A stretch of DNA of 64,000 nt from an uncultured Bacteroidales bacterium (GTDB lineage: Bacteria; Bacteroidota; Bacteroidia; Bacteroidales; Muribaculaceae), in the NCBI GenBank assembly GCA_949285735.1, contig CASEAQ010000002.1, forward strand, positions 57,975-121,974, read 5' to 3'. Positions within the stretch are counted from its first letter, which is position 1; every line of letters starts with the position of its first letter. The translations under genes and the position numbers were made by a program. Positions 1 to 64,000 of this stretch are shown piece after piece. The notes beneath the pieces are model-generated. The model was not told the origin of the DNA. It searched no databases and saw only the letters and a list, made by a program, of their open reading frames with translations.

Positions 1-1080
1 GGCGAGTGCCTTGAAGATGCCTTCTATCTTGTGGTGCTCATTGTCACCGCGTGCGCTGATGTAGAGGTTCATTGCTGCGGCATCGCTCAGGCTCTTGAAG
101 AAGTGGCGGAACATCTCGGTGGGCATGTCGCCTATGCGTTCGCGCCCGAACTCGGCATCCCATAGCAGCCACGGGCGGCCGCCAAAGTCGATTGCCACCG
201 TGCAATGGCAGTCGTCCATCGGTAGCACGAACCCATATCGCTCGATGCCGCGCTTGTCGCCGAGTGCTGTTTTCAGTGCCTCGCCAAGCACGATGGCAGT
301 GTCCTCGATGGTGTGGTGCTCGTCTATCCACAGGTCGCCTTTTGCCTCGATGGTGAGGTCGATGCCCGAGTGGCGGGCGATTTGCGACAGCATGTGGTCG
401 AAGAATCCCAGTCCTGTATTGATGTGCGCCGTGCCGCTGCCGTCGAGGTCGATGCTCACCGAGATGTCGGTTTCGGCTGTGTGGCGATGCACATGTGCCG
501 TGCGTGTGCCGCCGCGCAGGAAGTCGGCAATGCGTTTCCAGTCGTTGGTTATGAGGGCGGTGCAACCGGCAAGGTCGGCTTTCTCCACTTCGGCGCGTCC
601 TTGCGACGGAGGTGCGAAGTATATTGCCTTAGCCCCGAGGTTGCGCGCAAGCATCACGTCGGTAATGCGGTCGCCGATGACAAACGATGCCCCAAGGTCG
701 TAGTTGCCTGTCATATACTTCCCGAGCAGCGCAGTGCCGGGCTTGCGCGTGGGTTTGTTGTCGTGAGGGAAAGTGGTGTCGATGACGATGTCGTCGAATA
801 CTACCCCTTCGCCAGCCAAGGTGTCGAGCAGCAATTGTTGTGGCGGCAAGAAGTCCTCGATGGGGAACGATGGCGTGCCAAGTCCGTCTTGGTTGCTCAC
901 CATTACAAGTTGGTAGTCGAGCGTCGAGGCGATGAATGCGAGGTTGCCTATCATGCCGGGGATAAACTTGAATTTGTCGAGGCTGTCGAGCTGTAAGTCG
1001 ATGGGCGGTTCTTCGACAAGTGTGCCGTCGCGGTCGATGAACAGGACTTTGCGCAACGGAATGCTATTCTTGGCAATCAT
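1..1080 (-). CDS. hisB: Bifunctional histidinol-phosphatase / imidazoleglycerol-phosphate dehydratase, C-terminus cut by window edge
   Basis: Catalyses two steps of histidine synthesis: dehydration of imidazoleglycerol phosphate and dephosphorylation of histidinol phosphate. Reading down from ATG at 1080 gives [20 protein letters not shown], a HAD phosphatase start with the D16-x-D18 nucleophile pair. The second half is the dehydratase, with the metal-binding motifs DEHHTIEDT (about residue 251) and DNEHHKIEG (about 347). 360 residues are visible; the family is usually about 370-380, so only a short tail is missing. The start overlaps the end of hisC by 17 bases, implying translational coupling in the hisGDCB operon. 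Confidence 0.95.
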
Positions 1081-2104
1081 ATTCCTTTAGAGTTTTGATT
1101 AGTAGCTGGTTTTCTTCGTTGCTGCCTATGGTGAAACGCAGGCAGCCGTTGCATTGTGGCACACGGTTGCGGTTGCGCACTACTATCCCACGGGCGAGCA
1201 GCCAGTCATAAAGGCGGTCGGCATCATCGACACGCACGAGCAGGAAATTGGCATCGGAGCGATACACGCGTTGCACGAATCGCAATTGCCTAAGCTCGTC
1301 GGCAAGCACGTGACGGGCGGCAACGAGCTGTGCCACCTCGTCGGTTATCTCACTGAGGTGGTCAAGCAAATCAAGGGCGTAACGCTGCGTGAGCAAGTTG
1401 ATGTTGTAGGGGTATTTCACCTTGTTGTACAGGTCGATGATGCCGCTGCCGGCAAATGCCATTCCAAGCCGAACCGCTGCGCTTGCCAGTGCCTTGGAGA
1501 AGGTTTGCAGCACTATCAGGTTGGGCAATTCGTCGATGTATTGTAGCATTGAGCCTTTCTCGGAGAAACTTATGTATGCCTCGTCAACGACCACTATCCC
1601 GGCAAAGCGTCGGCACACCTCGGCAATGGCTTCGGGAGGGAACGCATTGCCTGTGGGGTTGTTGGGCGAGCATATCCAAATTATTTTGGTGTGTTCGTCG
1701 CAGGCGTCCAATAGCCGAGTGGTATCGAGGTCGAAATTTTCGTTGAGGCTTGCCGTGCGGTATTCAACATTGTTGATGTCGGCACACACTTCATACATTC
1801 CGTAGGTGGGCGATATTGCCACCACATTGTCGATGGCAGGTTCACAGAAGATGCGGTAGGCGAGATCGATACATTCGTCGCTTCCCACGCCGAGGAATAT
1901 CTGTTGCGGCTGCACGCCCTTTGCCTCGGCAATCTTCGACTTCAGTTGCCGTTGCATCGGGTCGGGGTAGCGGTTATATGGCTCGTTGAAAGGGCTTTCG
2001 TTGGCATCAATGAATATTTGGGCATTGCCCGTAAACTCGTTTCGGGCAGAGCTATAAGGCTTTAAGTGCCATATATTGGACCTTGTGAGTTGTTGTAAGT
2101 TCAT
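1064..2104 (-). CDS. hisC: Histidinol-phosphate aminotransferase
   Basis: PLP-dependent class I/II aminotransferase that makes histidinol phosphate from imidazole acetol phosphate. The start [19 protein letters not shown] is chosen because it lies one base after the hisD stop and matches the usual N-terminus of the family; an upstream in-frame start at 2137 would overlap hisD. Visible motifs are [18 protein letters not shown] and [10 protein letters not shown], with the Schiff-base lysine at about residue 204. Length is 346 residues, normal for the family. It is the third gene of hisGDCB and its end overlaps hisB. Confidence 0.95.
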
Positions 2105-2105
2105 G

Positions 2106-3410
2106 CTATTTAGTAGTTGATTGAGAGTTTGTGCCATTTGTCCTCACTTCCACGGCGAGGCTGTGTGCCACCAGCCCTTCGTTGCGTGCCATTGTAGTAA
2201 CGGCTGGGGCTATTGACACCAGCCCCTCGCGCGATAGCCGCTGGAATGTGATTTTTTTCATGTAGCTGTCGATGTTCACACCGCTGTAACAACGGGCGTG
2301 GCTGCCCGTGGGCAGGGTGTGGTTGGTGCCCGAGGCATAGTCGCCTGCGCTTTCGGGCGAGTATGCTCCGAGAAACACCGAGCCGGCATTCTCGACCATC
2401 AGTGCGAGGCGGTCGGCATCGGAGTGGTTGATTATGAGGTGTTCGGGTGCGTAGTAGTTGGCAAACCGCATCATCTCGGCATCGTCGTGGAGCACGATGA
2501 TATGGCTGTGGCTGAGCGACTGCACAGCAAGCTCCTGCCGTGGCAACTGCTCGAGCAGCGTGGTGATTGAGCGGTTGACGGCTGAGGCAAGACGCTCGTC
2601 GGTGGTGAGCAATATCGATTGGCTGTCGGCACCATGCTCGGCTTGCGACAGGAAGTCGCTTGCCACAAACAGAGGGTCGGCTGTGCCGTCGGCTATGACC
2701 ATCACTTCCGATGGTCCTGCAGGCATGTCGATTGCCACTCCACGGGTGCTTGCCTGTACTTTTGCCTCGGTCACGTAGCGGTTGCCTGGACCGAATATTT
2801 TATACACCGGCTTGATGCTCTCGGAGCCTACGGTCATGGCTGCTATGGCTTGCGCGCCGCCCACTTTGTAAATTGTGCCAACGCCAGCTGTATGGGCAGC
2901 ATAAAGTATTGCCGGGTGTATTGTGCCGTCGCGCCGTGGAGGGGTGCAAAGCACTATCTCGCGGCAACCTGCTATTTGAGCCGGAATGGCGAGCATTAGC
3001 ACCGTTGAGAAGAGCGGCGAGTTGCCACCGGGAATGTATAGCCCTATGCGCGTTATCGGCACTGCACGCTGGGTGCAGCGTATGCCCGGCATCACCTCGA
3101 CGGCGACCTCTTGCTGCATCTCGGCGGCATGGAATTTCTTGATGTTGCTTGCCGCGATGGCTATTGCCTGTTTCAATTCGTTGGAGACGGATTGGCAAGC
3201 CGCGTCTATCTCTTGTCTGCTCACTTCGAGCACCGTGGGGCGGAATCCGTCGAACCGCTCGGTGAGGTCTTTCAGTGCCTCGTCGCCGCGTTGCGCCACG
3301 TCGTCGAATATGCTTGCCACGCCGCGCCTCACGTCCTCGCCGACTTCGGCAGCGCGTCGGGCATATATGTGCCAATCGCCTTGTTGTGGATATTTTATTA
3401 TTTCGACCAT
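2106..3410 (-). CDS. hisD: Histidinol dehydrogenase
   Basis: Zinc- and NAD-dependent enzyme oxidising histidinol to histidine, the last two steps of the pathway. Family signatures are GPGNRYVTEAK, IDMPAGPSE, SQAEHG and ASGTNHTLPTG. The start MVEIIKYPQQG at 3410 gives 434 residues, the normal length, and leaves 14 bases to hisG; the frame is open further upstream, but that would run into hisG. The stop abuts the hisC start with one base between. Confidence 0.96.
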   Translation of the reverse strand: MVEIIKYPQQGDWHIYARRAAEVGEDVRRGVASIFDDVAQRGDEALKDLTERFDGFRPTVLEVSRQEIDAACQSVSNELKQAIAIAASNIKKFHAAEMQQEVAVEVMPGIRCTQRAVPITRIGLYIPGGNSPLFSTVLMLAIPAQIAGCREIVLCTPPRRDGTIHPAILYAAHTAGVGTIYKVGGAQAIAAMTVGSESIKPVYKIFGPGNRYVTEAKVQASTRGVAIDMPAGPSEVMVIADGTADPLFVASDFLSQAEHGADSQSILLTTDERLASAVNRSITTLLEQLPRQELAVQSLSHSHIIVLHDDAEMMRFANYYAPEHLIINHSDADRLALMVENAGSVFLGAYSPESAGDYASGTNHTLPTGSHARCYSGVNIDSYMKKITFQRLSREGLVSIAPAVTTMARNEGLVAHSLAVEVRTNGTNSQSTTK

Positions 3411-3424
3411 GATATTCGTCCTCC

Positions 3425-4279
3425 TTATGGTACCATTTTCATTATGTCGAGCACGAGTATTCCCTCTGCTCCTGCATTTTTGAGTCGCGTCACTATATCC
3501 CAAAATTGGGATTCCTGTATCACCGAGTGAACCGAACACCAGTTTTCGTCGGCAAGCGGCAAGATGGTGGGGCTTTTAATGCCTGGCAAGATGGCGATTA
3601 CTTCGCTGAGCCGTGTGCGTGGCACGTTCATAAGCAGGTATTTATTGCCGTCGGCAGCTTTTACTGCCTTGAATCTGAAAATCAGGTCGTCGAGTATCGC
3701 TTGTTTCTCGGCTGGTAACGGCTTCAGCCCACCTATCAGCACGGCTTGCGAATCAATCACTTTCTCGACTTCGGCAAGATTGTTGCTCACGAGCGTGCTA
3801 CCCGACGACACGATGTCGAAGATGCCGTCGGCAAGCCCTATTCCAGGGGCAATCTCCACCGAGCCGCTTATGACGTGTATGTCGGCTGTTATTCCATTCT
3901 GGTCGAGATACTCCTTCAGGATATTGGGGTAGGAGGTGGCAATCTTCTTGCCGTTGAACCACTGTCGTCCGGGATAGTCTATTTCACGTGGAATGGCGAG
4001 CGACAACCTGCAACGGCTGAAGCCGAGGGGGTGGATTGTTTCTACCCGTTGGCGTTTTTCGAGCACTTCGTTCAAGCCCACTATACCCACGTCGGCAGTT
4101 CCTGTGGCGACCGAGTCGGGAATGTCGTCGTCTCGCAGATATAGGATTTCGACGGGGAAGTTGCGTGATGCAACCAGCAACGTGCGTTTCACGGCAGGGA
4201 ACTTTATACCTGCCTGAGCGATAAGCTCCATTGTCTCTTCGTAGAGTCGTCCTTTTGATTGGACTGCAATTCTAAGCAT
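3425..4279 (-). CDS. hisG: ATP phosphoribosyltransferase, long form
   Basis: First committed enzyme of histidine synthesis, condensing ATP with PRPP, and normally feedback-inhibited by histidine. MLRIAVQSKGRLYEET is the standard N-terminus and DIVSSGSTLVSNNL holds the PRPP-binding loop. At 284 residues it has the C-terminal regulatory domain of the long (HisZ-independent) form. It is the first gene of hisGDCB and follows a leader of about 280 nt carrying a His-rich leader peptide and a terminator-like hairpin. Confidence 0.96.
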   Translation of the reverse strand: MLRIAVQSKGRLYEETMELIAQAGIKFPAVKRTLLVASRNFPVEILYLRDDDIPDSVATGTADVGIVGLNEVLEKRQRVETIHPLGFSRCRLSLAIPREIDYPGRQWFNGKKIATSYPNILKEYLDQNGITADIHVISGSVEIAPGIGLADGIFDIVSSGSTLVSNNLAEVEKVIDSQAVLIGGLKPLPAEKQAILDDLIFRFKAVKAADGNKYLLMNVPRTRLSEVIAILPGIKSPTILPLADENWCSVHSVIQESQFWDIVTRLKNAGAEGILVLDIMKMVP

Positions 4280-4353
4280 CTTCGTTTTCGTTTTGGATTT
4301 CTATTGCTTTCGCCTGTTGCCCGAAGTTTTGGAGTTTTGGAGGTGTACATCGG

Positions 4354-4401
4354 AAACAAGAAACGCCGACCTCCCTTCTTTGAGTTTCGGGCAAGTCGGC
4401 G
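4354..4401 (-). terminator. Attenuator-type terminator hairpin in the his leader
   Basis: Read on the minus strand, CGCCGAC (4395-4401) pairs with GTCGGCG (4364-4370) around a loop of about 24 nt, followed by the U-rich tract TTTCTTGTTT (4354-4363). It lies between the leader peptide and hisG, where a his attenuator terminator is expected. A competing partner is possible: CGGCG inside the leader-peptide region can pair with CGCCG of the left arm. Confidence 0.55.
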
Positions 4402-4462
4402 AATTGATGTTTTAACTTAATTTTGAATGACAGTGTGTATGGATATTTTTTATTTTGTCGAT

Positions 4463-4525
4463 TCATATTGCCATACATCGCCTCGCCGCAGCCTCGAATG
4501 GATTGCAGTGATGATGTAGATGCAT
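4463..4525 (-). CDS. hisL: Histidine operon leader peptide
   Basis: A 20-codon reading frame begins MHLHHHC and ends at TGA (4463-4465). Four of its first six codons are histidine codons (CAT, CAT, CAT, CAC). It starts about 33 nt after the predicted transcription start and precedes a terminator hairpin and hisG. Ribosome stalling at these codons when charged tRNA-His is scarce would let an alternative structure form and transcription continue. Too short to judge by homology; position and composition carry the call. Confidence 0.72.
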   Translation of the reverse strand: MHLHHHCNPFEAAARRCMAI

Positions 4526-4565
4526 ATATAAGTCACAAAATATCATTTCTCACATATTTATGCCG

Positions 4566-4596
4566 CAAATATAATAGTTTTTCCATGCGCCACAAA
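4566..4596 (-). promoter_or_regulatory. Bacteroidetes-type promoter of the his operon
   Basis: On the minus strand a TTG (4593-4595) is followed after about 20 bases by TATATTTG (4566-4573), matching the Bacteroidetes -33/-7 pattern. The predicted start is near 4559, giving a leader of about 280 nt. Confidence 0.55.
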
Positions 4597-4642
4597 ATTC
4601 TCTGCCTCTTTTTTATAATTCCACCCAAAAAAATCTAAAAAA

Positions 4643-5600
4643 TCAAATTCCAAACACCTCTGACAGAATTTCGTCAATCCTTTTGATAAAGCTGCTGTCT
4701 TTGGTGGTTATGCTTTTGCGATATAATTGCTCAATTTCCGATTTGGCAGTGGTTGGTATAAGTTCCAAATCTAATACAAAACTGTGGTTCAAGTCGTTTG
4801 GCTCGAACTTCTGCAATCCGTTTCCGTATTCTCTTGCATTGTCGTTGAATATGCTATGTGCTGTTTCACTTAGCAGGTATGCAAGAAACAAATCGATTGA
4901 TATTTCGCTGAATTGTTCTGTATTTAAGTAGAGGCAGTGAAATGTTGTAAGGTTGGAAACGTTGGCAAGGTTGCGAACAAACCGCAACCCGTTACGGTTG
5001 AATACCGATACCCAAATTGGTGCGGGAGGGCGTTTCTCAAGTGCATACCAAGGGTTGCGTTTCGACGTAAGGTGTTTTTTGTTTATTCCATCTGTTTCAC
5101 CTTGCTTGATGTAGGCGGTGGTGTTTTCACTTTTTGAGTTTTCGGCATTCAGCAAAAACACTTTTTTGTCGTTGCTTTTTAATTTGTTGAAGTCGTCGAG
5201 TGTGAATATATTTCCTTTTACGTCGGCACTACGGCAGATGCATGGGAGCAGGCATTCTTCTCCAATACCATATTCACGGGCTTTGCTCATGTTGAATGTA
5301 AAGAAGTCGTTTGCCCCAGTTGCAATGCCTCTCATCACCTTGGCATATTTGCTGAAAGGTACAAGGTTGTTGTATCGAGGACTGTTCTGCCCTTGATAGT
5401 AAACCTTCCATTTGGTATCTGCCGACAAGTCGCTGTTATTGTATGATTTTGATAACGGGTGAATTGCAGGATATGAATTTATTACCTCGTATGCTTTATG
5501 CAAGTCGGTTGCCGAATGTATGTTGGCAAATTGTACTTGGTTAGCTTGCCCATCGTTTGCGCATAGGATTATACATGCGGTTGTTATGGAGTCGTCAAAT
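4643..5600 (-). pseudogene. Remnant of a type II N6-adenine DNA methyltransferase (C-terminal half)
   Basis: The frame encodes a C-terminal part typical of Eco57I/TaqI-like gamma-class methyltransferases. It begins around [14 protein letters not shown], the segment after the catalytic NPPY domain in this family, and runs through about 300 residues of target-recognition type sequence to a stop at 4643. The SAM-binding and NPPY motifs are absent, and upstream of about 5600 the frame is out-of-frame sequence of the neighbouring nuclease remnant. A deletion has therefore fused the end of a restriction gene to the middle of this gene. It cannot methylate. Family placement rests on remembered motifs. 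Confidence 0.65.
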
Positions 5601-6118
5601 ACATTTCTATGTCCAAGTATGCAGTGCCGCCATTGAATGTGACATAAAACAGCAGTCGTCCTCTGTCCATTTCTTTGCGGACGCTTTTGTGCGATGGTTC
5701 ATCAACTTTTGAGGCAATTTCTATTCCCTCTCGCGACTTGATTTTGATAGTGGTTTTATTTTGGTTTTTAGTGTCGGCTTCGACCGAAAAAATGATGCCT
5801 TCGTTGTCGGGATTGGAAATAATTGCCAGTATATTCTCAAATGATATTCCATAAATTTTATCGAAAAACACTTGAAAATAGAAGTGAGGAACATTGAAAG
5901 TTTCAATCCATTTATACACCACCTTTAAGTCTTCAACTTTGGGGGTGATAGACAGATAGTCGCGTTGCTGCACCTTCTTTATGGCATGGCTTATTATTGG
6001 TTATGAAGTTGGAACTTGCTTGTGTGGGAGTGTGGGCTTTGTCGCGCGGTTGGGAGAAGTCAACCAATTCGGCAGGTAGCTTTTTTGTGAGATTTCCGAT
6101 TCTCTCGAAGTATGTCAT
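5584..6118 (-). pseudogene. Remnant of a type II restriction endonuclease, internally deleted and frameshifted
   Basis: The N-terminal piece starts [15 protein letters not shown] at 6118 and runs to about FITNN (near 5990). The C-terminal piece, in another frame, begins near [14 protein letters not shown] and includes [18 protein letters not shown], ending at 5584. A stop separates the frames, and together they are shorter than half a usual type II nuclease, so a central segment is missing. The text resembles AccI-type enzymes, but that is from memory and tentative. It sits directly before the methyltransferase remnant on the same strand, as in a decayed R-M operon, and keeps a clean promoter. 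Confidence 0.5.
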
Positions 6119-6139
6119 AGCGTGTCGTAGAATTTTGCT

Positions 6140-6171
6140 CAAAGATAGCACCAATTAGTTGGATTATCAAA
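6140..6171 (-). promoter_or_regulatory. Bacteroidetes-type promoter in front of the R-M remnant
   Basis: On the minus strand TTTG (6168-6171), 20 bases, then TATCTTTG (6140-6147), an exact match to the TTTG/TAnnTTTG pattern. The nuclease remnant start at 6118 lies just downstream, so the decayed system may still be transcribed. Confidence 0.6.
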
Positions 6172-6191
6172 GTACGGGTTGCAATTTATTC

Positions 6192-6839
6192 TTATTCGAA
6201 GTGGCTGTTTTGGAAGAGCAGGTGTTTTTTGCGGCGGTTGAATTCTGTGGCGTAGTCGGGTGGAAGGTTTAGGGCTGAGAGTTCTTCGGGGGTGATTGAC
6301 TTGATGATGCTGTTGAGCCTCGCGGCGATGTCGTCGAAGCGGAATGTTTTCTTTTCCTCGTCGCGGTGCCCCTTCATCTCGGGCGCTGAGGCAAATGGCA
6401 CGGAGGGGTGAAGCACATAGTAGAGCGCGATGGCAATGTCGGTTCGGTGCCTGCCCATTGCGCACGAGATGTAGAAATTGCCGTCGTCCATAAGCCTGAA
6501 CAGCAATGGAAGCGAAGCGATAATCTGGTGGGAGTCGGTGCTTTTGCTGTCGATTGGCAGGCTGTGGTATTCAAGTCCTGCAGCAACCACGTTGCGGTCG
6601 TAACGGTCGGTGTGGTCGGCAGTGCGCAAGTCGATAATAACTTTCACTCCGGCGTTGCGCACTTTTTCGAGCAACCAGTTGCTGCCACGCCCCGACATGG
6701 TTCTGCCCCTCACGCCACGGTCATAGACGGGAGCGAGGTCGGCGATGGGGAGCTGCCGTAGCGCGTCGTACAGCGCGTTTGGCTCACGGACAAAAGCTGG
6801 CGCGTGTGGCGTTGCCGCATCTTCAAGTGTGGTATTCAT
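6192..6839 (-). CDS. Protein tyrosine / dual-specificity phosphatase-like protein
   Basis: 215-residue cytoplasmic protein with no signal peptide. The P-loop CAMGRHR fits the Cys-x5-Arg signature of cysteine-based phosphatases, preceded by VKVIIDLRTADHTDRY, where the general-acid region of such enzymes falls. The start MNTTLEDAATPH at 6839 is chosen because further upstream the frame only shadows the helicase gene. It lies 47 bases after the helicase gene on the same strand, so is probably the last gene of a TonB-domain/helicase/phosphatase operon. Substrate unknown. Confidence 0.65.
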   Translation of the reverse strand: MNTTLEDAATPHAPAFVREPNALYDALRQLPIADLAPVYDRGVRGRTMSGRGSNWLLEKVRNAGVKVIIDLRTADHTDRYDRNVVAAGLEYHSLPIDSKSTDSHQIIASLPLLFRLMDDGNFYISCAMGRHRTDIAIALYYVLHPSVPFASAPEMKGHRDEEKKTFRFDDIAARLNSIIKSITPEELSALNLPPDYATEFNRRKKHLLFQNSHFE

Positions 6840-6886
6840 ATAGAATGATTGTTTTAGCTGCCAATGGCTTCTCCTGTGCACCCACG

Positions 6887-8308
6887 TCAGCGTGCAGGGA
6901 GAGGGGAGTTGATGAGGTAAACGTGGGAGCGGGCGCGCGTGATGGCAGTGTAGAGCCAGCGGTAGAACTGGATGTCGGTGAATGCGTCTTCGGGAATTCC
7001 GCCCATGTCGATATACACATCTTCCCACTGTCCGCCTTGTGCCTTGTGGCAGGTGATGGCATAGCCATACTTCACTTGCAGGGCGTTGAAGTATGGGTCT
7101 TTCTTCAAGGCGCGGTAGCGGGCGCGCTTGTCGCCCGTGAGTTGCGACATGACGCCGGTGTATAGCATCTCGCTCTGCTGGTGAGTGAGTGTGGCTGCCT
7201 CGCTGTAGAGCGCGTCGAGCACGGCTTTTACCTCAATCTCCACGTCGTGGTCGGGCAATTCGAGTTCGAGACGGGCAAAGCGCAGTCCATACATATTTTC
7301 CTCCATGCCCCTCACTCTCACCACTCGAGCCATTTCGCCGTTGGCGATGAAGTCGATGCCCTCATATTCCTCGCTCCACAAGTAGTTGTTTTTTGCCACC
7401 ATCAACAGGTCGCCAGTGACGAGTTCGTCCTCGTAATACATTATGCTGTTGCGAATGCCCATGTTGAACCTTGCGGCGCGCTTGTTGGAGCGCGTGATGA
7501 GCGTCGTGCCGCGAGTGCCGAGGCGGTCGTAGCTGCTGCCGAGGCTGTCGATGAGGTATTCGCTCGAAATGCTGCGAATGTCGTCATAGCCTTGCAGGCG
7601 GAGCGTGGGCGGGTCGAGCTCGAATGCCTCGCCGCGGCTGTGTGCCTCGATGGCGGTGCGCAGCAGTGTGGCGTTTTCCAGTATGCCCGAGTTTTCACGT
7701 TGCCGTGCAACCTTGTGCAGTGTGAAGTCCATTACTTGCAAGCCATATCCAGCAAGCACTTGCGGGCTTAGTGCCGGGCTTTGGTCGAGCCCCACGGGTG
7801 GAAGCTGGGCGCTGTCGCCAAGCAGTATTAGGCGGCAATTGCTGCCGCTGTAAACGTAGTGGATGAGGTCGTCGAGCAGCCGTCCCGAGCCGAATATCGC
7901 CCCCTCGGCAGGGTCGTTGGCTATCATCGAGGCTTCGTCGGCGATGAAGATGGTGTCGGTGTGCTTGTTTTCGGCTATGCCGAAGCCGCCATATTCCTCG
8001 GGGCTGTAGCTGCGCTGGCGGTATATCTTGCGGTGAATGGTGAAAGCCGGGTGTCCGGCATATTCCGAGAACACTTTTGCCGCGCGCCCCGTTGGGGCAA
8101 GCAGCATCGACTTCATGCCGAAGTGGGTGAGCGTCTTGACGAGAGCACCGGTGAGCGAGGTCTTGCCCGTGCCGGCATATCCGTTAAGCAGCAGTAGCCA
8201 GTCGCCGTGGCAGGAAACACAAAAACGAACAAAACCGGCGATTAGCTCGTCTTGCTCTTCATTGGGTTCATATTCGAGAAATCGTAATAGCGTGGTGGCA
8301 AATTCCAT
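6887..8308 (-). CDS. RecD/Pif1-like ATP-dependent DNA helicase (SF1)
   Basis: Superfamily 1 helicase of the RecD2/Pif1-like type found in Bacteroidetes. Walker A is NGYAGTGKTS, Walker B is IFIADEASM, a Q-containing motif is LGDSAQLPPVG, and the C-terminal UvrD_C_2-type motif is AITCHKAQGGQW followed by YTAITRARSHVYL. The start at 8308 (MEFATTLLRFLEYEP) gives 473 residues and fits the family N-terminus; an ATG at 8350 is an alternative. Likely role is DNA repair or replication support. Same strand as, and close after, the TonB-domain gene. Confidence 0.85.
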   Translation of the reverse strand: MEFATTLLRFLEYEPNEEQDELIAGFVRFCVSCHGDWLLLLNGYAGTGKTSLTGALVKTLTHFGMKSMLLAPTGRAAKVFSEYAGHPAFTIHRKIYRQRSYSPEEYGGFGIAENKHTDTIFIADEASMIANDPAEGAIFGSGRLLDDLIHYVYSGSNCRLILLGDSAQLPPVGLDQSPALSPQVLAGYGLQVMDFTLHKVARQRENSGILENATLLRTAIEAHSRGEAFELDPPTLRLQGYDDIRSISSEYLIDSLGSSYDRLGTRGTTLITRSNKRAARFNMGIRNSIMYYEDELVTGDLLMVAKNNYLWSEEYEGIDFIANGEMARVVRVRGMEENMYGLRFARLELELPDHDVEIEVKAVLDALYSEAATLTHQQSEMLYTGVMSQLTGDKRARYRALKKDPYFNALQVKYGYAITCHKAQGGQWEDVYIDMGGIPEDAFTDIQFYRWLYTAITRARSHVYLINSPLPAR

Positions 8309-8360
8309 TTCCCCGTCACGACCCACGGGTCGGTGTGTGGCAGGTGCCATCGTCGGTGGG

Positions 8361-8804
8361 CTACAAGTGGAATGCTATGGGCAGGTAGCAGCGCACGGGA
8401 ACAGGCTTGTGTCCCATTTTGCCGGCTTTCCATTTTGGCATCATGCTTATCACTCTCAGTGCCTCGCGGTTAAGCTGGTCGTTTCCTGCACCTCTCACAA
8501 TCGAGATGCTTCCCACGCTGCCGTCGGGGTTGACGACGAATGTGCAGAACACGCGCCCCTCGACCTTGTTCTGGTAGGCTTCGTAGGGATATTCGCGTGT
8601 TTCGCTTATGAAGTTGAGCAGTCCGCAATTTCCGCCGGGGAATTGTGGCTTCTCGTCAACATAGTCATAGTCGTAGATTTTCTCGTAGGGCGCACCCGTC
8701 ATCGGGTTCACCGTCGAGACGCGGCTAACTTGTGCAGAGGCTCGGTTACCGGCTGCAATGCATAACAAGACGAAAGAAATGAAAAAATATTGTATTAAAT
8801 TCAT
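8361..8804 (-). CDS. Secreted TonB C-terminal domain protein
   Basis: 147 residues: a signal peptide (about residues 1-24, ending ASA/Q), a short linker with FPGGN, and a TonB_C-like domain containing YPYEAYQNKVEGRVFCTFVVNPDGSV, the usual repeat of this family. It lacks the N-terminal transmembrane anchor and proline-rich spacer of true TonB, so it is probably a periplasmic stand-alone domain rather than an energy transducer. It has its own promoter and heads the run of genes down to the phosphatase. Confidence 0.75.
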   Translation of the reverse strand: MNLIQYFFISFVLLCIAAGNRASAQVSRVSTVNPMTGAPYEKIYDYDYVDEKPQFPGGNCGLLNFISETREYPYEAYQNKVEGRVFCTFVVNPDGSVGSISIVRGAGNDQLNREALRVISMMPKWKAGKMGHKPVPVRCYLPIAFHL

Positions 8805-8876
8805 AATTCTGTGGTTTTCTCTTTGCCCACCCGTGCGTATCTCTCAGACTTTGATACTTCCGTGGATTTTGTGAGG

Positions 8877-8908
8877 CAAATATAAATGCTTTTAATATGT
8901 AAATCAAA
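8877..8908 (-). promoter_or_regulatory. Bacteroidetes-type promoter of the TonB-domain gene
   Basis: On the minus strand TTTG (8905-8908), 20 bases, then TATATTTG (8877-8884). Start expected near 8870, about 65 nt before the ATG at 8804. Confidence 0.6.
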
Positions 8909-9250
8909 TTTGTATGCTCTCGATTTGGTATTGATTAATAATGTTTAGACATTTTTTTGCAAACGCTTTGGCTGCTTGCCCGTTTGTTGAAAAAAATTAA
9001 TAAAGGCTTGAACATCGCCTGTTTGGAATAAAAAAAGGAGTAGTTACCGTGCTGCGCAGTGGTTGGAATGTCGTTTGTGGAGTGTGGTGCCGAGTCATGC
9101 CATGGTGGGCAACTGATGCGGAGAGGGGCGGTTTCGGATAGGTCTCGGAGGCAAACTTCAAAAAACTACTGGCGAGGTTGCACACTAATTGGTGAAATAT
9201 TCCGTTTTAAGCAATAGGTATATCATTTTTTGTACACACCTGCATTGGAA
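8909..9250. other. Intergenic region between divergent tonB-domain gene and porQ
   Basis: AT-rich beside the TonB-domain promoter and more GC-rich from about 9050. No convincing reading frame, tRNA or long hairpin was found, and no clean TTG/TAnnTTTG pair could be placed for porQ; its promoter is unassigned. Confidence 0.5.
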
Positions 9251-10276
9251 ATGATTTTTAAACGCCATATTATAATCCTGTTCTGCATGTTGTGCATCTC
9301 TGTTGCGGCTGTGGCGCAAGACGGAACTACGGCTTACGAGTTCTTGAATGTGCCCGTGTCGTCGCACGTGTATGCGCTTGGCGGAACGAATATAACAATC
9401 ATCGACGATGATGTGAACCTCATTGACCAGAACCCCGGATTGCTTGGACCCGAATATGAAATGCAAGCCGGGCTGAACTATATGCGCTACCTCGGCGGCA
9501 GCAACTTCATGGGGGCGCGCTTTGCCGTACCGGCTGGCGACCGCGGCGCATGGGCGGTGGGAATACAGTATTTCGGCTATGGCAGCATCGACGGTTATGA
9601 CGAGCAGGGCAATGCCACGGGGTCGTCGTTCAGCCCGTCGGACATCTCCTTTTCGGCAACTTATGCCCACGACATCACCGAGCGTTGGCGCGGCGGCATC
9701 ACGCTGAAGTTTGTACATTCGAGTTACGAGGCATACAAGGCACTCGCCATCTGTGCCGACCTTGGCGTGAACTACTATAATCCCGACAACGACTTGTCGT
9801 TTTCGGTAGTGTTCAAGAACCTTGGCGGACAGGTGAAAAAGTTCAACGAAAACTACGACCGCCTGCCGTGGGATATACAGGTGGGGTTTGCCAAGTCGCT
9901 GGGGTCGTCGCCGTTGCGGCTGTCAATCACTGCTTGCAACCTCAACAAGTGGAGTTTGCCCTATTACAGCACCGACGATAACTCGGCAACGCAAGAACTT
10001 GAAGAGCACGATGCCTTCATGAGCAACCTGTTCAGGCACTTGATTTTCGGTATCGAGTATGTACCGTCCGAAAAATTCTATATCGCCCTTGGCTACAACT
10101 ACAAGACGCGCACCGACATGAGCACCTATTCGCGCAACTTCTTGTCGGGCTTCTCGGTGGGTGCTGGCTTGAAAGTCAAGGCGATGGGATTCGGTGTGGC
10201 GTTTGCGCAGCCGCATGTGGGCGGCACCACATTCATGTTCAACCTCACCGCGTCGGTGAGCGAAATGTTAAGGTAG
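9251..10276 (+). CDS. porQ: Type IX secretion system protein PorQ
   Basis: Outer-membrane beta-barrel-like protein of the T9SS, 341 residues from ATG at 9251 (a start 21 bases upstream is possible). A signal peptide ends AVAQ near residue 23. The N-terminal text TAYEFLNVPVSSHVYALGGT followed by IDDDVNLIDQNPGLLGPE is characteristic of PorQ; the remainder is alternating barrel-like strands. PorQ is thought to work with PorU and PorZ in cargo processing and attachment. The next gene starts 7 bases later. The window also carries two proteins with T9SS sorting domains. Confidence 0.9.
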   Translation: MIFKRHIIILFCMLCISVAAVAQDGTTAYEFLNVPVSSHVYALGGTNITIIDDDVNLIDQNPGLLGPEYEMQAGLNYMRYLGGSNFMGARFAVPAGDRGAWAVGIQYFGYGSIDGYDEQGNATGSSFSPSDISFSATYAHDITERWRGGITLKFVHSSYEAYKALAICADLGVNYYNPDNDLSFSVVFKNLGGQVKKFNENYDRLPWDIQVGFAKSLGSSPLRLSITACNLNKWSLPYYSTDDNSATQELEEHDAFMSNLFRHLIFGIEYVPSEKFYIALGYNYKTRTDMSTYSRNFLSGFSVGAGLKVKAMGFGVAFAQPHVGGTTFMFNLTASVSEMLR

Positions 10277-10283
10277 GAGAAGT

Positions 10284-11348
10284 ATGGATGAGATAAATAT
10301 TCCAGATTACGTTATCGGTCAAGGGGCGACGGTGATTGATGCCCTGCACAAGCTCAACAGGCTGTCGGGGCGCACGATGACCCTCTTTGCAGTCGATGAC
10401 ATGGGGCGTGTAACGGGAACGCTCACCGACGGCGACGTGCGTCGTGCGCTCATCGAGGGTTGTTCGTTGCAGTCGCAGGTTGTCGAGGTGATGCACCGTG
10501 CGTTCACTGCATTCCGCGGTGAGCACCCCGACATTGCCGACATTCGCGACATACGCCGCCGCCAGATAGAGCTTGTGCCACACCTCAATGGCGACGGCAC
10601 GATACGCCGCATATATGATTTCTCGGTTTTCCATTCCATTTTGCCGATTGATGCCGTGTTGATGGCTGGAGGCAGGGGCGAACGGTTGCGGCCGTTGACG
10701 CTCGACACGCCCAAGCCGCTGTTGCCCGTGGGCGGACGTTGCATAATCGACTACAATATCGAGGCTCTTGCCCGCAACGGCATTGCCGACATAAGTGTTA
10801 CGGTCAACTACCTTGCTGAGAAAATCGAGCAGCATTTTGCCAACCCCGTGGCTGGGGTGCAGGTGAAGTGTGTGCGCGAGCCGCGGCGGCTTGGCACAAT
10901 AGGCTCGCTCACGCTGGTCGAACCAGGGAGCAACGACACCGTGCTGCTGATGAACTCCGACTTGCTGACCAACATAAATTATGAGGCGATGTACATGACG
11001 CATATCGACGAGTGTGCCGACATGACGGCGGCAGTGATTCCCTATGTGGTGTCGGTGCCGTATGCCATTTTCCGCACCGAAGGCAACGCCGTGCTTTCGC
11101 TTGAGGAGAAGCCTACTTATAACTACTATGCCAACGCCGGCATCTATATGATACGCCGTGAGTGCTTGGATATAATACCGCAAGACACCTATTACGATGC
11201 CACCGACTTCATCGAGGCGTTGATAGCCCGCGGGGGCAAGGTGAGGCAATATGTGATAGACGGCACATGGATCGACATCGGTTCGCCCGACGACTACCGT
11301 GCCGCCCAGGAGCTAATGCGCCGCCGTCCAGGCAATATGTCACTTTAA
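10284..11348 (+). CDS. CBS-domain nucleotidyltransferase (sugar-1-phosphate guanylyl/uridylyl-transferase-like)
   Basis: 354 residues. An N-terminal CBS pair (about 1-120, with FAVDDMGRVTGTLTDGDVRRA) is followed by an NTP_transferase domain with LMAGGRGERLRPLTLDTPKP at about residue 127, the nucleotide-binding signature. Such proteins activate sugar phosphates for surface polysaccharide or LPS. Position directly after porQ may be meaningful because T9SS cargo is anchored to a special LPS (A-LPS), but substrate cannot be read from sequence. Same operon as porQ and the phosphatase. Confidence 0.85.
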   Translation: MDEINIPDYVIGQGATVIDALHKLNRLSGRTMTLFAVDDMGRVTGTLTDGDVRRALIEGCSLQSQVVEVMHRAFTAFRGEHPDIADIRDIRRRQIELVPHLNGDGTIRRIYDFSVFHSILPIDAVLMAGGRGERLRPLTLDTPKPLLPVGGRCIIDYNIEALARNGIADISVTVNYLAEKIEQHFANPVAGVQVKCVREPRRLGTIGSLTLVEPGSNDTVLLMNSDLLTNINYEAMYMTHIDECADMTAAVIPYVVSVPYAIFRTEGNAVLSLEEKPTYNYYANAGIYMIRRECLDIIPQDTYYDATDFIEALIARGGKVRQYVIDGTWIDIGSPDDYRAAQELMRRRPGNMSL

Positions 11349-11365
11349 ATAAAACATAAAGAGTT

Positions 11366-12529
11366 ATGAAAAGAAGAATTGGCATGGCTGTGCTTGTGTT
11401 GCTGGTGGGGGCATTGCAGATGCTTGCCGGCATAAACATCTTGCATGGACCATATTTGCAGAATGTCGATGAGCATGAAGCTACTGTGGTGTGGGTAACC
11501 GACAATTCATCGGTCGGCTGGGTCGAGTTAGCACCCGATGATGGCAGCCACTTCTATGCACAAGAGCGCACAAAGCTGTTCGACACGAAGATAGGCATCA
11601 AGAACGTATCTCGCGTTCATGCCGTGAAACTTGTGGGATTGCAGCCCGGCACAAGCTACCGCTATAGAGTGTGTGCACAGGAAGTGCTGTCGCACGAGGG
11701 AGTAAAGGTGGTGTATGGCGAGATTGCCTCTACCGATGTATATAACAAGTCTCCGCTTGCGTTCAAGACCAGCGACAGCAAGAAGCCGACAGTGTCGTTT
11801 GCCATGATGAACGATATTCACGGACGCAACGATGTGCTTGAAAACATGGTGGGGCAGTGTGATTTGGGTGCAACCGACTTGATTCTGTTTAATGGCGACA
11901 TGGTGTCGATCTCCGATAGCGAGGAGCAGGTGTTCGGCGGTTTCATGGACAAGGCTGTTGAACTTTTTGCAGGCTCGGTGCCCATGTATTATTGCCGTGG
12001 CAACCATGAGACGCGTGGTGCAATGGCACCATATTTCAAAGACTACTTCAATCCTCATGCCGATGAATTGTATTATATGTTCAGGCAGGGACCTGTGTGC
12101 TTCGTCGTGCTCGATTGCGGAGAAGACAAGCCCGACAGCGATGTCGAGTATTATGGAATTACGGCTTATGACAGTTATCGCTCACAGCAAGCCGAATGGC
12201 TCAAAGAGGCGTTGCAAAGCGATTTGTACAAAAGTGCTCCGTTCAAAGTGATTGTGTGCCACATGCCTCCCTTCGGTGGCTGGCATGGGGAGAGCGACAT
12301 TGCCAAAAAGTTTGTTCCGCTCTTGAATGCGGCAAAGCCCGATGTCTATCTGTGTGGACACTTGCATAGCTATATCAGGAATGATGCAGGAAAGGAAGGG
12401 GTGGATTTTCCGTTGATAGTCAATTCCAATAATACACTTCTCAAAGCCGAAGCCGACAACAGCAGACTGACGATTTGCATATACGATCTCTCGGGAAAAG
12501 AGACCGACCGCTTGGAAATAGAGAAATAA
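11366..12529 (+). CDS. Secreted calcineurin-like metallophosphoesterase with purple-acid-phosphatase N-terminal domain
   Basis: 387 residues: signal peptide (about 1-22), a fibronectin-like domain with the purple acid phosphatase pattern (HGPYLQNVDEHEATVVWVT ... LQPGTSYRYRV), then a metallophosphoesterase domain with all dinuclear-metal motifs: NDIHGR, FNGDMV, RGNHETRG, VCHMPPFGG and CGHLHSY. Probably a periplasmic or surface phosphatase. It follows the nucleotidyltransferase by 17 bases and ends the porQ run; an inverted repeat array lies just downstream. Confidence 0.88.
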   Translation: MKRRIGMAVLVLLVGALQMLAGINILHGPYLQNVDEHEATVVWVTDNSSVGWVELAPDDGSHFYAQERTKLFDTKIGIKNVSRVHAVKLVGLQPGTSYRYRVCAQEVLSHEGVKVVYGEIASTDVYNKSPLAFKTSDSKKPTVSFAMMNDIHGRNDVLENMVGQCDLGATDLILFNGDMVSISDSEEQVFGGFMDKAVELFAGSVPMYYCRGNHETRGAMAPYFKDYFNPHADELYYMFRQGPVCFVVLDCGEDKPDSDVEYYGITAYDSYRSQQAEWLKEALQSDLYKSAPFKVIVCHMPPFGGWHGESDIAKKFVPLLNAAKPDVYLCGHLHSYIRNDAGKEGVDFPLIVNSNNTLLKAEADNSRLTICIYDLSGKETDRLEIEK

Positions 12530-12542
12530 GAAAGCCCTTTCG

Positions 12543-12651
12543 GGCAATTAGGAATGAGGAATTAGGAATGAGGAATTATTTTTGTGGGTAATCAATCGCC
12601 ACTGTGCAAATTCCTCATTCCTCATTTCTAATTCCACATTCCTAATTGCCC
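12543..12651. repeat. Inverted arrays of a 7-bp unit (GAATTAG / GAATGAG)
   Basis: The left arm (12543-12577) is GGGCAATTAG followed by alternating GAATGAG and GAATTAG units. The right arm (12610-12651) is its reverse complement with one extra unit and single-base differences. The transcript would form a long hairpin after the metallophosphatase gene. Related units occur near 14.0 kb and 29.9 kb. Confidence 0.7.
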
Positions 12652-12715
12652 AAAGCGGCTTTGCCGCTGTGTTTCGTGGTGTGAAACAGTGTTAACTATT
12701 GTTTCATGTATTCGT

Positions 12716-12743
12716 TTGCTTGGGCAGAATGTTTGTAACTTTG
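12716..12743 (+). promoter_or_regulatory. Candidate promoter of the MFS exporter
   Basis: TTG (12716-12718), 17 bases, TAACTTTG (12736-12743). The spacer is short for the class, so this is weaker than others here; a leader of about 80 nt would follow. Confidence 0.4.
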
Positions 12744-12832
12744 CATGGCTCAAACTGTCATAATCGATTGTAATGTTGTGATAACTTGGCGATTGTGACT
12801 AATTTGGGGCTTAATGTAAAAAAGATTGTTTT

Positions 12833-13984
12833 ATGAAGTATAAAGTGTTTTTGCTGGTCTTGTTGGGAATGCTCACGGCATTCGGACCCTTTGTGACCGA
12901 TATGTATCTGCCTGCACTCCCCTCGATGACAGGATATTTCGACACATCGGTGTCGATGGTTCAACTTGGTTTGACTTTCAGTATGATAGGGCTTGCCGTG
13001 GGGCAGTTGCTCATTGGTCCGTTGAGCGACAAGTTTGGTCGCCGCCGACCGCTGGTGGCATCGATGCTGCTTTTCATTGTTTCCACCGTGGCGTGTATAT
13101 TCTCGCCCGACATAGTTTTCTTCACCGCCATGCGCCTGTTGCAGGGTATGGCAGGGGCTGGTGGCATAGTGATTTCGCGCTCGGTTGCCACTGACGAGTT
13201 TTCGGGCAAGGAGTTGATGAAGATGCTTGCCGTGATAGGCGCAATCAATGGCATTGCGCCCATAGCCGCGCCTGTGGTGGGCGGAGTGATGCTCTCGGCT
13301 ACCGACTGGCGTGGCATATTCGTCATTCTGCTCTTGATAGGCGTGGTGTTGCTTGTGGGCAGCTTCATGTTTCGCGAGTCGTTGCCTGCCGAGCGGCGCA
13401 ATACTGGCAGCGTGTTCTCGACTTTTGCTTCGTTTGGCACTGTGGCGCGCAACCGGCGGTTTATGTGCTACGTTTTGCAACAAGGGTTTGCGCAATTCAT
13501 CTTGTTTGCCAACATTGCCTCTTCGCCGTTCATAATCCAGCAGCATTATGGCTATTCACCGCTTGTCTTCAGCGTGTGCTTCGGTGTCAACGCCGTAGCG
13601 ATAGGTGTGGCTTCGGCATTGTCGGTCAAGTTTCGCCGACCCGAAGGTGCCGTTGCGGCGAGTTGCGTGGGCATGCTCGTGATGAGTATTGCAATTGCGA
13701 CGGTGCTGATGCTCGACGGCTCGTTTTGGGCTTACGAGATTTGCCTGTTTATATTGATGTTCATGATGGGTCTGACTTTCACCGCCTCTACCACGCTAGC
13801 GCTCAATAGCGAGCGCGAGCGGGCTGGTGCTGCTTCGGCATTGCTTGGGGCTATATGCTTCCTTGCCGGCGGCGTGGTGTCGCCGCTGGTGGGCATAGGC
13901 AACATATTGTATTCGACTGGCATAATCTTTATCACCGGGGCAGTGCTGTCGTCGGTGTTTGCAAAGATGGCAGCAAAAAGTTGA
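12833..13984 (+). CDS. Bcr/CflA family multidrug efflux MFS transporter
   Basis: 383 residues with about twelve hydrophobic membrane segments. The opening LLGMLTAFGPFVTDMYLPALP and the loop 2-3 motif GPLSDKFGRRRPL are typical of the Bcr/CflA drug:H+ antiporter subfamily, as is GAGGIVISRSVATDEF in TM4-5. Inner-membrane exporter of unknown substrate. It stands alone between two repeat arrays. Confidence 0.9.
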   Translation: MKYKVFLLVLLGMLTAFGPFVTDMYLPALPSMTGYFDTSVSMVQLGLTFSMIGLAVGQLLIGPLSDKFGRRRPLVASMLLFIVSTVACIFSPDIVFFTAMRLLQGMAGAGGIVISRSVATDEFSGKELMKMLAVIGAINGIAPIAAPVVGGVMLSATDWRGIFVILLLIGVVLLVGSFMFRESLPAERRNTGSVFSTFASFGTVARNRRFMCYVLQQGFAQFILFANIASSPFIIQQHYGYSPLVFSVCFGVNAVAIGVASALSVKFRRPEGAVAASCVGMLVMSIAIATVLMLDGSFWAYEICLFILMFMMGLTFTASTTLALNSERERAGAASALLGAICFLAGGVVSPLVGIGNILYSTGIIFITGAVLSSVFAKMAAKS

Positions 13985-14130
13985 CAATTAACAATTAGAA
14001 GTTAGTAGTTAGCAATTAGGAGTTAGTAGTTAATCGTTAGCAGTTTGGGGCGTAAGAGTGGAACAATTGCTTCAAACTTTTAACCGCGACAGTCGTTTAC
14101 TATTAACTACTAACTCCTCACTGCTCACTA
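13985..14130. repeat. Inverted arrays of GTTAGTA/CAATTAG-like 7-bp units
   Basis: Units such as AGTTAGT and CAATTAG repeat between 13985 and 14040. AGGAGTTAGTAGTTAAT (14018-14034) is exactly complementary to ATTAACTACTAACTCCT (14102-14118), so the region can fold into a hairpin between the convergent exporter and lipoprotein genes. Confidence 0.65.
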
Positions 14131-14131
14131 A

Positions 14132-14488
14132 CTATGCTATTCTGGTGTAAACGTCGCCGCCGATGGTCAATGTGTCGCCGTTGATGGAATATGGGTCTTT
14201 TTCGGTGTCGCCGTTGCCGTAGTCGGTGAACAAGATGCCATCGAGAGTGGTGAATGTGCCTTCGTTGGTGTATAGCATTCCACCTTCTTGCAATTCTTCA
14301 TATACCCTGCCATCGGCAGTAAATGTGAATTGGTGATAGCCGTCGGCAAATGTCAACCTCCATGTACCAACGATGTTGTTGTCGATGTTGCCGTCGCCGC
14401 CGTTGCCATTCTCTTCGTCGCAAGCAGCCATGCCCAATGTCAACACTACGATTGTCAGCAGCATTTGTAGGTATTTAGTCGTTTTCAT
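14132..14488 (-). CDS. Small lipocalin-like lipoprotein
   Basis: 118 residues from MKTTKYLQM at 14488. A lipoprotein signal peptide ends in the lipobox LGMAAC (Cys at about residue 23), followed by an acidic Gly/Asn linker and the beta-rich segment IVGTWRLTFADGYHQFTFTA, typical of lipocalin-like domains in Bacteroidetes lipoproteins. Probably exported to the outer membrane. Function unknown. It stands alone, convergent with the exporter. Confidence 0.75.
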   Translation of the reverse strand: MKTTKYLQMLLTIVVLTLGMAACDEENGNGGDGNIDNNIVGTWRLTFADGYHQFTFTADGRVYEELQEGGMLYTNEGTFTTLDGILFTDYGNGDTEKDPYSINGDTLTIGGDVYTRIA

Positions 14489-14814
14489 GTTCAGTAAGCC
14501 CTGTATTCGTGTCGGGTGCAACTTCTAAGTTTTTATGTGTGAATGTAGTAAATCCATCTTTCTGGCTGCATGTGGAACGTATGCGGCAGTGCTGAAGTCA
14601 TTGCAAAGGTAAAAAGATTATCCTTGTTGTCGGGCTGCGTGTAATCACGGTTTTTCTTTGACTTTTTGGGATGTTTAGCCATTTTTTGCCGTCAGACGGT
14701 TTCGTTCTCGATACATAAAAAGAGAACTGCCATGTTTCTCAACACAGCAGCCCCAGCAGAAGTTATACAAAGTTATGTTAAATGTATCTCATAATGTTAT
14801 ATTAAAGCTATTTA
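14489..14814. other. Intergenic region upstream of the lipoprotein gene
   Basis: A -7-like TACCTTTG on the minus strand (14604-14611) could drive the lipoprotein gene, but no TTG at the right distance was seen. The rest holds no recognised gene or strong hairpin. Confidence 0.35.
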
Positions 14815-15846
14815 TTACCTGATGAACCTCAGCGAGCCGCCAGTTGCAGTCCTCACAAGGTATATCCCCTTGTCGAGGTTTCCCACTGCGATGCGTTGCC
14901 CCTCGGTTGCCATCACCTTTTGCCCTGCGGCATTGTATATGACGGCAAACTCGCTTTGCGGCAACACCACTTCGGCAGTCGCGCGGTCGTAGGTTATCTT
15001 GTTGGCTTCGTCCAGGCTTGCTTCGCTTATACCTGAGGTTTCGCCCTCTGTTTTCACCATCAGCTTGTCGAGGCAGAAGTAGGTCGAAGTGTTTGACCCG
15101 AAGCTGCCGGAATCGGTGCTGCTCATCGTGAAGTATAGCGATTCGACTGCGCCAAGCGACGACAAGTCGATATATTTCCATCCCCTTATGGCTTGGAATG
15201 TGTCGTTTTCGTATTTTGCCATTGCCACGTCGATGGTTTTCTCACTGCCATCGGTAGCCACACCGTGAATTGTGAGCGTGAACTCATCGCCATTGACGAA
15301 TGCACGAGCAAAGCCGTTGCCATACAGGCAGTTGTAGAACGACGTGGGAAAGTTGGTAACATACACGCCCACCAGCTCGTGTGCCAGCCCGTCGTTGAAG
15401 AGGATTTGGCACGACCGCTCGTTGTAGAAGTTGGTGTAGTAACCCACCAAGTATGGCATCGATGCGTCGATGGTTGCATTATTGTTCTCGTCGGTAACGA
15501 CGTTGTTGTTTTCGTCGATGGCTATGCCACCGCCAGCCATGCAGCCCACGGTGAACGAGCTGTTGTCGCTCATGACGGTGCTTGTGCAAGGTGCGAAGCC
15601 TTCCCAGTATGTGCCGCCGAAAGATGCCATGTGGCTCATGATGAAAATCTGAGCTTCGAAGAAATCCTGTGAATTGTCTTCATTTCCGACGTATAATTTG
15701 TCCCATGCCCCGTCTTCTCCGAACGTGAGCGTTTCGGGATTGAGCGGTTTTGTCAAGTCGAGGGTGCTGACACCGTCGGCAGCTATTGCGTTGTTGCCTG
15801 CAACGAGCAACGATGCTGTTATCAGTAAGCTGTAAATATATTTCAT
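14815..15846 (-). CDS. DUF4465 secreted protein with T9SS-type C-terminal sorting domain
   Basis: 343 residues. A signal peptide (about 1-23, ending AIAA) is followed by a DUF4465 domain, with GGTYWEGFAPCTSTVM, FTVGCMAGGGIA and AWKYIDLSSLG-like text (about 40-260). The last 70 residues (AEVVLPQSEFAVIYNAAGQK, then DKGIYLVRTATGG) look like a type A T9SS sorting domain, which is cleaved and exchanged for a surface anchor. As I recall, DUF4465 genes occur in corrinoid-uptake loci of Bacteroidetes, which would fit the structured leader here; no transporter gene is adjacent, so the link is unproven. Confidence 0.75.
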   Translation of the reverse strand: MKYIYSLLITASLLVAGNNAIAADGVSTLDLTKPLNPETLTFGEDGAWDKLYVGNEDNSQDFFEAQIFIMSHMASFGGTYWEGFAPCTSTVMSDNSSFTVGCMAGGGIAIDENNNVVTDENNNATIDASMPYLVGYYTNFYNERSCQILFNDGLAHELVGVYVTNFPTSFYNCLYGNGFARAFVNGDEFTLTIHGVATDGSEKTIDVAMAKYENDTFQAIRGWKYIDLSSLGAVESLYFTMSSTDSGSFGSNTSTYFCLDKLMVKTEGETSGISEASLDEANKITYDRATAEVVLPQSEFAVIYNAAGQKVMATEGQRIAVGNLDKGIYLVRTATGGSLRFIR

Positions 15847-16018
15847 AACATTTAATAGCGCGCGTAGTTACGCAACTGGTTATTTGCGAAGCAAGGGCTA
15901 CCACTTTGTTCATACACCGGTTTGCGGCAAGTTCGCGCCCGGAGGAGGTGGGGGAGAGTGTCGGTCGGGCTGTTGCCGCCTTCCCGAACACGCAGTGCCG
16001 ATGCTCGACATTGGTTTA
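15847..16018 (-). promoter_or_regulatory. Structured 5' leader of the DUF4465 gene, possibly a cobalamin-riboswitch relative
   Basis: The predicted transcript begins near 16018, leaving about 170 nt before the ATG. On the minus strand it contains GGCACTG shortly before CGGGAAGGCGGCAA, recalling the conserved core of cobalamin riboswitches. GCGGCAA can pair with TTGCCGC some 45 nt later. The expected 5' half of a full cobalamin element is not evident, so this may be a shortened or unrelated structure. Confidence 0.35.
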
Positions 16019-16024
16019 TGGAGG

Positions 16025-16055
16025 CAAAGATAATACGTTTGCTTTGCAAGGCAAA
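16025..16055 (-). promoter_or_regulatory. Bacteroidetes-type promoter of the DUF4465 gene
   Basis: On the minus strand TTTG (16052-16055), 19 bases, TATCTTTG (16025-16032). Confidence 0.6.
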
Positions 16056-16136
16056 ACAAATATTGACGTTTTTTATCACCAAATGTCAGATAATTTAGGT
16101 TAAATGGTTGATTGCGGCTGCAAAACGAGTATATAA

Positions 16137-16167
16137 TTGTTGTATATACATTATTTTGCTAACTTTG
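16137..16167 (+). promoter_or_regulatory. Bacteroidetes-type promoter of the calcium ATPase
   Basis: TTG (16137-16139), 20 bases, TAACTTTG (16160-16167). A leader of about 135 nt follows. Confidence 0.6.
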
Positions 16168-16174
16168 CGTCGCA

Positions 16175-16308
16175 TTGAGCCTCGCCGTTTCGGCGGGGTA
16201 AAGAATTAGGGTTAGGAGCTGTTTTAGTCATGATAAGCAAAAGAGGAGTCGAAGCAGCTTCGGAGTGTTAGCGTAATTGTAGGAATTGGATAACTTTACA
16301 ATTTTATA
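16175..16308 (+). promoter_or_regulatory. Structured leader of the calcium ATPase gene
   Basis: Contains a GC-rich hairpin CGCCG-TTT-CGGCG (about 16182-16194), a 13-codon frame from ATG 16230 to TAG 16271, and a small CGAAG-CAG-CTTCG hairpin inside that frame. No known metal riboswitch could be matched. It may be an uncharacterised regulatory leader or ordinary 5' UTR. Confidence 0.3.
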
Positions 16309-19053
16309 ATGGAACAAAAACGACATTACACTGGGCTTACCGATGCCGAGGTGTTGGAGAGCCGCAGTCGGCATGGAGTGAACATACTCACTCCGCCAAA
16401 GAAAGACTCACTGTGGAAGAAGTTTTGTGAGAAACTTGTTGGTCCTTTCGGACGTTTTATCGGGTGGGACAATGGTGACCCGTTGATATTTATCCTCGAA
16501 ATTGCGGCGTTGCTGTCGATAGCCATCGCTTGCAGCGAATATTGGGGATGGTTCGGGCTCGAACCCAAGGGGTCGTCGGTATTCCTTGAACCAGTTGGCA
16601 TATTGCTTGCCATATTCCTTGCCACCGGCGTGGCATTTTATTTCGAGGTGAAAGCCGACAAGGCTTTTGCCATTCTCAATCAAGTCAACGACGAAGAACC
16701 TGTGAAGGTGATACGCAACGGCAACACCGTGGAAATCCCCAAGAAGGACGTGGTGGTGGGCGACATCGTGATACTCAACACTGGCGACGAAGTGCCAGCC
16801 GATGCCGAACTGCTCGAAGCCGTGACGTTGCGCATCGATGAATCGACCCTTACCGGCGAGCCTGTCTGCGACAAAACGGTGAATCCTGCCGAGTTTGACA
16901 AGGACGCTACTTTCCCGTCTAACCATGTGATGAAAGGCACCAAGGTGATGGAGGGTCATGGGTTGTGTCAAGTGTTTGCCGTGGGAGACAAGACCGAGAA
17001 CGGAAAGGTGTTTGTGGCAGCGCAAATCGACAATAGCGTGAAGACGCCGCTTAACGAGCAGCTCGACCGCTTGAGCCACCTCATCACATGGGGTAGCTAC
17101 ATCGTTGCCGCGCTCATCATAGTGGGGCGCATAATCATGTTCATGACTTCGACGCATGGAGATTTTGCATGGCCCGATTTTCTTGCCTATCTGTTGCAGA
17201 CTGCAATGATTGCCGTGACGCTCATCGTGGTGTCGGTGCCAGAGGGGTTGCCAATGGCTGTGACGTTGAGCCTTGCATACAGTATGCGCCGCATGCTCAA
17301 GACCAACAACCTCGTGCGCAAGATGCACGCTTGCGAGACGATGGGTGCAACCACCGTCATTTGTACCGATAAGACTGGAACGCTCACGCAGAACCAGATG
17401 AGAATATACCGCACCAACTTCTATGGTCTCACCGACGAGCAGAAGATTGGCGACGACGAGATGAGCCGCATCATCACCGAGGGCATTGCCGTGAACTCGA
17501 CAGCATCGCTCAACCTTGCGCACCCCGATAAGCCACAAGTGCTTGGCAACCCCACCGAGGGCGCGTTGTTGTTGTGGCTGCATGGCAGCGGCATCGACTA
17601 TCAGGCATTGAAGGACAACGCTCCTGCTATCGAGGAATTGCCGTTTTCGACCGAGCGAAAGTATATGGCTACCGTGGTGCGTTCGGCTGCCACTGGCAAG
17701 AATGTGCTTTATGTGAAAGGCGCACCCGAGATTATCCACTCGCTGTGTGACAGCACTTGTGGCGGTGTCACCAAGGAGGCTATCGACCGCCAGTTGCTCG
17801 AATACCAGAATCAGGCGATGCGCACGTTGGGATTTGCCTACAAGGTGCTTGCCGAGGGCGAGACCGTTATTGCCGATGGCAAGGTGGTGGCTAAGGGGCT
17901 GACGTTCCTTGGCATCGTTGCCATTGCCGACCCGGTTCGTGCCGATGTGCCCGATGCCGTGCGCGAATGCTTGAACGCCGGCATTGCCGTGAAGATTGTA
18001 ACCGGCGACACTCCTGGCACTGCCAAGGAGATTGGCCGCCAGATAGGCTTGTGGACCGACAGTGATACCGACCGCAATATTATTACTGGTCCGGAGTTTG
18101 CTGCTTTGTCTGACGATGAACTGAAGGAGCGCATTCTTGACTTGAAGATAATATCACGTGCTCGCCCGATGGACAAGAAGCGACTTGTAGAAACGTTGCA
18201 GGAAAAGGGTCAAGTGGTGGCTGTTACCGGCGACGGCACCAACGATGCCCCGGCACTGAAAGCCGCTCAAGTGGGCTTGTCGATGGGCGACGGCACATCG
18301 GTTGCCAAGGAAGCGAGCGACATAACCATCATCGACAACTCGTTTGCCAGCATCGGCAGGGCTGTGATGTGGGGGCGTTCGTTGTATCAGAACATACAGC
18401 GGTTTATATTGTTCCAAATGACGGTGAACGTGGCGGCATGCCTCATCGTGCTTGCCGGTGCATTCATGGGCACTGAGTCGCCGCTGACTGTGACGCAGAT
18501 GTTGTGGGTGAACCTGATTATGGACACATTTGCTGCCATGGCTCTCGCCTCGCTGCCGCCGTCGGAGTCGGTGATGAAGGACAAGCCGCGCGACCGTCGT
18601 GCATTTATCATCGACAAGATAATGGGTTGGGGCATCGTTGCAACGGGCGTTATATTCTTTGCCTTGCTGCTCGTGTTGCTTTACATCTTCCAGCACGCCG
18701 ACATTACGAGCCTCACCGACTTGATGCACCTGACGCTTGGCACTTCGGGCAAGCATCTCACACCCTATGAGTTGAGCATGTTCTTTACAATATTTGTGAT
18801 GCTCCAGTTCTGGAATATGTTCAATGCCCGTGCGTTCAAGACGGGGCGTTCGGCATTCCACTTCAAGGGTTGCAACGGCTTCGGGCTGATTGCGCTTGTT
18901 ATACTCCTTGGGCAGGTGTTCATTGTGACGGTTGGCGGTGAAATGTTTAATGTGACACCCATCAAGCCGCTCGATTGGGCGATAATTATCGTTGGCACCT
19001 CTGTCGTGCTGTGGGTAGGGGAACTGTTGCGCCTCTTTACACGTCGCCGCTAA
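16309..19053 (+). CDS. Calcium-translocating P-type ATPase, PMCA type
   Basis: 914-residue inner-membrane cation pump. Motifs in order: actuator ESTLTGEPV, ion-site SVPEGLPMAVTLS in TM4, phosphorylation motif CTDKTGTLTQN (Asp near 354), nucleotide-binding KGAPE, hinge AVTGDGTNDAPALKAAQVG, and a C-terminal bundle with LWVNLIMDTFAAMALA. These place it in the P-IIB plasma-membrane Ca-ATPase group, which exports calcium from the cytoplasm. It stands alone with its own promoter and a strong terminator. Confidence 0.93.
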   Translation: MEQKRHYTGLTDAEVLESRSRHGVNILTPPKKDSLWKKFCEKLVGPFGRFIGWDNGDPLIFILEIAALLSIAIACSEYWGWFGLEPKGSSVFLEPVGILLAIFLATGVAFYFEVKADKAFAILNQVNDEEPVKVIRNGNTVEIPKKDVVVGDIVILNTGDEVPADAELLEAVTLRIDESTLTGEPVCDKTVNPAEFDKDATFPSNHVMKGTKVMEGHGLCQVFAVGDKTENGKVFVAAQIDNSVKTPLNEQLDRLSHLITWGSYIVAALIIVGRIIMFMTSTHGDFAWPDFLAYLLQTAMIAVTLIVVSVPEGLPMAVTLSLAYSMRRMLKTNNLVRKMHACETMGATTVICTDKTGTLTQNQMRIYRTNFYGLTDEQKIGDDEMSRIITEGIAVNSTASLNLAHPDKPQVLGNPTEGALLLWLHGSGIDYQALKDNAPAIEELPFSTERKYMATVVRSAATGKNVLYVKGAPEIIHSLCDSTCGGVTKEAIDRQLLEYQNQAMRTLGFAYKVLAEGETVIADGKVVAKGLTFLGIVAIADPVRADVPDAVRECLNAGIAVKIVTGDTPGTAKEIGRQIGLWTDSDTDRNIITGPEFAALSDDELKERILDLKIISRARPMDKKRLVETLQEKGQVVAVTGDGTNDAPALKAAQVGLSMGDGTSVAKEASDITIIDNSFASIGRAVMWGRSLYQNIQRFILFQMTVNVAACLIVLAGAFMGTESPLTVTQMLWVNLIMDTFAAMALASLPPSESVMKDKPRDRRAFIIDKIMGWGIVATGVIFFALLLVLLYIFQHADITSLTDLMHLTLGTSGKHLTPYELSMFFTIFVMLQFWNMFNARAFKTGRSAFHFKGCNGFGLIALVILLGQVFIVTVGGEMFNVTPIKPLDWAIIIVGTSVVLWVGELLRLFTRRR

Positions 19054-19078
19054 GCCGAGGGTCCTAAATACAATAAAA

Positions 19079-19120
19079 CGAGGAGATGTAGCCGCCAGCT
19101 GCATCTCCTCGCTTTATTTA
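19079..19120. terminator. Bidirectional intrinsic terminator
   Basis: CGAGGAGATG (19079-19088) pairs with CATCTCCTCG (19102-19111), extended inside by AGC/GCT. T-rich tracts lie on both sides (CTTTATTTA after it; CGTTTTATTG read on the minus strand), so it can serve both the calcium ATPase and the convergent AraC gene. Confidence 0.85.
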
Positions 19121-19143
19121 TGTCGGTTTACCTGAAGTGGAAA

Positions 19144-20040
19144 TCAGTCATGCTTTTTGCCTTTGGCGAGCAATTCGCGGTAGTGCTTGGGCGACATGCC
19201 AAGTTTCTTGCGCACATATTTGCCGAAAAACGAAATGCTTGAGAAATTCAATTCGTTGGCTATTTCCTTTATGCTCAGGGTGTTCATCTTGAGCAGTCGC
19301 TCGATTTCCTTCACCATGAAGGTGTTGATGATTGCCGATGCGGTGTTCCCGGTCAGCTCCTTGCACACTGCCGATAGGTATTTGGGGGAAACAAACAGAC
19401 GGTCGGCATAATAGGTTACGGTGCGTTCGTGTGGCAGTGAAGTCGAGAGCAATCCCATGAATTTGGAAAAGAGCAGGTTGGACGAAGTGTATTTTACGGG
19501 TTCAAACTTAGCGAGAGGAGCAAACACATCTTGTATCTCACACAAAATGGCTTGCGTAAGCAAATCTAAGATTTCGTTGAGATTCACAGAGTTGGCATTA
19601 AGTATCTTGGTGCGCATCAAGTTGTAGTATTGCATGAGCAATTCCACATTACTGTCGTCCAAGTGGGCGAGCGGCGATTTTTCGATATACAGGATTGTCT
19701 CCCATATATTCCTCGGCAACGTGATGAGCTGCTTCATGTAGTCGCGAGAAAGGCATATACCGCGTATTTCAAAATCATTGCTATATTCATTGCCGACAAC
19801 GATTGAATTGGGGTAACAAACAAACAAGTCATTTGCTTTTAGTTCGAGTTTTTCACTGTTGTAGGAAAAAGAGGCTTTCCCTTTCAGGCACAGAATGTTT
19901 ACGACCATTTCGATGTGCACTGGTTTTATGTGATTCTCGATATTGTTTAAGTTTTCGATAAGGGTTATTTGGTTATCCCCATATACAATCATGTCTTTTC
20001 CGTGTAGCAATGATGGATTTTTAGATACTACATCATTCAT
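19144..20040 (-). CDS. AraC-family transcriptional regulator
   Basis: 298 residues. The N-terminal half is a cupin-like sensing domain (with KANDLFVCYPNSIVVGNEY); the C-terminal 100 residues are an AraC HTH_18 pair, with LFVSPKYLSAVCKELTG and SIKEIANELNFSSISFFGKY. It faces the calcium ATPase tail-to-tail and has no obvious target operon next to it. One of three such orphan regulators in the window; effector unknown. Confidence 0.9.
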   Translation of the reverse strand: MNDVVSKNPSLLHGKDMIVYGDNQITLIENLNNIENHIKPVHIEMVVNILCLKGKASFSYNSEKLELKANDLFVCYPNSIVVGNEYSNDFEIRGICLSRDYMKQLITLPRNIWETILYIEKSPLAHLDDSNVELLMQYYNLMRTKILNANSVNLNEILDLLTQAILCEIQDVFAPLAKFEPVKYTSSNLLFSKFMGLLSTSLPHERTVTYYADRLFVSPKYLSAVCKELTGNTASAIINTFMVKEIERLLKMNTLSIKEIANELNFSSISFFGKYVRKKLGMSPKHYRELLAKGKKHD

Positions 20041-20195
20041 AAAACTTCAAGATTTGAGGATTGCAAATTAAGTCAAAAATGGCGTAACGTCGGTGTTATG
20101 TTTCTCTCAAACATTGTTACAATAAATCATGAACTTGGATTGGCAAGGGCTTTAGAGATGCTGTTGCGGATATTTGTCGGTTGGCGTGAGGGGAT

Positions 20196-20236
20196 AAAAA
20201 AATGGGACGCACCGCGGTGTGTGCCGGGGTGCGCCC
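20196..20236 (-). terminator. Intrinsic terminator of the suf operon
   Basis: On the minus strand GGGCGCACC (20228-20236) pairs with GGTGCGTCCC (20204-20213), with one bulge, followed by ATTTTTTT (20196-20203), just after the sufS stop. Confidence 0.8.
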
Positions 20237-20264
20237 TTGTGGTATTTTGTTGGTATGTTCAGTG

Positions 20265-21488
20265 TCAGGATTTGCGGAACATGGCTGTGGCGCGCTTGAC
20301 GGCGGCAATGAAGCGTTCTATCTCCTCGGCTGTGTTGTAAACCGCCAGCGAGGCTCGCACGGTGCCTTCGATGCCGAGTGCGGTCATTAGCGGTTGGGCG
20401 CAGTGGTGGCCGGTGCGCACTGCCACTCCCATCTTGTCGAGCAGCATACCCATGTCGTAGTGGTGGATGCCATCGACGAGGAACGAGATAACGCCTTCCT
20501 TGCCAGCCGATGTGCCATAAATCTTCATGCCAGGTATTTCCATAAGTCCGGCGGTAGCCGCCTTCAGCAACTCTTGTTCGTGGGCGGCGATGTTGTCGAG
20601 CCCGATGCCGCTGATGTAGTCGAGGGCTGCCGTCATGGCTGCCACGCCCACGAAGTCGGGTGTTCCTGCCTCGAAACGGAACGGGAGGTCGGCAAAGGTG
20701 GTCTTTTCAAACGACACGTGGCCTATCATCTCGCCGCCGCCCTGGTAGGGTGGCAAGGTTTCAAGCCAGCGACGTTTGCCATACAGTACGCCCACGCCCA
20801 CGGGGCCATACATCTTGTGTGCCGAGAATGCGTAGAAGTCGGCATCGAGGTCGGTCACGTCAACTGGTCGGTGGGCAACGGCTTGTGCCCCGTCAACAAG
20901 CACCGGCACTCCGTGGCGGTGGGCTATGGCAATCATTTCCTTCACGGGGTTGACTGTGCCAAGTACGTTCGACACGTGGGTGAGTGCCACAAAGCGGGTG
21001 TTGTCGGTGAACAGGTCTTCGTAGGCATCGAGCATCACGTCTCCATTGGCATCAACAGGCACCACGCGCAACACCACGCGGCAGTAGCGTTGCAGCAACT
21101 GCCAAGGCACGATGTTGGAATGGTGTTCCATTACTGTGACAATGATTTCGTCGCCGTTGCAGAACGATGCTCCAAACGATGCTGCCACCAGGTTGATAGC
21201 CTCGGTGGTGCCGCGAGTGAAGATAATCTCGTCGGTAGAGCCGGCATTGATGAAATCTTTCACCTTGTTGCGCGCCTCTTCCATGAGGTCGGTTGCCTCT
21301 TGCGACAAGGTGTGTACACCGCGGTGCACATTGGCCTTGTGCTCGTAGTACATTTTGCAGATGCTATCGACGACGCAGCGCGGCGTTTGCGACGTGGCGG
21401 CGTTGTCGAGGTAAACGAGCGGGCACCCCTCCACGGTGCGGTGCAGTATGGGGAAGTCTTCCCTTATTTTGTTTATATCAAGTGGCAT
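20265..21488 (-). CDS. sufS: Cysteine desulfurase SufS
   Basis: PLP enzyme that takes sulfur from cysteine as a persulfide for iron-sulfur cluster assembly. 407 residues from MPLDINKIREDFPILH at 21488; an upstream in-frame start would run into sufD. YLDNAATSQTP, the PLP lysine in FSAHKMYGPVG (K225) and the persulfide cysteine in RTGHHCAQP (C363) are present. Last gene of the suf operon, before a terminator. No sufE or sufU is seen in the window. Confidence 0.95.
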   Translation of the reverse strand: MPLDINKIREDFPILHRTVEGCPLVYLDNAATSQTPRCVVDSICKMYYEHKANVHRGVHTLSQEATDLMEEARNKVKDFINAGSTDEIIFTRGTTEAINLVAASFGASFCNGDEIIVTVMEHHSNIVPWQLLQRYCRVVLRVVPVDANGDVMLDAYEDLFTDNTRFVALTHVSNVLGTVNPVKEMIAIAHRHGVPVLVDGAQAVAHRPVDVTDLDADFYAFSAHKMYGPVGVGVLYGKRRWLETLPPYQGGGEMIGHVSFEKTTFADLPFRFEAGTPDFVGVAAMTAALDYISGIGLDNIAAHEQELLKAATAGLMEIPGMKIYGTSAGKEGVISFLVDGIHHYDMGMLLDKMGVAVRTGHHCAQPLMTALGIEGTVRASLAVYNTAEEIERFIAAVKRATAMFRKS

Positions 21489-21507
21489 ATATACGTGAAA
21501 ACTATGT

Positions 21508-22878
21508 TTATTTCTTTTTGATTTTGCTGTGGCACGACTGCGAGGCGGCGCAACTGCGGCATTGAGCCAGTGTGCCGGCAAAACGCTTCTCGACGAGGTG
21601 GCGCAGGCGGTCTTTCAACGCATCGAGGCGCACGCCGTCGATGATGTCGCTCATGAAGGCTTGCATGAGCAACGTGCGGGCTTCGTGGCACGATATGCCA
21701 CGCGTCTGCATGTAGAACATTGCGTCCTGGTCGAGCTGCCCCACGGTCGAGCCGTGGCCGCACTTCACGTCGTCGGTGTATATTTCGAGTTGCGGCTTGG
21801 TGTACATCTTGGCTCGGCTGCTGGCACACACATTGCGGTTGCTCTGGTATGCCTCGGTGCGTGGCGAGCCTGGGGCAACGAGAATCTTGCCCGTGAATGC
21901 GCCCACGGCATCGTCGTCGAGTACATATTTGAACAGCTCGTTGCTGTGGCAGTAGCCTACGTTGTGTCCTATGTAGGTGTGGTTGTCGATGTGTTGCGAG
22001 CCGCTGGCTATCGCCATGCCCAACAGGCGTGTTTCGGCATGGGTGCCGTCGATGTCTATGTGGTAGTTGTTGCGTGTGGTACCGTTCATCAGCGTTATGC
22101 CGTTTATAAGCACGTTGCTGTTTGCTGCTTGTTTCACCCACATCGACGATACGCGGTGGGTGCGTTCGCTCGCTTCTTCGAGGTCGTAGAAGTCGAATGT
22201 GGCACCGTCGCCCACCACCACTTCTATCACCTGTGTGTTGAGGAAGTCAACGTCGTGGCTCTGGGTGTGGTCGCACACGAGCATCTTGGCTTGCGCTCCA
22301 GCCTCGATGACGATGAGCACACGGCGGTTGGTCATCAGCGCGCTGTTGGCGCGCAGCAGGTTGACGAGCTGTATGGGCTTCTCGACCACCACGCCAGCAG
22401 GCACATACACGAGTATGCCGTCTTGTGCGAGCAGCGTGTTGAGTGCCACTTGCGGGTCGTCGATTGGTGCGACTGTGCCGTAGTGCCGTGCTATTATTTC
22501 GCGGCAAGCCTCGTCGGCGTTGCGCAGCGAAGCCACTATCACGCCGCTCGGCAACTGCCCTTGTGCAAAGCCGCTGCCGTGGTAGGAGTCGTTGAAAATG
22601 TAGTAGAGGCTTGTGCTCAGGTTGGGCACGTCGCAGCGGAACGGCTCGTCGGTGTCGGCAGCCACTTCGAGGCGGTCGATGTTGAGCCCGTAGTCGGGTG
22701 CATAGAGCGCGTCGAGGTCGCTCATTTCATAGTTTTCGTCGCCCTTGGTTGGCAGTTTGCTACCTTCGAGGGCGGCAAGAGCGGCTGGACGCAGGGCATT
22801 GAGTGCAGGCGACGATGCTGCATCGATGCGAGAGCCGAGTTCCCGGTACAGGTCGGTATATTGTGTTATTGCTGACAT
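21508..22878 (-). CDS. sufD: Fe-S cluster assembly scaffold subunit SufD
   Basis: 456 residues, part of the SufBCD scaffold. The C-terminal beta-helix core has the family text ASGSQHIDNHTYIGHNVGYCHSNELFK-like segments, CGHGSTVGQLDQDAMFY and MQTRGISCHEAR. The start at 22878 lies 3 bases after the sufC stop. Unusually for SufD it ends in a cysteine-containing tail, LAQCRSCAASQSC; I do not know a function for this tail. Confidence 0.93.
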   Translation of the reverse strand: MSAITQYTDLYRELGSRIDAASSPALNALRPAALAALEGSKLPTKGDENYEMSDLDALYAPDYGLNIDRLEVAADTDEPFRCDVPNLSTSLYYIFNDSYHGSGFAQGQLPSGVIVASLRNADEACREIIARHYGTVAPIDDPQVALNTLLAQDGILVYVPAGVVVEKPIQLVNLLRANSALMTNRRVLIVIEAGAQAKMLVCDHTQSHDVDFLNTQVIEVVVGDGATFDFYDLEEASERTHRVSSMWVKQAANSNVLINGITLMNGTTRNNYHIDIDGTHAETRLLGMAIASGSQHIDNHTYIGHNVGYCHSNELFKYVLDDDAVGAFTGKILVAPGSPRTEAYQSNRNVCASSRAKMYTKPQLEIYTDDVKCGHGSTVGQLDQDAMFYMQTRGISCHEARTLLMQAFMSDIIDGVRLDALKDRLRHLVEKRFAGTLAQCRSCAASQSCHSKIKKK

Positions 22879-22881
22879 GGT

Positions 22882-23646
22882 TTACTTGCCTTTTGACTCG
22901 TCAAATTCCTGTTTAATCCAGTCATACCCCTTGTCTTCGAGCACCAGTGCCAGTTCTGGTCCGCCAGTCTTGACGATGCGCCCCTTGTAGAGCACATGCA
23001 CGAAGTCGGGCTTGATGTAGTCGAGCAGCCGCTGGTAGTGGGTGATGACGATAGTGGCGTTGTTTTCGGTCTTCAGCTTGTTGACACCGCCAGCCACCGT
23101 GCGCAATGCGTCGATGTCGAGCCCGCTGTCTGTCTCGTCGAGAATCGACAACTTCGGTTGCAGCATCGCCATTTGGAAAATCTCGTTGCGCTTCTTCTCA
23201 CCGCCCGAGAAACCCTCGTTGACCGAGCGCGATGCGAGCTTGTTGTCGAGCTCGACCACGGCGCGCTTCTCGCGCATCAACTTAAGGAAGTCGCTTGCGC
23301 TAAGCGGCTCTTGGTGGTAGTATTTGCGTTTTTCGTTGATAGCGGCGCGCATGAAGTTCACCATCGACACGCCTGGAATTTCCACCGGGTATTGGAAGCT
23401 GAGGAACAGCCCCTCGTGGGAGCGGTCTTCGGGCGACATTGCAAGCAGGTCTTTGCCGTTGAAGGTGACTGTGCCGCCTGTGACGGTGAAAGCCGGGTTG
23501 CCAGCCAGCACCGAAGCAAGTGTGCTTTTTCCCGAGCCGTTGGGGCCCATTATGGCGTGAACCTCGCCGGCTTTTACTGCGAGGTTTATCCCCTTAAGTA
23601 TTTCCTTGCCCTCGATTTGGGCGTGTAAGTCGTTTATTTCGAGCAT
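22882..23646 (-). CDS. sufC: Fe-S cluster assembly ATPase SufC
   Basis: 254-residue ABC-type ATPase of the SufBCD complex. Walker A GPNGSGKST, signature GFSGGEKKRNEI and Walker B LSILDETDSGLDIDAL are the canonical SufC forms. It precedes sufD by 3 bases. It is separated from sufB by an R-M gene pair of about 2 kb, so its supply must come by read-through or from the 113-base gap before it, where no clear promoter was found. Confidence 0.96.
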   Translation of the reverse strand: MLEINDLHAQIEGKEILKGINLAVKAGEVHAIMGPNGSGKSTLASVLAGNPAFTVTGGTVTFNGKDLLAMSPEDRSHEGLFLSFQYPVEIPGVSMVNFMRAAINEKRKYYHQEPLSASDFLKLMREKRAVVELDNKLASRSVNEGFSGGEKKRNEIFQMAMLQPKLSILDETDSGLDIDALRTVAGGVNKLKTENNATIVITHYQRLLDYIKPDFVHVLYKGRIVKTGGPELALVLEDKGYDWIKQEFDESKGK

Positions 23647-23759
23647 TGTGTCTATATTTTGCTAATTAGCTGGTTCCACATTATTTTATGTTCAAATTTT
23701 TTCGCTTTGTCTTGTGCCTGAGTGTATTATGCACGGTGTAAGCCCCATGCCATAATCTG

Positions 23760-24605
23760 TCAAGCAATTGCCAGTATGGTCGAATCTGAAATTTTCGGTT
23801 CTAAGATAAGTGCAATTTCCTCAAATTTCAAATTAGCATCGGCGTTAAGTCCTAACAGCTTGGAAATTCCGTTGCTGTCGGTGCTATACCTGCTGCCAAG
23901 GGTCAACTTATAGTTTTCTGCATCCTTCTTGAGATTATAAGAATGGAAATGCATTGAATCGCCCAATAATGGTTGGCTTGAAACATGGTCGAAAGAAAAT
24001 TCTTTCCTTATGTAATCGAGCAGGCAATCTTGTACAACGAGCACAAGGTGCTTGTTGATGTTTTCAAATGTTGTTATCTTGTGGTGCAGTTGTACCAAGA
24101 TTGTTTTCGCTGTCATTTTCCAGTTCATTCCGTAGGTCTTGTTTCCGGCATCATCGCCATTTGCCAAGCCCAATTCTTTTAAAGCCAGTTCTCTTTCTGT
24201 CCATATTGAGCCTGTCGTGTCGATAGTTTGCAGTTCGATACCCACAAAATCTTTTACTTTGCGGTTTGAATCGGTCGAGACCAAGAAGTAGTCAACGCTT
24301 CCGCCAGGGATAGACACTTCGGGAACGATGTGCAGTTCGTTGCCGGGAGTGTGCGACGTGAGCAGGTGCAGACAGTCGATGAATATTTGTTTACGTTCTA
24401 TAAGACGGTGGGGGCAGATAATCACATCGCGATTATCCTTGCCATATTGAACGGTACAAGTTCCTATGGATATGCCAGGCTGGCTTTTCCTCACCTTCAT
24501 GCACTTCTTTTGCGAGTATCGGCATACTTGTGTGGCGACAACCTCGTTCCAGTCAATGTCGTTCCGTTCTACTGAAAACGTAAATAATTCTCTGACCCGT
24601 GACAT
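23760..24605 (-). CDS. NotI-family type II restriction endonuclease
   Basis: 281 residues. Four cysteines (C28, C35, C50, C64) in the pattern QVCRYSQKKC ... GTCTVQYG ... ICPHRL match the iron-binding Cys4 site of NotI. The PD-(D/E)XK nuclease core follows: VPEVSIPGGSVDYFLV (E96, D105) and VGIELQTIDTTG (E124, Q126), equivalent to the catalytic Glu/Asp/Glu/Gln set of NotI. The start overlaps the methyltransferase end by 37 bases, typical of an R-M pair. All key residues are present. Recognition sequence cannot be read; a GC-rich NotI-like site is a guess. Confidence 0.8.
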   Translation of the reverse strand: MSRVRELFTFSVERNDIDWNEVVATQVCRYSQKKCMKVRKSQPGISIGTCTVQYGKDNRDVIICPHRLIERKQIFIDCLHLLTSHTPGNELHIVPEVSIPGGSVDYFLVSTDSNRKVKDFVGIELQTIDTTGSIWTERELALKELGLANGDDAGNKTYGMNWKMTAKTILVQLHHKITTFENINKHLVLVVQDCLLDYIRKEFSFDHVSSQPLLGDSMHFHSYNLKKDAENYKLTLGSRYSTDSNGISKLLGLNADANLKFEEIALILEPKISDSTILAIA

Positions 24606-25633
24606 ATTCTGCTTTTTGCTAAATTAATATATTCGTCTGATATATCTATGCCTATTGACTTTCTGCCCAATTCAAATGCCACTTTCATTGTCGTACCTGT
24701 GCCGCTGAATGGGTCAAGAACTACACCATTTTCGGGGCAAGTGGATTTTATCGGGATTATGCACAATTCTTCGGGATAGGGTGCAAAGTGGAGTTTCCTG
24801 TGCTGGCTGTCCTCGGGGATAATCTCCCACACGTCGTTGGGTATTGCTCCTTTGGGATTGTAAAACAAGAAGTAAAACCCTTTTTCAGCCAGTTCTTTTG
24901 CTCTGCCGGATAGTGCGGTCGAGTCGGAATGAGTGGTACGTTGTTCGTTCCTTATCACCATTCTGAAATCGTGCAATTCTCCATGCCTGATTTTGTCCAA
25001 GACGTTTTCCAGCTGTCGGGCAGCGTTTTCTTTTTCGCTTTTTGTCAAACTTGTTGAGAGTTCTATCTGCCTGCGGTATTTTATGCCGCTCACGCCTGTC
25101 GCCGACACGACTGCGCCGTTTTTTACTATAGGCTGCCTTGACTTGGCTCGTATTGCGTCGGCATCGAAATAGTATTTCTCGTTTTTGACAAAGAAGAAAA
25201 AGTCCTCAAAGACAGAGCCAAATCTGTCCTTGTTGGGTGTCAGCCCCCCCTTGCGCTTGTTCCAAATCACATTGTTGCGAAGTATCCACCCGTCATCAAT
25301 CATTCTCAGGGCTATTCTCCAAGGAATGCCCTGTAATGACTTGTTTTGGTAGGTGTCGCCGATGTTCAGCCAGAAAGCGCCGCTGGGTTTCAGTACCCGT
25401 TTGATTTCCTTGATAATTTCAAAGAGGCAATCGATATATTCCTGTGACGTTTTTTCCAAGCCTATGCCCCCGTTTTCATATTGCCTTTTTTTCCAATATG
25501 GCGGACTCGTGATGCAACAATCGATAGAATTGTCGGGGAATGATTGCAATATCGACAACGAGTCTCCTTGCAGAAACAGGGGCGACATATTGCAGTCATA
25601 TATGTATTCTTCTATGTTTGTCGAGTTCGTCAT
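24569..25633 (-). CDS. Type II DNA methyltransferase, beta class, cognate of the NotI-like nuclease
   Basis: 354 residues. Catalytic motif ITSPPYWKKR (about 42-50) comes first and the SAM-binding motif DPFSGTGTTMKVAFELGR near the C-terminus, the beta-class order. SPPYW is typical of N4-cytosine enzymes, though some N6-adenine enzymes share it. It starts 42 bases after sufB on the same strand and its end overlaps the nuclease. Sequence is visibly more AT-rich than sufB and sufC, consistent with transfer of the pair into the suf operon. Confidence 0.88.
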   Translation of the reverse strand: MTNSTNIEEYIYDCNMSPLFLQGDSLSILQSFPDNSIDCCITSPPYWKKRQYENGGIGLEKTSQEYIDCLFEIIKEIKRVLKPSGAFWLNIGDTYQNKSLQGIPWRIALRMIDDGWILRNNVIWNKRKGGLTPNKDRFGSVFEDFFFFVKNEKYYFDADAIRAKSRQPIVKNGAVVSATGVSGIKYRRQIELSTSLTKSEKENAARQLENVLDKIRHGELHDFRMVIRNEQRTTHSDSTALSGRAKELAEKGFYFLFYNPKGAIPNDVWEIIPEDSQHRKLHFAPYPEELCIIPIKSTCPENGVVLDPFSGTGTTMKVAFELGRKSIGIDISDEYINLAKSRICHGSENYLRFQ

Positions 25634-25675
25634 TGATTGTTTGCAAATGTTTTGATGGGGTGTGGTGGCTTTATG

Positions 25676-27130
25676 CTATCCGATGCTGCCTTCGAGGGAG
25701 ACTTGCAGCAGCTTTTGTGCCTCCACGGCAAACTCCATCGGGAGCTTGGTGAGCACTTCTTTGGCATATCCGTTGACGATGAGGCCTATGGCATCTTCGG
25801 TGGGTATGCCGCGCTGGTTGCAGTAGAATATCTGTTCCTCGTTGATTTTCGATGTGGTTGCCTCGTGTTCGACCACCGAGCTGTCGTTGCGCACGTCGAT
25901 GTAGGGGAATGTGTGTGCCCCGCTGGTGTCGCTCAGCAGCAGGCTGTCACACTGCGTGTAGTTGCGGCAGTTGGTGGCTTTGGGAGCAACGCGCACCAGT
26001 CCGCGGTAGCTGTTTTGGCTGTGTCCAGCCGAGATGCCTTTCGACACGATGGTGCTGCGCGAGTTCTTGCCCAGGTGTATCATCTTGGTGCCGGTGTCGG
26101 CTTGCTGGAAGTTGTTGGTGAGTGCCACCGAATAAAATTCGCCCACCGAGTTGTCGCCGGCGAGTATGCAGCTGGGGTATTTCCAAGTTATCGCCGAGCC
26201 GGTTTCGACTTGCGTCCACGACAGCTTGGAGTGGTCGCCGCGGCATAGTCCGCGCTTGGTGACGAAGTTGTAGATGCCACCCTTGCCATCCTTGTCGCCG
26301 GGATACCAGTTCTGCACGGTCGAGTATTTCACCATCGCGCGGTCTTCGACCACGATTTCGACGATGGCGGCGTGCAGCTGGTTTTCGTCGCGCATCGGGG
26401 CGGTACATCCTTCAAGATAGGAAACATAGGAGTCGTCGTCGGCAACGATGAGTGTGCGCTCAAACTGACCCGTGTCGGCGGCGTTGATGCGGAAGTAGGT
26501 TGACAGCTCCATCGGGCACCGCACCCCCTTGGGGATATACACAAACGAGCCGTCGGAGAATACAGCCGAGTTGAGGGCGGCATAGAAATTGTCGGTGTAT
26601 GGCACCACCGAGCCGAGGTAGCGTTTCACCAAGTCGGGATAGTCGCGCACAGCCTCGCTGATGGAGCAGAATATCACGCCAAGTTCGGCAAGGCGTTCCT
26701 TGTAGGTGGTTTTTACGCTCACGCTGTCCATCACGGCATCGACTGCCACGCCCGACAGGCGCATCTGCTCTTCGAGCGAGATGCCAAGTTTGTCGAATGT
26801 CTTGCGCAGCTCGGGGTCAACCTCTTCGAGGCTTTCCAATTGCTTCTTTTGCTTGGGGGCGGCATAGTAGCTTATGGCTTGGAAGTCGATGGGCGGAATG
26901 TCGAGGTGCGCCCATTGCGGCATTTTCATCGTCAGCCAGTGGCGGTATGCCTTCAGCCTGAAGTCGAGCAGCCACTCGGGCTCGCCTTTGATGCCCGATA
27001 TATACCTCACAACCTCCTCGTCGAGCCCTTTGGGAATGACGTGGGTGTCGATGTCGGTCACGAAGCCATATTTGTATTCGCTGCCGGTGGCTTCGTCGAT
27101 TATGTTTTTGCTGTCTGTATTTTTTTCCAT
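25676..27130 (-). CDS. sufB: Fe-S cluster assembly scaffold subunit SufB
   Basis: 484 residues, the main scaffold on which SufBCD builds clusters. Family text includes [37 protein letters not shown]-like [20 protein letters not shown] and [16 protein letters not shown]; the C-terminal [17 protein letters not shown] is also canonical. It is the first suf gene, 10 bases after cvpA, and is followed by the NotI-like R-M pair rather than directly by sufC. Confidence 0.96.
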
Positions 27131-27140
27131 TGTCGGTTTC

Positions 27141-27674
27141 TTAATTCTCCTTGAGTGATTTGTTCAAGTCGTCGATTAGCTCGGGCAGTGTGCCAACGCC
27201 CAACAGCGACGGAGCCAAGTCCATCGTCAGTTGCAGCGGTTTGTTGCCGGCGTTGCGCGATAATATTGTGTTGTCGGGGGCAATCACGTATGCCACATTC
27301 AAGACGATGCTCACCACCAGCAGGTATTTGAACGTGCAGAATAGCGCGCCAGCCATTTTGTCGAGCAGCCCAAGGTGCAGTTTTTCCAATGCCGATTTGA
27401 ACATTGCCCCGATTATCTTTATTCCCAAGAAAATGATTAGGAACAATATGATGTTGGCGATGATTCCTGTGGTGTATTCTGGTGCCGGCCAGGTTGCCGA
27501 CTCGGGCACAATCTCCACCAGCACGCGTGTAGCCCAGTCGCCCCACAAGTGGCAGGCAACCACCCCCAGCACGATGCCACAGATGGTGGACAGTTGTTTC
27601 ACCAGCCCCTTGATGTAGCCCAGCACAAGCCCGACGACTACGATAATCAATATTATACTGTCGATTAGACTCAT
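27141..27674 (-). CDS. CvpA family membrane protein
   Basis: 177 residues with about four membrane segments ([20 protein letters not shown] is the typical CvpA opening). The start MSLIDSI at 27674 is chosen because the predicted transcription start falls after the upstream alternative. CvpA proteins are linked to envelope stress and biofilm traits; the molecular role is unknown. It heads the suf transcription unit. Confidence 0.8.
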
Positions 27675-27702
27675 TATGGTAGCATATATATTTGCAACTC
27701 GC

Positions 27703-27734
27703 AAAGATACAATTTTTCCACGACTTTTCATAAA
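27703..27734 (-). promoter_or_regulatory. Promoter of the cvpA-suf operon
   Basis: TATCTTTG on the minus strand (27703-27710) with a weaker TTTA 20 bases upstream (27731-27734). Start expected near 27696. Confidence 0.5.
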
Positions 27735-27841
27735 CCGCCGTGCAGGGGGGTGTGAATATGTGCGTTGTTCTTTCTCGCAAGAATGGTAGTGTAGCTTTGT
27801 TGGACCTCTCCGAGGCGCCAGATTGGGTGGGGTGATGGTGT

Positions 27842-27885
27842 CCGCAGGTTCCTTGCCCCACTGCGTTGGGCTGCGTCACCTGCGG
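27842..27885. repeat. REP-like hairpin element
   Basis: CCGCAGGT (27842-27849) is exactly complementary to ACCTGCGG (27878-27885), with an inner CCCA/TGGG stem. It sits in a GC-rich 260-base gap between the divergent suf operon and the ATPase gene. Its look recalls intergenic repeats common in Bacteroidetes; copy number cannot be judged from this window. Confidence 0.5.
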
Positions 27886-27992
27886 TTACCGATAGTTGGA
27901 CGGCTCCGTCGCCCGATATTCCGTAGCACACCGTTTCACGCTTTAAATGAAAGGACTGTGAGTTAATGGGGGGAGTGATATGTGTTATTTTA

Positions 27993-28024
27993 TTTGCATT
28001 ATGCAGATATAATTATTATTTTTG
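27993..28024 (+). promoter_or_regulatory. Bacteroidetes-type promoter of the ATPase gene
   Basis: TTTG (27993-27996), 20 bases, TATTTTTG (28017-28024), 26 bases before the ATG at 28050. Confidence 0.65.
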
Positions 28025-28049
28025 CATAAAACGTATTGAGGGCACAGAT

Positions 28050-29213
28050 ATGGCACGAGTTAAGAATCCGTTTATAGTTTCGGGAAAGATTGAGCCCGAA
28101 TATTTTTGCGACCGCAAATCCGAGTCGGCAAAACTCATAAAATCGGTTGTCAACGGCAACAATGTGGTGCTTATTTCCCCCCGCCGTATGGGCAAGACGG
28201 GGCTGATAAGGTTCTGCTTCGATGCCGAGGAGATTGTCAATGAATATTATACCTTTTTTGTTGATATATTGCACACTTCGAGCCTGAGGGAATTTACATA
28301 CGCTCTTGGGCGTGAGATATTTGAGCGTCTTATGCCACTTGGGCAGAGGGTTGTTGCCATGTTTGTGCAGACAGTGAAGTCGCTGAGTGGCAAATTTGGA
28401 TTCGAGCCGACTACAAATATGCCCACTTTCAATGTCGAACTTGGCGATATTGAACACCCCGAATACACGTTGGAGGAAATCTTCAAATATATAGAACGGG
28501 CTGACAAACCTTGCATAGTTGCAATAGACGAGTTCCAGCAAATAGGGAAATATCCCGAGAAAAATGTAGAGGCATTGTTGAGGTCGCACATACAGCGCGC
28601 AGGGAATGGCAAATTCATATTTGCTGGCAGCGAGCGTCACATGATGCAAAATATGTTCATGTCGTCGGCACGTCCATTTTACCTTAGTTCGGATATAATA
28701 GAATTGAAAGCGATACCATGCGACACGTATGTGTCTTTCGTCGTGGAAATGTTTGGCAAGTTTGGCAAGAGCATAAAGCCCGATTTGGTTGTGAAAGTTT
28801 ATGATATGTTTGAGGGGCACACATACTATATGCAGAAGATTTTCAACGAGTCGTTTGCAAGCACCATGCCCGACGGCGAATGCACGTTGGAGCTACTGAA
28901 TGATGCAATAGCCGAAGTGATTGAGTCGAACGACACGATTTTCAGGGAAATCTTGTCGAATATGCCCGAACGGCAGAAGGATTTGCTGTATGCCATCGCT
29001 TTGGAAGGGAAGGCGCAGGGCATAACCTCGTCGCAATTTGTCAAGCGTCACAATCTCGCATCGGCAAGTTCGGTGCAGTCGTCGGCGAGGATTTTGCTCG
29101 GCAAGGAGGTTATTACAGAAGTCAACAAGGTGTATTCTGTAACCGACCGCCTGCTGGCAATCTGGATTAACTGCCAGTTTGGCAAAGGGGCTGCGTGTGC
29201 CAAAATCGAATGA
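28050..29213 (+). CDS. P-loop ATPase of the archaeal-type AAA family
   Basis: 387 residues. The opening MARVKNPFIVSGKIEPEYFCDR with Walker A LISPRRMGKTGLIRF (K49, T50) and Walker B CIVAIDEFQQI are characteristic of the AAA ATPases abundant in Bacteroidales. The C-terminal third (LLYAIALEGKAQGITSSQFVKRH) reads as a winged-helix domain, then ends YSVTDRLLAIWI. Start 28050 is chosen from the promoter position. Cellular role unknown; orphan gene. Confidence 0.8.
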   Translation: MARVKNPFIVSGKIEPEYFCDRKSESAKLIKSVVNGNNVVLISPRRMGKTGLIRFCFDAEEIVNEYYTFFVDILHTSSLREFTYALGREIFERLMPLGQRVVAMFVQTVKSLSGKFGFEPTTNMPTFNVELGDIEHPEYTLEEIFKYIERADKPCIVAIDEFQQIGKYPEKNVEALLRSHIQRAGNGKFIFAGSERHMMQNMFMSSARPFYLSSDIIELKAIPCDTYVSFVVEMFGKFGKSIKPDLVVKVYDMFEGHTYYMQKIFNESFASTMPDGECTLELLNDAIAEVIESNDTIFREILSNMPERQKDLLYAIALEGKAQGITSSQFVKRHNLASASSVQSSARILLGKEVITEVNKVYSVTDRLLAIWINCQFGKGAACAKIE

Positions 29214-29254
29214 CGCATCGTCGCCACCGAGATGAGTGCTACCGACAGCTTCTA

Positions 29255-29441
29255 AGAAACAGTTTTGAATTTTTACAGAAATAATTATAATGAAAGTTCT
29301 TTGTTCATATTTTGAGAGTCTTTTCGGACGTTTTCGCTTATTTTTTTCAACATTTAGCTCGCTAAACTTATTCAAAAAATAATCAAAACCGCCTCGAAAA
29401 TCCATCTCAAACCATTGAACAAAAAATTCAAAGCAGTTTCT
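29255..29441. repeat. 187-bp imperfect palindrome, MITE-like
   Basis: Ends are AGAAACAGTTTTGAATTTTT (29255-29274) and the near-complement at 29422-29441 (17 of 20 positions). Complementarity continues inward through TTTTGAGA, TTTTCG and TTATTTTTT blocks to an apex near TAGCTCGCTA. No reading frame. It fills most of the gap after the ATPase gene. A shorter related string (TTTCTAAATTTG) recurs near 39.42 kb. Confidence 0.65.
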
Positions 29442-29529
29442 AAATTTGTGCAAGATTGGGGGTTAATCGAGGCTTTCGCCTATATTTATCTATATTTGTC
29501 TATATTTTTTGAGCCGCAATAGGCATAAA

Positions 29530-29561
29530 TTTGCTAACGAATATAAACATTCATTAGCAAA
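29530..29561 (+). promoter_or_regulatory. Inverted repeat overlapping the -7 box of the HTH gene
   Basis: TTTGCTAACGAAT (29530-29542) and ATTCATTAGCAAA (29549-29561) form 13-base arms with one mismatch, two bases before the ATG. The left arm overlaps TAAATTTG (29526-29533), a -7-like box. It could be an operator bound by the encoded HTH protein or an mRNA hairpin at the start codon. No matching -33 TTG was found. Confidence 0.5.
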
Positions 29562-29563
29562 TC

Positions 29564-29908
29564 ATGACCGCAACGAACGACACGACTTCACGATTGTCTA
29601 TTTCAATTATTGCCGGCAGCCTTGCCCGCGACATGGCTTGCTCGTCTATCAGCGAGGAGATGAAAGAGCTGTATGGGCGCAAGCTGACAAGCATTGTCGT
29701 GGACGACAGTGTGCTCGAAGCCTTGTACCTATATAATGACAAGATTACCGTGACCGACATTAAATATCTGTTGTGCTTCTTTATCGGAATGAGTGCCATC
29801 GACATAAGCCGATTGTTCAACATAGAAATAAATAGCGTATATACCGTGCGCTACCGCATACGCAAGAAGTTGAAAAACGACCCGCAGTTTAATTTGATAC
29901 CGCTTTAG
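29564..29908 (+). CDS. Small HTH protein (LuxR / sigma-region-4-like)
   Basis: 114 residues. The C-terminal half, TDIKYLLCFFIGMSAIDISRLFNIEINSVYTVRYRIRKKL, reads as the LuxR-like helix-turn-helix that ends many Bacteroidetes regulators; the N-terminal half is short and lacks the tetratricopeptide and membrane parts of those proteins. Probably a free-standing DNA-binding protein. It precedes the giant T9SS protein on the same strand by 85 bases, so it could influence that gene. Confidence 0.55.
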   Translation: MTATNDTTSRLSISIIAGSLARDMACSSISEEMKELYGRKLTSIVVDDSVLEALYLYNDKITVTDIKYLLCFFIGMSAIDISRLFNIEINSVYTVRYRIRKKLKNDPQFNLIPL

Positions 29909-29941
29909 AATTAGGAATTAGGAGTGAGGAATTAGGAATTG
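29907..29941. repeat. Short array of GAATTAG-type units
   Basis: Five consecutive 7-bp units of the GAATTAG / GAGTGAG / GAATTGG kind directly after the HTH stop. Same unit family as the 12.5-kb array but without an opposing arm here. Confidence 0.6.
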
Positions 29942-29993
29942 GGGGAAGGAGTTATGTGATGTGGATTTCCTTAACATATAAATATTATACAAC

Positions 29994-32900
29994 ATGAGAA
30001 AGAAATTATTTTGGACTTTAGGCTTCGGGCTTTTGTGGTTGCCTTTGCCACCGGCAATGGCGCAAGAGCAGGTGCAGCAGTTCAACGTTCCTTTGCCGGC
30101 GGCTGTTGCGTTCTACGATTTCGACGGTAGTGGCGAGATAGGGTTTGTGTCGTGCTTCCCTGATAAGAATTCGGATACTGAGACACTTTATTTTCATGAC
30201 GGATACTCTACTGGTTTTGCTCCCAACGGCACGACGGCAAATTTAACGTCGGAGACCCAGACATACGGGCCCAGTAATGCCTACGTTACTGGTATCGATG
30301 ATGTTAATGGCGATGGGGTGCCCGACGTGGGGGTGTTTGCGGAGGAGTATTCCAGCCATTTGCAGTGGGCGGCAATAAGCGGCAGCGGCGCAGGGCAGTA
30401 TGATGTGATGGAGTTGGTGCTGTTTAACAACTACGACATTGACCGCAACGGCAGCACCGATCTTGTGCAGGAGAAGGGCGACTATGTGGTGGTGCACCGC
30501 TATATGCCCGACGGCTCGATGCAGTCGGCGCAGATGATGCCTGTCGCCTATGAGGAGTATCAAGGCGACTTCGATGCCGCATCGTGGATGGAGATGCAGG
30601 AGGCTTCGGTTGTGAACAAGCCACTTGGTCCCAACCCGTGGGCGATACTCACCGGGGCTGCACTCGAACCACCGTCCGACCCGACGCCGTCGTCATTGCC
30701 CGACTTGGCACTCGACTTGAACGGCGACGGATATACCGACTTGATTGAGAGTGCGACAGGTACACTCTACTATGGCACTCCCGAGGGGTCGTATGTGGTT
30801 TCGACCGTGGGGGGAGCAGTGCGAGTGCGCGACCTGAACGGTGACGGCATTGCCGACTATGTGGTGTATGGCGGCGAGCAGGGCATTGTCAGGACGCTTG
30901 TCTATCGTGGCGGAGGCGAATTTGAGACTACCGACTTGATGGACAACCTTGCTGCCGACTCGCCGGTGTGGTGCTACGACTTCGACCGCGACGGCGATGT
31001 TGACATTCTTGTCACCTTCAGTGCCTATAACACCGACGGGGCGACGAGCTACACCCTGTTTTATGAAAACGACGGCAACGGCAATTTCACTTCCCATGAG
31101 GATTATGTGGAGAAAAACTACATCTATTCCACTTGCCGCGACATCGACAACGACGGCTACTACGACTTGTTGCTGCTTGAGTATGTCGATTCGTATCGGG
31201 AAGGTTATACCACATATTACAACTTCAACGTGTTGGTGCGCCGCGGCAGTTCGGGTTTCGCGCTTGGCGATGCCGAGGTGCTATATTCCTTCACAACCAA
31301 CCAAAACATTCTTTACTTTCAAGATGATATAGGCAATTATGTAGTTGAAGCCGAAGACCTTGACGGCGACGGCAGCCTTGAAATATGGGTGTCGCACAGG
31401 CATATATCCCGTTTCTTCGATGGAGGCAGGCAGGTGTATTCGGTTGAATCGGCGATAAAGAATACTGCCCCATCGGCACCTTCGCGCCCGGTGGTGAGCT
31501 ACACTGCCTCGAATGGAAGCCTGAAAATATCGTGGGGCGAGGCTCGTGATGCCCAGTCGGCTTCGCGCGACTTGACCTATGCCGTGCGCATCGGTTCCAC
31601 CCCGGGTGGCAGCGATATGCTTGAAGCCCATGCGCTTGCCGACGGCACTCGCCGCAACTTCATGGACGGCAATGCCGGCAGCAACCTCGAAAAGAGCCTC
31701 GACGTGCGCACGTGGCAGGCAGGAACCTACTACGTGAGCGTGCAAGCCATCGACCCCAACCATGCCGGGTCGGCATGGAGCGAGGAAGTGAGCTTCGAGC
31801 ACACCTATATCCCCGTTGACTTCACACTATCGGCTCAGGATACCTACACCACCGGCACGCTCGACATCCACTATACCGTGAGCGACGGCATGACACACTC
31901 GTGGCAACTCGACGGCGGCACAATAGTGAGCGACCAAAACGGACTGTTGACGGTGAAGTGGGATAGGGCAGGAGAGAAAACCATAGTCCACACCATGACG
32001 GCAGCCGACGGCACGCAAGCCATGTCGCGGCAAGCGGTGAGCGTGATGGATAACTATTTTGCCCGAATCACTGGGCACAGCATATTCTATAACGAATATG
32101 GTCACCAGTTCTTCGATTACGACAACGACGGGCTGGTTGACTACGGGCTTTCTGGACAATTTGACGACTGCGGGCTGTACCACAACGACGGCAATGGCAC
32201 CTTCAGCAAGGCAAAGGGTATATTCAACCAAGGACTTGATTTTGATTATTCGGTGTGGATTGACTGGAACATGGACGGGCTTGCCGACCTGCTGTATTAC
32301 AATTACACTGGTGGCTATGGCGTGCTGCTGAACAACGGCAGCGGCAGTTTCACCAAAAAGTCGAATCTGGGTGCCGTGTGTGATGTAGAAATGCAACTTC
32401 CTTCTGTAAAGGCAGACATGAACAACGACGGGTTGACCGACTTTCCGAGCAATGGGATGTCGGGAAGTATTTATGTCAACAACGGAGATGGAACTTTTAC
32501 CCAAGTTGCCAACAACGGTCAGCGATATATAAGTTTCGCGAACCTGTTTGACTGGGATGGTGACGGGCTGTTTGACGTGTATGATTTTTACTCCGACCGT
32601 AACGATTATACCATGCTCAGAGTGCATCGCAACCTTGGGAATTTGGAGTTTGAACTGGTTGAAGTGCCGTTTGATACCCCAGTGGCAAGGACGAGTTTCG
32701 GGAATCCGTCAATAATCGACTTTGACAACGATGGGTATTACGACGTGCTTTATTGTTCCGACAACGGGGTCATGAAAGTGCTGAAGAACGACAACAACCA
32801 ACGCTTCATCGATGGCTACACGATTGAAACGGGGCTTGAGTACACCGAAAGCGGAGGATATGAAGGCGGCTATTTCAACTATTCGCTTTTCGACATCGAC

Positions 32901-35192
32901 AACAACGGATATGTGGATATTCTCATCACTTCATACGATGCCTCGCGGCAGAACGACATGGCAATATACGCCGTCTATGTCGATTCGCCGACGAGTTACC
33001 GACAAGGCTTCATTTCCGAAACATGGAAGATTGGCAGCTATGGAGGAAAAAGTGCAGTAATACTGAAAAATCTCATCTCTGGCAAATCACCGATGGTTTA
33101 TGCAGATGAAAGTTTAAGCACCGACGCAGATATTGCCGACAACCAGACCACAGTCACCAACACCCGCCCCGTTGCGCCGACGACTGTTGCCGCACGACAG
33201 ACTGCGACAGGGCTGCACATAGAGTGGAGCGAGGCAACCGATGCCGAAACGCCCACCAAGAAGTTGCGTTACAACCTGTCGGTGAAGAAGAAAGGCGCGA
33301 CGGGAGAAGGCAGTTACATAATATCGCCGTTGAATGGTGGCAGCAATACAACTGGTCCGTATGCCGGTGTGCATCAGCTGCCCGCAAATGCTTATAATGA
33401 AGGTAACTCTGACTACTACTTCCCGCGAGCAACGCAGTTTGACATTCCCATCGACCGCCTGCCAGTGGGAGAATATGAGGTGCAGGTGCAGACCATTGAC
33501 CTGTGGGGCGAAGCATCTGATTTTTCAGCCCCGGTGACTGTGAAAGTGGAAACTGCGCCACAGATAAGCGCGCCGGCGATGGTCACTGCCGGGATGATAG
33601 CCATAATCGAGTATGTGGGAACACGCGACGACGGTGCCGAGCCTGTGTGGGATTTCGACGGCGGAACTGTCGTGAGCGGCAGCTCGTGGGGTCCATACCA
33701 TATAAGATGGAACGACTTTGGCACAAAGACTGTCGGCGTGACCGTTTCGGGTGTCACCTCGACCGTAGGCGTTGGCGTGACGCGGTGGTATGACGTGACG
33801 TTTGATATGCCCGATGAGGTGTATTTCAATTCGCCGTTTGAGATAACCATGCGCGACATTCCCAAGACGGCGACATTGCGCTGGGAACTGAGTGGTGAAA
33901 CCATTGTGGGCGAAGACCTCGAAATAAGTGCCGTGGCAGGCGAGGCGACAGGTACAGCCCGCATCATCGGCAGGCCAGAACTCTCCAGTCGCCGCCTGAC
34001 GCTATATGCCACCATCGACGGCAACACGCAGGAACGCTATATCGACTTCACCGTGCTGCCCGAGATTGAAGCCCCGTCGATTGCAATGGTCGAGAGCGAG
34101 GGTAGCCGCAACGTGGTGACGTGGGATGCCGTATCGCTGCCGGCTGCTTGCCGTGAGGTGATTGTGTATAAAGAGGGGTCGGTGCTCGATGAGTTTGTCG
34201 AGATAGGCAGGGTTGACAAGGCTGCAGGGCGGTTTGCCGACGCAACTTCCGACAACCGCGTGCGCAGCGAGCGTTACACCATAGCCATGACGTTAGAGTC
34301 TGGCGAGACAAGCCCCATGAGCGAGCCTCACCAGACGGTGCTGCTCACCATCAACCGCGGCATTGCCGAGGGAAGCTACAACCTGATATGGAATGCCTAT
34401 GGCGGACGCAACATGGCGTCATACCGCATCTTGCGCGGTGCTTCGCCCGATGCTTTGCAGGAGATTGCCGTCGTGGCAGGGTCGGTGACAAGCTATGTTG
34501 ACGCTGCACCGGGTGCATTGCAATATTATGCGCTCGAATTGGTTCCTGCCGCCGCAGCCCGCACAGGACAGGTGAAGATGCTTGCTGATGCCGCTACTGG
34601 CGGGGCTGTGCGCAGCAACGTGGTGTATGCCGGCAATGCCGGGAACATCGACTATGTGACCAGCCTGCGCATAGTGTCGCTCGACGGCAACACGTCGCTC
34701 ACTGCCGACAAGCCTGTGGCATACCTCTATGCCGAAGTGCTTCCGCTCTCGGCTGCCTACCAACGCGTGGCATGGAGCATCGTCGATGGCGAGGAGCTTG
34801 CCGAAGTGAATGCCTATGGCGTGGTTACTGCCCGCACCAATACCACGGGCGGATATGTGACGGTGAAGGCGAGTGCCACCGACGGCAGCGGTGCCGAGGC
34901 AACGTTGCAACTTTGGGTCGATGCCATAACTTCGGGCGTTGACGATGTGGAAGGCGGTAACGGAGTGTCATTGAGGGTGTATCCGCAACCCACCCACGGC
35001 GTGCTATACATTTCATCCTCTTCCGAAGTGGTGCAACTGTGGCTCTACGATGCCAGCGGCACAATGGTCGAGGGCATCAAGCGGCAAGGCATCGAGATGG
35101 TTGACATGGGCGGCTTGCCAGCAGGGTTATACATTTTGCGCGTGAAGTGTGCCGATGGCAGCGAAGCAGTGCAAAAGGTGCTTAAACGATAG
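29994..35192 (+). CDS. Giant FG-GAP/VCBS-repeat surface protein with T9SS sorting domain
   Basis: 1732 residues. Signal peptide (about 1-24, ending AMAQ). Two blocks of FG-GAP/VCBS repeats carry calcium-type D-x-[DN]-x-[DN]G loops: about 100-460 (DLNGDGYTD, DLNGDGIAD, DFDRDGDVD, DIDNDGYYD, DLDGDGSLE) and about 705-980 (DYDNDGLVD, DWNMDGLAD, DMNNDGLTD, DWDGDGLFD, DFDNDGYYD, DIDNNGYVD). Fibronectin-like domains follow each block (about 490-600 and 1050-1190), then Ig/PKD-like regions, a BIG2-like domain (about 1558-1645), and a type A T9SS sorting domain from about 1660 (VYPQPTHGVLYIS to the C-terminus). Exported by the T9SS and probably surface-anchored; binding partner unknown. Confidence 0.88.
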   Translation: MRKKLFWTLGFGLLWLPLPPAMAQEQVQQFNVPLPAAVAFYDFDGSGEIGFVSCFPDKNSDTETLYFHDGYSTGFAPNGTTANLTSETQTYGPSNAYVTGIDDVNGDGVPDVGVFAEEYSSHLQWAAISGSGAGQYDVMELVLFNNYDIDRNGSTDLVQEKGDYVVVHRYMPDGSMQSAQMMPVAYEEYQGDFDAASWMEMQEASVVNKPLGPNPWAILTGAALEPPSDPTPSSLPDLALDLNGDGYTDLIESATGTLYYGTPEGSYVVSTVGGAVRVRDLNGDGIADYVVYGGEQGIVRTLVYRGGGEFETTDLMDNLAADSPVWCYDFDRDGDVDILVTFSAYNTDGATSYTLFYENDGNGNFTSHEDYVEKNYIYSTCRDIDNDGYYDLLLLEYVDSYREGYTTYYNFNVLVRRGSSGFALGDAEVLYSFTTNQNILYFQDDIGNYVVEAEDLDGDGSLEIWVSHRHISRFFDGGRQVYSVESAIKNTAPSAPSRPVVSYTASNGSLKISWGEARDAQSASRDLTYAVRIGSTPGGSDMLEAHALADGTRRNFMDGNAGSNLEKSLDVRTWQAGTYYVSVQAIDPNHAGSAWSEEVSFEHTYIPVDFTLSAQDTYTTGTLDIHYTVSDGMTHSWQLDGGTIVSDQNGLLTVKWDRAGEKTIVHTMTAADGTQAMSRQAVSVMDNYFARITGHSIFYNEYGHQFFDYDNDGLVDYGLSGQFDDCGLYHNDGNGTFSKAKGIFNQGLDFDYSVWIDWNMDGLADLLYYNYTGGYGVLLNNGSGSFTKKSNLGAVCDVEMQLPSVKADMNNDGLTDFPSNGMSGSIYVNNGDGTFTQVANNGQRYISFANLFDWDGDGLFDVYDFYSDRNDYTMLRVHRNLGNLEFELVEVPFDTPVARTSFGNPSIIDFDNDGYYDVLYCSDNGVMKVLKNDNNQRFIDGYTIETGLEYTESGGYEGGYFNYSLFDIDNNGYVDILITSYDASRQNDMAIYAVYVDSPTSYRQGFISETWKIGSYGGKSAVILKNLISGKSPMVYADESLSTDADIADNQTTVTNTRPVAPTTVAARQTATGLHIEWSEATDAETPTKKLRYNLSVKKKGATGEGSYIISPLNGGSNTTGPYAGVHQLPANAYNEGNSDYYFPRATQFDIPIDRLPVGEYEVQVQTIDLWGEASDFSAPVTVKVETAPQISAPAMVTAGMIAIIEYVGTRDDGAEPVWDFDGGTVVSGSSWGPYHIRWNDFGTKTVGVTVSGVTSTVGVGVTRWYDVTFDMPDEVYFNSPFEITMRDIPKTATLRWELSGETIVGEDLEISAVAGEATGTARIIGRPELSSRRLTLYATIDGNTQERYIDFTVLPEIEAPSIAMVESEGSRNVVTWDAVSLPAACREVIVYKEGSVLDEFVEIGRVDKAAGRFADATSDNRVRSERYTIAMTLESGETSPMSEPHQTVLLTINRGIAEGSYNLIWNAYGGRNMASYRILRGASPDALQEIAVVAGSVTSYVDAAPGALQYYALELVPAAAARTGQVKMLADAATGGAVRSNVVYAGNAGNIDYVTSLRIVSLDGNTSLTADKPVAYLYAEVLPLSAAYQRVAWSIVDGEELAEVNAYGVVTARTNTTGGYVTVKASATDGSGAEATLQLWVDAITSGVDDVEGGNGVSLRVYPQPTHGVLYISSSSEVVQLWLYDASGTMVEGIKRQGIEMVDMGGLPAGLYILRVKCADGSEAVQKVLKR

Positions 35193-35211
35193 TTGCTATT
35201 ATATATATAAT

Positions 35212-35250
35212 GCAGGAGCGCAACCTTGAGTGTGCGCTCCTGCTATTTTT
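35212..35250 (+). terminator. Intrinsic terminator after the giant surface protein
   Basis: GCAGGAGCGCA (35212-35222) pairs with TGCGCTCCTGC (35233-35243), followed by TATTTTTTT. Confidence 0.9.
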
Positions 35251-35265
35251 TTATGCTTGTCGGTG

Positions 35266-35784
35266 TTATTGAATCTTGTAGCCGGTGACAATTATCTTTG
35301 AGCTGCCGCGCCATGGCAGTGCGCCACGGTATTCCTTGTAGGAGAGCGTCACGCGGCGGCCAGTCGATTGCAGTTCCATGAGGTCGCGTGCGATTGAGTC
35401 GTCCTCGATTGAGAAAAAGAAGTCGCGCTGATACACGTGCACGGTGTCGGCAAGGCGTTCGTCGGTAATCATTTGCCCCTCGAAAGTCTGGAATATCAGC
35501 CCCTCTTGCCTCACCTGCACTATTGCTCCCCGTTGCTGCGCCTCGTTGACGTATGGCACGCCAAACACTATTGTCGTCCACAAGGCAACGGCGATTATTG
35601 CTGTCGTCACCAATATGGCTATCGCCTTGCGCAACGTGCTTGCCGGCTTGCCGATGGTCTGTCGTTCTATTTCCTTAGCCTCGATTTGTTCGGGAGTCTC
35701 CTCTTCTTTCTTTTGAGCCTCCCCATTCTCTTCGTTTTCGGTGGCATCGCCATCGAAAAAGTCGTTGTAATCCTCCTTTGGCAT
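35266..35784 (-). CDS. Uncharacterised single-pass membrane protein
   Basis: 172 residues: an acidic, Glu/Lys-rich cytoplasmic N-terminus (about 1-48), one membrane segment (AIAILVTTAIIAVALWTTIVF, about 54-74), and an extracytoplasmic domain of about 95 residues. No family recognised. It lies 22 bases downstream of the flippase-like gene on the same strand, so the two are probably co-transcribed. Confidence 0.7.
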   Translation of the reverse strand: MPKEDYNDFFDGDATENEENGEAQKKEEETPEQIEAKEIERQTIGKPASTLRKAIAILVTTAIIAVALWTTIVFGVPYVNEAQQRGAIVQVRQEGLIFQTFEGQMITDERLADTVHVYQRDFFFSIEDDSIARDLMELQSTGRRVTLSYKEYRGALPWRGSSKIIVTGYKIQ

Positions 35785-35806
35785 AATTGCAAATACTCTA
35801 TTATGG

Positions 35807-36874
35807 TTATAATTTCATTCCGCTGCCGCTTGTCTTCACCACGGTCTTTCCGCTCTTGATGCGCTGGCGGTCGATGGCAATGTAGATGAACGTATAGATG
35901 CCGAGCACGATGAGCAGTGCCGTCTGTATGCCCCACACGAGCATGGCAAATGCCGATGCCTGCGGGTCGAAGTTGGCAGGGTCGAAACGCCCTACGCCGT
36001 AGAGCGACAAGCCGAAGATGATGGCGATGTGCCACGAGCCAAGTCCGCCGTTGGTGGGGATTCCCATGCCGATGCTGCTAAGCACAAACAGCACGAGCGT
36101 AGCCTTGACACCGATGTCGTGGGTGAACGTGAAGGCAAACGTGGCTATGTATAGCTGCATGAAGTAGCAGCCCCATATAAGCACCGTGTAGCCAAGGAAC
36201 TGCCATTTGCCCTCCATGCGGGCTATTGCCGAGAAGCCTTCCCACAGGTTCGACACCATTTGCTTGATTTTCACTATGAAGCGGTTTTGAGTCTTGCTGG
36301 TGAACAGCCACACGATGGCTGCGATGCCCACGATGGCAGCACACCACACCCACGGCGAAGTGGCGAAGTTCCACAAGCCGTCTTTTATCTGCGGATAGGT
36401 GTCGAGGAACGAGTAGAACGCCCCACGGGCGATGAAGAATGTGAACAGCGTGAGCAGCAGCACCGTGACGGTGTCGGAAAGACGGTCGGCAAACATCGAG
36501 CCGAGGACAGCCGTGAACGAAGCCTTTTGCCGGCTTGCTATGTAGCCCGTGCGCCACACTTCGCCCAGACGCGGGAACACGAGGTTGACGGCATAGGTGC
36601 CGAAGATGGAGTTGACGAGCGCGCTCAGCGGGGCATCGATGCCGATTGCCCGCAGTTGCAGCCTCCACCGGCAAGCCCTGAAGATGTGGCTGAACGTGCT
36701 GACAATGATGACGGGAATGAACCACAAGTAATTGACATTCTCTTTCAGCACATTGCGCATCTGCTCCATGTCAACGTTGTTGTAAAGGAAGTAAAACAGT
36801 CCTACGCCGATGGCTATCGAAATGGCATATTTGAATATGCTCGAAATAATTTTTTTTATTTGCTGTTGCTGCAT
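35807..36874 (-). CDS. Lysylphosphatidylglycerol-synthase-TM-region family membrane protein (UPF0104/YbhN-like)
   Basis: 355 residues with about eight membrane segments. FRACRWRLQLRAIG, PRLGEVWRTGYI and GIGMGIPTNGGLGSWHIA are the conserved stretches of the UPF0104 family, homologous to the flippase domain of MprF. It lacks a synthase domain, so a role in lipid or polyprenyl-linked substrate movement is inference. Start MQQQQIKKI at 36874. Confidence 0.82.
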   Translation of the reverse strand: MQQQQIKKIISSIFKYAISIAIGVGLFYFLYNNVDMEQMRNVLKENVNYLWFIPVIIVSTFSHIFRACRWRLQLRAIGIDAPLSALVNSIFGTYAVNLVFPRLGEVWRTGYIASRQKASFTAVLGSMFADRLSDTVTVLLLTLFTFFIARGAFYSFLDTYPQIKDGLWNFATSPWVWCAAIVGIAAIVWLFTSKTQNRFIVKIKQMVSNLWEGFSAIARMEGKWQFLGYTVLIWGCYFMQLYIATFAFTFTHDIGVKATLVLFVLSSIGMGIPTNGGLGSWHIAIIFGLSLYGVGRFDPANFDPQASAFAMLVWGIQTALLIVLGIYTFIYIAIDRQRIKSGKTVVKTSGSGMKL

Positions 36875-36945
36875 TGGATTGTAAATTTTATGAGGCACGA
36901 ATCGGGGAAAAGGAGCGTTCGGCAGCTTTTTATGCACGTTTTTGC

Positions 36946-36976
36946 TTGTTTTTCTCTCGTTGGTGCATTACCTTTG
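36946..36976 (+). promoter_or_regulatory. Bacteroidetes-type promoter of rsmA
   Basis: TTG (36946-36948), 20 bases, TACCTTTG (36969-36976). A leader of about 80 nt follows. Confidence 0.6.
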
Positions 36977-37064
36977 TACGGATTTGCAAAGATACGCCAA
37001 AATATTGGATTATGTTTTTGGCACGGGGGAATAATTATAAACCATAAGACAAGATATTGGACCA

Positions 37065-37850
37065 ATGCAACAGGTAAAGGCTAAAAAATCGCTTGGGCAA
37101 CATTTCCTCACCGACTTGTCGGTGGCGCACCGCATTGCCGACACGATGAGTGGGCACAAGGACTTGCCGCTGCTGGAGGTGGGTCCCGGAATGGGTGTGC
37201 TCACACGCTTCCTTGTCGATGCGGGTCACGACCTGAAGGTGGTGGAGCTCGACGGCGAGTCGGTGGCATACCTGCAAAAGCATTTTCCCGCCCTCGACGG
37301 GCGTATCATTGCCGACGACTTCCTGCGGCTCGACCTCAGGGCGATGTATGGCGACGGCAAGTTTTGCATAATAGGCAATTACCCCTACAACATATCGTCG
37401 CAGATATTTTTCAAGGTGCTTGAGTATAAAGACCAGGTGCCGTGCTGCAGTGGAATGTTGCAGCGCGAGGTTGCGCAGCGCATTGCCGCAAAGCCCGGGT
37501 CGAAAACATACGGGATATTGTCGGTGCTGTTGCAGGCGTGGTATGACATCGAATACCTGTTTACCGTCGATGAAAACGTGTTCGACCCGCCGCCAAAGGT
37601 GAAGTCGGGCGTTATACGCCTCACGAGAAATGCAGTCACGTCGCTCGGTTGCGACGAGGCACTTTTCAAGGCTGTTGTCAAGACATCGTTCGGGCAGCGG
37701 CGCAAGACGTTGCGCAACTCGCTCAAGTCGATGCTCCCGTCACCGCCAGCCGAGTATGCCGAGTTGCTTGCCTTGCGTCCCGAGCAGTTGAGCGTTGAGC
37801 AGTTTGTCGAGTTGACCAATATGGTCGCGGCCTGCCGGGCCGGAGTGTGA
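37065..37850 (+). CDS. rsmA: 16S rRNA adenine dimethyltransferase RsmA
   Basis: 261 residues; dimethylates two adjacent adenines in the 3'-terminal hairpin of 16S rRNA. SLGQHFLTD is the family N-terminus, EVGPGMGVLTRFL the SAM-binding motif and GNYPYNIS the catalytic motif IV. Followed on the same strand by mgtE after 143 bases. Confidence 0.96.
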   Translation: MQQVKAKKSLGQHFLTDLSVAHRIADTMSGHKDLPLLEVGPGMGVLTRFLVDAGHDLKVVELDGESVAYLQKHFPALDGRIIADDFLRLDLRAMYGDGKFCIIGNYPYNISSQIFFKVLEYKDQVPCCSGMLQREVAQRIAAKPGSKTYGILSVLLQAWYDIEYLFTVDENVFDPPPKVKSGVIRLTRNAVTSLGCDEALFKAVVKTSFGQRRKTLRNSLKSMLPSPPAEYAELLALRPEQLSVEQFVELTNMVAACRAGV

Positions 37851-37993
37851 AAAATACAATGAAGAATAACACATAGCCCGAGGTGTGTTCCTGTGACTGG
37901 AACGCTTGTGGCATGATTTGAGAATAATATCCTTTTTTGTTAATGATTTGCACGCCTTTAACGGGAGGCGTGTCGGAAAAAACGACGAGAACT

Positions 37994-39367
37994 ATGAAAG
38001 AATACACCGATGAATATTTGCAGCAGGTGAAAGACATCGTTGCTGCCAACGACGTGGAGCGTGCGCGCGAGCTGCTCGAAGGCTTGCACCCTGCCGACAT
38101 TGCCGAGTTGTTCCACGACCTCGACACCGAGGAGTCGGAGTTCCTCAATAAGTTGCTCGACGAGGAGACGGCAGCCGAGGTGCTGATGGAACTCGACGAG
38201 GACGACCGTAAGGAACTGCTTGCGCAGATGCCCAACGAGGATATTGCCAAGCAACTGGAACACCTCGACTCGGACGACGCCGTTGACCTTATCCAGGAAC
38301 TCGACGAGGAAGACCGCGACGACGTAATCTCGCACATCGACGACATGGAGCAGGCTGGCGACATCATCGACCTGTTGAAGTATGACGACGACACGGCGGG
38401 CGGCTTGATGGGTACCGAAATGATTGTGGTGAACGAGAATTGGAGTATGCCCGAGTGCATGAAGCAGATGAGAATGCAAGCCGAGGAGATGGACGAAATC
38501 TACTATGTGTATGTGGTCGATGACGAAAACCGCCTGAAGGGCGTTTTCCCGTTGAAGAAGATGATTACCCACCCGTCGGTGTCGAAGATAAAGCACGTGA
38601 TGGTCACCGACCCGATTGCTGTGAAAGCCGACACGCCCATCGAGGAGGTTGCTCTCGACTTCGAGAAATACAACCTTGTGGCGATGCCTGTAATCGACTC
38701 GATTGGTCGCCTTGTGGGGCGCATCACCGTTGACGACATCATGGATCAGGTGCGCGAACAGAGCGAACGCGACTACCAGCTCGCTTCGGGTATCTCGACC
38801 GACGTGGAGACCAACGACAACCTGCTGACGCAGACCAAGGCGCGCCTGCCGTGGCTGTTGATTGGCATGATTGGCGGATTGGCCAACTCGGTGATTCTCG
38901 GCAACTTTGAAAGCGGTTTTGCCACCAATCCGGCAATGGCGTTGTTTATCCCGCTGATTGGCGGAACGGGTGGCAACGTGGGCATACAGTCGTCGGCAAT
39001 CGTGGTGCAGGGTCTTGCCAACGGTAGCCTCGACATAAAGCATGCCGCCAAGCAGATAGGCAAGGAACTTGGAGTGGGGTTGATAAATGCCACCATCATA
39101 TCGTTCCTTGTGTTCCTCTACAACTGTTTCTTCCTCGACGACCCGGGGCGTGTAACGACGATAGCCGTGTCGGTGTCGCTCTTCTCGGTGGTGATTTTCG
39201 CGTCGATATTCGGCACTTTCGTGCCGCTTACGCTCGAAAAGCTGAAGATAGACCCCGCCCTTGCCACGGGCCCCTTCATAAGCATCACCAACGACATCAT
39301 CGGCATGGTCATCTATACCACCGTGAGCACCATGCTCATGCACGTGCTGCAAGGCGTTGTGGTGTGA
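37994..39367 (+). CDS. mgtE: Magnesium transporter MgtE
   Basis: 457 residues: acidic N domain of MgtE repeats (LHPADIAELFHDL, about 20-130), a CBS pair (about 135-260, with GVFPLKKMI and GRITVDDIMD), and a five-helix membrane domain (LLIGMIGGLANS, GGTGGNVGIQSSAI). Start MKEYTDEYL at 37994; an upstream in-frame start would add a non-family N-terminus. A small hairpin, CACGCCT/AGGCGTG (37951-37972), lies just before the start; I could not match it to a known magnesium sensor. Confidence 0.95.
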   Translation: MKEYTDEYLQQVKDIVAANDVERARELLEGLHPADIAELFHDLDTEESEFLNKLLDEETAAEVLMELDEDDRKELLAQMPNEDIAKQLEHLDSDDAVDLIQELDEEDRDDVISHIDDMEQAGDIIDLLKYDDDTAGGLMGTEMIVVNENWSMPECMKQMRMQAEEMDEIYYVYVVDDENRLKGVFPLKKMITHPSVSKIKHVMVTDPIAVKADTPIEEVALDFEKYNLVAMPVIDSIGRLVGRITVDDIMDQVREQSERDYQLASGISTDVETNDNLLTQTKARLPWLLIGMIGGLANSVILGNFESGFATNPAMALFIPLIGGTGGNVGIQSSAIVVQGLANGSLDIKHAAKQIGKELGVGLINATIISFLVFLYNCFFLDDPGRVTTIAVSVSLFSVVIFASIFGTFVPLTLEKLKIDPALATGPFISITNDIIGMVIYTTVSTMLMHVLQGVVV

Positions 39368-39444
39368 CAGGCTTTTGCAGCCCGAATAGTTGGCTGGAAT
39401 TGCAGGAATGGAAAGAAATCTGTTTCTAAATTTGCGATATAATT

Positions 39445-39474
39445 TTGCCTTTTCGTAGCAAGTTGCTATCTTTG
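39445..39474 (+). promoter_or_regulatory. Bacteroidetes-type promoter of tRNA-Ser
   Basis: TTG (39445-39447), 19 bases, TATCTTTG (39467-39474); start expected near 39481, about 22 nt before the tRNA. Confidence 0.65.
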
Positions 39475-39503
39475 TGCGCCGCAATTCATAGAAAAGGCAA
39501 AAA

Positions 39504-39591
39504 GGAGTGATGCTCGAGTGGTTGAAGAGGCACGCCTGGAAAGCGTGTATGCGTCAAAAGCGCATCGGGGGTTCGAATCCCCCTCCCTCCG
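39504..39591 (+). tRNA. tRNA-Ser (anticodon GGA)
   Basis: 88 nt. Class II tRNA with the anticodon arm CACGC-CTGGAAA-GCGTG (anticodon GGA), a long variable arm (TGCG...CGCA) and a T arm GGGGG-TTCGAAT-CCCCC. The acceptor stem GGAGTGA/TCCCTCC has a T-C mismatch at position 5-68. CCA is not encoded. Confidence 0.95.
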
Positions 39592-39708
39592 CAACATACG
39601 TTAATTTTTAGTTAGGGGCTAAGGGGATATTCTCCTTGGCTCTTTTTGTTGAATAAACCCATCGCCATTGACGACGATGTATGGTTTCGTTTTGGCAACA
39701 TTCTGAAT

Positions 39709-39731
39709 TTGTGCAAGAGGCTCTTGCACAA
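39709..39731. repeat. Near-perfect 23-bp palindrome downstream of tRNA-Ser
   Basis: TTGTGCAAGAG (39709-39719), one central base, then its exact complement CTCTTGCACAA (39721-39731). It lies in the 250-base gap between tRNA-Ser and the convergent AraC gene, which otherwise holds nothing recognised. The shape suits a dimeric protein site; no T-tract follows. Confidence 0.5.
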
Positions 39732-39840
39732 TTTATCAATCGAGCCATACGCAACGAACTGGAGCATGAGTGTGCCTCGATGTGATGTTGGTGGACGGGC
39801 ATATCGTTGTTGCAGTTCCCGTCTGGCTGGCAGGGAGGGG

Positions 39841-40686
39841 TTAGCGGGTGCGGCGGTAGGCTACGGGCGACATGCCGGTGGCTTTCTTGAAGAATTTGCC
39901 GAGGCTCGACTGGTCGCAGAAGTTGTAGTCGTAGGCGATGCGCTGCACCGAGTTGCCCGACACGAGCAGTTCGCGCTTGATTAGTGTCACGATGAATTGC
40001 GTTATTACCTCCTTTGCCGTCAGGTGGGCCTTCTTGCGTGAAATCTCGTTGAGGTATTTCGGCGTGATGTGCAGTTTGTCGGCATAGAATGCCACGTCGT
40101 GGCGTTGGCGACAGTGGTCTTTTATCAGCCGCAGGAATTGCCTGAAGTAGTTGTCTGCCGATGTATAGACCGTGCTTTGGGGAGTCGTGTCGTTGAGCGC
40201 CTTGCGCAGGTGTATGTCGTAGATGGCTATGAACAGGCAGTGTATGGTGCCGTATATGAAATCTTTCTTGTGTGCCGACGATGGTAGTTGCATAAATATG
40301 CGCAGGTTTTCGACCATGTTGTGCATCAGCGTCATTTCACGGTTGTCGGAGACAGAGAAGCATGGTTCGCGGTAGATGACGTTGAACATCTCGGTTTCGA
40401 GTCCGATGAACGACGACATTGAGGTTTCTTGTGTCATTTGCAGCACCACTGCCGAGAAGTCGTCGGACACGTAGCGCGTCTTGATTATCATTGCCGGAGA
40501 AATAAGCACGAATGAATTTGGTTGTACGGTGTATTCAAGCATATTTAATTCGATAACTGCCATGCCTTTGGTGCATATCAAGACTGTGCTGTACTTTGCC
40601 AGCATATCTAATTTTTCTGCCGAGGTGCAGTCGAACACGACATACCCGTTGCTTGAATTTAATTCTTCGATATTAAGGTTTGACAT
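39841..40686 (-). CDS. AraC-family transcriptional regulator
   Basis: 281 residues. The N-terminal part is a cupin-like domain (TKGMAVIELNMLEYTVQPNSFV). The C-terminal HTH pair shows LHITPKYLNEISRKKAHL and RIAYDYNFCDQSSLGKFFKK. Divergent from argH but no regulatory link is visible. Second of three orphan AraC genes here, not closely similar to the first by eye. Confidence 0.9.
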   Translation of the reverse strand: MSNLNIEELNSSNGYVVFDCTSAEKLDMLAKYSTVLICTKGMAVIELNMLEYTVQPNSFVLISPAMIIKTRYVSDDFSAVVLQMTQETSMSSFIGLETEMFNVIYREPCFSVSDNREMTLMHNMVENLRIFMQLPSSAHKKDFIYGTIHCLFIAIYDIHLRKALNDTTPQSTVYTSADNYFRQFLRLIKDHCRQRHDVAFYADKLHITPKYLNEISRKKAHLTAKEVITQFIVTLIKRELLVSGNSVQRIAYDYNFCDQSSLGKFFKKATGMSPVAYRRTR

Positions 40687-40902
40687 CTCTGTGCTGTGAA
40701 TCGTAATTATGAGAATAACATTGCAAATGTAACCCTTTTCCGTTAATTATTTATGTATGTAAGTTTCGTTAACTGCTTGTTACATGCAATTATACTTAAT
40801 TATGTTTAAAAACGCAATTAATTGTCAATGTTTATTGTGGCGCGCACGGGGCATGGGTGCGTTTTTTGTGGCGGGTTACTTCGTTGGCGCGAAGAGGCGG
40901 TG

Positions 40903-40933
40903 TTGTGTAAAACATAAACTGTTTATAAATTTG
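40903..40933 (+). promoter_or_regulatory. Bacteroidetes-type promoter of argH
   Basis: TTG (40903-40905), 20 bases, TAAATTTG (40926-40933); ATG follows at 40956. Confidence 0.65.
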
Positions 40934-40955
40934 TGACCAATAAAAGATTGTGACA

Positions 40956-42302
40956 ATGGCATCGAAACTTTGGGAAAAAAATGTGCAGGTTGACCACGAT
41001 GTAGAACGCTACACCGTGGGCCGTGACCGCGAAATGGATATGTACCTTGCGCCATACGACGTGCTTGGCTCAATAGCGCATATCACGATGTTGCAAAGCA
41101 TAGGGTTGCTCACCGCCGACGAGCTCGACGTGCTCACCGCCGAGTTGCGCAGCATATATGTAGAAATCGAACAGGGTCGTTTCGCAATTGAGGATGGCGT
41201 CGAGGACGTGCATTCGCAGGTGGAATTGTTGCTGACACGCCGCCTTGGCGACCTTGGCAAGAAGATTCATTCGGGGCGTTCGCGCAACGACCAGGTGCTG
41301 GTTGACTTGCGCCTGTTCATACGCAGCCGCATAGAGGATGTTGTGGCAGCCATGACGCGCCTGTTCAAGACGCTGCAAGAGCAGTCGGAACGTTACAAGA
41401 ATGTGCTGATGCCGGGCTATACTCATTTGCAGGTGGCAATGCCGTCGTCGTTCGGGTTGTGGTTTGGCGCGTATGCCGAGTCGCTTGCCGACGACCTTGC
41501 CGTGATGCGTGCGGCATACCACATCACCAACCGTAACCCGTTGGGGTCGGCGGCAGGTTATGGCTCGTCGTTCCCGCTCGACCGTGCAATGACGACCCGC
41601 CTGCTTGGATTCGCATCGATGGACTACAACGTGGTGTATGCCCAGATGGGGCGTGGCAAGACCGAGCGCGTGGTGGCACAGGCAATAGCCGGGGTGGCAG
41701 CCACTGTATCGAAATTGGCTTTCGACGCTTGTATGTTCAATTCTCAGAATTTCGGTTTTTTGCGCCTTGCCGACGAATTTACTACTGGCTCGTCGATTAT
41801 GCCGCACAAGAAAAATCCCGACGTGTTTGAGCTGACACGTGCCAAGTGCAACCGCCTGCAAGCCTTGCCAGGAGAGATAACGTTGATTACCAATAATCTG
41901 CCCTCGGGCTACTTCCGTGATTTGCAACTCATAAAAGAGGGTTTCTTGCCAGCGTTTGACGAGATAATCGACATATTGACGATGGTCGATGCCATGATGA
42001 GGCAGGTGAAGGTGAACGAGCATATACTCGACGACAGCCGCTACGACCTGATGTTCTCGGTTGAAGAGGTCAATCGCCTCACGCAAAGTGGCGTGCCATT
42101 CCGCGATGCCTACAAGCAAGTGGGGCTTGAAATCGAGGCAGGACGTTTTTGTCCGGTGAAGCAGGTGGCGCACACCCATGCCGGGTCGATAGGCAACTTG
42201 TGTAATGCCGAGATTGAAGAATTGTACAGGCATGAACTCGACCGTTTTGATTTTGATACCTACCACAAGGCGTTTAACCAACTTTTAGGACGACAATCAT
42301 GA
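40956..42302 (+). CDS. argH: Argininosuccinate lyase
   Basis: 448 residues; last step of arginine synthesis, cleaving argininosuccinate to arginine and fumarate. The fumarase-superfamily signature GSSIMPHKKNPD holds the catalytic serine loop; HSGRSRNDQV and GYTHLQVAMP are the other conserved regions. Start MASKLWEKN is favoured over one two codons earlier. Its stop overlaps the next start by 4 bases (ATGA). Confidence 0.95.
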   Translation: MASKLWEKNVQVDHDVERYTVGRDREMDMYLAPYDVLGSIAHITMLQSIGLLTADELDVLTAELRSIYVEIEQGRFAIEDGVEDVHSQVELLLTRRLGDLGKKIHSGRSRNDQVLVDLRLFIRSRIEDVVAAMTRLFKTLQEQSERYKNVLMPGYTHLQVAMPSSFGLWFGAYAESLADDLAVMRAAYHITNRNPLGSAAGYGSSFPLDRAMTTRLLGFASMDYNVVYAQMGRGKTERVVAQAIAGVAATVSKLAFDACMFNSQNFGFLRLADEFTTGSSIMPHKKNPDVFELTRAKCNRLQALPGEITLITNNLPSGYFRDLQLIKEGFLPAFDEIIDILTMVDAMMRQVKVNEHILDDSRYDLMFSVEEVNRLTQSGVPFRDAYKQVGLEIEAGRFCPVKQVAHTHAGSIGNLCNAEIEELYRHELDRFDFDTYHKAFNQLLGRQS

Positions 42303-43312
42303 ATTGCAGGACAATATATGTGGCAAATCCCGACCGTTATGCCGATGGCATGATGAACTACCGCCAGTGCGGTGTGTCGGGAATCAGGTTGCCGGAAATC
42401 ACGCTCGGTTTCTGGTGGCACTTTGGTGGCATCAATGCCTATGAGGAGTCGCGTGAGAAGGTGCTGTATGCTTTCGACCATGGCATTACGTGCTTCGACC
42501 TTGCCAACAATTACGGGCCTCCATACGGGTCGGCTGAGGAGACATTCGGCAAGATTTATGACGACGACTTGCGCAGCCACCGCCACGAGATGGTGGTGAC
42601 GACAAAGGCTGGATATGACATGTGGGAGGGTCCCTATGGCATAGGGTCGTCGCGCAAGATGCTCATGACGAGCCTCGACGAGTCGCTACGCCGCATGAAG
42701 CTCGACTATGTTGACATTTTCTATTCTCATCGTTATGACGGTTTCACGCCCATCGAGGAGACGATGCAAGCGCTGATTGACATCGTGCGCAGCGGCAAGG
42801 CTCTATACGTGGGCTTGTCGAATTACCCTGCCGACAAGTTGGCTGCCGCAGCCGAGTATCTTGCCGGGCAGCACGTGCATCCGCTCATCTATCAGGGCAA
42901 ATATAATATGCTTGTGCGTGACATCGAGGAGAAGCACATCGCGCTGCTCTCGAAACTCGGCATTGGCATGACGGCATTTTCACCGCTCGCCGAGGGGTTG
43001 CTCACCGACAAATACCTGTGTGGAGTGCCCGAAGGTTCGCGCGCCGCACTTGGCCATCACTTGCAATCGAGCGCAATCACTCCGTTGCTGCTTGCCAAGG
43101 TGAAGGCACTCAATGAAATGGCTGTAAGGCGCGGACAGACGCTGGCGCAGATGGCGACGGCATGGCTGCTTTCACGGCAATCGACCACATCGGTAATCGT
43201 CGGTCCAAGGACTGTGGCACAGCTTGCCGACAGCCTTGGAGCGATACGCAACACTCGTTTCACAGGCGAGGAGTTGATTGAGATTGACCGAATACTATCG
43301 ATGCAGTTATGA
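42299..43312 (+). CDS. Aldo/keto reductase (YghZ/L-glyceraldehyde-3-phosphate reductase-like)
   Basis: 337 residues. NADPH-dependent TIM-barrel oxidoreductase: CFDLANNYGPPYGSAEETFG carries the catalytic Asp and Tyr, TTKAGYDMWEGPYG the Lys, and FYSHRYD the His; the tail VIVGPRTVAQLADS binds cofactor. The text is closest to the YghZ subgroup. Overlaps argH and the following lipoprotein gene by 4 bases each, forming a coupled trio of unrelated functions. Confidence 0.88.
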   Translation: MNCRTIYVANPDRYADGMMNYRQCGVSGIRLPEITLGFWWHFGGINAYEESREKVLYAFDHGITCFDLANNYGPPYGSAEETFGKIYDDDLRSHRHEMVVTTKAGYDMWEGPYGIGSSRKMLMTSLDESLRRMKLDYVDIFYSHRYDGFTPIEETMQALIDIVRSGKALYVGLSNYPADKLAAAAEYLAGQHVHPLIYQGKYNMLVRDIEEKHIALLSKLGIGMTAFSPLAEGLLTDKYLCGVPEGSRAALGHHLQSSAITPLLLAKVKALNEMAVRRGQTLAQMATAWLLSRQSTTSVIVGPRTVAQLADSLGAIRNTRFTGEELIEIDRILSMQL

Positions 43313-43830
43313 CGAAGATGATAAGATATGTTTTTATATTGTTGCTTGCGGTGTTGATGCTTGCGGGGTGCAAACAGGTCAATGACGACCGTGTTCCCTC
43401 ATATCCAGTGCGCATGGAATTCAACACGCAGGTGTGGGAACTGTATGGGGTGCACACCTACGGGGAGCATCGTTTCTTCGACCATCTTGCCAATCCGCCT
43501 ATTCCATCGGGCTTTTATAACTATGACCCCGATGCCTATACTGGTTATGGAGGCATATTGCTTGTGTCGGGATATGATTTTTCTGTGGGCGATTACAACT
43601 ATCCGCTTGCCTATGATCGTGCCTGCCCCGTTGAGTCGAACCGTGACGAAGCCTTGCTGCAATTCGACAGCGAGACCTTTGAGGCATATTGCCCCAATTG
43701 CGGTTCGCGCTTCAATGTGTGCGAGGGTGCAGGGTCGCCCGTGTCGGGTCCGGCTTCGGAGCAGAATTATGCCTTGCGGCGTTACCGTGTCAACTCGCGT
43801 CAGGGTGGCGGCTACATAGTAGTCAATTAA
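43309..43830 (+). CDS. Lipoprotein with a Rieske-like metal-binding fold
   Basis: 173 residues. The signal peptide ends in a lipobox LMLAGC (Cys near residue 21). The second half has ACPVE and, 30 residues on, CPNCGSRFNVCEGAG then SGPASEQNYALRRYRV, the layout of a Rieske domain. However, the usual Cys-x-His pairs are replaced: CPVE instead of CPHx, and CPNC without histidine. Either a variant cluster site or a structural zinc site. Start overlaps the reductase stop by 4 bases. Confidence 0.6.
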   Translation: MTKMIRYVFILLLAVLMLAGCKQVNDDRVPSYPVRMEFNTQVWELYGVHTYGEHRFFDHLANPPIPSGFYNYDPDAYTGYGGILLVSGYDFSVGDYNYPLAYDRACPVESNRDEALLQFDSETFEAYCPNCGSRFNVCEGAGSPVSGPASEQNYALRRYRVNSRQGGGYIVVN

Positions 43831-43922
43831 TTGGTGGTTTATACAAGTTCCGCAACCTTGTGCTTCACAATGGCACATCGTGGCTTTAATTTTGTGCCAT
43901 AAATTGTAACTAAAAATAGATT

Positions 43923-45194
43923 ATGAAAACAATTGATGGACATGACGTGAAGATATTCACCGACAATATCGAGGTCGGTGCAGTGGAGCAAATAAGGCAA
44001 TTGCTTGCAATTGACGTGTTTGGCGGTTGCAAGATACGCATCATGCCCGACGTACATGCCGGGGCGGGCTGCGTGATAGGGTTCACGGGGAATCTTGGCG
44101 ACAAGGTGATTCCAAACATTGTGGGTGTTGACATAGGGTGTGGAATACAGGTGCAGCCGTTCAGGTTCGTGGGCGACATAGATTTCCATGCGCTTAATGA
44201 GTTTATCGTTGCCAATATACCGTCGGACAGGAATGTGCGCGAGGGCGATGTCATATTGCCGCAGCCATATATGGAACGGTATTCGCAGGCAAAGCAGTTG
44301 GTACAGGAGATGCGCTGCTTCCGTGAGTTTAAGGAAGTAAAGCGTCACTACAAGGCGATAGGGTCGCTTGGCGGCGGCAATCATTATATCGAAATCGATC
44401 ACGACGAGAATGGCGTGGGATATATTGCCGTCCACACTGGCAGCCGCAACATAGGCAAGCAAGTTGCCGATATTTACCAGAAATTGGCTGTAAAGATGCA
44501 GTCGGGGTGGGGCGAATTGATGCAAGAACAGAATGCCATGATAAAGGCATACAAGGAAGCCGGGCGCAAGAATGAGTTACAAGATGCCATACGGCAGTTG
44601 CACAATTCGTTCAAGATGCGTAAGCCGCCGATTCCTGCCGACTTGTGCTACTTGAGCGGAGAGGCGCGCGAAGACTATTTGCACGACATGCGCCTTTGCC
44701 AGCAATGGGCACGCATCAACCGCAGTGTGATTGTCGATTTGATAAGTGAGTTCCTATTGCGGCAAGAGTGGATGGAGATACCCGTTGGTGATGAGGCTTT
44801 TGCGCGATTTGAAAGTGTGCATAATTACATAGGCGATGATAATGTTATCCGCAAGGGTGCTATTTCGGCTCGTGCCGGAGAGCGTTGCATTATCCCGTTG
44901 AACATGCGCGATGGTGCGCTATTGTGTGTCGGCAAGGGCAACGAGGACTGGAACAACTCGGCTCCGCACGGGGCAGGGCGCATCATGAGCCGTGCCGAGG
45001 CGTTCAAGCGGATAGACATGGCAGCATTTCAGCAGTCGATGGCTGGAATTTATAGCGAAACTGTCAATGAGGACACCCGTGACGAGTCGCCGATGGTTTA
45101 CAAGTCCAAGGAGGAAATCATTGCCAATATCAAAGACACTGTGGAAATTGTCAAGGTGGTAAAGCCCGTGTTCAACTTCAAGGCTGCAATGTAA
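43923..45194 (+). CDS. rtcB: RtcB family RNA-splicing ligase
   Basis: 423 residues. RtcB joins 2',3'-cyclic phosphate and 5'-OH RNA ends with GTP and manganese. Metal and guanylylation motifs are present: MPDVHAGAGCVIG, NIVGVDIGCGIQ, LGGGNHYIEID, HTGSRNIG and NSAPHGAGRIMSR, with the guanylated histidine in APHGAG. No archease or RtcA gene is adjacent, and no dedicated regulator is seen. Confidence 0.93.
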   Translation: MKTIDGHDVKIFTDNIEVGAVEQIRQLLAIDVFGGCKIRIMPDVHAGAGCVIGFTGNLGDKVIPNIVGVDIGCGIQVQPFRFVGDIDFHALNEFIVANIPSDRNVREGDVILPQPYMERYSQAKQLVQEMRCFREFKEVKRHYKAIGSLGGGNHYIEIDHDENGVGYIAVHTGSRNIGKQVADIYQKLAVKMQSGWGELMQEQNAMIKAYKEAGRKNELQDAIRQLHNSFKMRKPPIPADLCYLSGEAREDYLHDMRLCQQWARINRSVIVDLISEFLLRQEWMEIPVGDEAFARFESVHNYIGDDNVIRKGAISARAGERCIIPLNMRDGALLCVGKGNEDWNNSAPHGAGRIMSRAEAFKRIDMAAFQQSMAGIYSETVNEDTRDESPMVYKSKEEIIANIKDTVEIVKVVKPVFNFKAAM

Positions 45195-45274
45195 CCCACT
45201 TGGCGAAATTCCCACAGATAGAGCATTTTGCGACCGCATTTAACTGTGCATTGTTGCCGAGGCGCACATGCCCG

Positions 45275-46417
45275 CTACTTGACAAACAGGGCTGTGAGGC
45301 GGCAGCGCGACATGAGCCATGTGATGGCGGTGCTTACGGCAAATGTCGTGGCGGCGATGCACAATATGCGCAGCCAGTAGGGGAGAGCGGCGGTGTCGAG
45401 CAGGTCGTAGCTCGGGAATATGAATGCAAAGTGGCACAGGTAGATACCAAACGTGAGCGAGGCGAGCTGTGACATCCACCGTCGTGGACGCATGGCAGCC
45501 TTCTGTGCGATGACGAAGATGGGCAGCGTCATCATAAATACGTTGATGCCAGTGAAGTACCACACGATTTCGAGGTAGGCGTAGTTGCCCGGGAAATGTT
45601 CTTGCGTGAGAATATAGCCGCCCGAGGTGATGGCATACCCAATGACAAACATCGGTATCATGATGGCGAGCGTCTTGCCCCAGCTCCAGCCGATGGGGTA
45701 CTTCTTGAGGTAGAATGCCAAGATGAGGTAGCCGACGAAGCCCGACAGGTAGTAGAATGTGCCATATATGTTCCAGTCGCACATTCCAAACAGCTCCATG
45801 TTGCCATAGTTGCCTTGGTAGCCAAGCACGGGGGCGAGCATCTTCAGGTAGGGCAGCACGAGCGACACGCCCCACAGCATGAGCACCGTCTTCAGCTCTT
45901 GGCGAGAGGCTTGTACGAGCCAGCTATTGAGAATGGGTATGAGCAGATAAAGCCCGATGAGCATATACAGATACCAAAGTGGCGTGGTGTCGAAATTGAA
46001 GTTGAATATGAACGTATAGATGCGTTGCACGAGCAGCAGCCCGGTGTAGCTTTCGGGGGCTACTTGCGGGTTTTGCGTGTCGGGGGAGACGAAATTGAAG
46101 TAGGTGAACATCAACACGGGCAGCACTACCGACCAAAAGATGAGTGGCGGAATGATGCGACCTATGCGCTTGCGGTAGAATGCCGTGAGGTTGTATGTCG
46201 GCGAAACGGGCAACAGCAACACGCCTGTCATCATGACGAACAGCGGTACACATGCCCGCACAAGGCTGCCGCAAAATACGCCGGTGAGGAATGAGGAGCG
46301 GTCGGCATCGAATTGAGCCACGAATGCGTCGCAACTGTGAGAAAATACTACAAGGAAGCAAGCCAATACTCGCAGGAAGTCGATCCACCCGATTTTTTCG
46401 TGTTCTGTCGTGTTCAT
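45275..46417 (-). CDS. Acyltransferase 3 family integral membrane protein
   Basis: 380 residues with about ten membrane segments. WIDFLRVLACFLVVFSHSCDAF carries the conserved Arg and catalytic His of the OafA/YrhL family, and YRKRIGRIIPPLIFWS is the second conserved stretch. Such proteins move acetyl or acyl groups onto surface sugars. No polysaccharide cluster is adjacent, so the substrate is unknown. Confidence 0.85.
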   Translation of the reverse strand: MNTTEHEKIGWIDFLRVLACFLVVFSHSCDAFVAQFDADRSSFLTGVFCGSLVRACVPLFVMMTGVLLLPVSPTYNLTAFYRKRIGRIIPPLIFWSVVLPVLMFTYFNFVSPDTQNPQVAPESYTGLLLVQRIYTFIFNFNFDTTPLWYLYMLIGLYLLIPILNSWLVQASRQELKTVLMLWGVSLVLPYLKMLAPVLGYQGNYGNMELFGMCDWNIYGTFYYLSGFVGYLILAFYLKKYPIGWSWGKTLAIMIPMFVIGYAITSGGYILTQEHFPGNYAYLEIVWYFTGINVFMMTLPIFVIAQKAAMRPRRWMSQLASLTFGIYLCHFAFIFPSYDLLDTAALPYWLRILCIAATTFAVSTAITWLMSRCRLTALFVK

Positions 46418-46589
46418 TTGTCGATAATGGTTGTTTAGGTCATGTTATGTAATATGGCGGTAAAAGTACGAAAAAACGCAAATTAAATCGGGCTCAAAAT
46501 CGTCAAAAATTATAAGAATCGCGACAAACAGACACTTTCATTAATAAATAGAGTGGAAGGGGTGTAATCGCAAATACGTTTATATGTAG

Positions 46590-46693
46590 TAGAGCCGTGG
46601 CGTGCTGCGGCTTGTATGTGCAAATTGTATTCAAGTTGTGTGGCAGATGGTTACGTTGTGGCGATAAACGAGCCGCGGCACGCCACGGCTCTA
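46590..46693. repeat. REP-like inverted repeat
   Basis: A 23-base arm at 46590-46612 beginning TAGAGCCGTGGCGTGC is complementary, with one mismatch, to 46671-46693, 58 bases apart. It is in the 370-base gap between the acyltransferase gene and the promoter at 46.8 kb, which is otherwise empty. GC-rich arms in an AT-rich gap suggest a mobile or repeated element. Confidence 0.6.
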
Positions 46694-46790
46694 CAAGTCA
46701 ACAATTAAGGCTTCCGTCTCCCCCCTATATTCCGTAATTCTCACTTTTGGCTGAAATGGTTGCGACGGTGTACTGAATATTGTGGAGGAT

Positions 46791-46821
46791 TTTGTGAGGA
46801 GCGGAAAAATGTATATATTTG
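46791..46821 (+). promoter_or_regulatory. Bacteroidetes-type promoter driving the structured RNA / four-gene operon
   Basis: TTTG (46791-46794), 19 bases, TATATTTG (46814-46821), a full match. Transcription should begin near 46828, more than 400 bases before the first start codon. Confidence 0.65.
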
Positions 46822-46827
46822 CATATC

Positions 46828-47165
46828 ACCCACGCCGTGCCATTACACACTGGTGGATGGAGCGGAGGGTGGGCGTACATACATAATGAAAGGCGTTTAC
46901 TTGACGCTTTGGTTTTGACAGCTTAAGAATCTCGCAAATTCCCAATCGGTTGGTCAAAAACAAAGCAACGGTGAATGCTTCCGTGGGTGTATTATATCAG
47001 GCTCACGCCGTGGCTTGTTGCGAAACGGGCGCATGGCGGTGGGAGTGTATCATATATATACATCGGCGTGGGGCTTTCGCGTTGCTCGTTTCGACTAACC
47101 GGGCAATGCGAGAGCCTTTAAGCTGTGGAACGGGCAACAAGCATCGGCTCCACGTTCTTTTTTTT
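46828..47165 (+). ncRNA. Candidate structured non-coding RNA or long riboregulatory leader
   Basis: Between the promoter and the first gene lie about 340 nt without a credible frame but with nested complementarity. GCTTGTTGC (47013-47021) pairs exactly with GCAACAAGC (47134-47142), extended outward by GCCG (47007-47010) with CGGC (47145-47148). Inside, CGAAACGGGC pairs with GCTCGTTTCG and GTGTAT with ATACAT. A separate hairpin is at 46890-46911. The structure ends in CCACG-TTC followed by eight T's (47158-47165), like an intrinsic terminator. Either an independent RNA or an attenuating leader of the operon starting at 47244. No known RNA family was recognised. Confidence 0.5.
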
Positions 47166-47243
47166 GCGTGTGCGGTAAATGAAAGAATCAATACTATAAA
47201 CCACATTTCTTGCATGGCAGCCGGCAGGAAGACGTAATGAGAT

Positions 47244-48047
47244 ATGGTTGCCAGTGTAAGGTTGCCTAAATGGCTTGATGGGTATATATATGGCGAGTTG
47301 GGCGCAAAATATTGTCGCTCAAACGCTGACATGACAGTTATCGACTGGGATAAGGACGATGTGCTTAATTATTTGGGAACTTATTTCCCGCGAAGCTATA
47401 CCGAGGCTTATTGTATCTATCGACAGCTTTTTTCTGCGTGTCCGGGCGATTGGGGATCGAGGCGGAATATATCGGTTTTTGATTTCGGTTGCGGCACGGG
47501 CGGCGAGATTATAGGGCTATTGGCTGCGATTGATGAATGTCTGCATGGCATGGAGGAAGTGGACATATATGCGATGGACGGAAACCTGCATGCACTCCGC
47601 CTGTTTGAAAAAGTGGTTGATGCCTATTCGAGTCGTTCGGAGCTTAGGATAAAATATCACGTAATACCTGTTAAAATTGATGACATATACGACTTGACGA
47701 TTCTCGACGCTGTGGTGCAAAGTCGGTTTGATATCGTGATGTCGGTAAAGGCAATATGTGAATTCGTTACCAAGGAGCAGTTTGAGGAAACCAACGCCTA
47801 TGAGTGTGTGGCTCGGTATTTCTTGCCTAAATTGAACGACGACGGTGTTATGCTGCTCATTGATGTGACCACTTATAGCAATGTGTCGCAAGAGTGGTTG
47901 CCAAAGATGCTCGACAGGGGATTATCGGCTGTCGATTGCCACATTGTGCTGCGCAATGATGGATATAGCCAAGTGTTTACAGTCGCGCACTCGCATTGCG
48001 TGAGAGACATAAGCAAAGTAGCATGGAGAATAATAAACAATAGATAA
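47244..48047 (+). CDS. Class I SAM-dependent methyltransferase-like protein
   Basis: 267 residues. ISVFDFGCGTGGEIIGLL (about 76-93) is a Rossmann SAM-binding motif I; the acidic residue after strand 2 is in IYAMDGN (D112), and FDIVMSVKAICEF (about 160) sits where motif IV falls. No DNA-methyltransferase catalytic motif (NPPY, SPPY or PC) is visible, so DNA base methylation is unlikely; RNA, protein or small-molecule targets are open. First gene of a four-gene unit: 3 bases to the helicase, then two 4-base overlaps. Target unknown. Confidence 0.6.
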   Translation: MVASVRLPKWLDGYIYGELGAKYCRSNADMTVIDWDKDDVLNYLGTYFPRSYTEAYCIYRQLFSACPGDWGSRRNISVFDFGCGTGGEIIGLLAAIDECLHGMEEVDIYAMDGNLHALRLFEKVVDAYSSRSELRIKYHVIPVKIDDIYDLTILDAVVQSRFDIVMSVKAICEFVTKEQFEETNAYECVARYFLPKLNDDGVMLLIDVTTYSNVSQEWLPKMLDRGLSAVDCHIVLRNDGYSQVFTVAHSHCVRDISKVAWRIINNR

Positions 48048-48050
48048 GCT

Positions 48051-49115
48051 ATGAAAAAGGATTGGATGATAAAGGAGTCGGAGCTTGATGACGACCAAAT
48101 CAAAATCTTAACGGCTGTGCTTGACAAGTCGTGTGTAGTAGCTGGGTGTGCCGGAAGCGGCAAGTCGGTGCTTGCATTGATAAAAGCACAGCGCATTCAG
48201 AAAGAGAGAGGTGATAATTACAAGATTATTGTTTTTACCAAGGCTTTGTGCGGATATATGAATTCGGGTCGCGAAGAACTTGGGTTGCATAATCAATTTT
48301 TGTATCATTGGCATTGGAAGCATCGGCTTGATTGTAGTCACGCTGATTACTTGATTGTGGACGAGATACAAGATTTCGAGGAAGAAGAGATAAAAGAGTT
48401 CATTAATGCGACAAACAAGCATTTCTTTTTCTTTGGAGATACAGCTCAGTCGATTTATGATGGGTTGAAAAATACTGTGTCTGTGGAGGCTATAGGTTAT
48501 ATTATGCTGAGAATGGAAAAACCTAAATATTTTGAATTGTACAGGAATTATCGCTTGCCGGTCGGGGTTGCAAAGTTGGCTCAATATGTTGGGGTTGATT
48601 TATCTCCATTTGAGGAGAGTACTTATAAAAGTACGTCACAAGCGGTGCCTCGAATATTGCGGTACGACAATCAGAAAGCACAGATTTTAGCGATAGGTAA
48701 AATTTTGGCGCGAAATTCCGCCATGACCGATTGTGCAATTCTTGTACCGCACAATGAAATGGTAAAGACTGTGGGAGCATTACTTGATGAATTAGGGGTG
48801 AACTATGAAATGCAATATAAAGACAAGGAAGATTTTCGCAAGAGTCGGTTTACATTGAATTTCTCGTCGTCAAATCCTAAAGTAATGACCTACCACAGCG
48901 CAAAAGGATTGCAATTTGAGACAGTGTTTCTTCCATTCATTGAAGACATCAACACATTTGGCACATCGAACAGAAAATCGTTATATGTGGCAATGACACG
49001 GACTTATAAAAATCTGTATATCATGTATAGTGGATATTTGCCTGAATTGTTGTCGAATATTCCGAGAGATTTGTATAAAACAACTGAAACAGATTTAGAA
49101 TTTGAAGAAATATGA
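48051..49115 (+). CDS. Short UvrD-like SF1 helicase/ATPase
   Basis: 354 residues. Motifs in order: Q-like LDDDQIKIL, Walker A AGCAGSGKSV (about 31-40), DEIQD (104-108), FGDTAQSIYDG (motif III), MTYHSAKGLQFETVFLP (motif V) and VAMTRTYKNLYI (motif VI). The full ATPase set is present, but the protein is about half the length of UvrD or Rep, so the inserted 1B/2B domains must be small or absent. Likely a nucleic-acid-stimulated motor or switch in this system. Stop overlaps the next start (ATGA). Confidence 0.82.
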   Translation: MKKDWMIKESELDDDQIKILTAVLDKSCVVAGCAGSGKSVLALIKAQRIQKERGDNYKIIVFTKALCGYMNSGREELGLHNQFLYHWHWKHRLDCSHADYLIVDEIQDFEEEEIKEFINATNKHFFFFGDTAQSIYDGLKNTVSVEAIGYIMLRMEKPKYFELYRNYRLPVGVAKLAQYVGVDLSPFEESTYKSTSQAVPRILRYDNQKAQILAIGKILARNSAMTDCAILVPHNEMVKTVGALLDELGVNYEMQYKDKEDFRKSRFTLNFSSSNPKVMTYHSAKGLQFETVFLPFIEDINTFGTSNRKSLYVAMTRTYKNLYIMYSGYLPELLSNIPRDLYKTTETDLEFEEI

Positions 49116-51037
49116 AAACATATTACATACCTACATCTACTCTTAATTTCAATAATATATTGTCGAGCGAAAGTATCTCGCCACAGGCTTTTTATGCCAA
49201 GCGAGGATTTGGATATTCGCGGTGGCAGTCGGTGGAGGAGAATGGTGTTGACAATGCCATTATTCTTTATGACAAGCCATTTGAGTTTGTGCGTCCACAA
49301 AGCGATGTTGAAGACCATCCGATGCTTGTCAAGATTGTTACTGATGAAGAGTTGCCGAAGTTGGCTGAGGGAATTTATTACTGTGACCACACTATTTATC
49401 TTTCACCGTGGTGGGCTAAGTTTATCTTTTTCTCCGAGCGAGACAAGCGGACTGCGTTATCGTTGTCGGACAGCAGCCTTGAAACTAAATTCATGATTTT
49501 TTATAAGCGATGTTTCGATGTGCGGCAAGGTTTGGGGCAATGGAATGGTAAGAAATGTAATTTCAATAAGGTAAATATTGAATTGAATGAGGCGGCAATA
49601 AAACGTGACCGCCAAATCAATAAGATGAAAGGACTGCTATATGGCTACTATATTGGTGCAATGCTTTCGACTTCACCCGAAAATGTTGCAACGTATGGCA
49701 TTTTGCAAGAATTGCAGAATATTTTTTCTGCCGTAATAGCTTCTGACTATAAAGCGACTCCACTCCAAGAGGAAAGAATGAACTACTTGCTGTCGAGAAT
49801 GCAAGAGCAAGAGCCCGTTATCAAGTATCTGAAAGAAATAGTGAAAGATGGGGTTGATATTGACAGTTCTATAAGCGGTTTAATTGCTCGTGGGGTAAGT
49901 TTCCCGTTTAAATACAAAAGTGAAATTATTCGCAGCTTGTTGTATGGAGGAGAGGAGCACAACGAGGCTATTTCTTGGCTGACGAGAAAAATAGAGCAGT
50001 TGAACAAGAAGATACAAAGTGAGACTACACTTTTAAGGATTGAAAATAAGGATGTTGTCGTAAAAGACTTGATGCTAAGCAAAATTTCAAATGCGGTAAT
50101 TGTCGAGGAAATGGAGCGAAGTGTGGTTTTGGCTTGGGTGAATGATGTGTTCTGCAAAGATGAATACAATGGGAGCATTGAGAATGTCAAAGCGCAACTC
50201 TCAGACGAAGTGACACGAAAAGCGAAAGAGGTGTATGAAAACAGGTGGGAAACCTGCGAGATGAAAACGCAATTGAATGAGATGCGCAAATATGTTGGTG
50301 GAGCTGATTCGTCGCTGCGGTGGGGTGATAATTTGCCGTCTGTTATTGCCGCAGTGCTTTCAAGCGGTGATGATTGGGAGCGGCTGTTGAGGCAAATGCG
50401 CTTGAAGTCGATGTGTAATTATAGCTTGGCATTTGCCATTTATGGTGGACTGGTAGGATTTGCCAATTTGACACGAGATTTCACCGATATACTGTTTGGA
50501 TACAAAGACAAGCAATATGTAACTAATGTTTATGTAGAATTGTTCGAGCAATTGATGGGCTATTCTCCTGTTGTAGAAGAATTTAGTGAAAATCAAGAGA
50601 TTGTTTCGAAAGATAATAAAATGCATGATGCGGAGAAGAATAACACTGCTTCGAGAGAGTCGCGCAATTTGTTGTGGAAAAGTAAGCAGAATAAACAAAA
50701 TCTTCAAGGCGAATTGAAATTTGCACCTGAAGAGTCGATACAGTTTAGTTTTCAATATATTGATGCAATAATGCAGCTAATCGTAGAGTATCATGGTAAA
50801 TTAAGAAAACTAAATGCTTTGCAACAGAAAAGTATTAAACGTGCTTTAAACTGGGTTCTAAATGAAAAATACGCAAAGGCGGATGTTAAAGGGAGGTTGT
50901 CTGATTTCTGGAAAGAATTGTATAGAAATAAGACAGAGCCGATGAAAGAAGAGAACCAATCTTGGATGATGGATCTTTATCAGAATGTTGATATTGATGG
51001 GATAATTAAATGTTTAGAAGCTAAATTTGTGAAATGA
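49112..51037 (+). CDS. Large protein of unknown family, third gene of the four-gene operon
   Basis: 641 residues; no family recognised. No signal peptide or membrane segment. The N-terminal 150 residues (opening MKTYYIPTSTLNFNNILSSE) look globular with many aromatics (IYLSPWWAKFIFFSE). The middle (about 170-400) is Lys/Glu-rich and probably helical, with coiled-coil-like stretches (WLTRKIEQLNKKIQSETTLL). The last 100 residues carry QYIDAIMQLIVEYHGKL and end in a helical tail. Base composition is visibly more AT-rich than flanking housekeeping genes. Overlap by 4 bases with both neighbours implies translation in fixed proportion to the helicase and the DUF1848 protein. Confidence 0.75.
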   Translation: MKTYYIPTSTLNFNNILSSESISPQAFYAKRGFGYSRWQSVEENGVDNAIILYDKPFEFVRPQSDVEDHPMLVKIVTDEELPKLAEGIYYCDHTIYLSPWWAKFIFFSERDKRTALSLSDSSLETKFMIFYKRCFDVRQGLGQWNGKKCNFNKVNIELNEAAIKRDRQINKMKGLLYGYYIGAMLSTSPENVATYGILQELQNIFSAVIASDYKATPLQEERMNYLLSRMQEQEPVIKYLKEIVKDGVDIDSSISGLIARGVSFPFKYKSEIIRSLLYGGEEHNEAISWLTRKIEQLNKKIQSETTLLRIENKDVVVKDLMLSKISNAVIVEEMERSVVLAWVNDVFCKDEYNGSIENVKAQLSDEVTRKAKEVYENRWETCEMKTQLNEMRKYVGGADSSLRWGDNLPSVIAAVLSSGDDWERLLRQMRLKSMCNYSLAFAIYGGLVGFANLTRDFTDILFGYKDKQYVTNVYVELFEQLMGYSPVVEEFSENQEIVSKDNKMHDAEKNNTASRESRNLLWKSKQNKQNLQGELKFAPEESIQFSFQYIDAIMQLIVEYHGKLRKLNALQQKSIKRALNWVLNEKYAKADVKGRLSDFWKELYRNKTEPMKEENQSWMMDLYQNVDIDGIIKCLEAKFVK

Positions 51038-52113
51038 AAGAAACTGCAAAAAATAAAGATAAGGTCGTAATCACGACTGATGCCGGGGAGCGTGTCGAGG
51101 CGACGGCTCCAGTGATAATTTCGGCAAGCAGGTCAACCGACATTCCGGCATTTTATGCCCGATGGTTTTTCAATCGGTTGGCACGAGGGTATTGTGCATG
51201 GTACAATCCGTTTAACCGACAAAAGATGTATGTGTCGTTTGAGCGGTGCAAAGTGGTTGTGTTCTGGACAAAGAACCCACGACCGATATTGCCGTTATTG
51301 CCCGAACTCGACAAGAGGGGGATTCATTACTATTTTCAAGTAACCCTTAACGACTATGTTGCAGAGGGCTTTGAGCCAAATGTTCCAAGCGTAGAGCAGA
51401 GGGTGGAAACATTCAAGCAATTGTCGGACATGATAGGGCGCGAACGCGTGATATGGCGGTTCGACCCTCTAATTGTGACCCCGAACATCACTCCGCGCAC
51501 GTTGCTTAGCCGAATATGGCGGGTTGGCAACTTGCTGAAGGGTTATACCGACAAGTTGGTGTTCAGCTTCGTCGATGTGAAGACTTATCGCAAGGTGCAG
51601 AATAACCTTGTGAAGGAAACCAGTTGTTTCACGAAAGAGAATGTTGACACCGCCGAGATGAGCGACTGGCAGCGCACCGAACTCGTGGAGGGGCTGGTGA
51701 AGCTGAGGGAGATATGGGCAGCGGAAGGGTGGAACTTGACCCTTGCCACGTGTGCCGAGGGTATCGACCTTGATGAATATGGAATCGAGCATAATCGTTG
51801 CATCGACGGAGAACTGATGGAACGGGTGTTTGGCGATGACAAGGAATTGGTGTATTATTTGCGCACGGGGAAATTGCCTGAGCTGCCGCGGCAAGGGGCG
51901 ATGTTCGAGCCTGCCATTGAGATACCCGACAAGCAGGCTAATTTGAAGGATAAAGGGCAGCGCAAGGTGTGTGGCTGCATGATTAGCAAGGATATAGGAA
52001 TGTATGACACGTGCCGCCACTTTTGCGTGTATTGCTATGCCAATACGAGCCGCGACTGTGTCAAGAGGAATGCTGCACGGCATAGCGACGATAGCGAGAG
52101 CCTGATTGACTAA
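51034..52113 (+). CDS. DUF1848 family iron-sulfur protein
   Basis: 359 residues. The opening ISASRSTDIPAFYARWFFNRL and KVVVFWTKNPRPILPLL are the hallmark of DUF1848. The C-terminal cluster CGCMISKDIGMYDTC then RHFCVYCYAN has five or more cysteines in the family pattern and should bind an Fe-S cluster, reminiscent of radical-SAM/photoproduct-lyase-like enzymes. WRFDPLIVTP is a further conserved segment. DUF1848 proteins can occur alone, so its fixed coupling to a helicase and a methyltransferase here is informative. Reaction unknown. Confidence 0.8.
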   Translation: MKETAKNKDKVVITTDAGERVEATAPVIISASRSTDIPAFYARWFFNRLARGYCAWYNPFNRQKMYVSFERCKVVVFWTKNPRPILPLLPELDKRGIHYYFQVTLNDYVAEGFEPNVPSVEQRVETFKQLSDMIGRERVIWRFDPLIVTPNITPRTLLSRIWRVGNLLKGYTDKLVFSFVDVKTYRKVQNNLVKETSCFTKENVDTAEMSDWQRTELVEGLVKLREIWAAEGWNLTLATCAEGIDLDEYGIEHNRCIDGELMERVFGDDKELVYYLRTGKLPELPRQGAMFEPAIEIPDKQANLKDKGQRKVCGCMISKDIGMYDTCRHFCVYCYANTSRDCVKRNAARHSDDSESLID

Positions 52114-52261
52114 GATTGCTCTGCCGTTAAACCCAAAGTCTGACGACCGATTTGGGTTAAAAAATCAAATGAGGGTGCGCCCAGATGGATTTGTAGGGGG
52201 CGTACCCTCATTCGCGTTGTGGCTAATACATTTTTTTCGGCGAAAAAAAACATCTTGATGC

Positions 52262-52292
52262 TTGTCTTTGTCGGAAATTAATAATATATTTG
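52262..52292 (+). promoter_or_regulatory. Bacteroidetes-type promoter of the SPFH operon
   Basis: TTG (52262-52264), 20 bases, TATATTTG (52285-52292), 36 bases before the SPFH start codon. Confidence 0.65.
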
Positions 52293-52293
52293 T

Positions 52294-52310
52294 GATACTA
52301 AAATAGTATC
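52294..52310. promoter_or_regulatory. Perfect palindrome at the SPFH transcription start: candidate operator
   Basis: GATACTA-AAA-TAGTATC: 7-base perfect arms, one base after the -7 box and covering the expected start. Size and symmetry suit a ribbon-helix-helix dimer pair, and an RHH protein is the second gene of this operon, so autoregulation is likely. Confidence 0.55.
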
Positions 52311-52327
52311 ATTTTAAATATAAAATT

Positions 52328-53296
52328 ATGGAAACAAAGGGAGTGAATTTCAGGGGAATGAGAATGAATGGCTTCTTGATGCTGTTCGTACATTTGGTGC
52401 TGTTGACGGCGGCAATCGTGGCTTGCTTTTTGTTTGGCTTGGAGTGGCTGTATTGTGTCGGCGTTGCCTTGGTGGTTGTGTGGTTTGTACTGCTTGCAGG
52501 GTATATGCAATTGGAACCAAACGAAGCCCGTGCAATGGTGTTCTTCGGTGAATACAGGGGTACGTTCAAGGACACGGGGTTTTATTGGGTGAATCCGTTT
52601 TACAACAAGAAAAAACTTTCGTTGCGCGCCCGCAACCTCGACGTGGAGCCAATCAAGGTGAACGACAAGGTGGGGAATCCCATACTCATAGGCATGGTGC
52701 TGGTGTGGAAGCTGCGCGACACGTATAAAGCCATGTTTGAAATCGACTCGCAGACGATGGCGTCATCGACGGCGACGGTGGGCAGCGGCAAGGACGCAAT
52801 AACCATCAGCACCACGGGCAGCGTGGCAAGCCGCATGAATGCTTTCGAGAATTTCGTGAAGATACAAAGCGATGCCGCGTTGCGCCAGGTGGCAGGGCAA
52901 TATGCCTATGACGACAACGAAAGTGGGGCAGGAGAACTGACATTGCGCTCGGGCGGCGAGGAAATCAACGACCAGCTCGAACAGAAACTCAACGAGCGGC
53001 TCGTGATGGCAGGGCTTGAAGTCGTGGAGGCGCGCATCAACTATCTTGCCTACGCGCCCGAGATTGCAGCCGTGATGCTGCGCCGCCAGCAGGCTTCGGC
53101 AATAATCGGAGCCCGCGAGAAGATTGTGGAAGGTGCCGTGTCGATGGTACACATGGCACTCGACAAACTCGAAAAGGATGGCGTGGTGGAGCTCGACGAC
53201 GAACGCAAGGCGGCTATGGTGAGCAACCTGCTCGTGGTGCTGTGCGCCGACGAGTCGGCACAGCCAGTAGTCAACACCGGTACACTCTATAATTAA
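52328..53296 (+). CDS. SPFH/Band-7 domain membrane protein
   Basis: 322 residues. Two N-terminal membrane segments (about 14-60) are followed by an SPFH domain (about 62-290): EPNEARAMVFFGEYRGTFKDTGFYWVNPF and LDVEPIKVNDKVGNPILIGMVLVWKL are the conserved core, with a helical end REKIVEGAVSMVHMALDKL. Such proteins oligomerise in membrane microdomains. First gene of a three-gene operon with a ribbon-helix-helix protein and a small membrane protein. Confidence 0.88.
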   Translation: METKGVNFRGMRMNGFLMLFVHLVLLTAAIVACFLFGLEWLYCVGVALVVVWFVLLAGYMQLEPNEARAMVFFGEYRGTFKDTGFYWVNPFYNKKKLSLRARNLDVEPIKVNDKVGNPILIGMVLVWKLRDTYKAMFEIDSQTMASSTATVGSGKDAITISTTGSVASRMNAFENFVKIQSDAALRQVAGQYAYDDNESGAGELTLRSGGEEINDQLEQKLNERLVMAGLEVVEARINYLAYAPEIAAVMLRRQQASAIIGAREKIVEGAVSMVHMALDKLEKDGVVELDDERKAAMVSNLLVVLCADESAQPVVNTGTLYN

Positions 53297-53308
53297 AGCA
53301 GCACTGCT

Positions 53309-53512
53309 GTGGCAAAGAAAGAGTCTATAACCAAGAGCTTCGTGCTGCGTGTTGATGCCGCAACGATGGATGCCATAGAGAAATGGGCAGCCGACGAGTT
53401 TCGCAGCATCAATGGACAGCTGCAATGGATTATCGCCGATGCCCTGCGCCGTAGCGGGCGGCTGAAGAAGTCAAAAGAATCGACAACCGACAACAATACA
53501 GAAAAATTATGA
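53309..53512 (+). CDS. Arc-like ribbon-helix-helix DNA-binding protein
   Basis: 67 residues from a GTG start. KSFVLRVDAATMDAIEKWAADEFRSINGQLQWIIADALRR is an Arc/MetJ-type ribbon-helix-helix: one beta strand, then two helices. The tail is Lys/Ser-rich. It starts 12 bases after the SPFH gene and overlaps the next gene by 4. Candidate autoregulator through the palindrome at 52294. No toxin gene is recognised beside it. Confidence 0.8.
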   Translation: MAKKESITKSFVLRVDAATMDAIEKWAADEFRSINGQLQWIIADALRRSGRLKKSKESTTDNNTEKL

Positions 53513-53967
53513 AACGCAATTCGACTTATAAGCGCAGCCAGCTGCCCGACGTGAAGTTCCACCCCGATATCCCCGAACGGCTAATGGAAGCGGTGGCACT
53601 GCTGATTGTCATCGCTAACTGGGCATACGTCGTATATATGCGCGTCGCCAACGGAAACGAGCATTTCACCGACGGGTGCGTTTGCGCAGCCACTGCCACA
53701 TTTAGCTTCATCGTAGTGGCTCTATGCGCCTATGCACCTATAAAACTGATTAATTTCCCATTCTCGTTGCGCCCCGACAACATAGCGACGCAATATGTGC
53801 TGTCGGTACGTTTTATACGCATCGTCAACATCTTGATATGCCTGTGCACGACGGCAACAACTCTTGCCGTTTATCACGACTGGGCAATGCCGCTCGTGTA
53901 TGTCGCCGTAGTAATACTAATCGCAGCGACAATCGCCTACATCGTCATCGCCTACCGCCATCGTTGA
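53509..53967 (+). CDS. Small polytopic membrane protein
   Basis: 152 residues with four predicted membrane segments (about 26-46, 58-80, 98-118, 124-148) and a basic cytoplasmic N-terminus, MKRNSTYKRSQLPDVKFHPDIPE. Reminiscent of DUF1648-type proteins but not assignable. Its start overlaps the RHH gene stop (ATGA), so the three genes are translated together. Confidence 0.7.
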   Translation: MKRNSTYKRSQLPDVKFHPDIPERLMEAVALLIVIANWAYVVYMRVANGNEHFTDGCVCAATATFSFIVVALCAYAPIKLINFPFSLRPDNIATQYVLSVRFIRIVNILICLCTTATTLAVYHDWAMPLVYVAVVILIAATIAYIVIAYRHR

Positions 53968-53986
53968 GGCAATGACACCATACAAC

Positions 53987-54031
53987 GAAGTTGGGCAATG
54001 CCTGAATGGCACTGCCCAACTTCATCTTTTT
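53987..54031. terminator. Intrinsic terminator between convergent genes
   Basis: GAAGTTGGGCAATGCC (53987-54002) pairs with GGCACTGCCCAACTTC (54008-54023) with one mismatch, followed by ATCTTTTT. It ends the SPFH operon. Confidence 0.85.
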
Positions 54032-54042
54032 GATTAACAAAT

Positions 54043-54141
54043 TTATTCTTCGGGTTTTGCGCGGAAGCAGCTCCATGCGAGCCATATTATCAACAGGGCA
54101 TAGAGTACTATGCCAAGAGATTGCAATGTGGTCTCGGTCAT
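54043..54141 (-). CDS. Detached C-terminal membrane segment of the OPT transporter
   Basis: 32 codons starting MTETTLQSLGIVLYALLIIW and ending FRAKPEE. The ATG overlaps the OPT stop (ATGA), so coupled translation is possible. From memory of related Bacteroidetes OPT transporters, whose last helix ends with a similar RAKxEE tail, this is the true C-terminus, separated from the body by a deletion plus frameshift. The lost stretch would include the penultimate helix region. Confidence 0.55.
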   Translation of the reverse strand: MTETTLQSLGIVLYALLIIWLAWSCFRAKPEE

Positions 54142-55889
54142 TGTGTGGCTGTATTCAAACGGGTGCTGACAAACCAGCTGATTGCACCGCCCACGAGGAG
54201 AGGGGTGTTGAGTTCGAGAGGAATGAACATACCAAGCGAGAATGCCAGTGCCGGCACGCCAAGCCAGTTGAGCAACACGGCAAAGATTGCACCCACGATA
54301 TAGAGCATCCACGGTGTTTCGCCACCCATCATCAACGGGTCGATAACGGCAGCCATTGCATTGGCTTGGGGTGCAACGAGTGCGTCCTCGCCCACAAAGC
54401 CATACACCTTGTTGAGCAGCAGCATGACACCGCCCACAGTGGCAGCCGACACGAAAGTGCCGAGGAACTTCCACGTTTGCTGCTTGGCTGGCGTTGTACC
54501 AATCCAATAACCGATTTTCATATCGGTGACCATGCCTCCAGCCATCGACAGAGCCGTACACACCACGCCGCCTATGACCATCGAAGCCACAATGCCGGCG
54601 GGTCCCTCAAGTCCGATTGCAACAAAGATAGCCGATGCAATGATGAGCGTCATGAGCGTCATGCCCGACACTGGGTTGGTGCCGACTATCGCAATGGCGT
54701 TGGCTGCGACAGTGGTGAATAGGAATGCGATTACTGTCACCACGATAAATGCTATCACCGTCTGGAACAGGTCGTGAATGACACCAAAGTAGAAGAATAC
54801 TGCCGTCACAAGCAGCGCAGCGATGATGGCAAAGACAAGCACGTTCATCGAGATGTCTTTCTGAGTGCGCACAATCTCTTTTGCGCTCACGTTTTTGCCC
54901 TTGAATTCCTTGCCAGCAAGCCCTACGGCATTCTTGATTATGGGCCACGACTTGATGATGCCTATGATGCCCGACATGGCGATGCCGCCGATGCCGATGT
55001 ATCGTGCCTGGTCGGAGAAAATCTGTTCGGGTGCGAGCGAGGCATATTCGGGGCTCATGCCGAGGAGCGGGATTATCACAAACCAGATGAATGCCGAGCC
55101 TGCAAAGATGATGAAGCTATACTTCAGCCCGACGATGTAGCCCAGACCGAGCACGGCGGCTTGTGTGTTTATCTTGAACACCATCTTGGCATTGGCGGCA
55201 AGTTCGTTGCCCCAAGGGATAATCTTTGTCGAAAGCACGTCGCTCCACCAGCCGAATGTCGAAAGCAGGAAGTCATATACACCGCCGATGAGTCCAGCCA
55301 TCACAAGCGGGCGAGCCTGGTTGCCGCTTTTCTCGCCCGAAATTAGCACCTGAGTTGTGGCAGTTGCCTCGGGGAAGGGGAACTTGCCGTGCATGTCGGA
55401 GCAGAAATATTTGCGGAATGGAATGAAGAACAATATTCCAAGCACGCCGCCGAGCATCGAGCTAAGGAACACTTCGAGGAAGCTGACAGCTATCTCGGGG
55501 TATTTGGCTTTGAGGATGTAAAGTGCCGGCAGGGTGAAAATGGCTCCAGCCACCACAATACCCGACGAGGCTCCTATCGACTGGATTATCACATTCTCGC
55601 CGAGCGCGTTCTTGCGCTTCATCGCCGACGACAGCCCTACGGCAATGATGGCGATGGGGATTGCAGCCTCGAACACTTGTCCTATCTTCAATCCAAGGTA
55701 TGCCGCCGCTGCGCTGAATATTATCGCCAATATCAGCCCCAACGATACGCTGTAAGGGGTGACTTCGGGATAATTCTTCTCGGGACGCAGCACGGGCACA
55801 TACTTTTCGCCCTCCTTCAGTTCGCGGAAGGCATTCTCGGGGATTTCGACTCCCGTAGAATCTTGTTTGGTTTCTTTGTCGTTTTGCAT
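54138..55889 (-). CDS. OPT family oligopeptide transporter, C-terminally altered
   Basis: 583 residues with about fourteen membrane segments; proton-coupled peptide or metal-chelate importer. LGLILAIIFSAAAAYLGLKIGQVFEAAIP is the canonical first helix and PFPEATATTQVLISGE the conserved loop. Relatives are usually about 650 residues. Here the frame stops after ISWFVSTRLNTATQ, and the expected last helix is on an overlapping frame just downstream. The transporter may be inactive or reconstituted from two chains. Confidence 0.8.
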   Translation of the reverse strand: MQNDKETKQDSTGVEIPENAFRELKEGEKYVPVLRPEKNYPEVTPYSVSLGLILAIIFSAAAAYLGLKIGQVFEAAIPIAIIAVGLSSAMKRKNALGENVIIQSIGASSGIVVAGAIFTLPALYILKAKYPEIAVSFLEVFLSSMLGGVLGILFFIPFRKYFCSDMHGKFPFPEATATTQVLISGEKSGNQARPLVMAGLIGGVYDFLLSTFGWWSDVLSTKIIPWGNELAANAKMVFKINTQAAVLGLGYIVGLKYSFIIFAGSAFIWFVIIPLLGMSPEYASLAPEQIFSDQARYIGIGGIAMSGIIGIIKSWPIIKNAVGLAGKEFKGKNVSAKEIVRTQKDISMNVLVFAIIAALLVTAVFFYFGVIHDLFQTVIAFIVVTVIAFLFTTVAANAIAIVGTNPVSGMTLMTLIIASAIFVAIGLEGPAGIVASMVIGGVVCTALSMAGGMVTDMKIGYWIGTTPAKQQTWKFLGTFVSAATVGGVMLLLNKVYGFVGEDALVAPQANAMAAVIDPLMMGGETPWMLYIVGAIFAVLLNWLGVPALAFSLGMFIPLELNTPLLVGGAISWFVSTRLNTATQ

Positions 55890-56038
55890 CTTATTTCATT
55901 GTTAAGTTTACATTCAACCACAATAATTGCACAAAAGTAACCATTTTTGCACAAATATATTTACACTTCAATGATTATTGCTTTCCACGCACACAGCTTT
56001 TATTCATGGCATATTGACGGCACAACACAACTTTTTTG

Positions 56039-56938
56039 CTATTCGATGGCATACTTGCGCGGCGAGCAACCCACAGCTTTTTTGAAATATTTGCCGAAAA
56101 ACGACGCACTGGCAAAATTGAGCTTGATGCTCACCTGTTGCACATTATAAAGCCCGCTTTTAAGCAATGCCTTTGCCTCAAGTATCACATAATCGCGTAT
56201 CCACTCGCCGGCATAACGTCCGCTTGCCTGATACACTACCCTCGACAAATATTTGGGTGTCATGCACATAAGTCCGGCATAATACTGTATTTCACGTTCC
56301 TGCCCGTAATGTTCTTGCACAAGGCCGATAAACTTGTCAAAAAGGGTATGCACACGACTTTCGACCTGTTCGGAAACGCTATTCTGCAAGCGCAGGGCAT
56401 GGTTGCAGGCGTTGCAAAACAACACCTGTATGCAGCTCAAGAGTACACTGCGGGTGAACCTATAGTCCTGCTGCATTACCTTCTTGCGCATCATGTTGTA
56501 AATCGACTCAGCCTCTTGCATTTCGTCGGGCGACAAGTGAAGCAATGGATATTTGCGCAGGAGCGATATGTAAGACAAATTGCCAATCTCATTGCCCAAC
56601 GGAGTTGTAAACGCCATCAAAATTATTCGGCAATCGCTGCTCACTTCAGAGCTTTCACCTATTGTCCCAGGGAAAACCACAAGCATATCGTTTTTCTTAA
56701 CGTTGGCTTCACCCAAATTCACATTGATGCGCATATTACCCTCAAGGCAGAACATAAACAACGTGAAATTGACCTTAAATGGATGCATAGGATTTACAAA
56801 ATCGGCGGCAACATCTTTGTCATACACAGTATCGAAATTGTCGCTTATTATAAATTCATTGCCGCAAATAAGGGCGTTGTCAGTGATTGGCATCATCGAC
56901 AAGTCAAACTGGGTGAATGGCGTTCCTTTATTTTCCAT
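56039..56938 (-). CDS. AraC-family transcriptional regulator
   Basis: 299 residues. The cupin-like N-terminal domain (FCLEGNMRINVNLGEANV) is followed by the AraC HTH pair: LMCMTPKYLSRVVYQASG and VQQVSIKLNFASASFFGKYFKK. Third orphan AraC gene in the window, similar in architecture to the one at 19.1 kb. It is divergent from the AAA ATPase and defence genes. Confidence 0.9.
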   Translation of the reverse strand: MENKGTPFTQFDLSMMPITDNALICGNEFIISDNFDTVYDKDVAADFVNPMHPFKVNFTLFMFCLEGNMRINVNLGEANVKKNDMLVVFPGTIGESSEVSSDCRIILMAFTTPLGNEIGNLSYISLLRKYPLLHLSPDEMQEAESIYNMMRKKVMQQDYRFTRSVLLSCIQVLFCNACNHALRLQNSVSEQVESRVHTLFDKFIGLVQEHYGQEREIQYYAGLMCMTPKYLSRVVYQASGRYAGEWIRDYVILEAKALLKSGLYNVQQVSIKLNFASASFFGKYFKKAVGCSPRKYAIE

Positions 56939-57249
56939 AAAGCAATATGTTATTCCATTGTTTTACAAATGTTGCACTAAATAAAATATAACTGTAAATC
57001 AGAAAGTTATCATCAAATAAAAAGAGAATAGGTAATGGTTTAGAAACCATCGAAGTTCGTCATTCTGCTCATTCCCAATAAGTCAATCAACTGTAATGCA
57101 AAGATAGTACTTTTTTGTTTAATGGAGAATAGTTAAGGCCTTAAAGTAGTGTTAGCGTGTAAAAATCACGAAAATCACCACAAAGTTCATAAAAAAGTGC
57201 TGTTTTTTCCCATCAATATAGTATCTTTGTAATCATAAAAAAGAAAAAT
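56939..57249. other. Divergent intergenic region before the defence island
   Basis: AT-rich, 311 bases. Contains a 16-base palindrome ATGGTTT-AG-AAACCAT (57035-57050), a minus-strand -7-like TATCTTTG (57099-57106) that could serve the AraC gene, and a plus-strand TATCTTTG (57222-57229) for the AAA ATPase. Neither has a clear TTG at the right distance. No gene seen. Confidence 0.45.
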
Positions 57250-58563
57250 ATGATTGAGTTATTTACAATAAAGAATTATAGATGCTATCGTGAAGAAACA
57301 GAATTATCATTTATTGCATCAAAAAAAGAAGGAGGGAAAAATTCGGATTTGCCTCCTGTATGGTTTAAAGAAATAAACGGGAAGCGTATTTTGCGTATGC
57401 TTTTGTGTGTTGGTTTAAATGGAACTGGCAAATCTAAAATGTTTTCAGCCCTAAATTATTTGCGCATGTTAGCTATCGCAAAACCTCAGAAACCGACAGA
57501 GAAGCCAGAATATCGTCCATTCCTGTTAGACGAACATTCGTCAAATGAGCCAACCGAACTATCTTTAGTTTACTACATTAAGGATACATGTTATCATTAT
57601 TATATTAAGGTGTCAAATGAGCGTATAGAAGAAGAAGAATTGAATCTAAAAAAAAATCGTTTAGTTCGCATATATCAACGCAAACATAATGTTAAGACAG
57701 ATACTGTTTCCATTAGTTTTGGAAATGCTTGTGATTTGTCCAAATCGGACCAACACGATTTAGAAGTAAATACCTTATCTAATTCCAGTGTACTGTCTGT
57801 ATTTGGTTCCTTAAATATAGATAGTCAAGTGCTAAGCGATAATTATAATTTTTTTGAAAATCATATTAGTCTGATTCGAAGGTCTGATAAAAGTCTTGCT
57901 GACAAACTGCAAACAGGAGATGCTGAGAAAGATGCTATAATGAAGCGTTTACTTTTACGCTTATTAAAAGATGTTGGCACTAATATTTGTGATTACATTG
58001 TAGAAGATGCGAGCTTAAACATATCTGAACTTATAGAAAATGGGGCTCCAGATATTATTGTAAAAGCAATGTTAGAGCAATATCCTTCAGGTACTATTAC
58101 TCATAAGAACTTGCGTTTTGTCCATTCGACAGTTGAAGGTGAAAGAGCGTTGGATTCAGGATTAGAGTCATTAGGAACTATAAATATAATACGTATTCTT
58201 ATAGTATTATATGATGTCATACTAGGAAAGAAATGTTCATGCATTGATGAAATAGAATATGGAATACATACTAAGGCGTTAGCTTTTATATTAAAAATGT
58301 ATTTAACTTTGGCCGAAGATTGTCAAATAATTGTTGCTACGCATGATTTATCTTTGTTAAATGCCGATTTCCTGAGGCGAGATGCCGTCCGTTTATTTGA
58401 AAAGGATGAGCATGGCACTACTAAAGTAAAACGTAGGGATTATTTGCATAATACAGTTAGCTTTTATCGGACTTATGAGAAAGAAGTTGCTCCTGAAATT
58501 GATGATATAATGAAAAATATTGATGCATTCTTAAAATACAAAGATGATATAAATCATAAGTAA
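57250..58563 (+). CDS. AAA family ATPase of the RloA/abortive-infection type
   Basis: 437 residues. The opening MIELFTIKNYRCYREETELSF is the AAA_15/AAA_21 start, with Walker A CVGLNGTGKSKMF (about 54-65), Walker B CIDEIEYGIH (about 331) and the switch IIVATHDLSLLNADFLRRDAV. Such SMC-like ATPases often pair with an RloB-type nuclease or other effector, but none follows: the next gene starts 195 bases later behind its own terminator and promoter. Very AT-rich compared with housekeeping genes. Probably a defence gene; partner unknown. Confidence 0.8.
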   Translation: MIELFTIKNYRCYREETELSFIASKKEGGKNSDLPPVWFKEINGKRILRMLLCVGLNGTGKSKMFSALNYLRMLAIAKPQKPTEKPEYRPFLLDEHSSNEPTELSLVYYIKDTCYHYYIKVSNERIEEEELNLKKNRLVRIYQRKHNVKTDTVSISFGNACDLSKSDQHDLEVNTLSNSSVLSVFGSLNIDSQVLSDNYNFFENHISLIRRSDKSLADKLQTGDAEKDAIMKRLLLRLLKDVGTNICDYIVEDASLNISELIENGAPDIIVKAMLEQYPSGTITHKNLRFVHSTVEGERALDSGLESLGTINIIRILIVLYDVILGKKCSCIDEIEYGIHTKALAFILKMYLTLAEDCQIIVATHDLSLLNADFLRRDAVRLFEKDEHGTTKVKRRDYLHNTVSFYRTYEKEVAPEIDDIMKNIDAFLKYKDDINHK

Positions 58564-58590
58564 AAAAACGCTTGCAGAAATATGATAAAT

Positions 58591-58654
58591 ACACGGAATA
58601 TCTAAATTCAAGCCAATAATCATGATAACAAAATCAATTATTCCGTGTTTTTTT
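58591..58654 (+). terminator. Intrinsic terminator after the AAA ATPase
   Basis: ACACGGAATA (58591-58600) pairs exactly with TATTCCGTGT (58639-58648) across a 38-base loop, followed by a run of seven T's. Confidence 0.65.
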
Positions 58655-58665
58655 CACGCAAATAC

Positions 58666-58696
58666 TTGTTTCTCTAAAAAGGAAAGTATATCTTTG
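58666..58696 (+). promoter_or_regulatory. Bacteroidetes-type promoter of the CBASS operon
   Basis: TTG (58666-58668), 20 bases, TATCTTTG (58689-58696); start near 58703. Confidence 0.65.
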
Positions 58697-58698
58697 CA

Positions 58699-58747
58699 AT
58701 GTCAATTCGAACTTAAGACCCTGGCAAAAGGACCAGAGAGTTGACAT
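58699..58747 (+). promoter_or_regulatory. Inverted repeat spanning the CBASS 5' leader
   Basis: ATGTCAA (58699-58705) is exactly complementary to TTGACAT (58741-58747), with an inner CTGG/CCAG stem. It runs from the expected transcription start to 10 bases before the effector start codon and could be an operator or an RNA hairpin limiting expression. Confidence 0.45.
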
Positions 58748-58757
58748 TAAATTGCAG

Positions 58758-59876
58758 ATGAGTAAAACAACTATTCCAACAGATGTAAAGCGGGACCTTT
58801 GGTTTGCAGCTCATGGCAGATGTGAATTTGCAGGATGTAACAAGATTTTATTTCAACATGGTATTACAATGGATAAATGTAATATTTCCAATTACGCCCA
58901 TATTATAGGAGATTCTGCAAAAGGACCTCGGGGGGACGAGGAAAAATCCAAAGCTTTATCAAAAGATATTAATAATCTCATTCTACTTTGTCCTGAATGC
59001 CATAAACTGATTGACAGCAATGAAGAGAAATATACTGTGGAAGTGCTTAAAAAGATGAAAAAAGATCATGAAGAGAGAATTCTGCTTGCAACTGGAATTC
59101 AGCCTAACATGAAGAGCCTGATAGTTGTGTATAGCCCCAAAATTGGAACTGACACTCCACATTTCCATAAAGATGCTCTATTCAACACAATCTTTCCCGA
59201 AAGATATCCAGCAGATTCGTCTCCAATTGAAATTCAGATGAAGTCTGTACTGCACGACGGTGAGTCTGAATATTGGATGGCAGAAGAACGTCAAATAGAA
59301 CAAGTATGCAATGATAAAGTACTTAGGGCATTAGAGGATGGGGTCACGACACATATTTCGCTTTTCCCATTAGGACCCCAACCCCTCTTGGTAAAGTTAG
59401 GTACGGTACTTAATGATAAATATAACGTGAGGGTTTACCAGAAACATCGTGTGCCTGATACTTGGCGCTGGCTTGACGAGAGTGTTCAAAATGACATATA
59501 TTTAGAAGAACCAGCAGATAAAAGTAAGGAGCCTGTACTTGTATTGGCATTAAGTGCAAATGCTATTAAAGAAAGGATTACTATGAAATATAGGGATACT
59601 GCAAGTATTTGGACTATAACTTGTAAGAAACCAGAAAATGACATGATGAGATGTGAGGGGCAGTTAATGCAGTTCAATCGTGTAGCCCGCGCAACGATGG
59701 ATGCTATTAAGACAACACATCAGAATGCAGATCGTTTGAAAATTTTTATGGCAGTACCAGCCTCTTGCGCAGTGGAACTTGGGCGTATTAGAATGCCCAA
59801 GGCTGACCTGCCTTGGGTATTGTATGACTATCGGGGGGAAAAGAATGAAGATGTGGAAGCGATAACAATAAATTAA
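58758..59876 (+). CDS. cap5: CBASS effector Cap5 (HNH endonuclease-SAVED)
   Basis: 372 residues from MSKTTIPTDVKRDLWF. The N-terminal HNH nuclease has paired cysteines (C22, C27, C78, C81) for zinc, H48 in YAHIIGD and N72 in INNLILL. From about residue 190 a SAVED domain binds a cyclic nucleotide signal (HISLFPLGPQPLLVKLG, VLALSANAIKERI, FMAVPASCAVELGRI). On binding, Cap5 degrades DNA and kills or arrests the infected cell. First gene of the operon; CD-NTase follows after 6 bases. Confidence 0.9.
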   Translation: MSKTTIPTDVKRDLWFAAHGRCEFAGCNKILFQHGITMDKCNISNYAHIIGDSAKGPRGDEEKSKALSKDINNLILLCPECHKLIDSNEEKYTVEVLKKMKKDHEERILLATGIQPNMKSLIVVYSPKIGTDTPHFHKDALFNTIFPERYPADSSPIEIQMKSVLHDGESEYWMAEERQIEQVCNDKVLRALEDGVTTHISLFPLGPQPLLVKLGTVLNDKYNVRVYQKHRVPDTWRWLDESVQNDIYLEEPADKSKEPVLVLALSANAIKERITMKYRDTASIWTITCKKPENDMMRCEGQLMQFNRVARATMDAIKTTHQNADRLKIFMAVPASCAVELGRIRMPKADLPWVLYDYRGEKNEDVEAITIN

Positions 59877-59882
59877 AATGCA

Positions 59883-61115
59883 ATGGGAAAAATTTTAAGT
59901 AAAGAACAAAAAGAAGAATTTAAGGATATTCTTGAAACACTGGGTGAATCGTTAGACATCACCCAAACACAGTATGATAATCTAACGAAGAGTTATAAGG
60001 CTGTAGGTGGATTCTTGCAAAACGATCCTGAGCTTGAGTCGTATAAGCCTATTGTGACGCCTCAGGGGTCACTTAGATTAGGTACTATCATCCAACCTAT
60101 TAATCCAAACGATGACTTGGATGTAGACTTAGTATATAGACTTACCGAAAAAGATCCAGAGTGGACACAGAAAGACTTAAAGGACAAAGTGGGAGTAAGG
60201 CTTAAAGGTAGTGACCGTTATGCACCAATGCTTGAGAAAAAGGAAGGACGTCGTTGTTGGACGCTATTATATAGGGACAATTCCGACAATCCCAAAGAGA
60301 AATATCATATGGATATTCTTCCTTCAGTAGTAGATGGCAAGTACGTTGAAAGAATGACACGATTGTTTTCTGAGAGTTTTTCTGCTCAAACAATAGATCG
60401 GATTTCTATAAGAATTACAGATAAGGAAGCGGAGGATTATGCAACGTCAACATGTAAAGAAGAATGGCTGAAAAGTAATCCTGATGGGTATGCATTGTGG
60501 TTCGCAAGCAGATGTAAAGCTGATGAATCGGTGAAACTTATGGCTGAGGCAATAGTTCCTATAGAAAAGTATAATAAGGATAAGACGGTTTTGCAACGTA
60601 TAGTACAGATCCTGAAACGTCATAGAGACATGATGTTCCGCTATGATACAGATGACAAGCCTATTTCTATTATTATTACAACTTTAGCGGCTCGTGCCTA
60701 TAATGGTGAAAAGAATTTGCTTGAAGGATTGGTGAACGTAATAGAAAATATGGAAAAGAGTATTATCAAAAATGATAAAGGTGAGGATGTTGTACCTAAT
60801 CCAGTAAATCCGGAAGAGAATTTTGCTGACAAATGGCCGACTCATCCTAAAAGACGTGAGAATTTCTATAAGTGGTTGGCTGCTGTGAAAAAGGACGTGC
60901 ATGAGATTCTTGATGGGGCAAACAGAATACAGATACAAAACACAATGAATCGTGTATTTGGTAAGGATTTGATTACAAAGGCTTCATCTCTCTTAGTAGA
61001 ACGACGGAAGTCAAAGCTTGCAACCGGAGCCGCACTATTAACCAGTGCGGGAAAAGTAACTGCAAGTACAGTTGGAAGAATTGTAAATACAGCAAATACG
61101 TTTTATGGGGAATAA
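59883..61115 (+). CDS. CBASS CD-NTase (cGAS/DncV-like nucleotidyltransferase)
   Basis: 410 residues. Makes a cyclic di- or trinucleotide on phage infection. TPQGSLRLGTIIQP holds the G62-S63 motif, NPNDDLDVDLVY the catalytic D80-x-D82 pair, and YHMDILPSVV the third aspartate (D144). Clade is not assigned; pairing with Cap5 and an E2-like protein is seen in several. The C-terminus ends TANTFYGE and overlaps the next gene by 11 bases. In type II systems this tail is what the E2-like protein conjugates. Confidence 0.9.
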   Translation: MGKILSKEQKEEFKDILETLGESLDITQTQYDNLTKSYKAVGGFLQNDPELESYKPIVTPQGSLRLGTIIQPINPNDDLDVDLVYRLTEKDPEWTQKDLKDKVGVRLKGSDRYAPMLEKKEGRRCWTLLYRDNSDNPKEKYHMDILPSVVDGKYVERMTRLFSESFSAQTIDRISIRITDKEAEDYATSTCKEEWLKSNPDGYALWFASRCKADESVKLMAEAIVPIEKYNKDKTVLQRIVQILKRHRDMMFRYDTDDKPISIIITTLAARAYNGEKNLLEGLVNVIENMEKSIIKNDKGEDVVPNPVNPEENFADKWPTHPKRRENFYKWLAAVKKDVHEILDGANRIQIQNTMNRVFGKDLITKASSLLVERRKSKLATGAALLTSAGKVTASTVGRIVNTANTFYGE

Positions 61116-61560
61116 AGCAATAACAGCAATTCAGCAATACAACATTTTGAGACATGAATTTCCCGAATCGTCAGGTTCGGTTCGTTGTGGCACAATGACT
61201 TGGTTTGGAGAATTCATGCCTTCTGCTTTATCTGACACTTATAGACTGAAAATAACTTATACTACCGGAAAGCCGCCCAAAGTTTATATAGTGTCCCCTA
61301 AGCCATTACCGTTGGCAGAAGGGGCTAAACGATTACCTCACACATACAGCTATAGTAATGGGAAACAACAGTTATGTCTGTTTCTACCGAAAGCTGGCGA
61401 GTGGAATTCTTCAATGTTTATTGCTACAACAATTGTACATTGGGCCGTTCAATGGATGTACTATTATGAGATATGGGTAACTACTGGAAAGTGGATGGGA
61501 GGAGGTCATGGAAATTGGGATGCTGAAAAAAAAGACAGCAATGATTCAGGAACAACATGA
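61105..61560 (+). CDS. E2-like CBASS accessory protein (type II-short)
   Basis: 151 residues. LPHTYSYSNGKQQLCLFLPKAGEW, with a cysteine at 91 in the E2 catalytic position, then TTIVHWAVQWMYYYEIW and TGKWMGGGHG, matches the stand-alone E2-like proteins of short type II CBASS. These attach the CD-NTase C-terminus to targets and prime it. No E1 (full Cap2) or Cap3 protease gene is present before the island ends, hence type II-short. It overlaps the CD-NTase gene by 11 bases. Confidence 0.82.
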   Translation: MGNKAITAIQQYNILRHEFPESSGSVRCGTMTWFGEFMPSALSDTYRLKITYTTGKPPKVYIVSPKPLPLAEGAKRLPHTYSYSNGKQQLCLFLPKAGEWNSSMFIATTIVHWAVQWMYYYEIWVTTGKWMGGGHGNWDAEKKDSNDSGTT

Positions 61561-61568
61561 TTTTTCGA

Positions 61569-61654
61569 CACTGTCCAAAATTTTGTGTAAATGGGAAATA
61601 CGGGATTCAAGTTTGAGTCTCGTATTTCCCATTTACACAAGATATTTTATAGTG
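61569..61654. repeat. 86-bp palindromic element with a perfect 20-bp arm
   Basis: TTGTGTAAATGGGAAATACG (61583-61602) is exactly complementary to 61621-61640. Pairing continues inward through GATTCAA/TTGAGTC and outward, more weakly, to CACT (61569) and AGTG (61654). No T-tract follows. Between the convergent CBASS and R-M genes it may block read-through; the CACT/AGTG ends and TGTCCAAAATTTTGTGT outer arm suggest a transposon-derived mini-element. Confidence 0.6.
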
Positions 61655-61756
61655 CCGTTTTTTCACTTCCTATTTTATTTTTACATAGGCTTTATCATCT
61701 TTTCAATGAATGCAATTTCTTCATAGGCCAGATGCTATTTTGTATAAAATTGTCTG

Positions 61757-64000
61757 TCATTTTTTTGTAGAAAGCACTTTTTTGATATACTGTCGCTGCG
61801 TATCAGCTATACCAAAAAGTCTGTACAACTGCATATTAACATCTTCATTATAATTAATTAACCCGTTACTATCGGTATAGTTTAATAAATCAGGAACTTT
61901 CTTTGCCAAGGATGTCAAAGACTCATCTGTCATTAAGAACGCGAACCGTATTATTTCACTGGTCGCGTATTTGAAGAAATTATGTGCTTCTTTTTCTGTT
62001 TCAAAAGTTTTCAAGGCTACTCGTGAACGTCCAAACGCACTATGGTTATCTATTACGGCTATTTGATTACTTCGCTTTTGTCCTCCGGCATTCGCACTTG
62101 AAACAATGACTTTCCAACGTCCTAAATACTCTGTTCCAGAAGATATAACATTCTTGCTTGCCACATACCAACGAGCACGCCCGCTCTTACCCGCTTTGTC
62201 GTTGGTGAATAGCTTTATTTCCGTATTGGGGTTAAAGGTGTCTCCCTCGTTATATTCCCTGACAAGAGAAGGATTTTTTTCCACGAAGTCGCTTTCTATG
62301 CCAAAAAGTTTTTGCGATAATACCGCATCATGCAAGCAGCCGTTCTCTTTTATCACCTTGTCCAACTTCCTTACAATCTCATCGTCATTAGGATTGAGCG
62401 GAAACAAGTCCTCACCCGGATTGTCCGCGTGAATGGTGATGGCCTTGCCTTCTTTGGAATAGCGATAGATGAAGCCTTTCTCCCTCTTGCCCATGTCTTT
62501 TAAGACGATAGACAATCCATCGGCGATGGCCACGTCCTTGAACACGTCCGTGGATTGAGGGAAGAATTCAAGCATAGCCAAGTGGGGGTCGTTCATCTGC
62601 GCCAAGCCAAATTTCTCTAGACCTTTGCCCGACCGATGAATCCATCTTGCGCCAGGATATATTAAGGAAGTGTATTTCCCAATTTTTTCGCTTATCATCT
62701 GGAAATATTGGAAAATACTGCTACTGCGTTTTTGCCCATTATCTGTATCTTTCTGAGCTACTACTTCTTGATACGGCGGATTCCCCACCACTGCGTTGAA
62801 TCTCATATTGTCTCCTGCTAGGTCATGAACTTTTTTGATGAAAAGTTCCGGTTGGTTCTTAATTTTGTTGATAAGGTCATCGGGTGCATACATATTTGTC
62901 TTTGTTCCGCGAAAGCCCACGAGCGTCCGTTTGGTAATGCTCTTTGCCATCGGCGTCTTGCAGACCACGAAAATGTTTTCGCCAACGACCTTGTCCCATA
63001 CAGCCTGCTGCTCTTTCAACGTGTCGGCAGAGATTGTGCTGTCTTTCAGCCGGGAGCGGTAAATACTGTAAGCCATGTAAAGCGGATACAAGCCCGACTT
63101 GGAATTGATTTCAAGGATGCGGCTGTCTGGCGTGAACACTTCTTTCGTCACCTTGCCATGGTCGATGAAATGCGGCTCGTCGATGGTATGCTCATATTCC
63201 CTGTCAAAGAAGCAGTAGCCGCCCAAACAGTCGCCCAAGTGCATGTTTACCACACGCCACGGAGTAAGCACCGTTTCCTTGTCGGGATTGCGGAAGGTGC
63301 TGAAGATGTCCGTGATGCGCCCGATGCGTTCTTCCACACTCAGTTTGTCAGCGGCTTTCGCCATCGCACGGATGCGCTTGCCTGCGGCACGGAAAATGTC
63401 CGGGTCGTAGTATTTCTTGAAAGCGTTGAACTTCTGCTTGCTCACCCCTTTGGGCATAAACTCCTCCCAGGAACGCGGATCTATCTTCTCGGCGAAGTTG
63501 TCAATGGTGATTTCCTCGTCCTCGTTATCCAGCTCCGCACCGTAGATGAGCAGGGGCATGCGGATAGATATGCCACGGAGAATGGAGATAGCCGCCTCGC
63601 GGTTCTTCGTTTTCTTTTTTAGTTCCTCCAGCCTGCGCTTCTCTTCCTCGGTCAGTTCCTTCTTGGATTTCTTCTCCAGCTTCTCCTTTTCCTCGTATTC
63701 TTCGCTTGTCAGCCCTTGGTTGTTAATATCCACCTGATTGGTCTTGGGCATAGCCTTGGTCTGGCCGATGATTTTCTTCAGGTCATCAAACTCCTGCAAC
63801 TCCAAATCGCCCAGTTTCAATAACTCATCATTGTAGAGGCTGTTGTCCTCGAATCCGTTGCGCACCACACGCTCCACGTAGACCTTCTTCAACTGTTCCA
63901 ACATACGCGGCACGTCAAACTTGTCCATGCGCGAGCCTTCGATGGAAATGACCGGGCAGAAGTTGAGGAAGTCGCCCATCGTCTTGCGGTCGTCCTGCGA
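61757..64000 (-). CDS. Eco57I-type restriction-modification enzyme, N-terminus beyond window
   Basis: About 747 residues visible; the frame is open to the right edge (SQDDRKTMGDFLNFC). The first 250 visible residues include a charged helical insert rich in Lys/Glu (KEKLEKKSKKELTEEEKRRL). Then come a methyltransferase domain with TPDSRILEINSKSGLYPLYM (degenerate motif I region) and AVVGNPPYQEVV (catalytic NPPY, at 62771-62782), and a C-terminal target-recognition region from about 62400 downward. Probably part of a large single-chain type IIG or type I-like enzyme with nuclease or helicase domains upstream. The C-terminal third is visibly more AT-rich than the rest. Confidence 0.8.
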   Translation of the reverse strand, partial: SQDDRKTMGDFLNFCPVISIEGSRMDKFDVPRMLEQLKKVYVERVVRNGFEDNSLYNDELLKLGDLELQEFDDLKKIIGQTKAMPKTNQVDINNQGLTSEEYEEKEKLEKKSKKELTEEEKRRLEELKKKTKNREAAISILRGISIRMPLLIYGAELDNEDEEITIDNFAEKIDPRSWEEFMPKGVSKQKFNAFKKYYDPDIFRAAGKRIRAMAKAADKLSVEERIGRITDIFSTFRNPDKETVLTPWRVVNMHLGDCLGGYCFFDREYEHTIDEPHFIDHGKVTKEVFTPDSRILEINSKSGLYPLYMAYSIYRSRLKDSTISADTLKEQQAVWDKVVGENIFVVCKTPMAKSITKRTLVGFRGTKTNMYAPDDLINKIKNQPELFIKKVHDLAGDNMRFNAVVGNPPYQEVVAQKDTDNGQKRSSSIFQYFQMISEKIGKYTSLIYPGARWIHRSGKGLEKFGLAQMNDPHLAMLEFFPQSTDVFKDVAIADGLSIVLKDMGKREKGFIYRYSKEGKAITIHADNPGEDLFPLNPNDDEIVRKLDKVIKENGCLHDAVLSQKLFGIESDFVEKNPSLVREYNEGDTFNPNTEIKLFTNDKAGKSGRARWYVASKNVISSGTEYLGRWKVIVSSANAGGQKRSNQIAVIDNHSAFGRSRVALKTFETEKEAHNFFKYATSEIIRFAFLMTDESLTSLAKKVPDLLNYTDSNGLINYNEDVNMQLYRLFGIADTQRQYIKKVLSTKK

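Follow-up and report, generated by a model that had tools for sequence, protein, structure and literature searches.

A mobile, defence-associated module of Bacteroidales pairing an SF1 helicase with a protein of predicted ART/ARH fold, and the shared structured leader RNA that can precede it

Introduction

Several described systems lie close to the locus reported here. DarTG pairs the DarT ADP-ribosyltransferase with the DarG macrodomain antitoxin. ARH/DraG ADP-ribosylhydrolases, ARH3 among them, carry a GD motif and a GDxDT-type motif, also seen in L063, whose aspartates we take to be the metal-binding residues. In Gabija, UvrD-type helicase defence involves GajB together with GajA, an ATPase-TOPRIM protein, and DRT systems are represented in PADLOC by the RTasDUF1848, RTasHel and UG35 models. 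For RNA, JUMPstart/ops, EAR and other attenuators are known as shared operon leaders. In Bacteroides, the available part of one report describes FopS as a family of paralogous, multicopy sRNAs with a single-stranded 5′ part and a terminator, said to be deposited in Rfam (PMC11697453).

Here we analyze a locus of four genes (A to D) behind a structured RNA in an uncultured Bacteroidales bacterium (Muribaculaceae). All coordinates refer to the window, the whole 64,000-nt stretch of contig CASEAQ010000002.1 (GCA_949285735.1) that was analyzed. By structure only, protein C resembles the DarT of DarTG in its predicted N-terminal fold. No macrodomain is found in A–D (Pfam, E up to 1), the module having instead a helicase, a methyltransferase-like protein and a DUF1848 protein, and the candidate catalytic glutamate of C is not strictly kept. 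Unlike ARH/DraG enzymes such as ARH3, C has no GD-motif aspartate in 25 of 25 homologues and its second motif is broken; its ARH-like domain is moreover fused behind the ART-like one. The best PADLOC scores of B are to the GajB and NERD+UvrD models, whereas no GajA was found among A, C and D (Pfam, PADLOC), and the partner of B is C. D has a PADLOC match to the DRT model RTasDUF1848 (E 2.4e-40) and A a weak one (1.5e-5), to the N-terminal part of RT_UG35, yet none of the four genes encodes a reverse transcriptase (RVT_1, Pfam). As for restriction–modification, A matches no DNA-methylase model, its L011 homologue matches some weakly, and a NERD domain occurs in L011 and L013. The RNA resembles JUMPstart/ops and EAR in that one conserved leader stands before many unrelated accessory operons, but it differs in its length of about 340 nt, its Bacteroidota-type promoter, its long covarying hairpin and its lack of an Rfam family. 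It shares with FopS, as far as the available part of that report describes it, the character of a multicopy RNA family in Bacteroidota; its long hairpin, the absence of an Rfam match and its position before operons led us to reject an identification with FopS. A literature search, whose scope lay mostly outside subscription papers and preprints, returned no recognizable account of the four-gene set or of the leader.

Results

Operon and leader in the window

The promoter, leader and genes all lie on the forward strand, as follows.

46791–46821, forward strand: promoter element, TTTG (46791–46794), 19 nt, TATATTTG (46814–46821), which we take to be of the Bacteroidota type; from the sequence
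46822–47165, forward strand: structured leader RNA, transcript start presumed, conserved core from about 46888; from fold z and covariation
47125–47165, forward strand: leader end, terminator-like hairpin (47125–47153) and U-run (47158–47165); from fold and T-rich ends
47244–48047, forward strand: gene A, SAM-methyltransferase-like, 267 aa; from Pfam matches below cut-off
48051–49115, forward strand: gene B, minimal SF1/UvrD-like helicase, 354 aa; from Pfam
49112–51037, forward strand: gene C, two-domain protein (ART-like and ARH-like), 641 aa; from predicted folds and profile comparison
49112–49540, forward strand: C residues 1–143, predicted DarT-like ADP-ribosyltransferase fold; from an AlphaFold model, by structure only
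49601–50563, forward strand: C residues 164–484, predicted ARH/DraG ADP-ribosylhydrolase fold, metal site degenerate
51034–52113, forward strand: gene D, DUF1848, putative radical-SAM-type Fe-S protein, 359 aa; from Pfam
51970–52035, forward strand: D cysteine cluster (C313, C315, C327, C331, C334), invariant in 9 of 9 homologues

The four genes form a real unit, with spacings of +3 (A–B), −4 (B–C) and −4 (C–D), and the coordinates agree with the tight coupling described in the first-pass annotation of this DNA. That annotation had also placed a promoter and an RNA of about 340 nt with a U-tract ahead of the operon, which the promoter-like element, the fold and the U-run bear out. The distance from the promoter element to the ATG of A is about 420 nt, and the structured part covers about 340 nt from the presumed start, closing with the U-run. 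Its predicted fold has an energy of −165.9 kcal/mol against −128.7 ± 5.9 for shuffled sequences (z −6.4; 0 of 100 shuffles equal). The terminator-like hairpin taken alone reaches −11 kcal/mol with z −1.1 in the window, and so is weak by itself there. Matches of the leader to Rfam fall far below the gathering score (E 0.1 to 5), and a scan of the window at the gathering score gives a tRNA elsewhere as its sole match. No defence genes were found by Pfam among the scanned neighbours of the operon in the window.

Predicted fold and degenerate sites of protein C

C had been presented as a protein of no recognized family. This stands for sequence searches, in which Pfam, PADLOC and NCBIfam give no significant family, but not for the predicted fold, which is recognizable as ART/ARH. 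Against the PDB by sequence nothing convincing was found, a 33-position profile match to an ARH-type immunity protein having E 1.5. By fold, C is predicted to belong to the ARH superfamily, as seen in two predicted models and a profile match. The resemblance of the N-terminal domain to DarT is by structure only: in profile comparison its sequence profile is not separated from chance. The VIA-align list for the second model has no DarT rows and consists of helical bundles and ARH rows; since these crowd the list, the absence of DarT there is uninformative. The PDB structure-match rows for C include 8za7, an ART–ARH toxin–immunity pair, and the modelled member from the branch with B and C only carries a long helical insertion. 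Because A and D match accessory models of DRT systems, C was also considered as a hidden reverse transcriptase; this was rejected, as it has no RVT hit (Pfam) and an ART/ARH fold.

The first metal-binding aspartate expected of an active ARH, that of the GD motif, is found in 0 of 25 homologues. Nor is the second, GDxDT-type motif preserved whole: 16 of 25 have an aspartate close to the expected position, where the window has an asparagine. On the transferase side, the candidate glutamate E124 is kept in 19 of 25 homologues, and the positions invariant across the 25 include E20, R31 and K126. The missing first aspartate and the partly kept glutamate together suggest that C may bind rather than make ADP-ribose.

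Conserved motifs of A, B and D

A is weakly methyltransferase-like in Pfam, where every match lies below the cut-off and no DNA-methylase model is listed. Its DFGCGTGGE motif, a putative SAM-binding motif, is kept, with C83, G84, T85, G86, G87 and E88 invariant in 7 of 7 homologues. Two homologues of A, those of L011 and L013, follow a NERD nuclease-related domain in one fused protein; the one in L011 weakly matches DNA methylases (N6_Mtase 0.0057; PADLOC MTase_II 1e-4). B was correctly described as short yet motif-complete: at 354 aa it matches Viral_helicase1 (4e-15) and UvrD_C (8.6e-11) in Pfam, and what we take to be the SF1 motifs are kept in 15 of 15 aligned homologues. The assignment of D to DUF1848 is likewise secure (Pfam, E 1.2e-92). 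The Pfam note for this family describes a radical-SAM-like cluster, and the C-terminal CX3CX2C of D, present in 9 of 9 homologues, looks like a cluster of this type. Residues 318–340 weakly match a radical SAM model of NCBIfam (E 6e-4, below cut-off). Sequence comparison of D with the PDB gave nothing convincing, and a search for DUF1848 papers, in a scope lying mostly outside subscription papers and preprints, found none.

Recurrence of the module

Loci were read directly and then scored with profiles. Searches with C recovered it in 7 of 297 genomes of the family, 7 of 393 of the order and 4 of 395 of the phylum, sets that overlap and include the window's own genome. At the 16 loci from these genomes B stands beside C in every case, and A and D occur at 10, remnants included. 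A search of phages with C added a faecal scaffold labelled as phage (MT835661.1) carrying A, B, C and D, at which no leader was detected; over all 17 loci from C queries, B is present in 17, A in 11 and D in 11. By sequence, no relatives of C were found in named genomes, viral contigs or plasmids. B gave no relatives in viral contigs and two distant matches in plasmids. The query of named genomes with B returned 12 loci, with A, B and C at all 12 and D at 11, in records titled Prevotella, Parabacteroides, Porphyromonas, Prevotellaceae, Bacteroidaceae and Paludibacteraceae, all presumably Bacteroidales, and one titled only "bacterium". At L103, the lone locus here without D, a stop truncates C and only 156 bases of contig remain after it.

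With the contig of L097 (B query) counted once, as it had already been seen as L024, there are 28 distinct loci: B and C are adjacent in 28 of 28, A is present in 22 (one a remnant) and D in 21, remnants included. Both the C and the B queries thus show the four genes recurring as a unit at varying loci, and the opposite outcome envisaged in the first-pass annotation, homologues of C mostly without the other three genes, is not what these counts give. B and C occur alone, lacking A and D, at six loci (L014, L025, L029, L030, L034 and L035). We therefore take B–C to be the core, to which the larger branch has A and D as accessories; L034 and L035 come from a different order within the same class. 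Gene order is A-D-B-C in L028, and L101 has a second helicase-like gene between C and D. Besides L103, two loci are damaged: L012, beside an open frame judged transposase-like by eye, has a split B, a shortened C and an altered D, and L027 has a remnant of A and D in two frames.

Genomic neighbourhood

Defence genes lie near many copies, a neighbourhood that the first-pass annotation had proposed checking. L028 adjoins a type I restriction–modification set (HsdR, S, M). Retron-type reverse transcriptases are found directly beside L025 and at about 4.4 kb from L106, while L014 is flanked by an AbiP2-type reverse transcriptase and a DprA-like gene. PglX/IIG is found near L034, a GajB-like helicase with an E1-like protein near L035, and a Mokosh-like helicase with a PIN domain together with a PD-Lambda-3-like protein near L027. 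Relaxases occur near L011, L096 and L098. In PADLOC scans (version 2023; cut-offs 0.1, 1e-3 and 1e-10), neighbours matched at E 5e-32 or better at 9 of 16 loci (L014, L025, L027, L034, L035, L104, L105, L106 and L107), the neighbours being hand-picked and the count having no random-locus baseline; at L104, L105 and L107 the matches are to candidate models only. The hand-picked neighbours of L029, L096, L098, L099, L101, L102 and L108 gave no PADLOC match.

A widely shared leader family

The leader belongs to a structured family that is widely shared and has no Rfam entry. Of 297 genomes from the bacterial family, 156 gave a match (BLAST, E up to 1e-5; about two candidates scored per genome). 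In an alignment of 19 copies, RNAalifold predicts 44 pairs, 19 of them with compensated changes, and 96.3% of cells are paired. The covariation score is 0.375 against 0.157 ± 0.010 for shuffled alignments (0 of 500 equal), and both sides of the pair are changed in 102 cells, where shuffles give 30.3 ± 4.4 and slid pairings 5–20. A hand count gives 55 G-U against 13 A-C cells (36 against 13 when the one invariant U-G pair is left out), the excess expected if the annotated strand is the RNA. TAnnTTTG, the −7 element of the Bacteroidota-type promoter, stands upstream of 27 of 27 copies tested (2.9 expected from base shuffles) and the full −33/−7 promoter pattern upstream of 10 of 27 (0.14 expected). 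At the end of the model, after the hairpin, at least 5 T in 10 bases are found in 25 of 26 copies, the lone exception being a truncated match at L029, a locus with B and C only in which the match lies farther upstream of B.

For twenty better-scoring copies outside the system, drawn from 17 genomes, the genes that follow were inspected; because some of the operons resemble one another, not every copy counts as independent. In all 20, the first open frame after the leader has the leader's orientation. It starts 41–97 nt past the leader in 16, overlaps the leader's end in L085 and L093, and the next clear frame lies 310–320 nt past it in L076 and L081. The early genes encode N6-methylase-type restriction proteins at five loci (two with an HSDR_N domain) and Ser/Thr kinase, VWA, PP2C or FHA proteins at five (some assigned by eye); L091 is an FtsK-type locus, and further early genes are lipoprotein-like or unknown. 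The core pattern also occurs on one viral contig.

Upstream of A the leader was detected at 7 of 22 A-bearing loci (the window, L009, L024, L011, L013, L102 and L106) with a 90-position sequence model, by which diverged copies could be missed; among the negative loci, L012 has no upstream DNA and L027 only a remnant of A. The RNA is therefore not supported as a part dedicated to the four-gene system: it precedes many unrelated operons, and this dedicated reading is rejected as the main view. GUGGA forms the 5′ strand of the terminator-like hairpin and is also paired in the long structure. This dual pairing suggests a switch, and the leader looks like a shared switch of the attenuator type.

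Discussion

The module is recurrent, mobile and defence-associated, with a core of a helicase and an ART/ARH-fold protein. We consider it, at a probability of roughly 0.55, a mobile and probably anti-phage module in which SF1 helicase B works with C, a protein of ADP-ribosylation fold; the defence role we infer from genomic context. B would move along invading or damaged nucleic acid and pass a signal or strand to C, which would bind NAD+ or ADP-ribose and might ADP-ribosylate nucleic acid or protein in the manner of DarT. If catalysis by C has been lost, it could instead be an ADP-ribose-sensing scaffold that triggers shutdown. A, by methyl transfer, and D, by radical-SAM-type chemistry, may act on host targets, marking or repairing them, or adjust the response. 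The leader would be a cis-acting attenuator, the long hairpin and the terminator-like hairpin competing for the GUGGA strand and so switching expression of the operon at transcription.

A wider proposal, which we put forward only tentatively, is that the leader is the shared switch of a Bacteroidales conflict regulon and the module a new type of helicase-driven NAD+/ADP-ribose-sensor defence. One cassette of promoter, leader and terminator would then front restriction enzymes, kinase/phosphatase operons, a secretion-type locus and the helicase module, the leader would free all these operons together on infection or stress, and the helicase would drive the degenerate transferase–hydrolase pair as the sensor.

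All four folds would also suit nucleic-acid processing, and an operon for nucleic-acid or RNA repair, with B as the unwinding enzyme, C reading ADP-ribose adducts or clearing them, D mending lesions through radical chemistry and A methylating, is conceivable but doubtful. The radical-SAM-like cysteine cluster of D accords with it, as does the ability of ARH-type enzymes, according to the available part of one report, to take ADP-ribose off RNA phosphate ends (PMC11833690). However, C lacks the first ARH metal ligand, and the patchy spread (7 of 297 family genomes), the relaxases near three loci and the defence genes near many are more in keeping with an accessory conflict module than with housekeeping. 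The relaxases near L011, L096 and L098 would also suit an addiction module of mobile elements resembling toxin–antitoxin systems, in which C would supply both the toxin, through its ART-like domain, and a built-in restraint, through its ARH-like domain; ART and ARH are known as toxin and antidote partners, as in the 8za7 pair. We regard this as unlikely, because the candidate catalytic glutamate is missing from some homologues, the ARH site is a degenerate one, and four genes including a helicase exceed what addiction needs. Finally, a role of the RNA in trans, as a guide or cofactor of the system, is highly improbable: it lies directly upstream of A at 7 of 22 A-bearing loci, and no second copy was found in the genome of the window (150 of 1178 first-look candidates scored; genome about 80% complete), but it was not detected at the other 15, and all 20 copies elsewhere precede other same-strand open frames, 16 of them at 41–97 nt.

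A previously featureless protein family, that of C, gains a testable identity, and a recurring four-gene module in Bacteroidales is now defined. The analysis also exposes a structured leader without an Rfam family before several conflict-type operons. If that leader is a switch, it would offer, on a question largely open in Bacteroidota, a direct handle on the timing of costly defence genes.

Gene A and its relatives

A NERD nuclease-related domain is fused in front of the methyltransferase-like gene A at two module loci outside the window; in each, the NERD domain matches the PADLOC candidate PDC-M16A:

L011 4602-6611, NERD-gene A fusion (E 1.1e-35)
L013 10502-12463, NERD-gene A fusion (E 6.1e-32)

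Gene A of the window (47244-48047; E 1.5e-5) and its homologue in L011 (E 7.8e-9) both hit the RT_UG35 model of PADLOC over its N-terminal part, which suggests that a related methyltransferase-like domain is carried by a defence reverse transcriptase.

Genes near the module

Mutually similar retron-type reverse transcriptases lie near two module members from different branches, L025 (10305-11615) and L106 (323-1765). At the L101 locus, a second, diverged helicase-like gene (10592-11626) is inserted between C and D. All four module genes are found on a faecal scaffold deposited as bacteriophage (L108; MT835661.1 8516-25247), where they adjoin a protein with a Schlafen AlbA_2 domain and a Fic-like C-terminal domain. 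Upstream of the acyltransferase gene, the window encodes an enzyme with no sign of membership in the four-gene operon:

43923-45194, RtcB-family RNA ligase

The leader RNA in other genomes

The leader has no match in Rfam, and copies occur in other Muribaculaceae genomes:

L076-L095, leader copies

The operons behind these copies are restriction-type, kinase/VWA/PP2C/FHA and FtsK-type; others, judged by eye, are lipoprotein-like or glycosyltransferase-like. The core motif of the leader is also present in one IMG/VR viral contig (L109 10088-10123). The leader is a cis element common to accessory operons.
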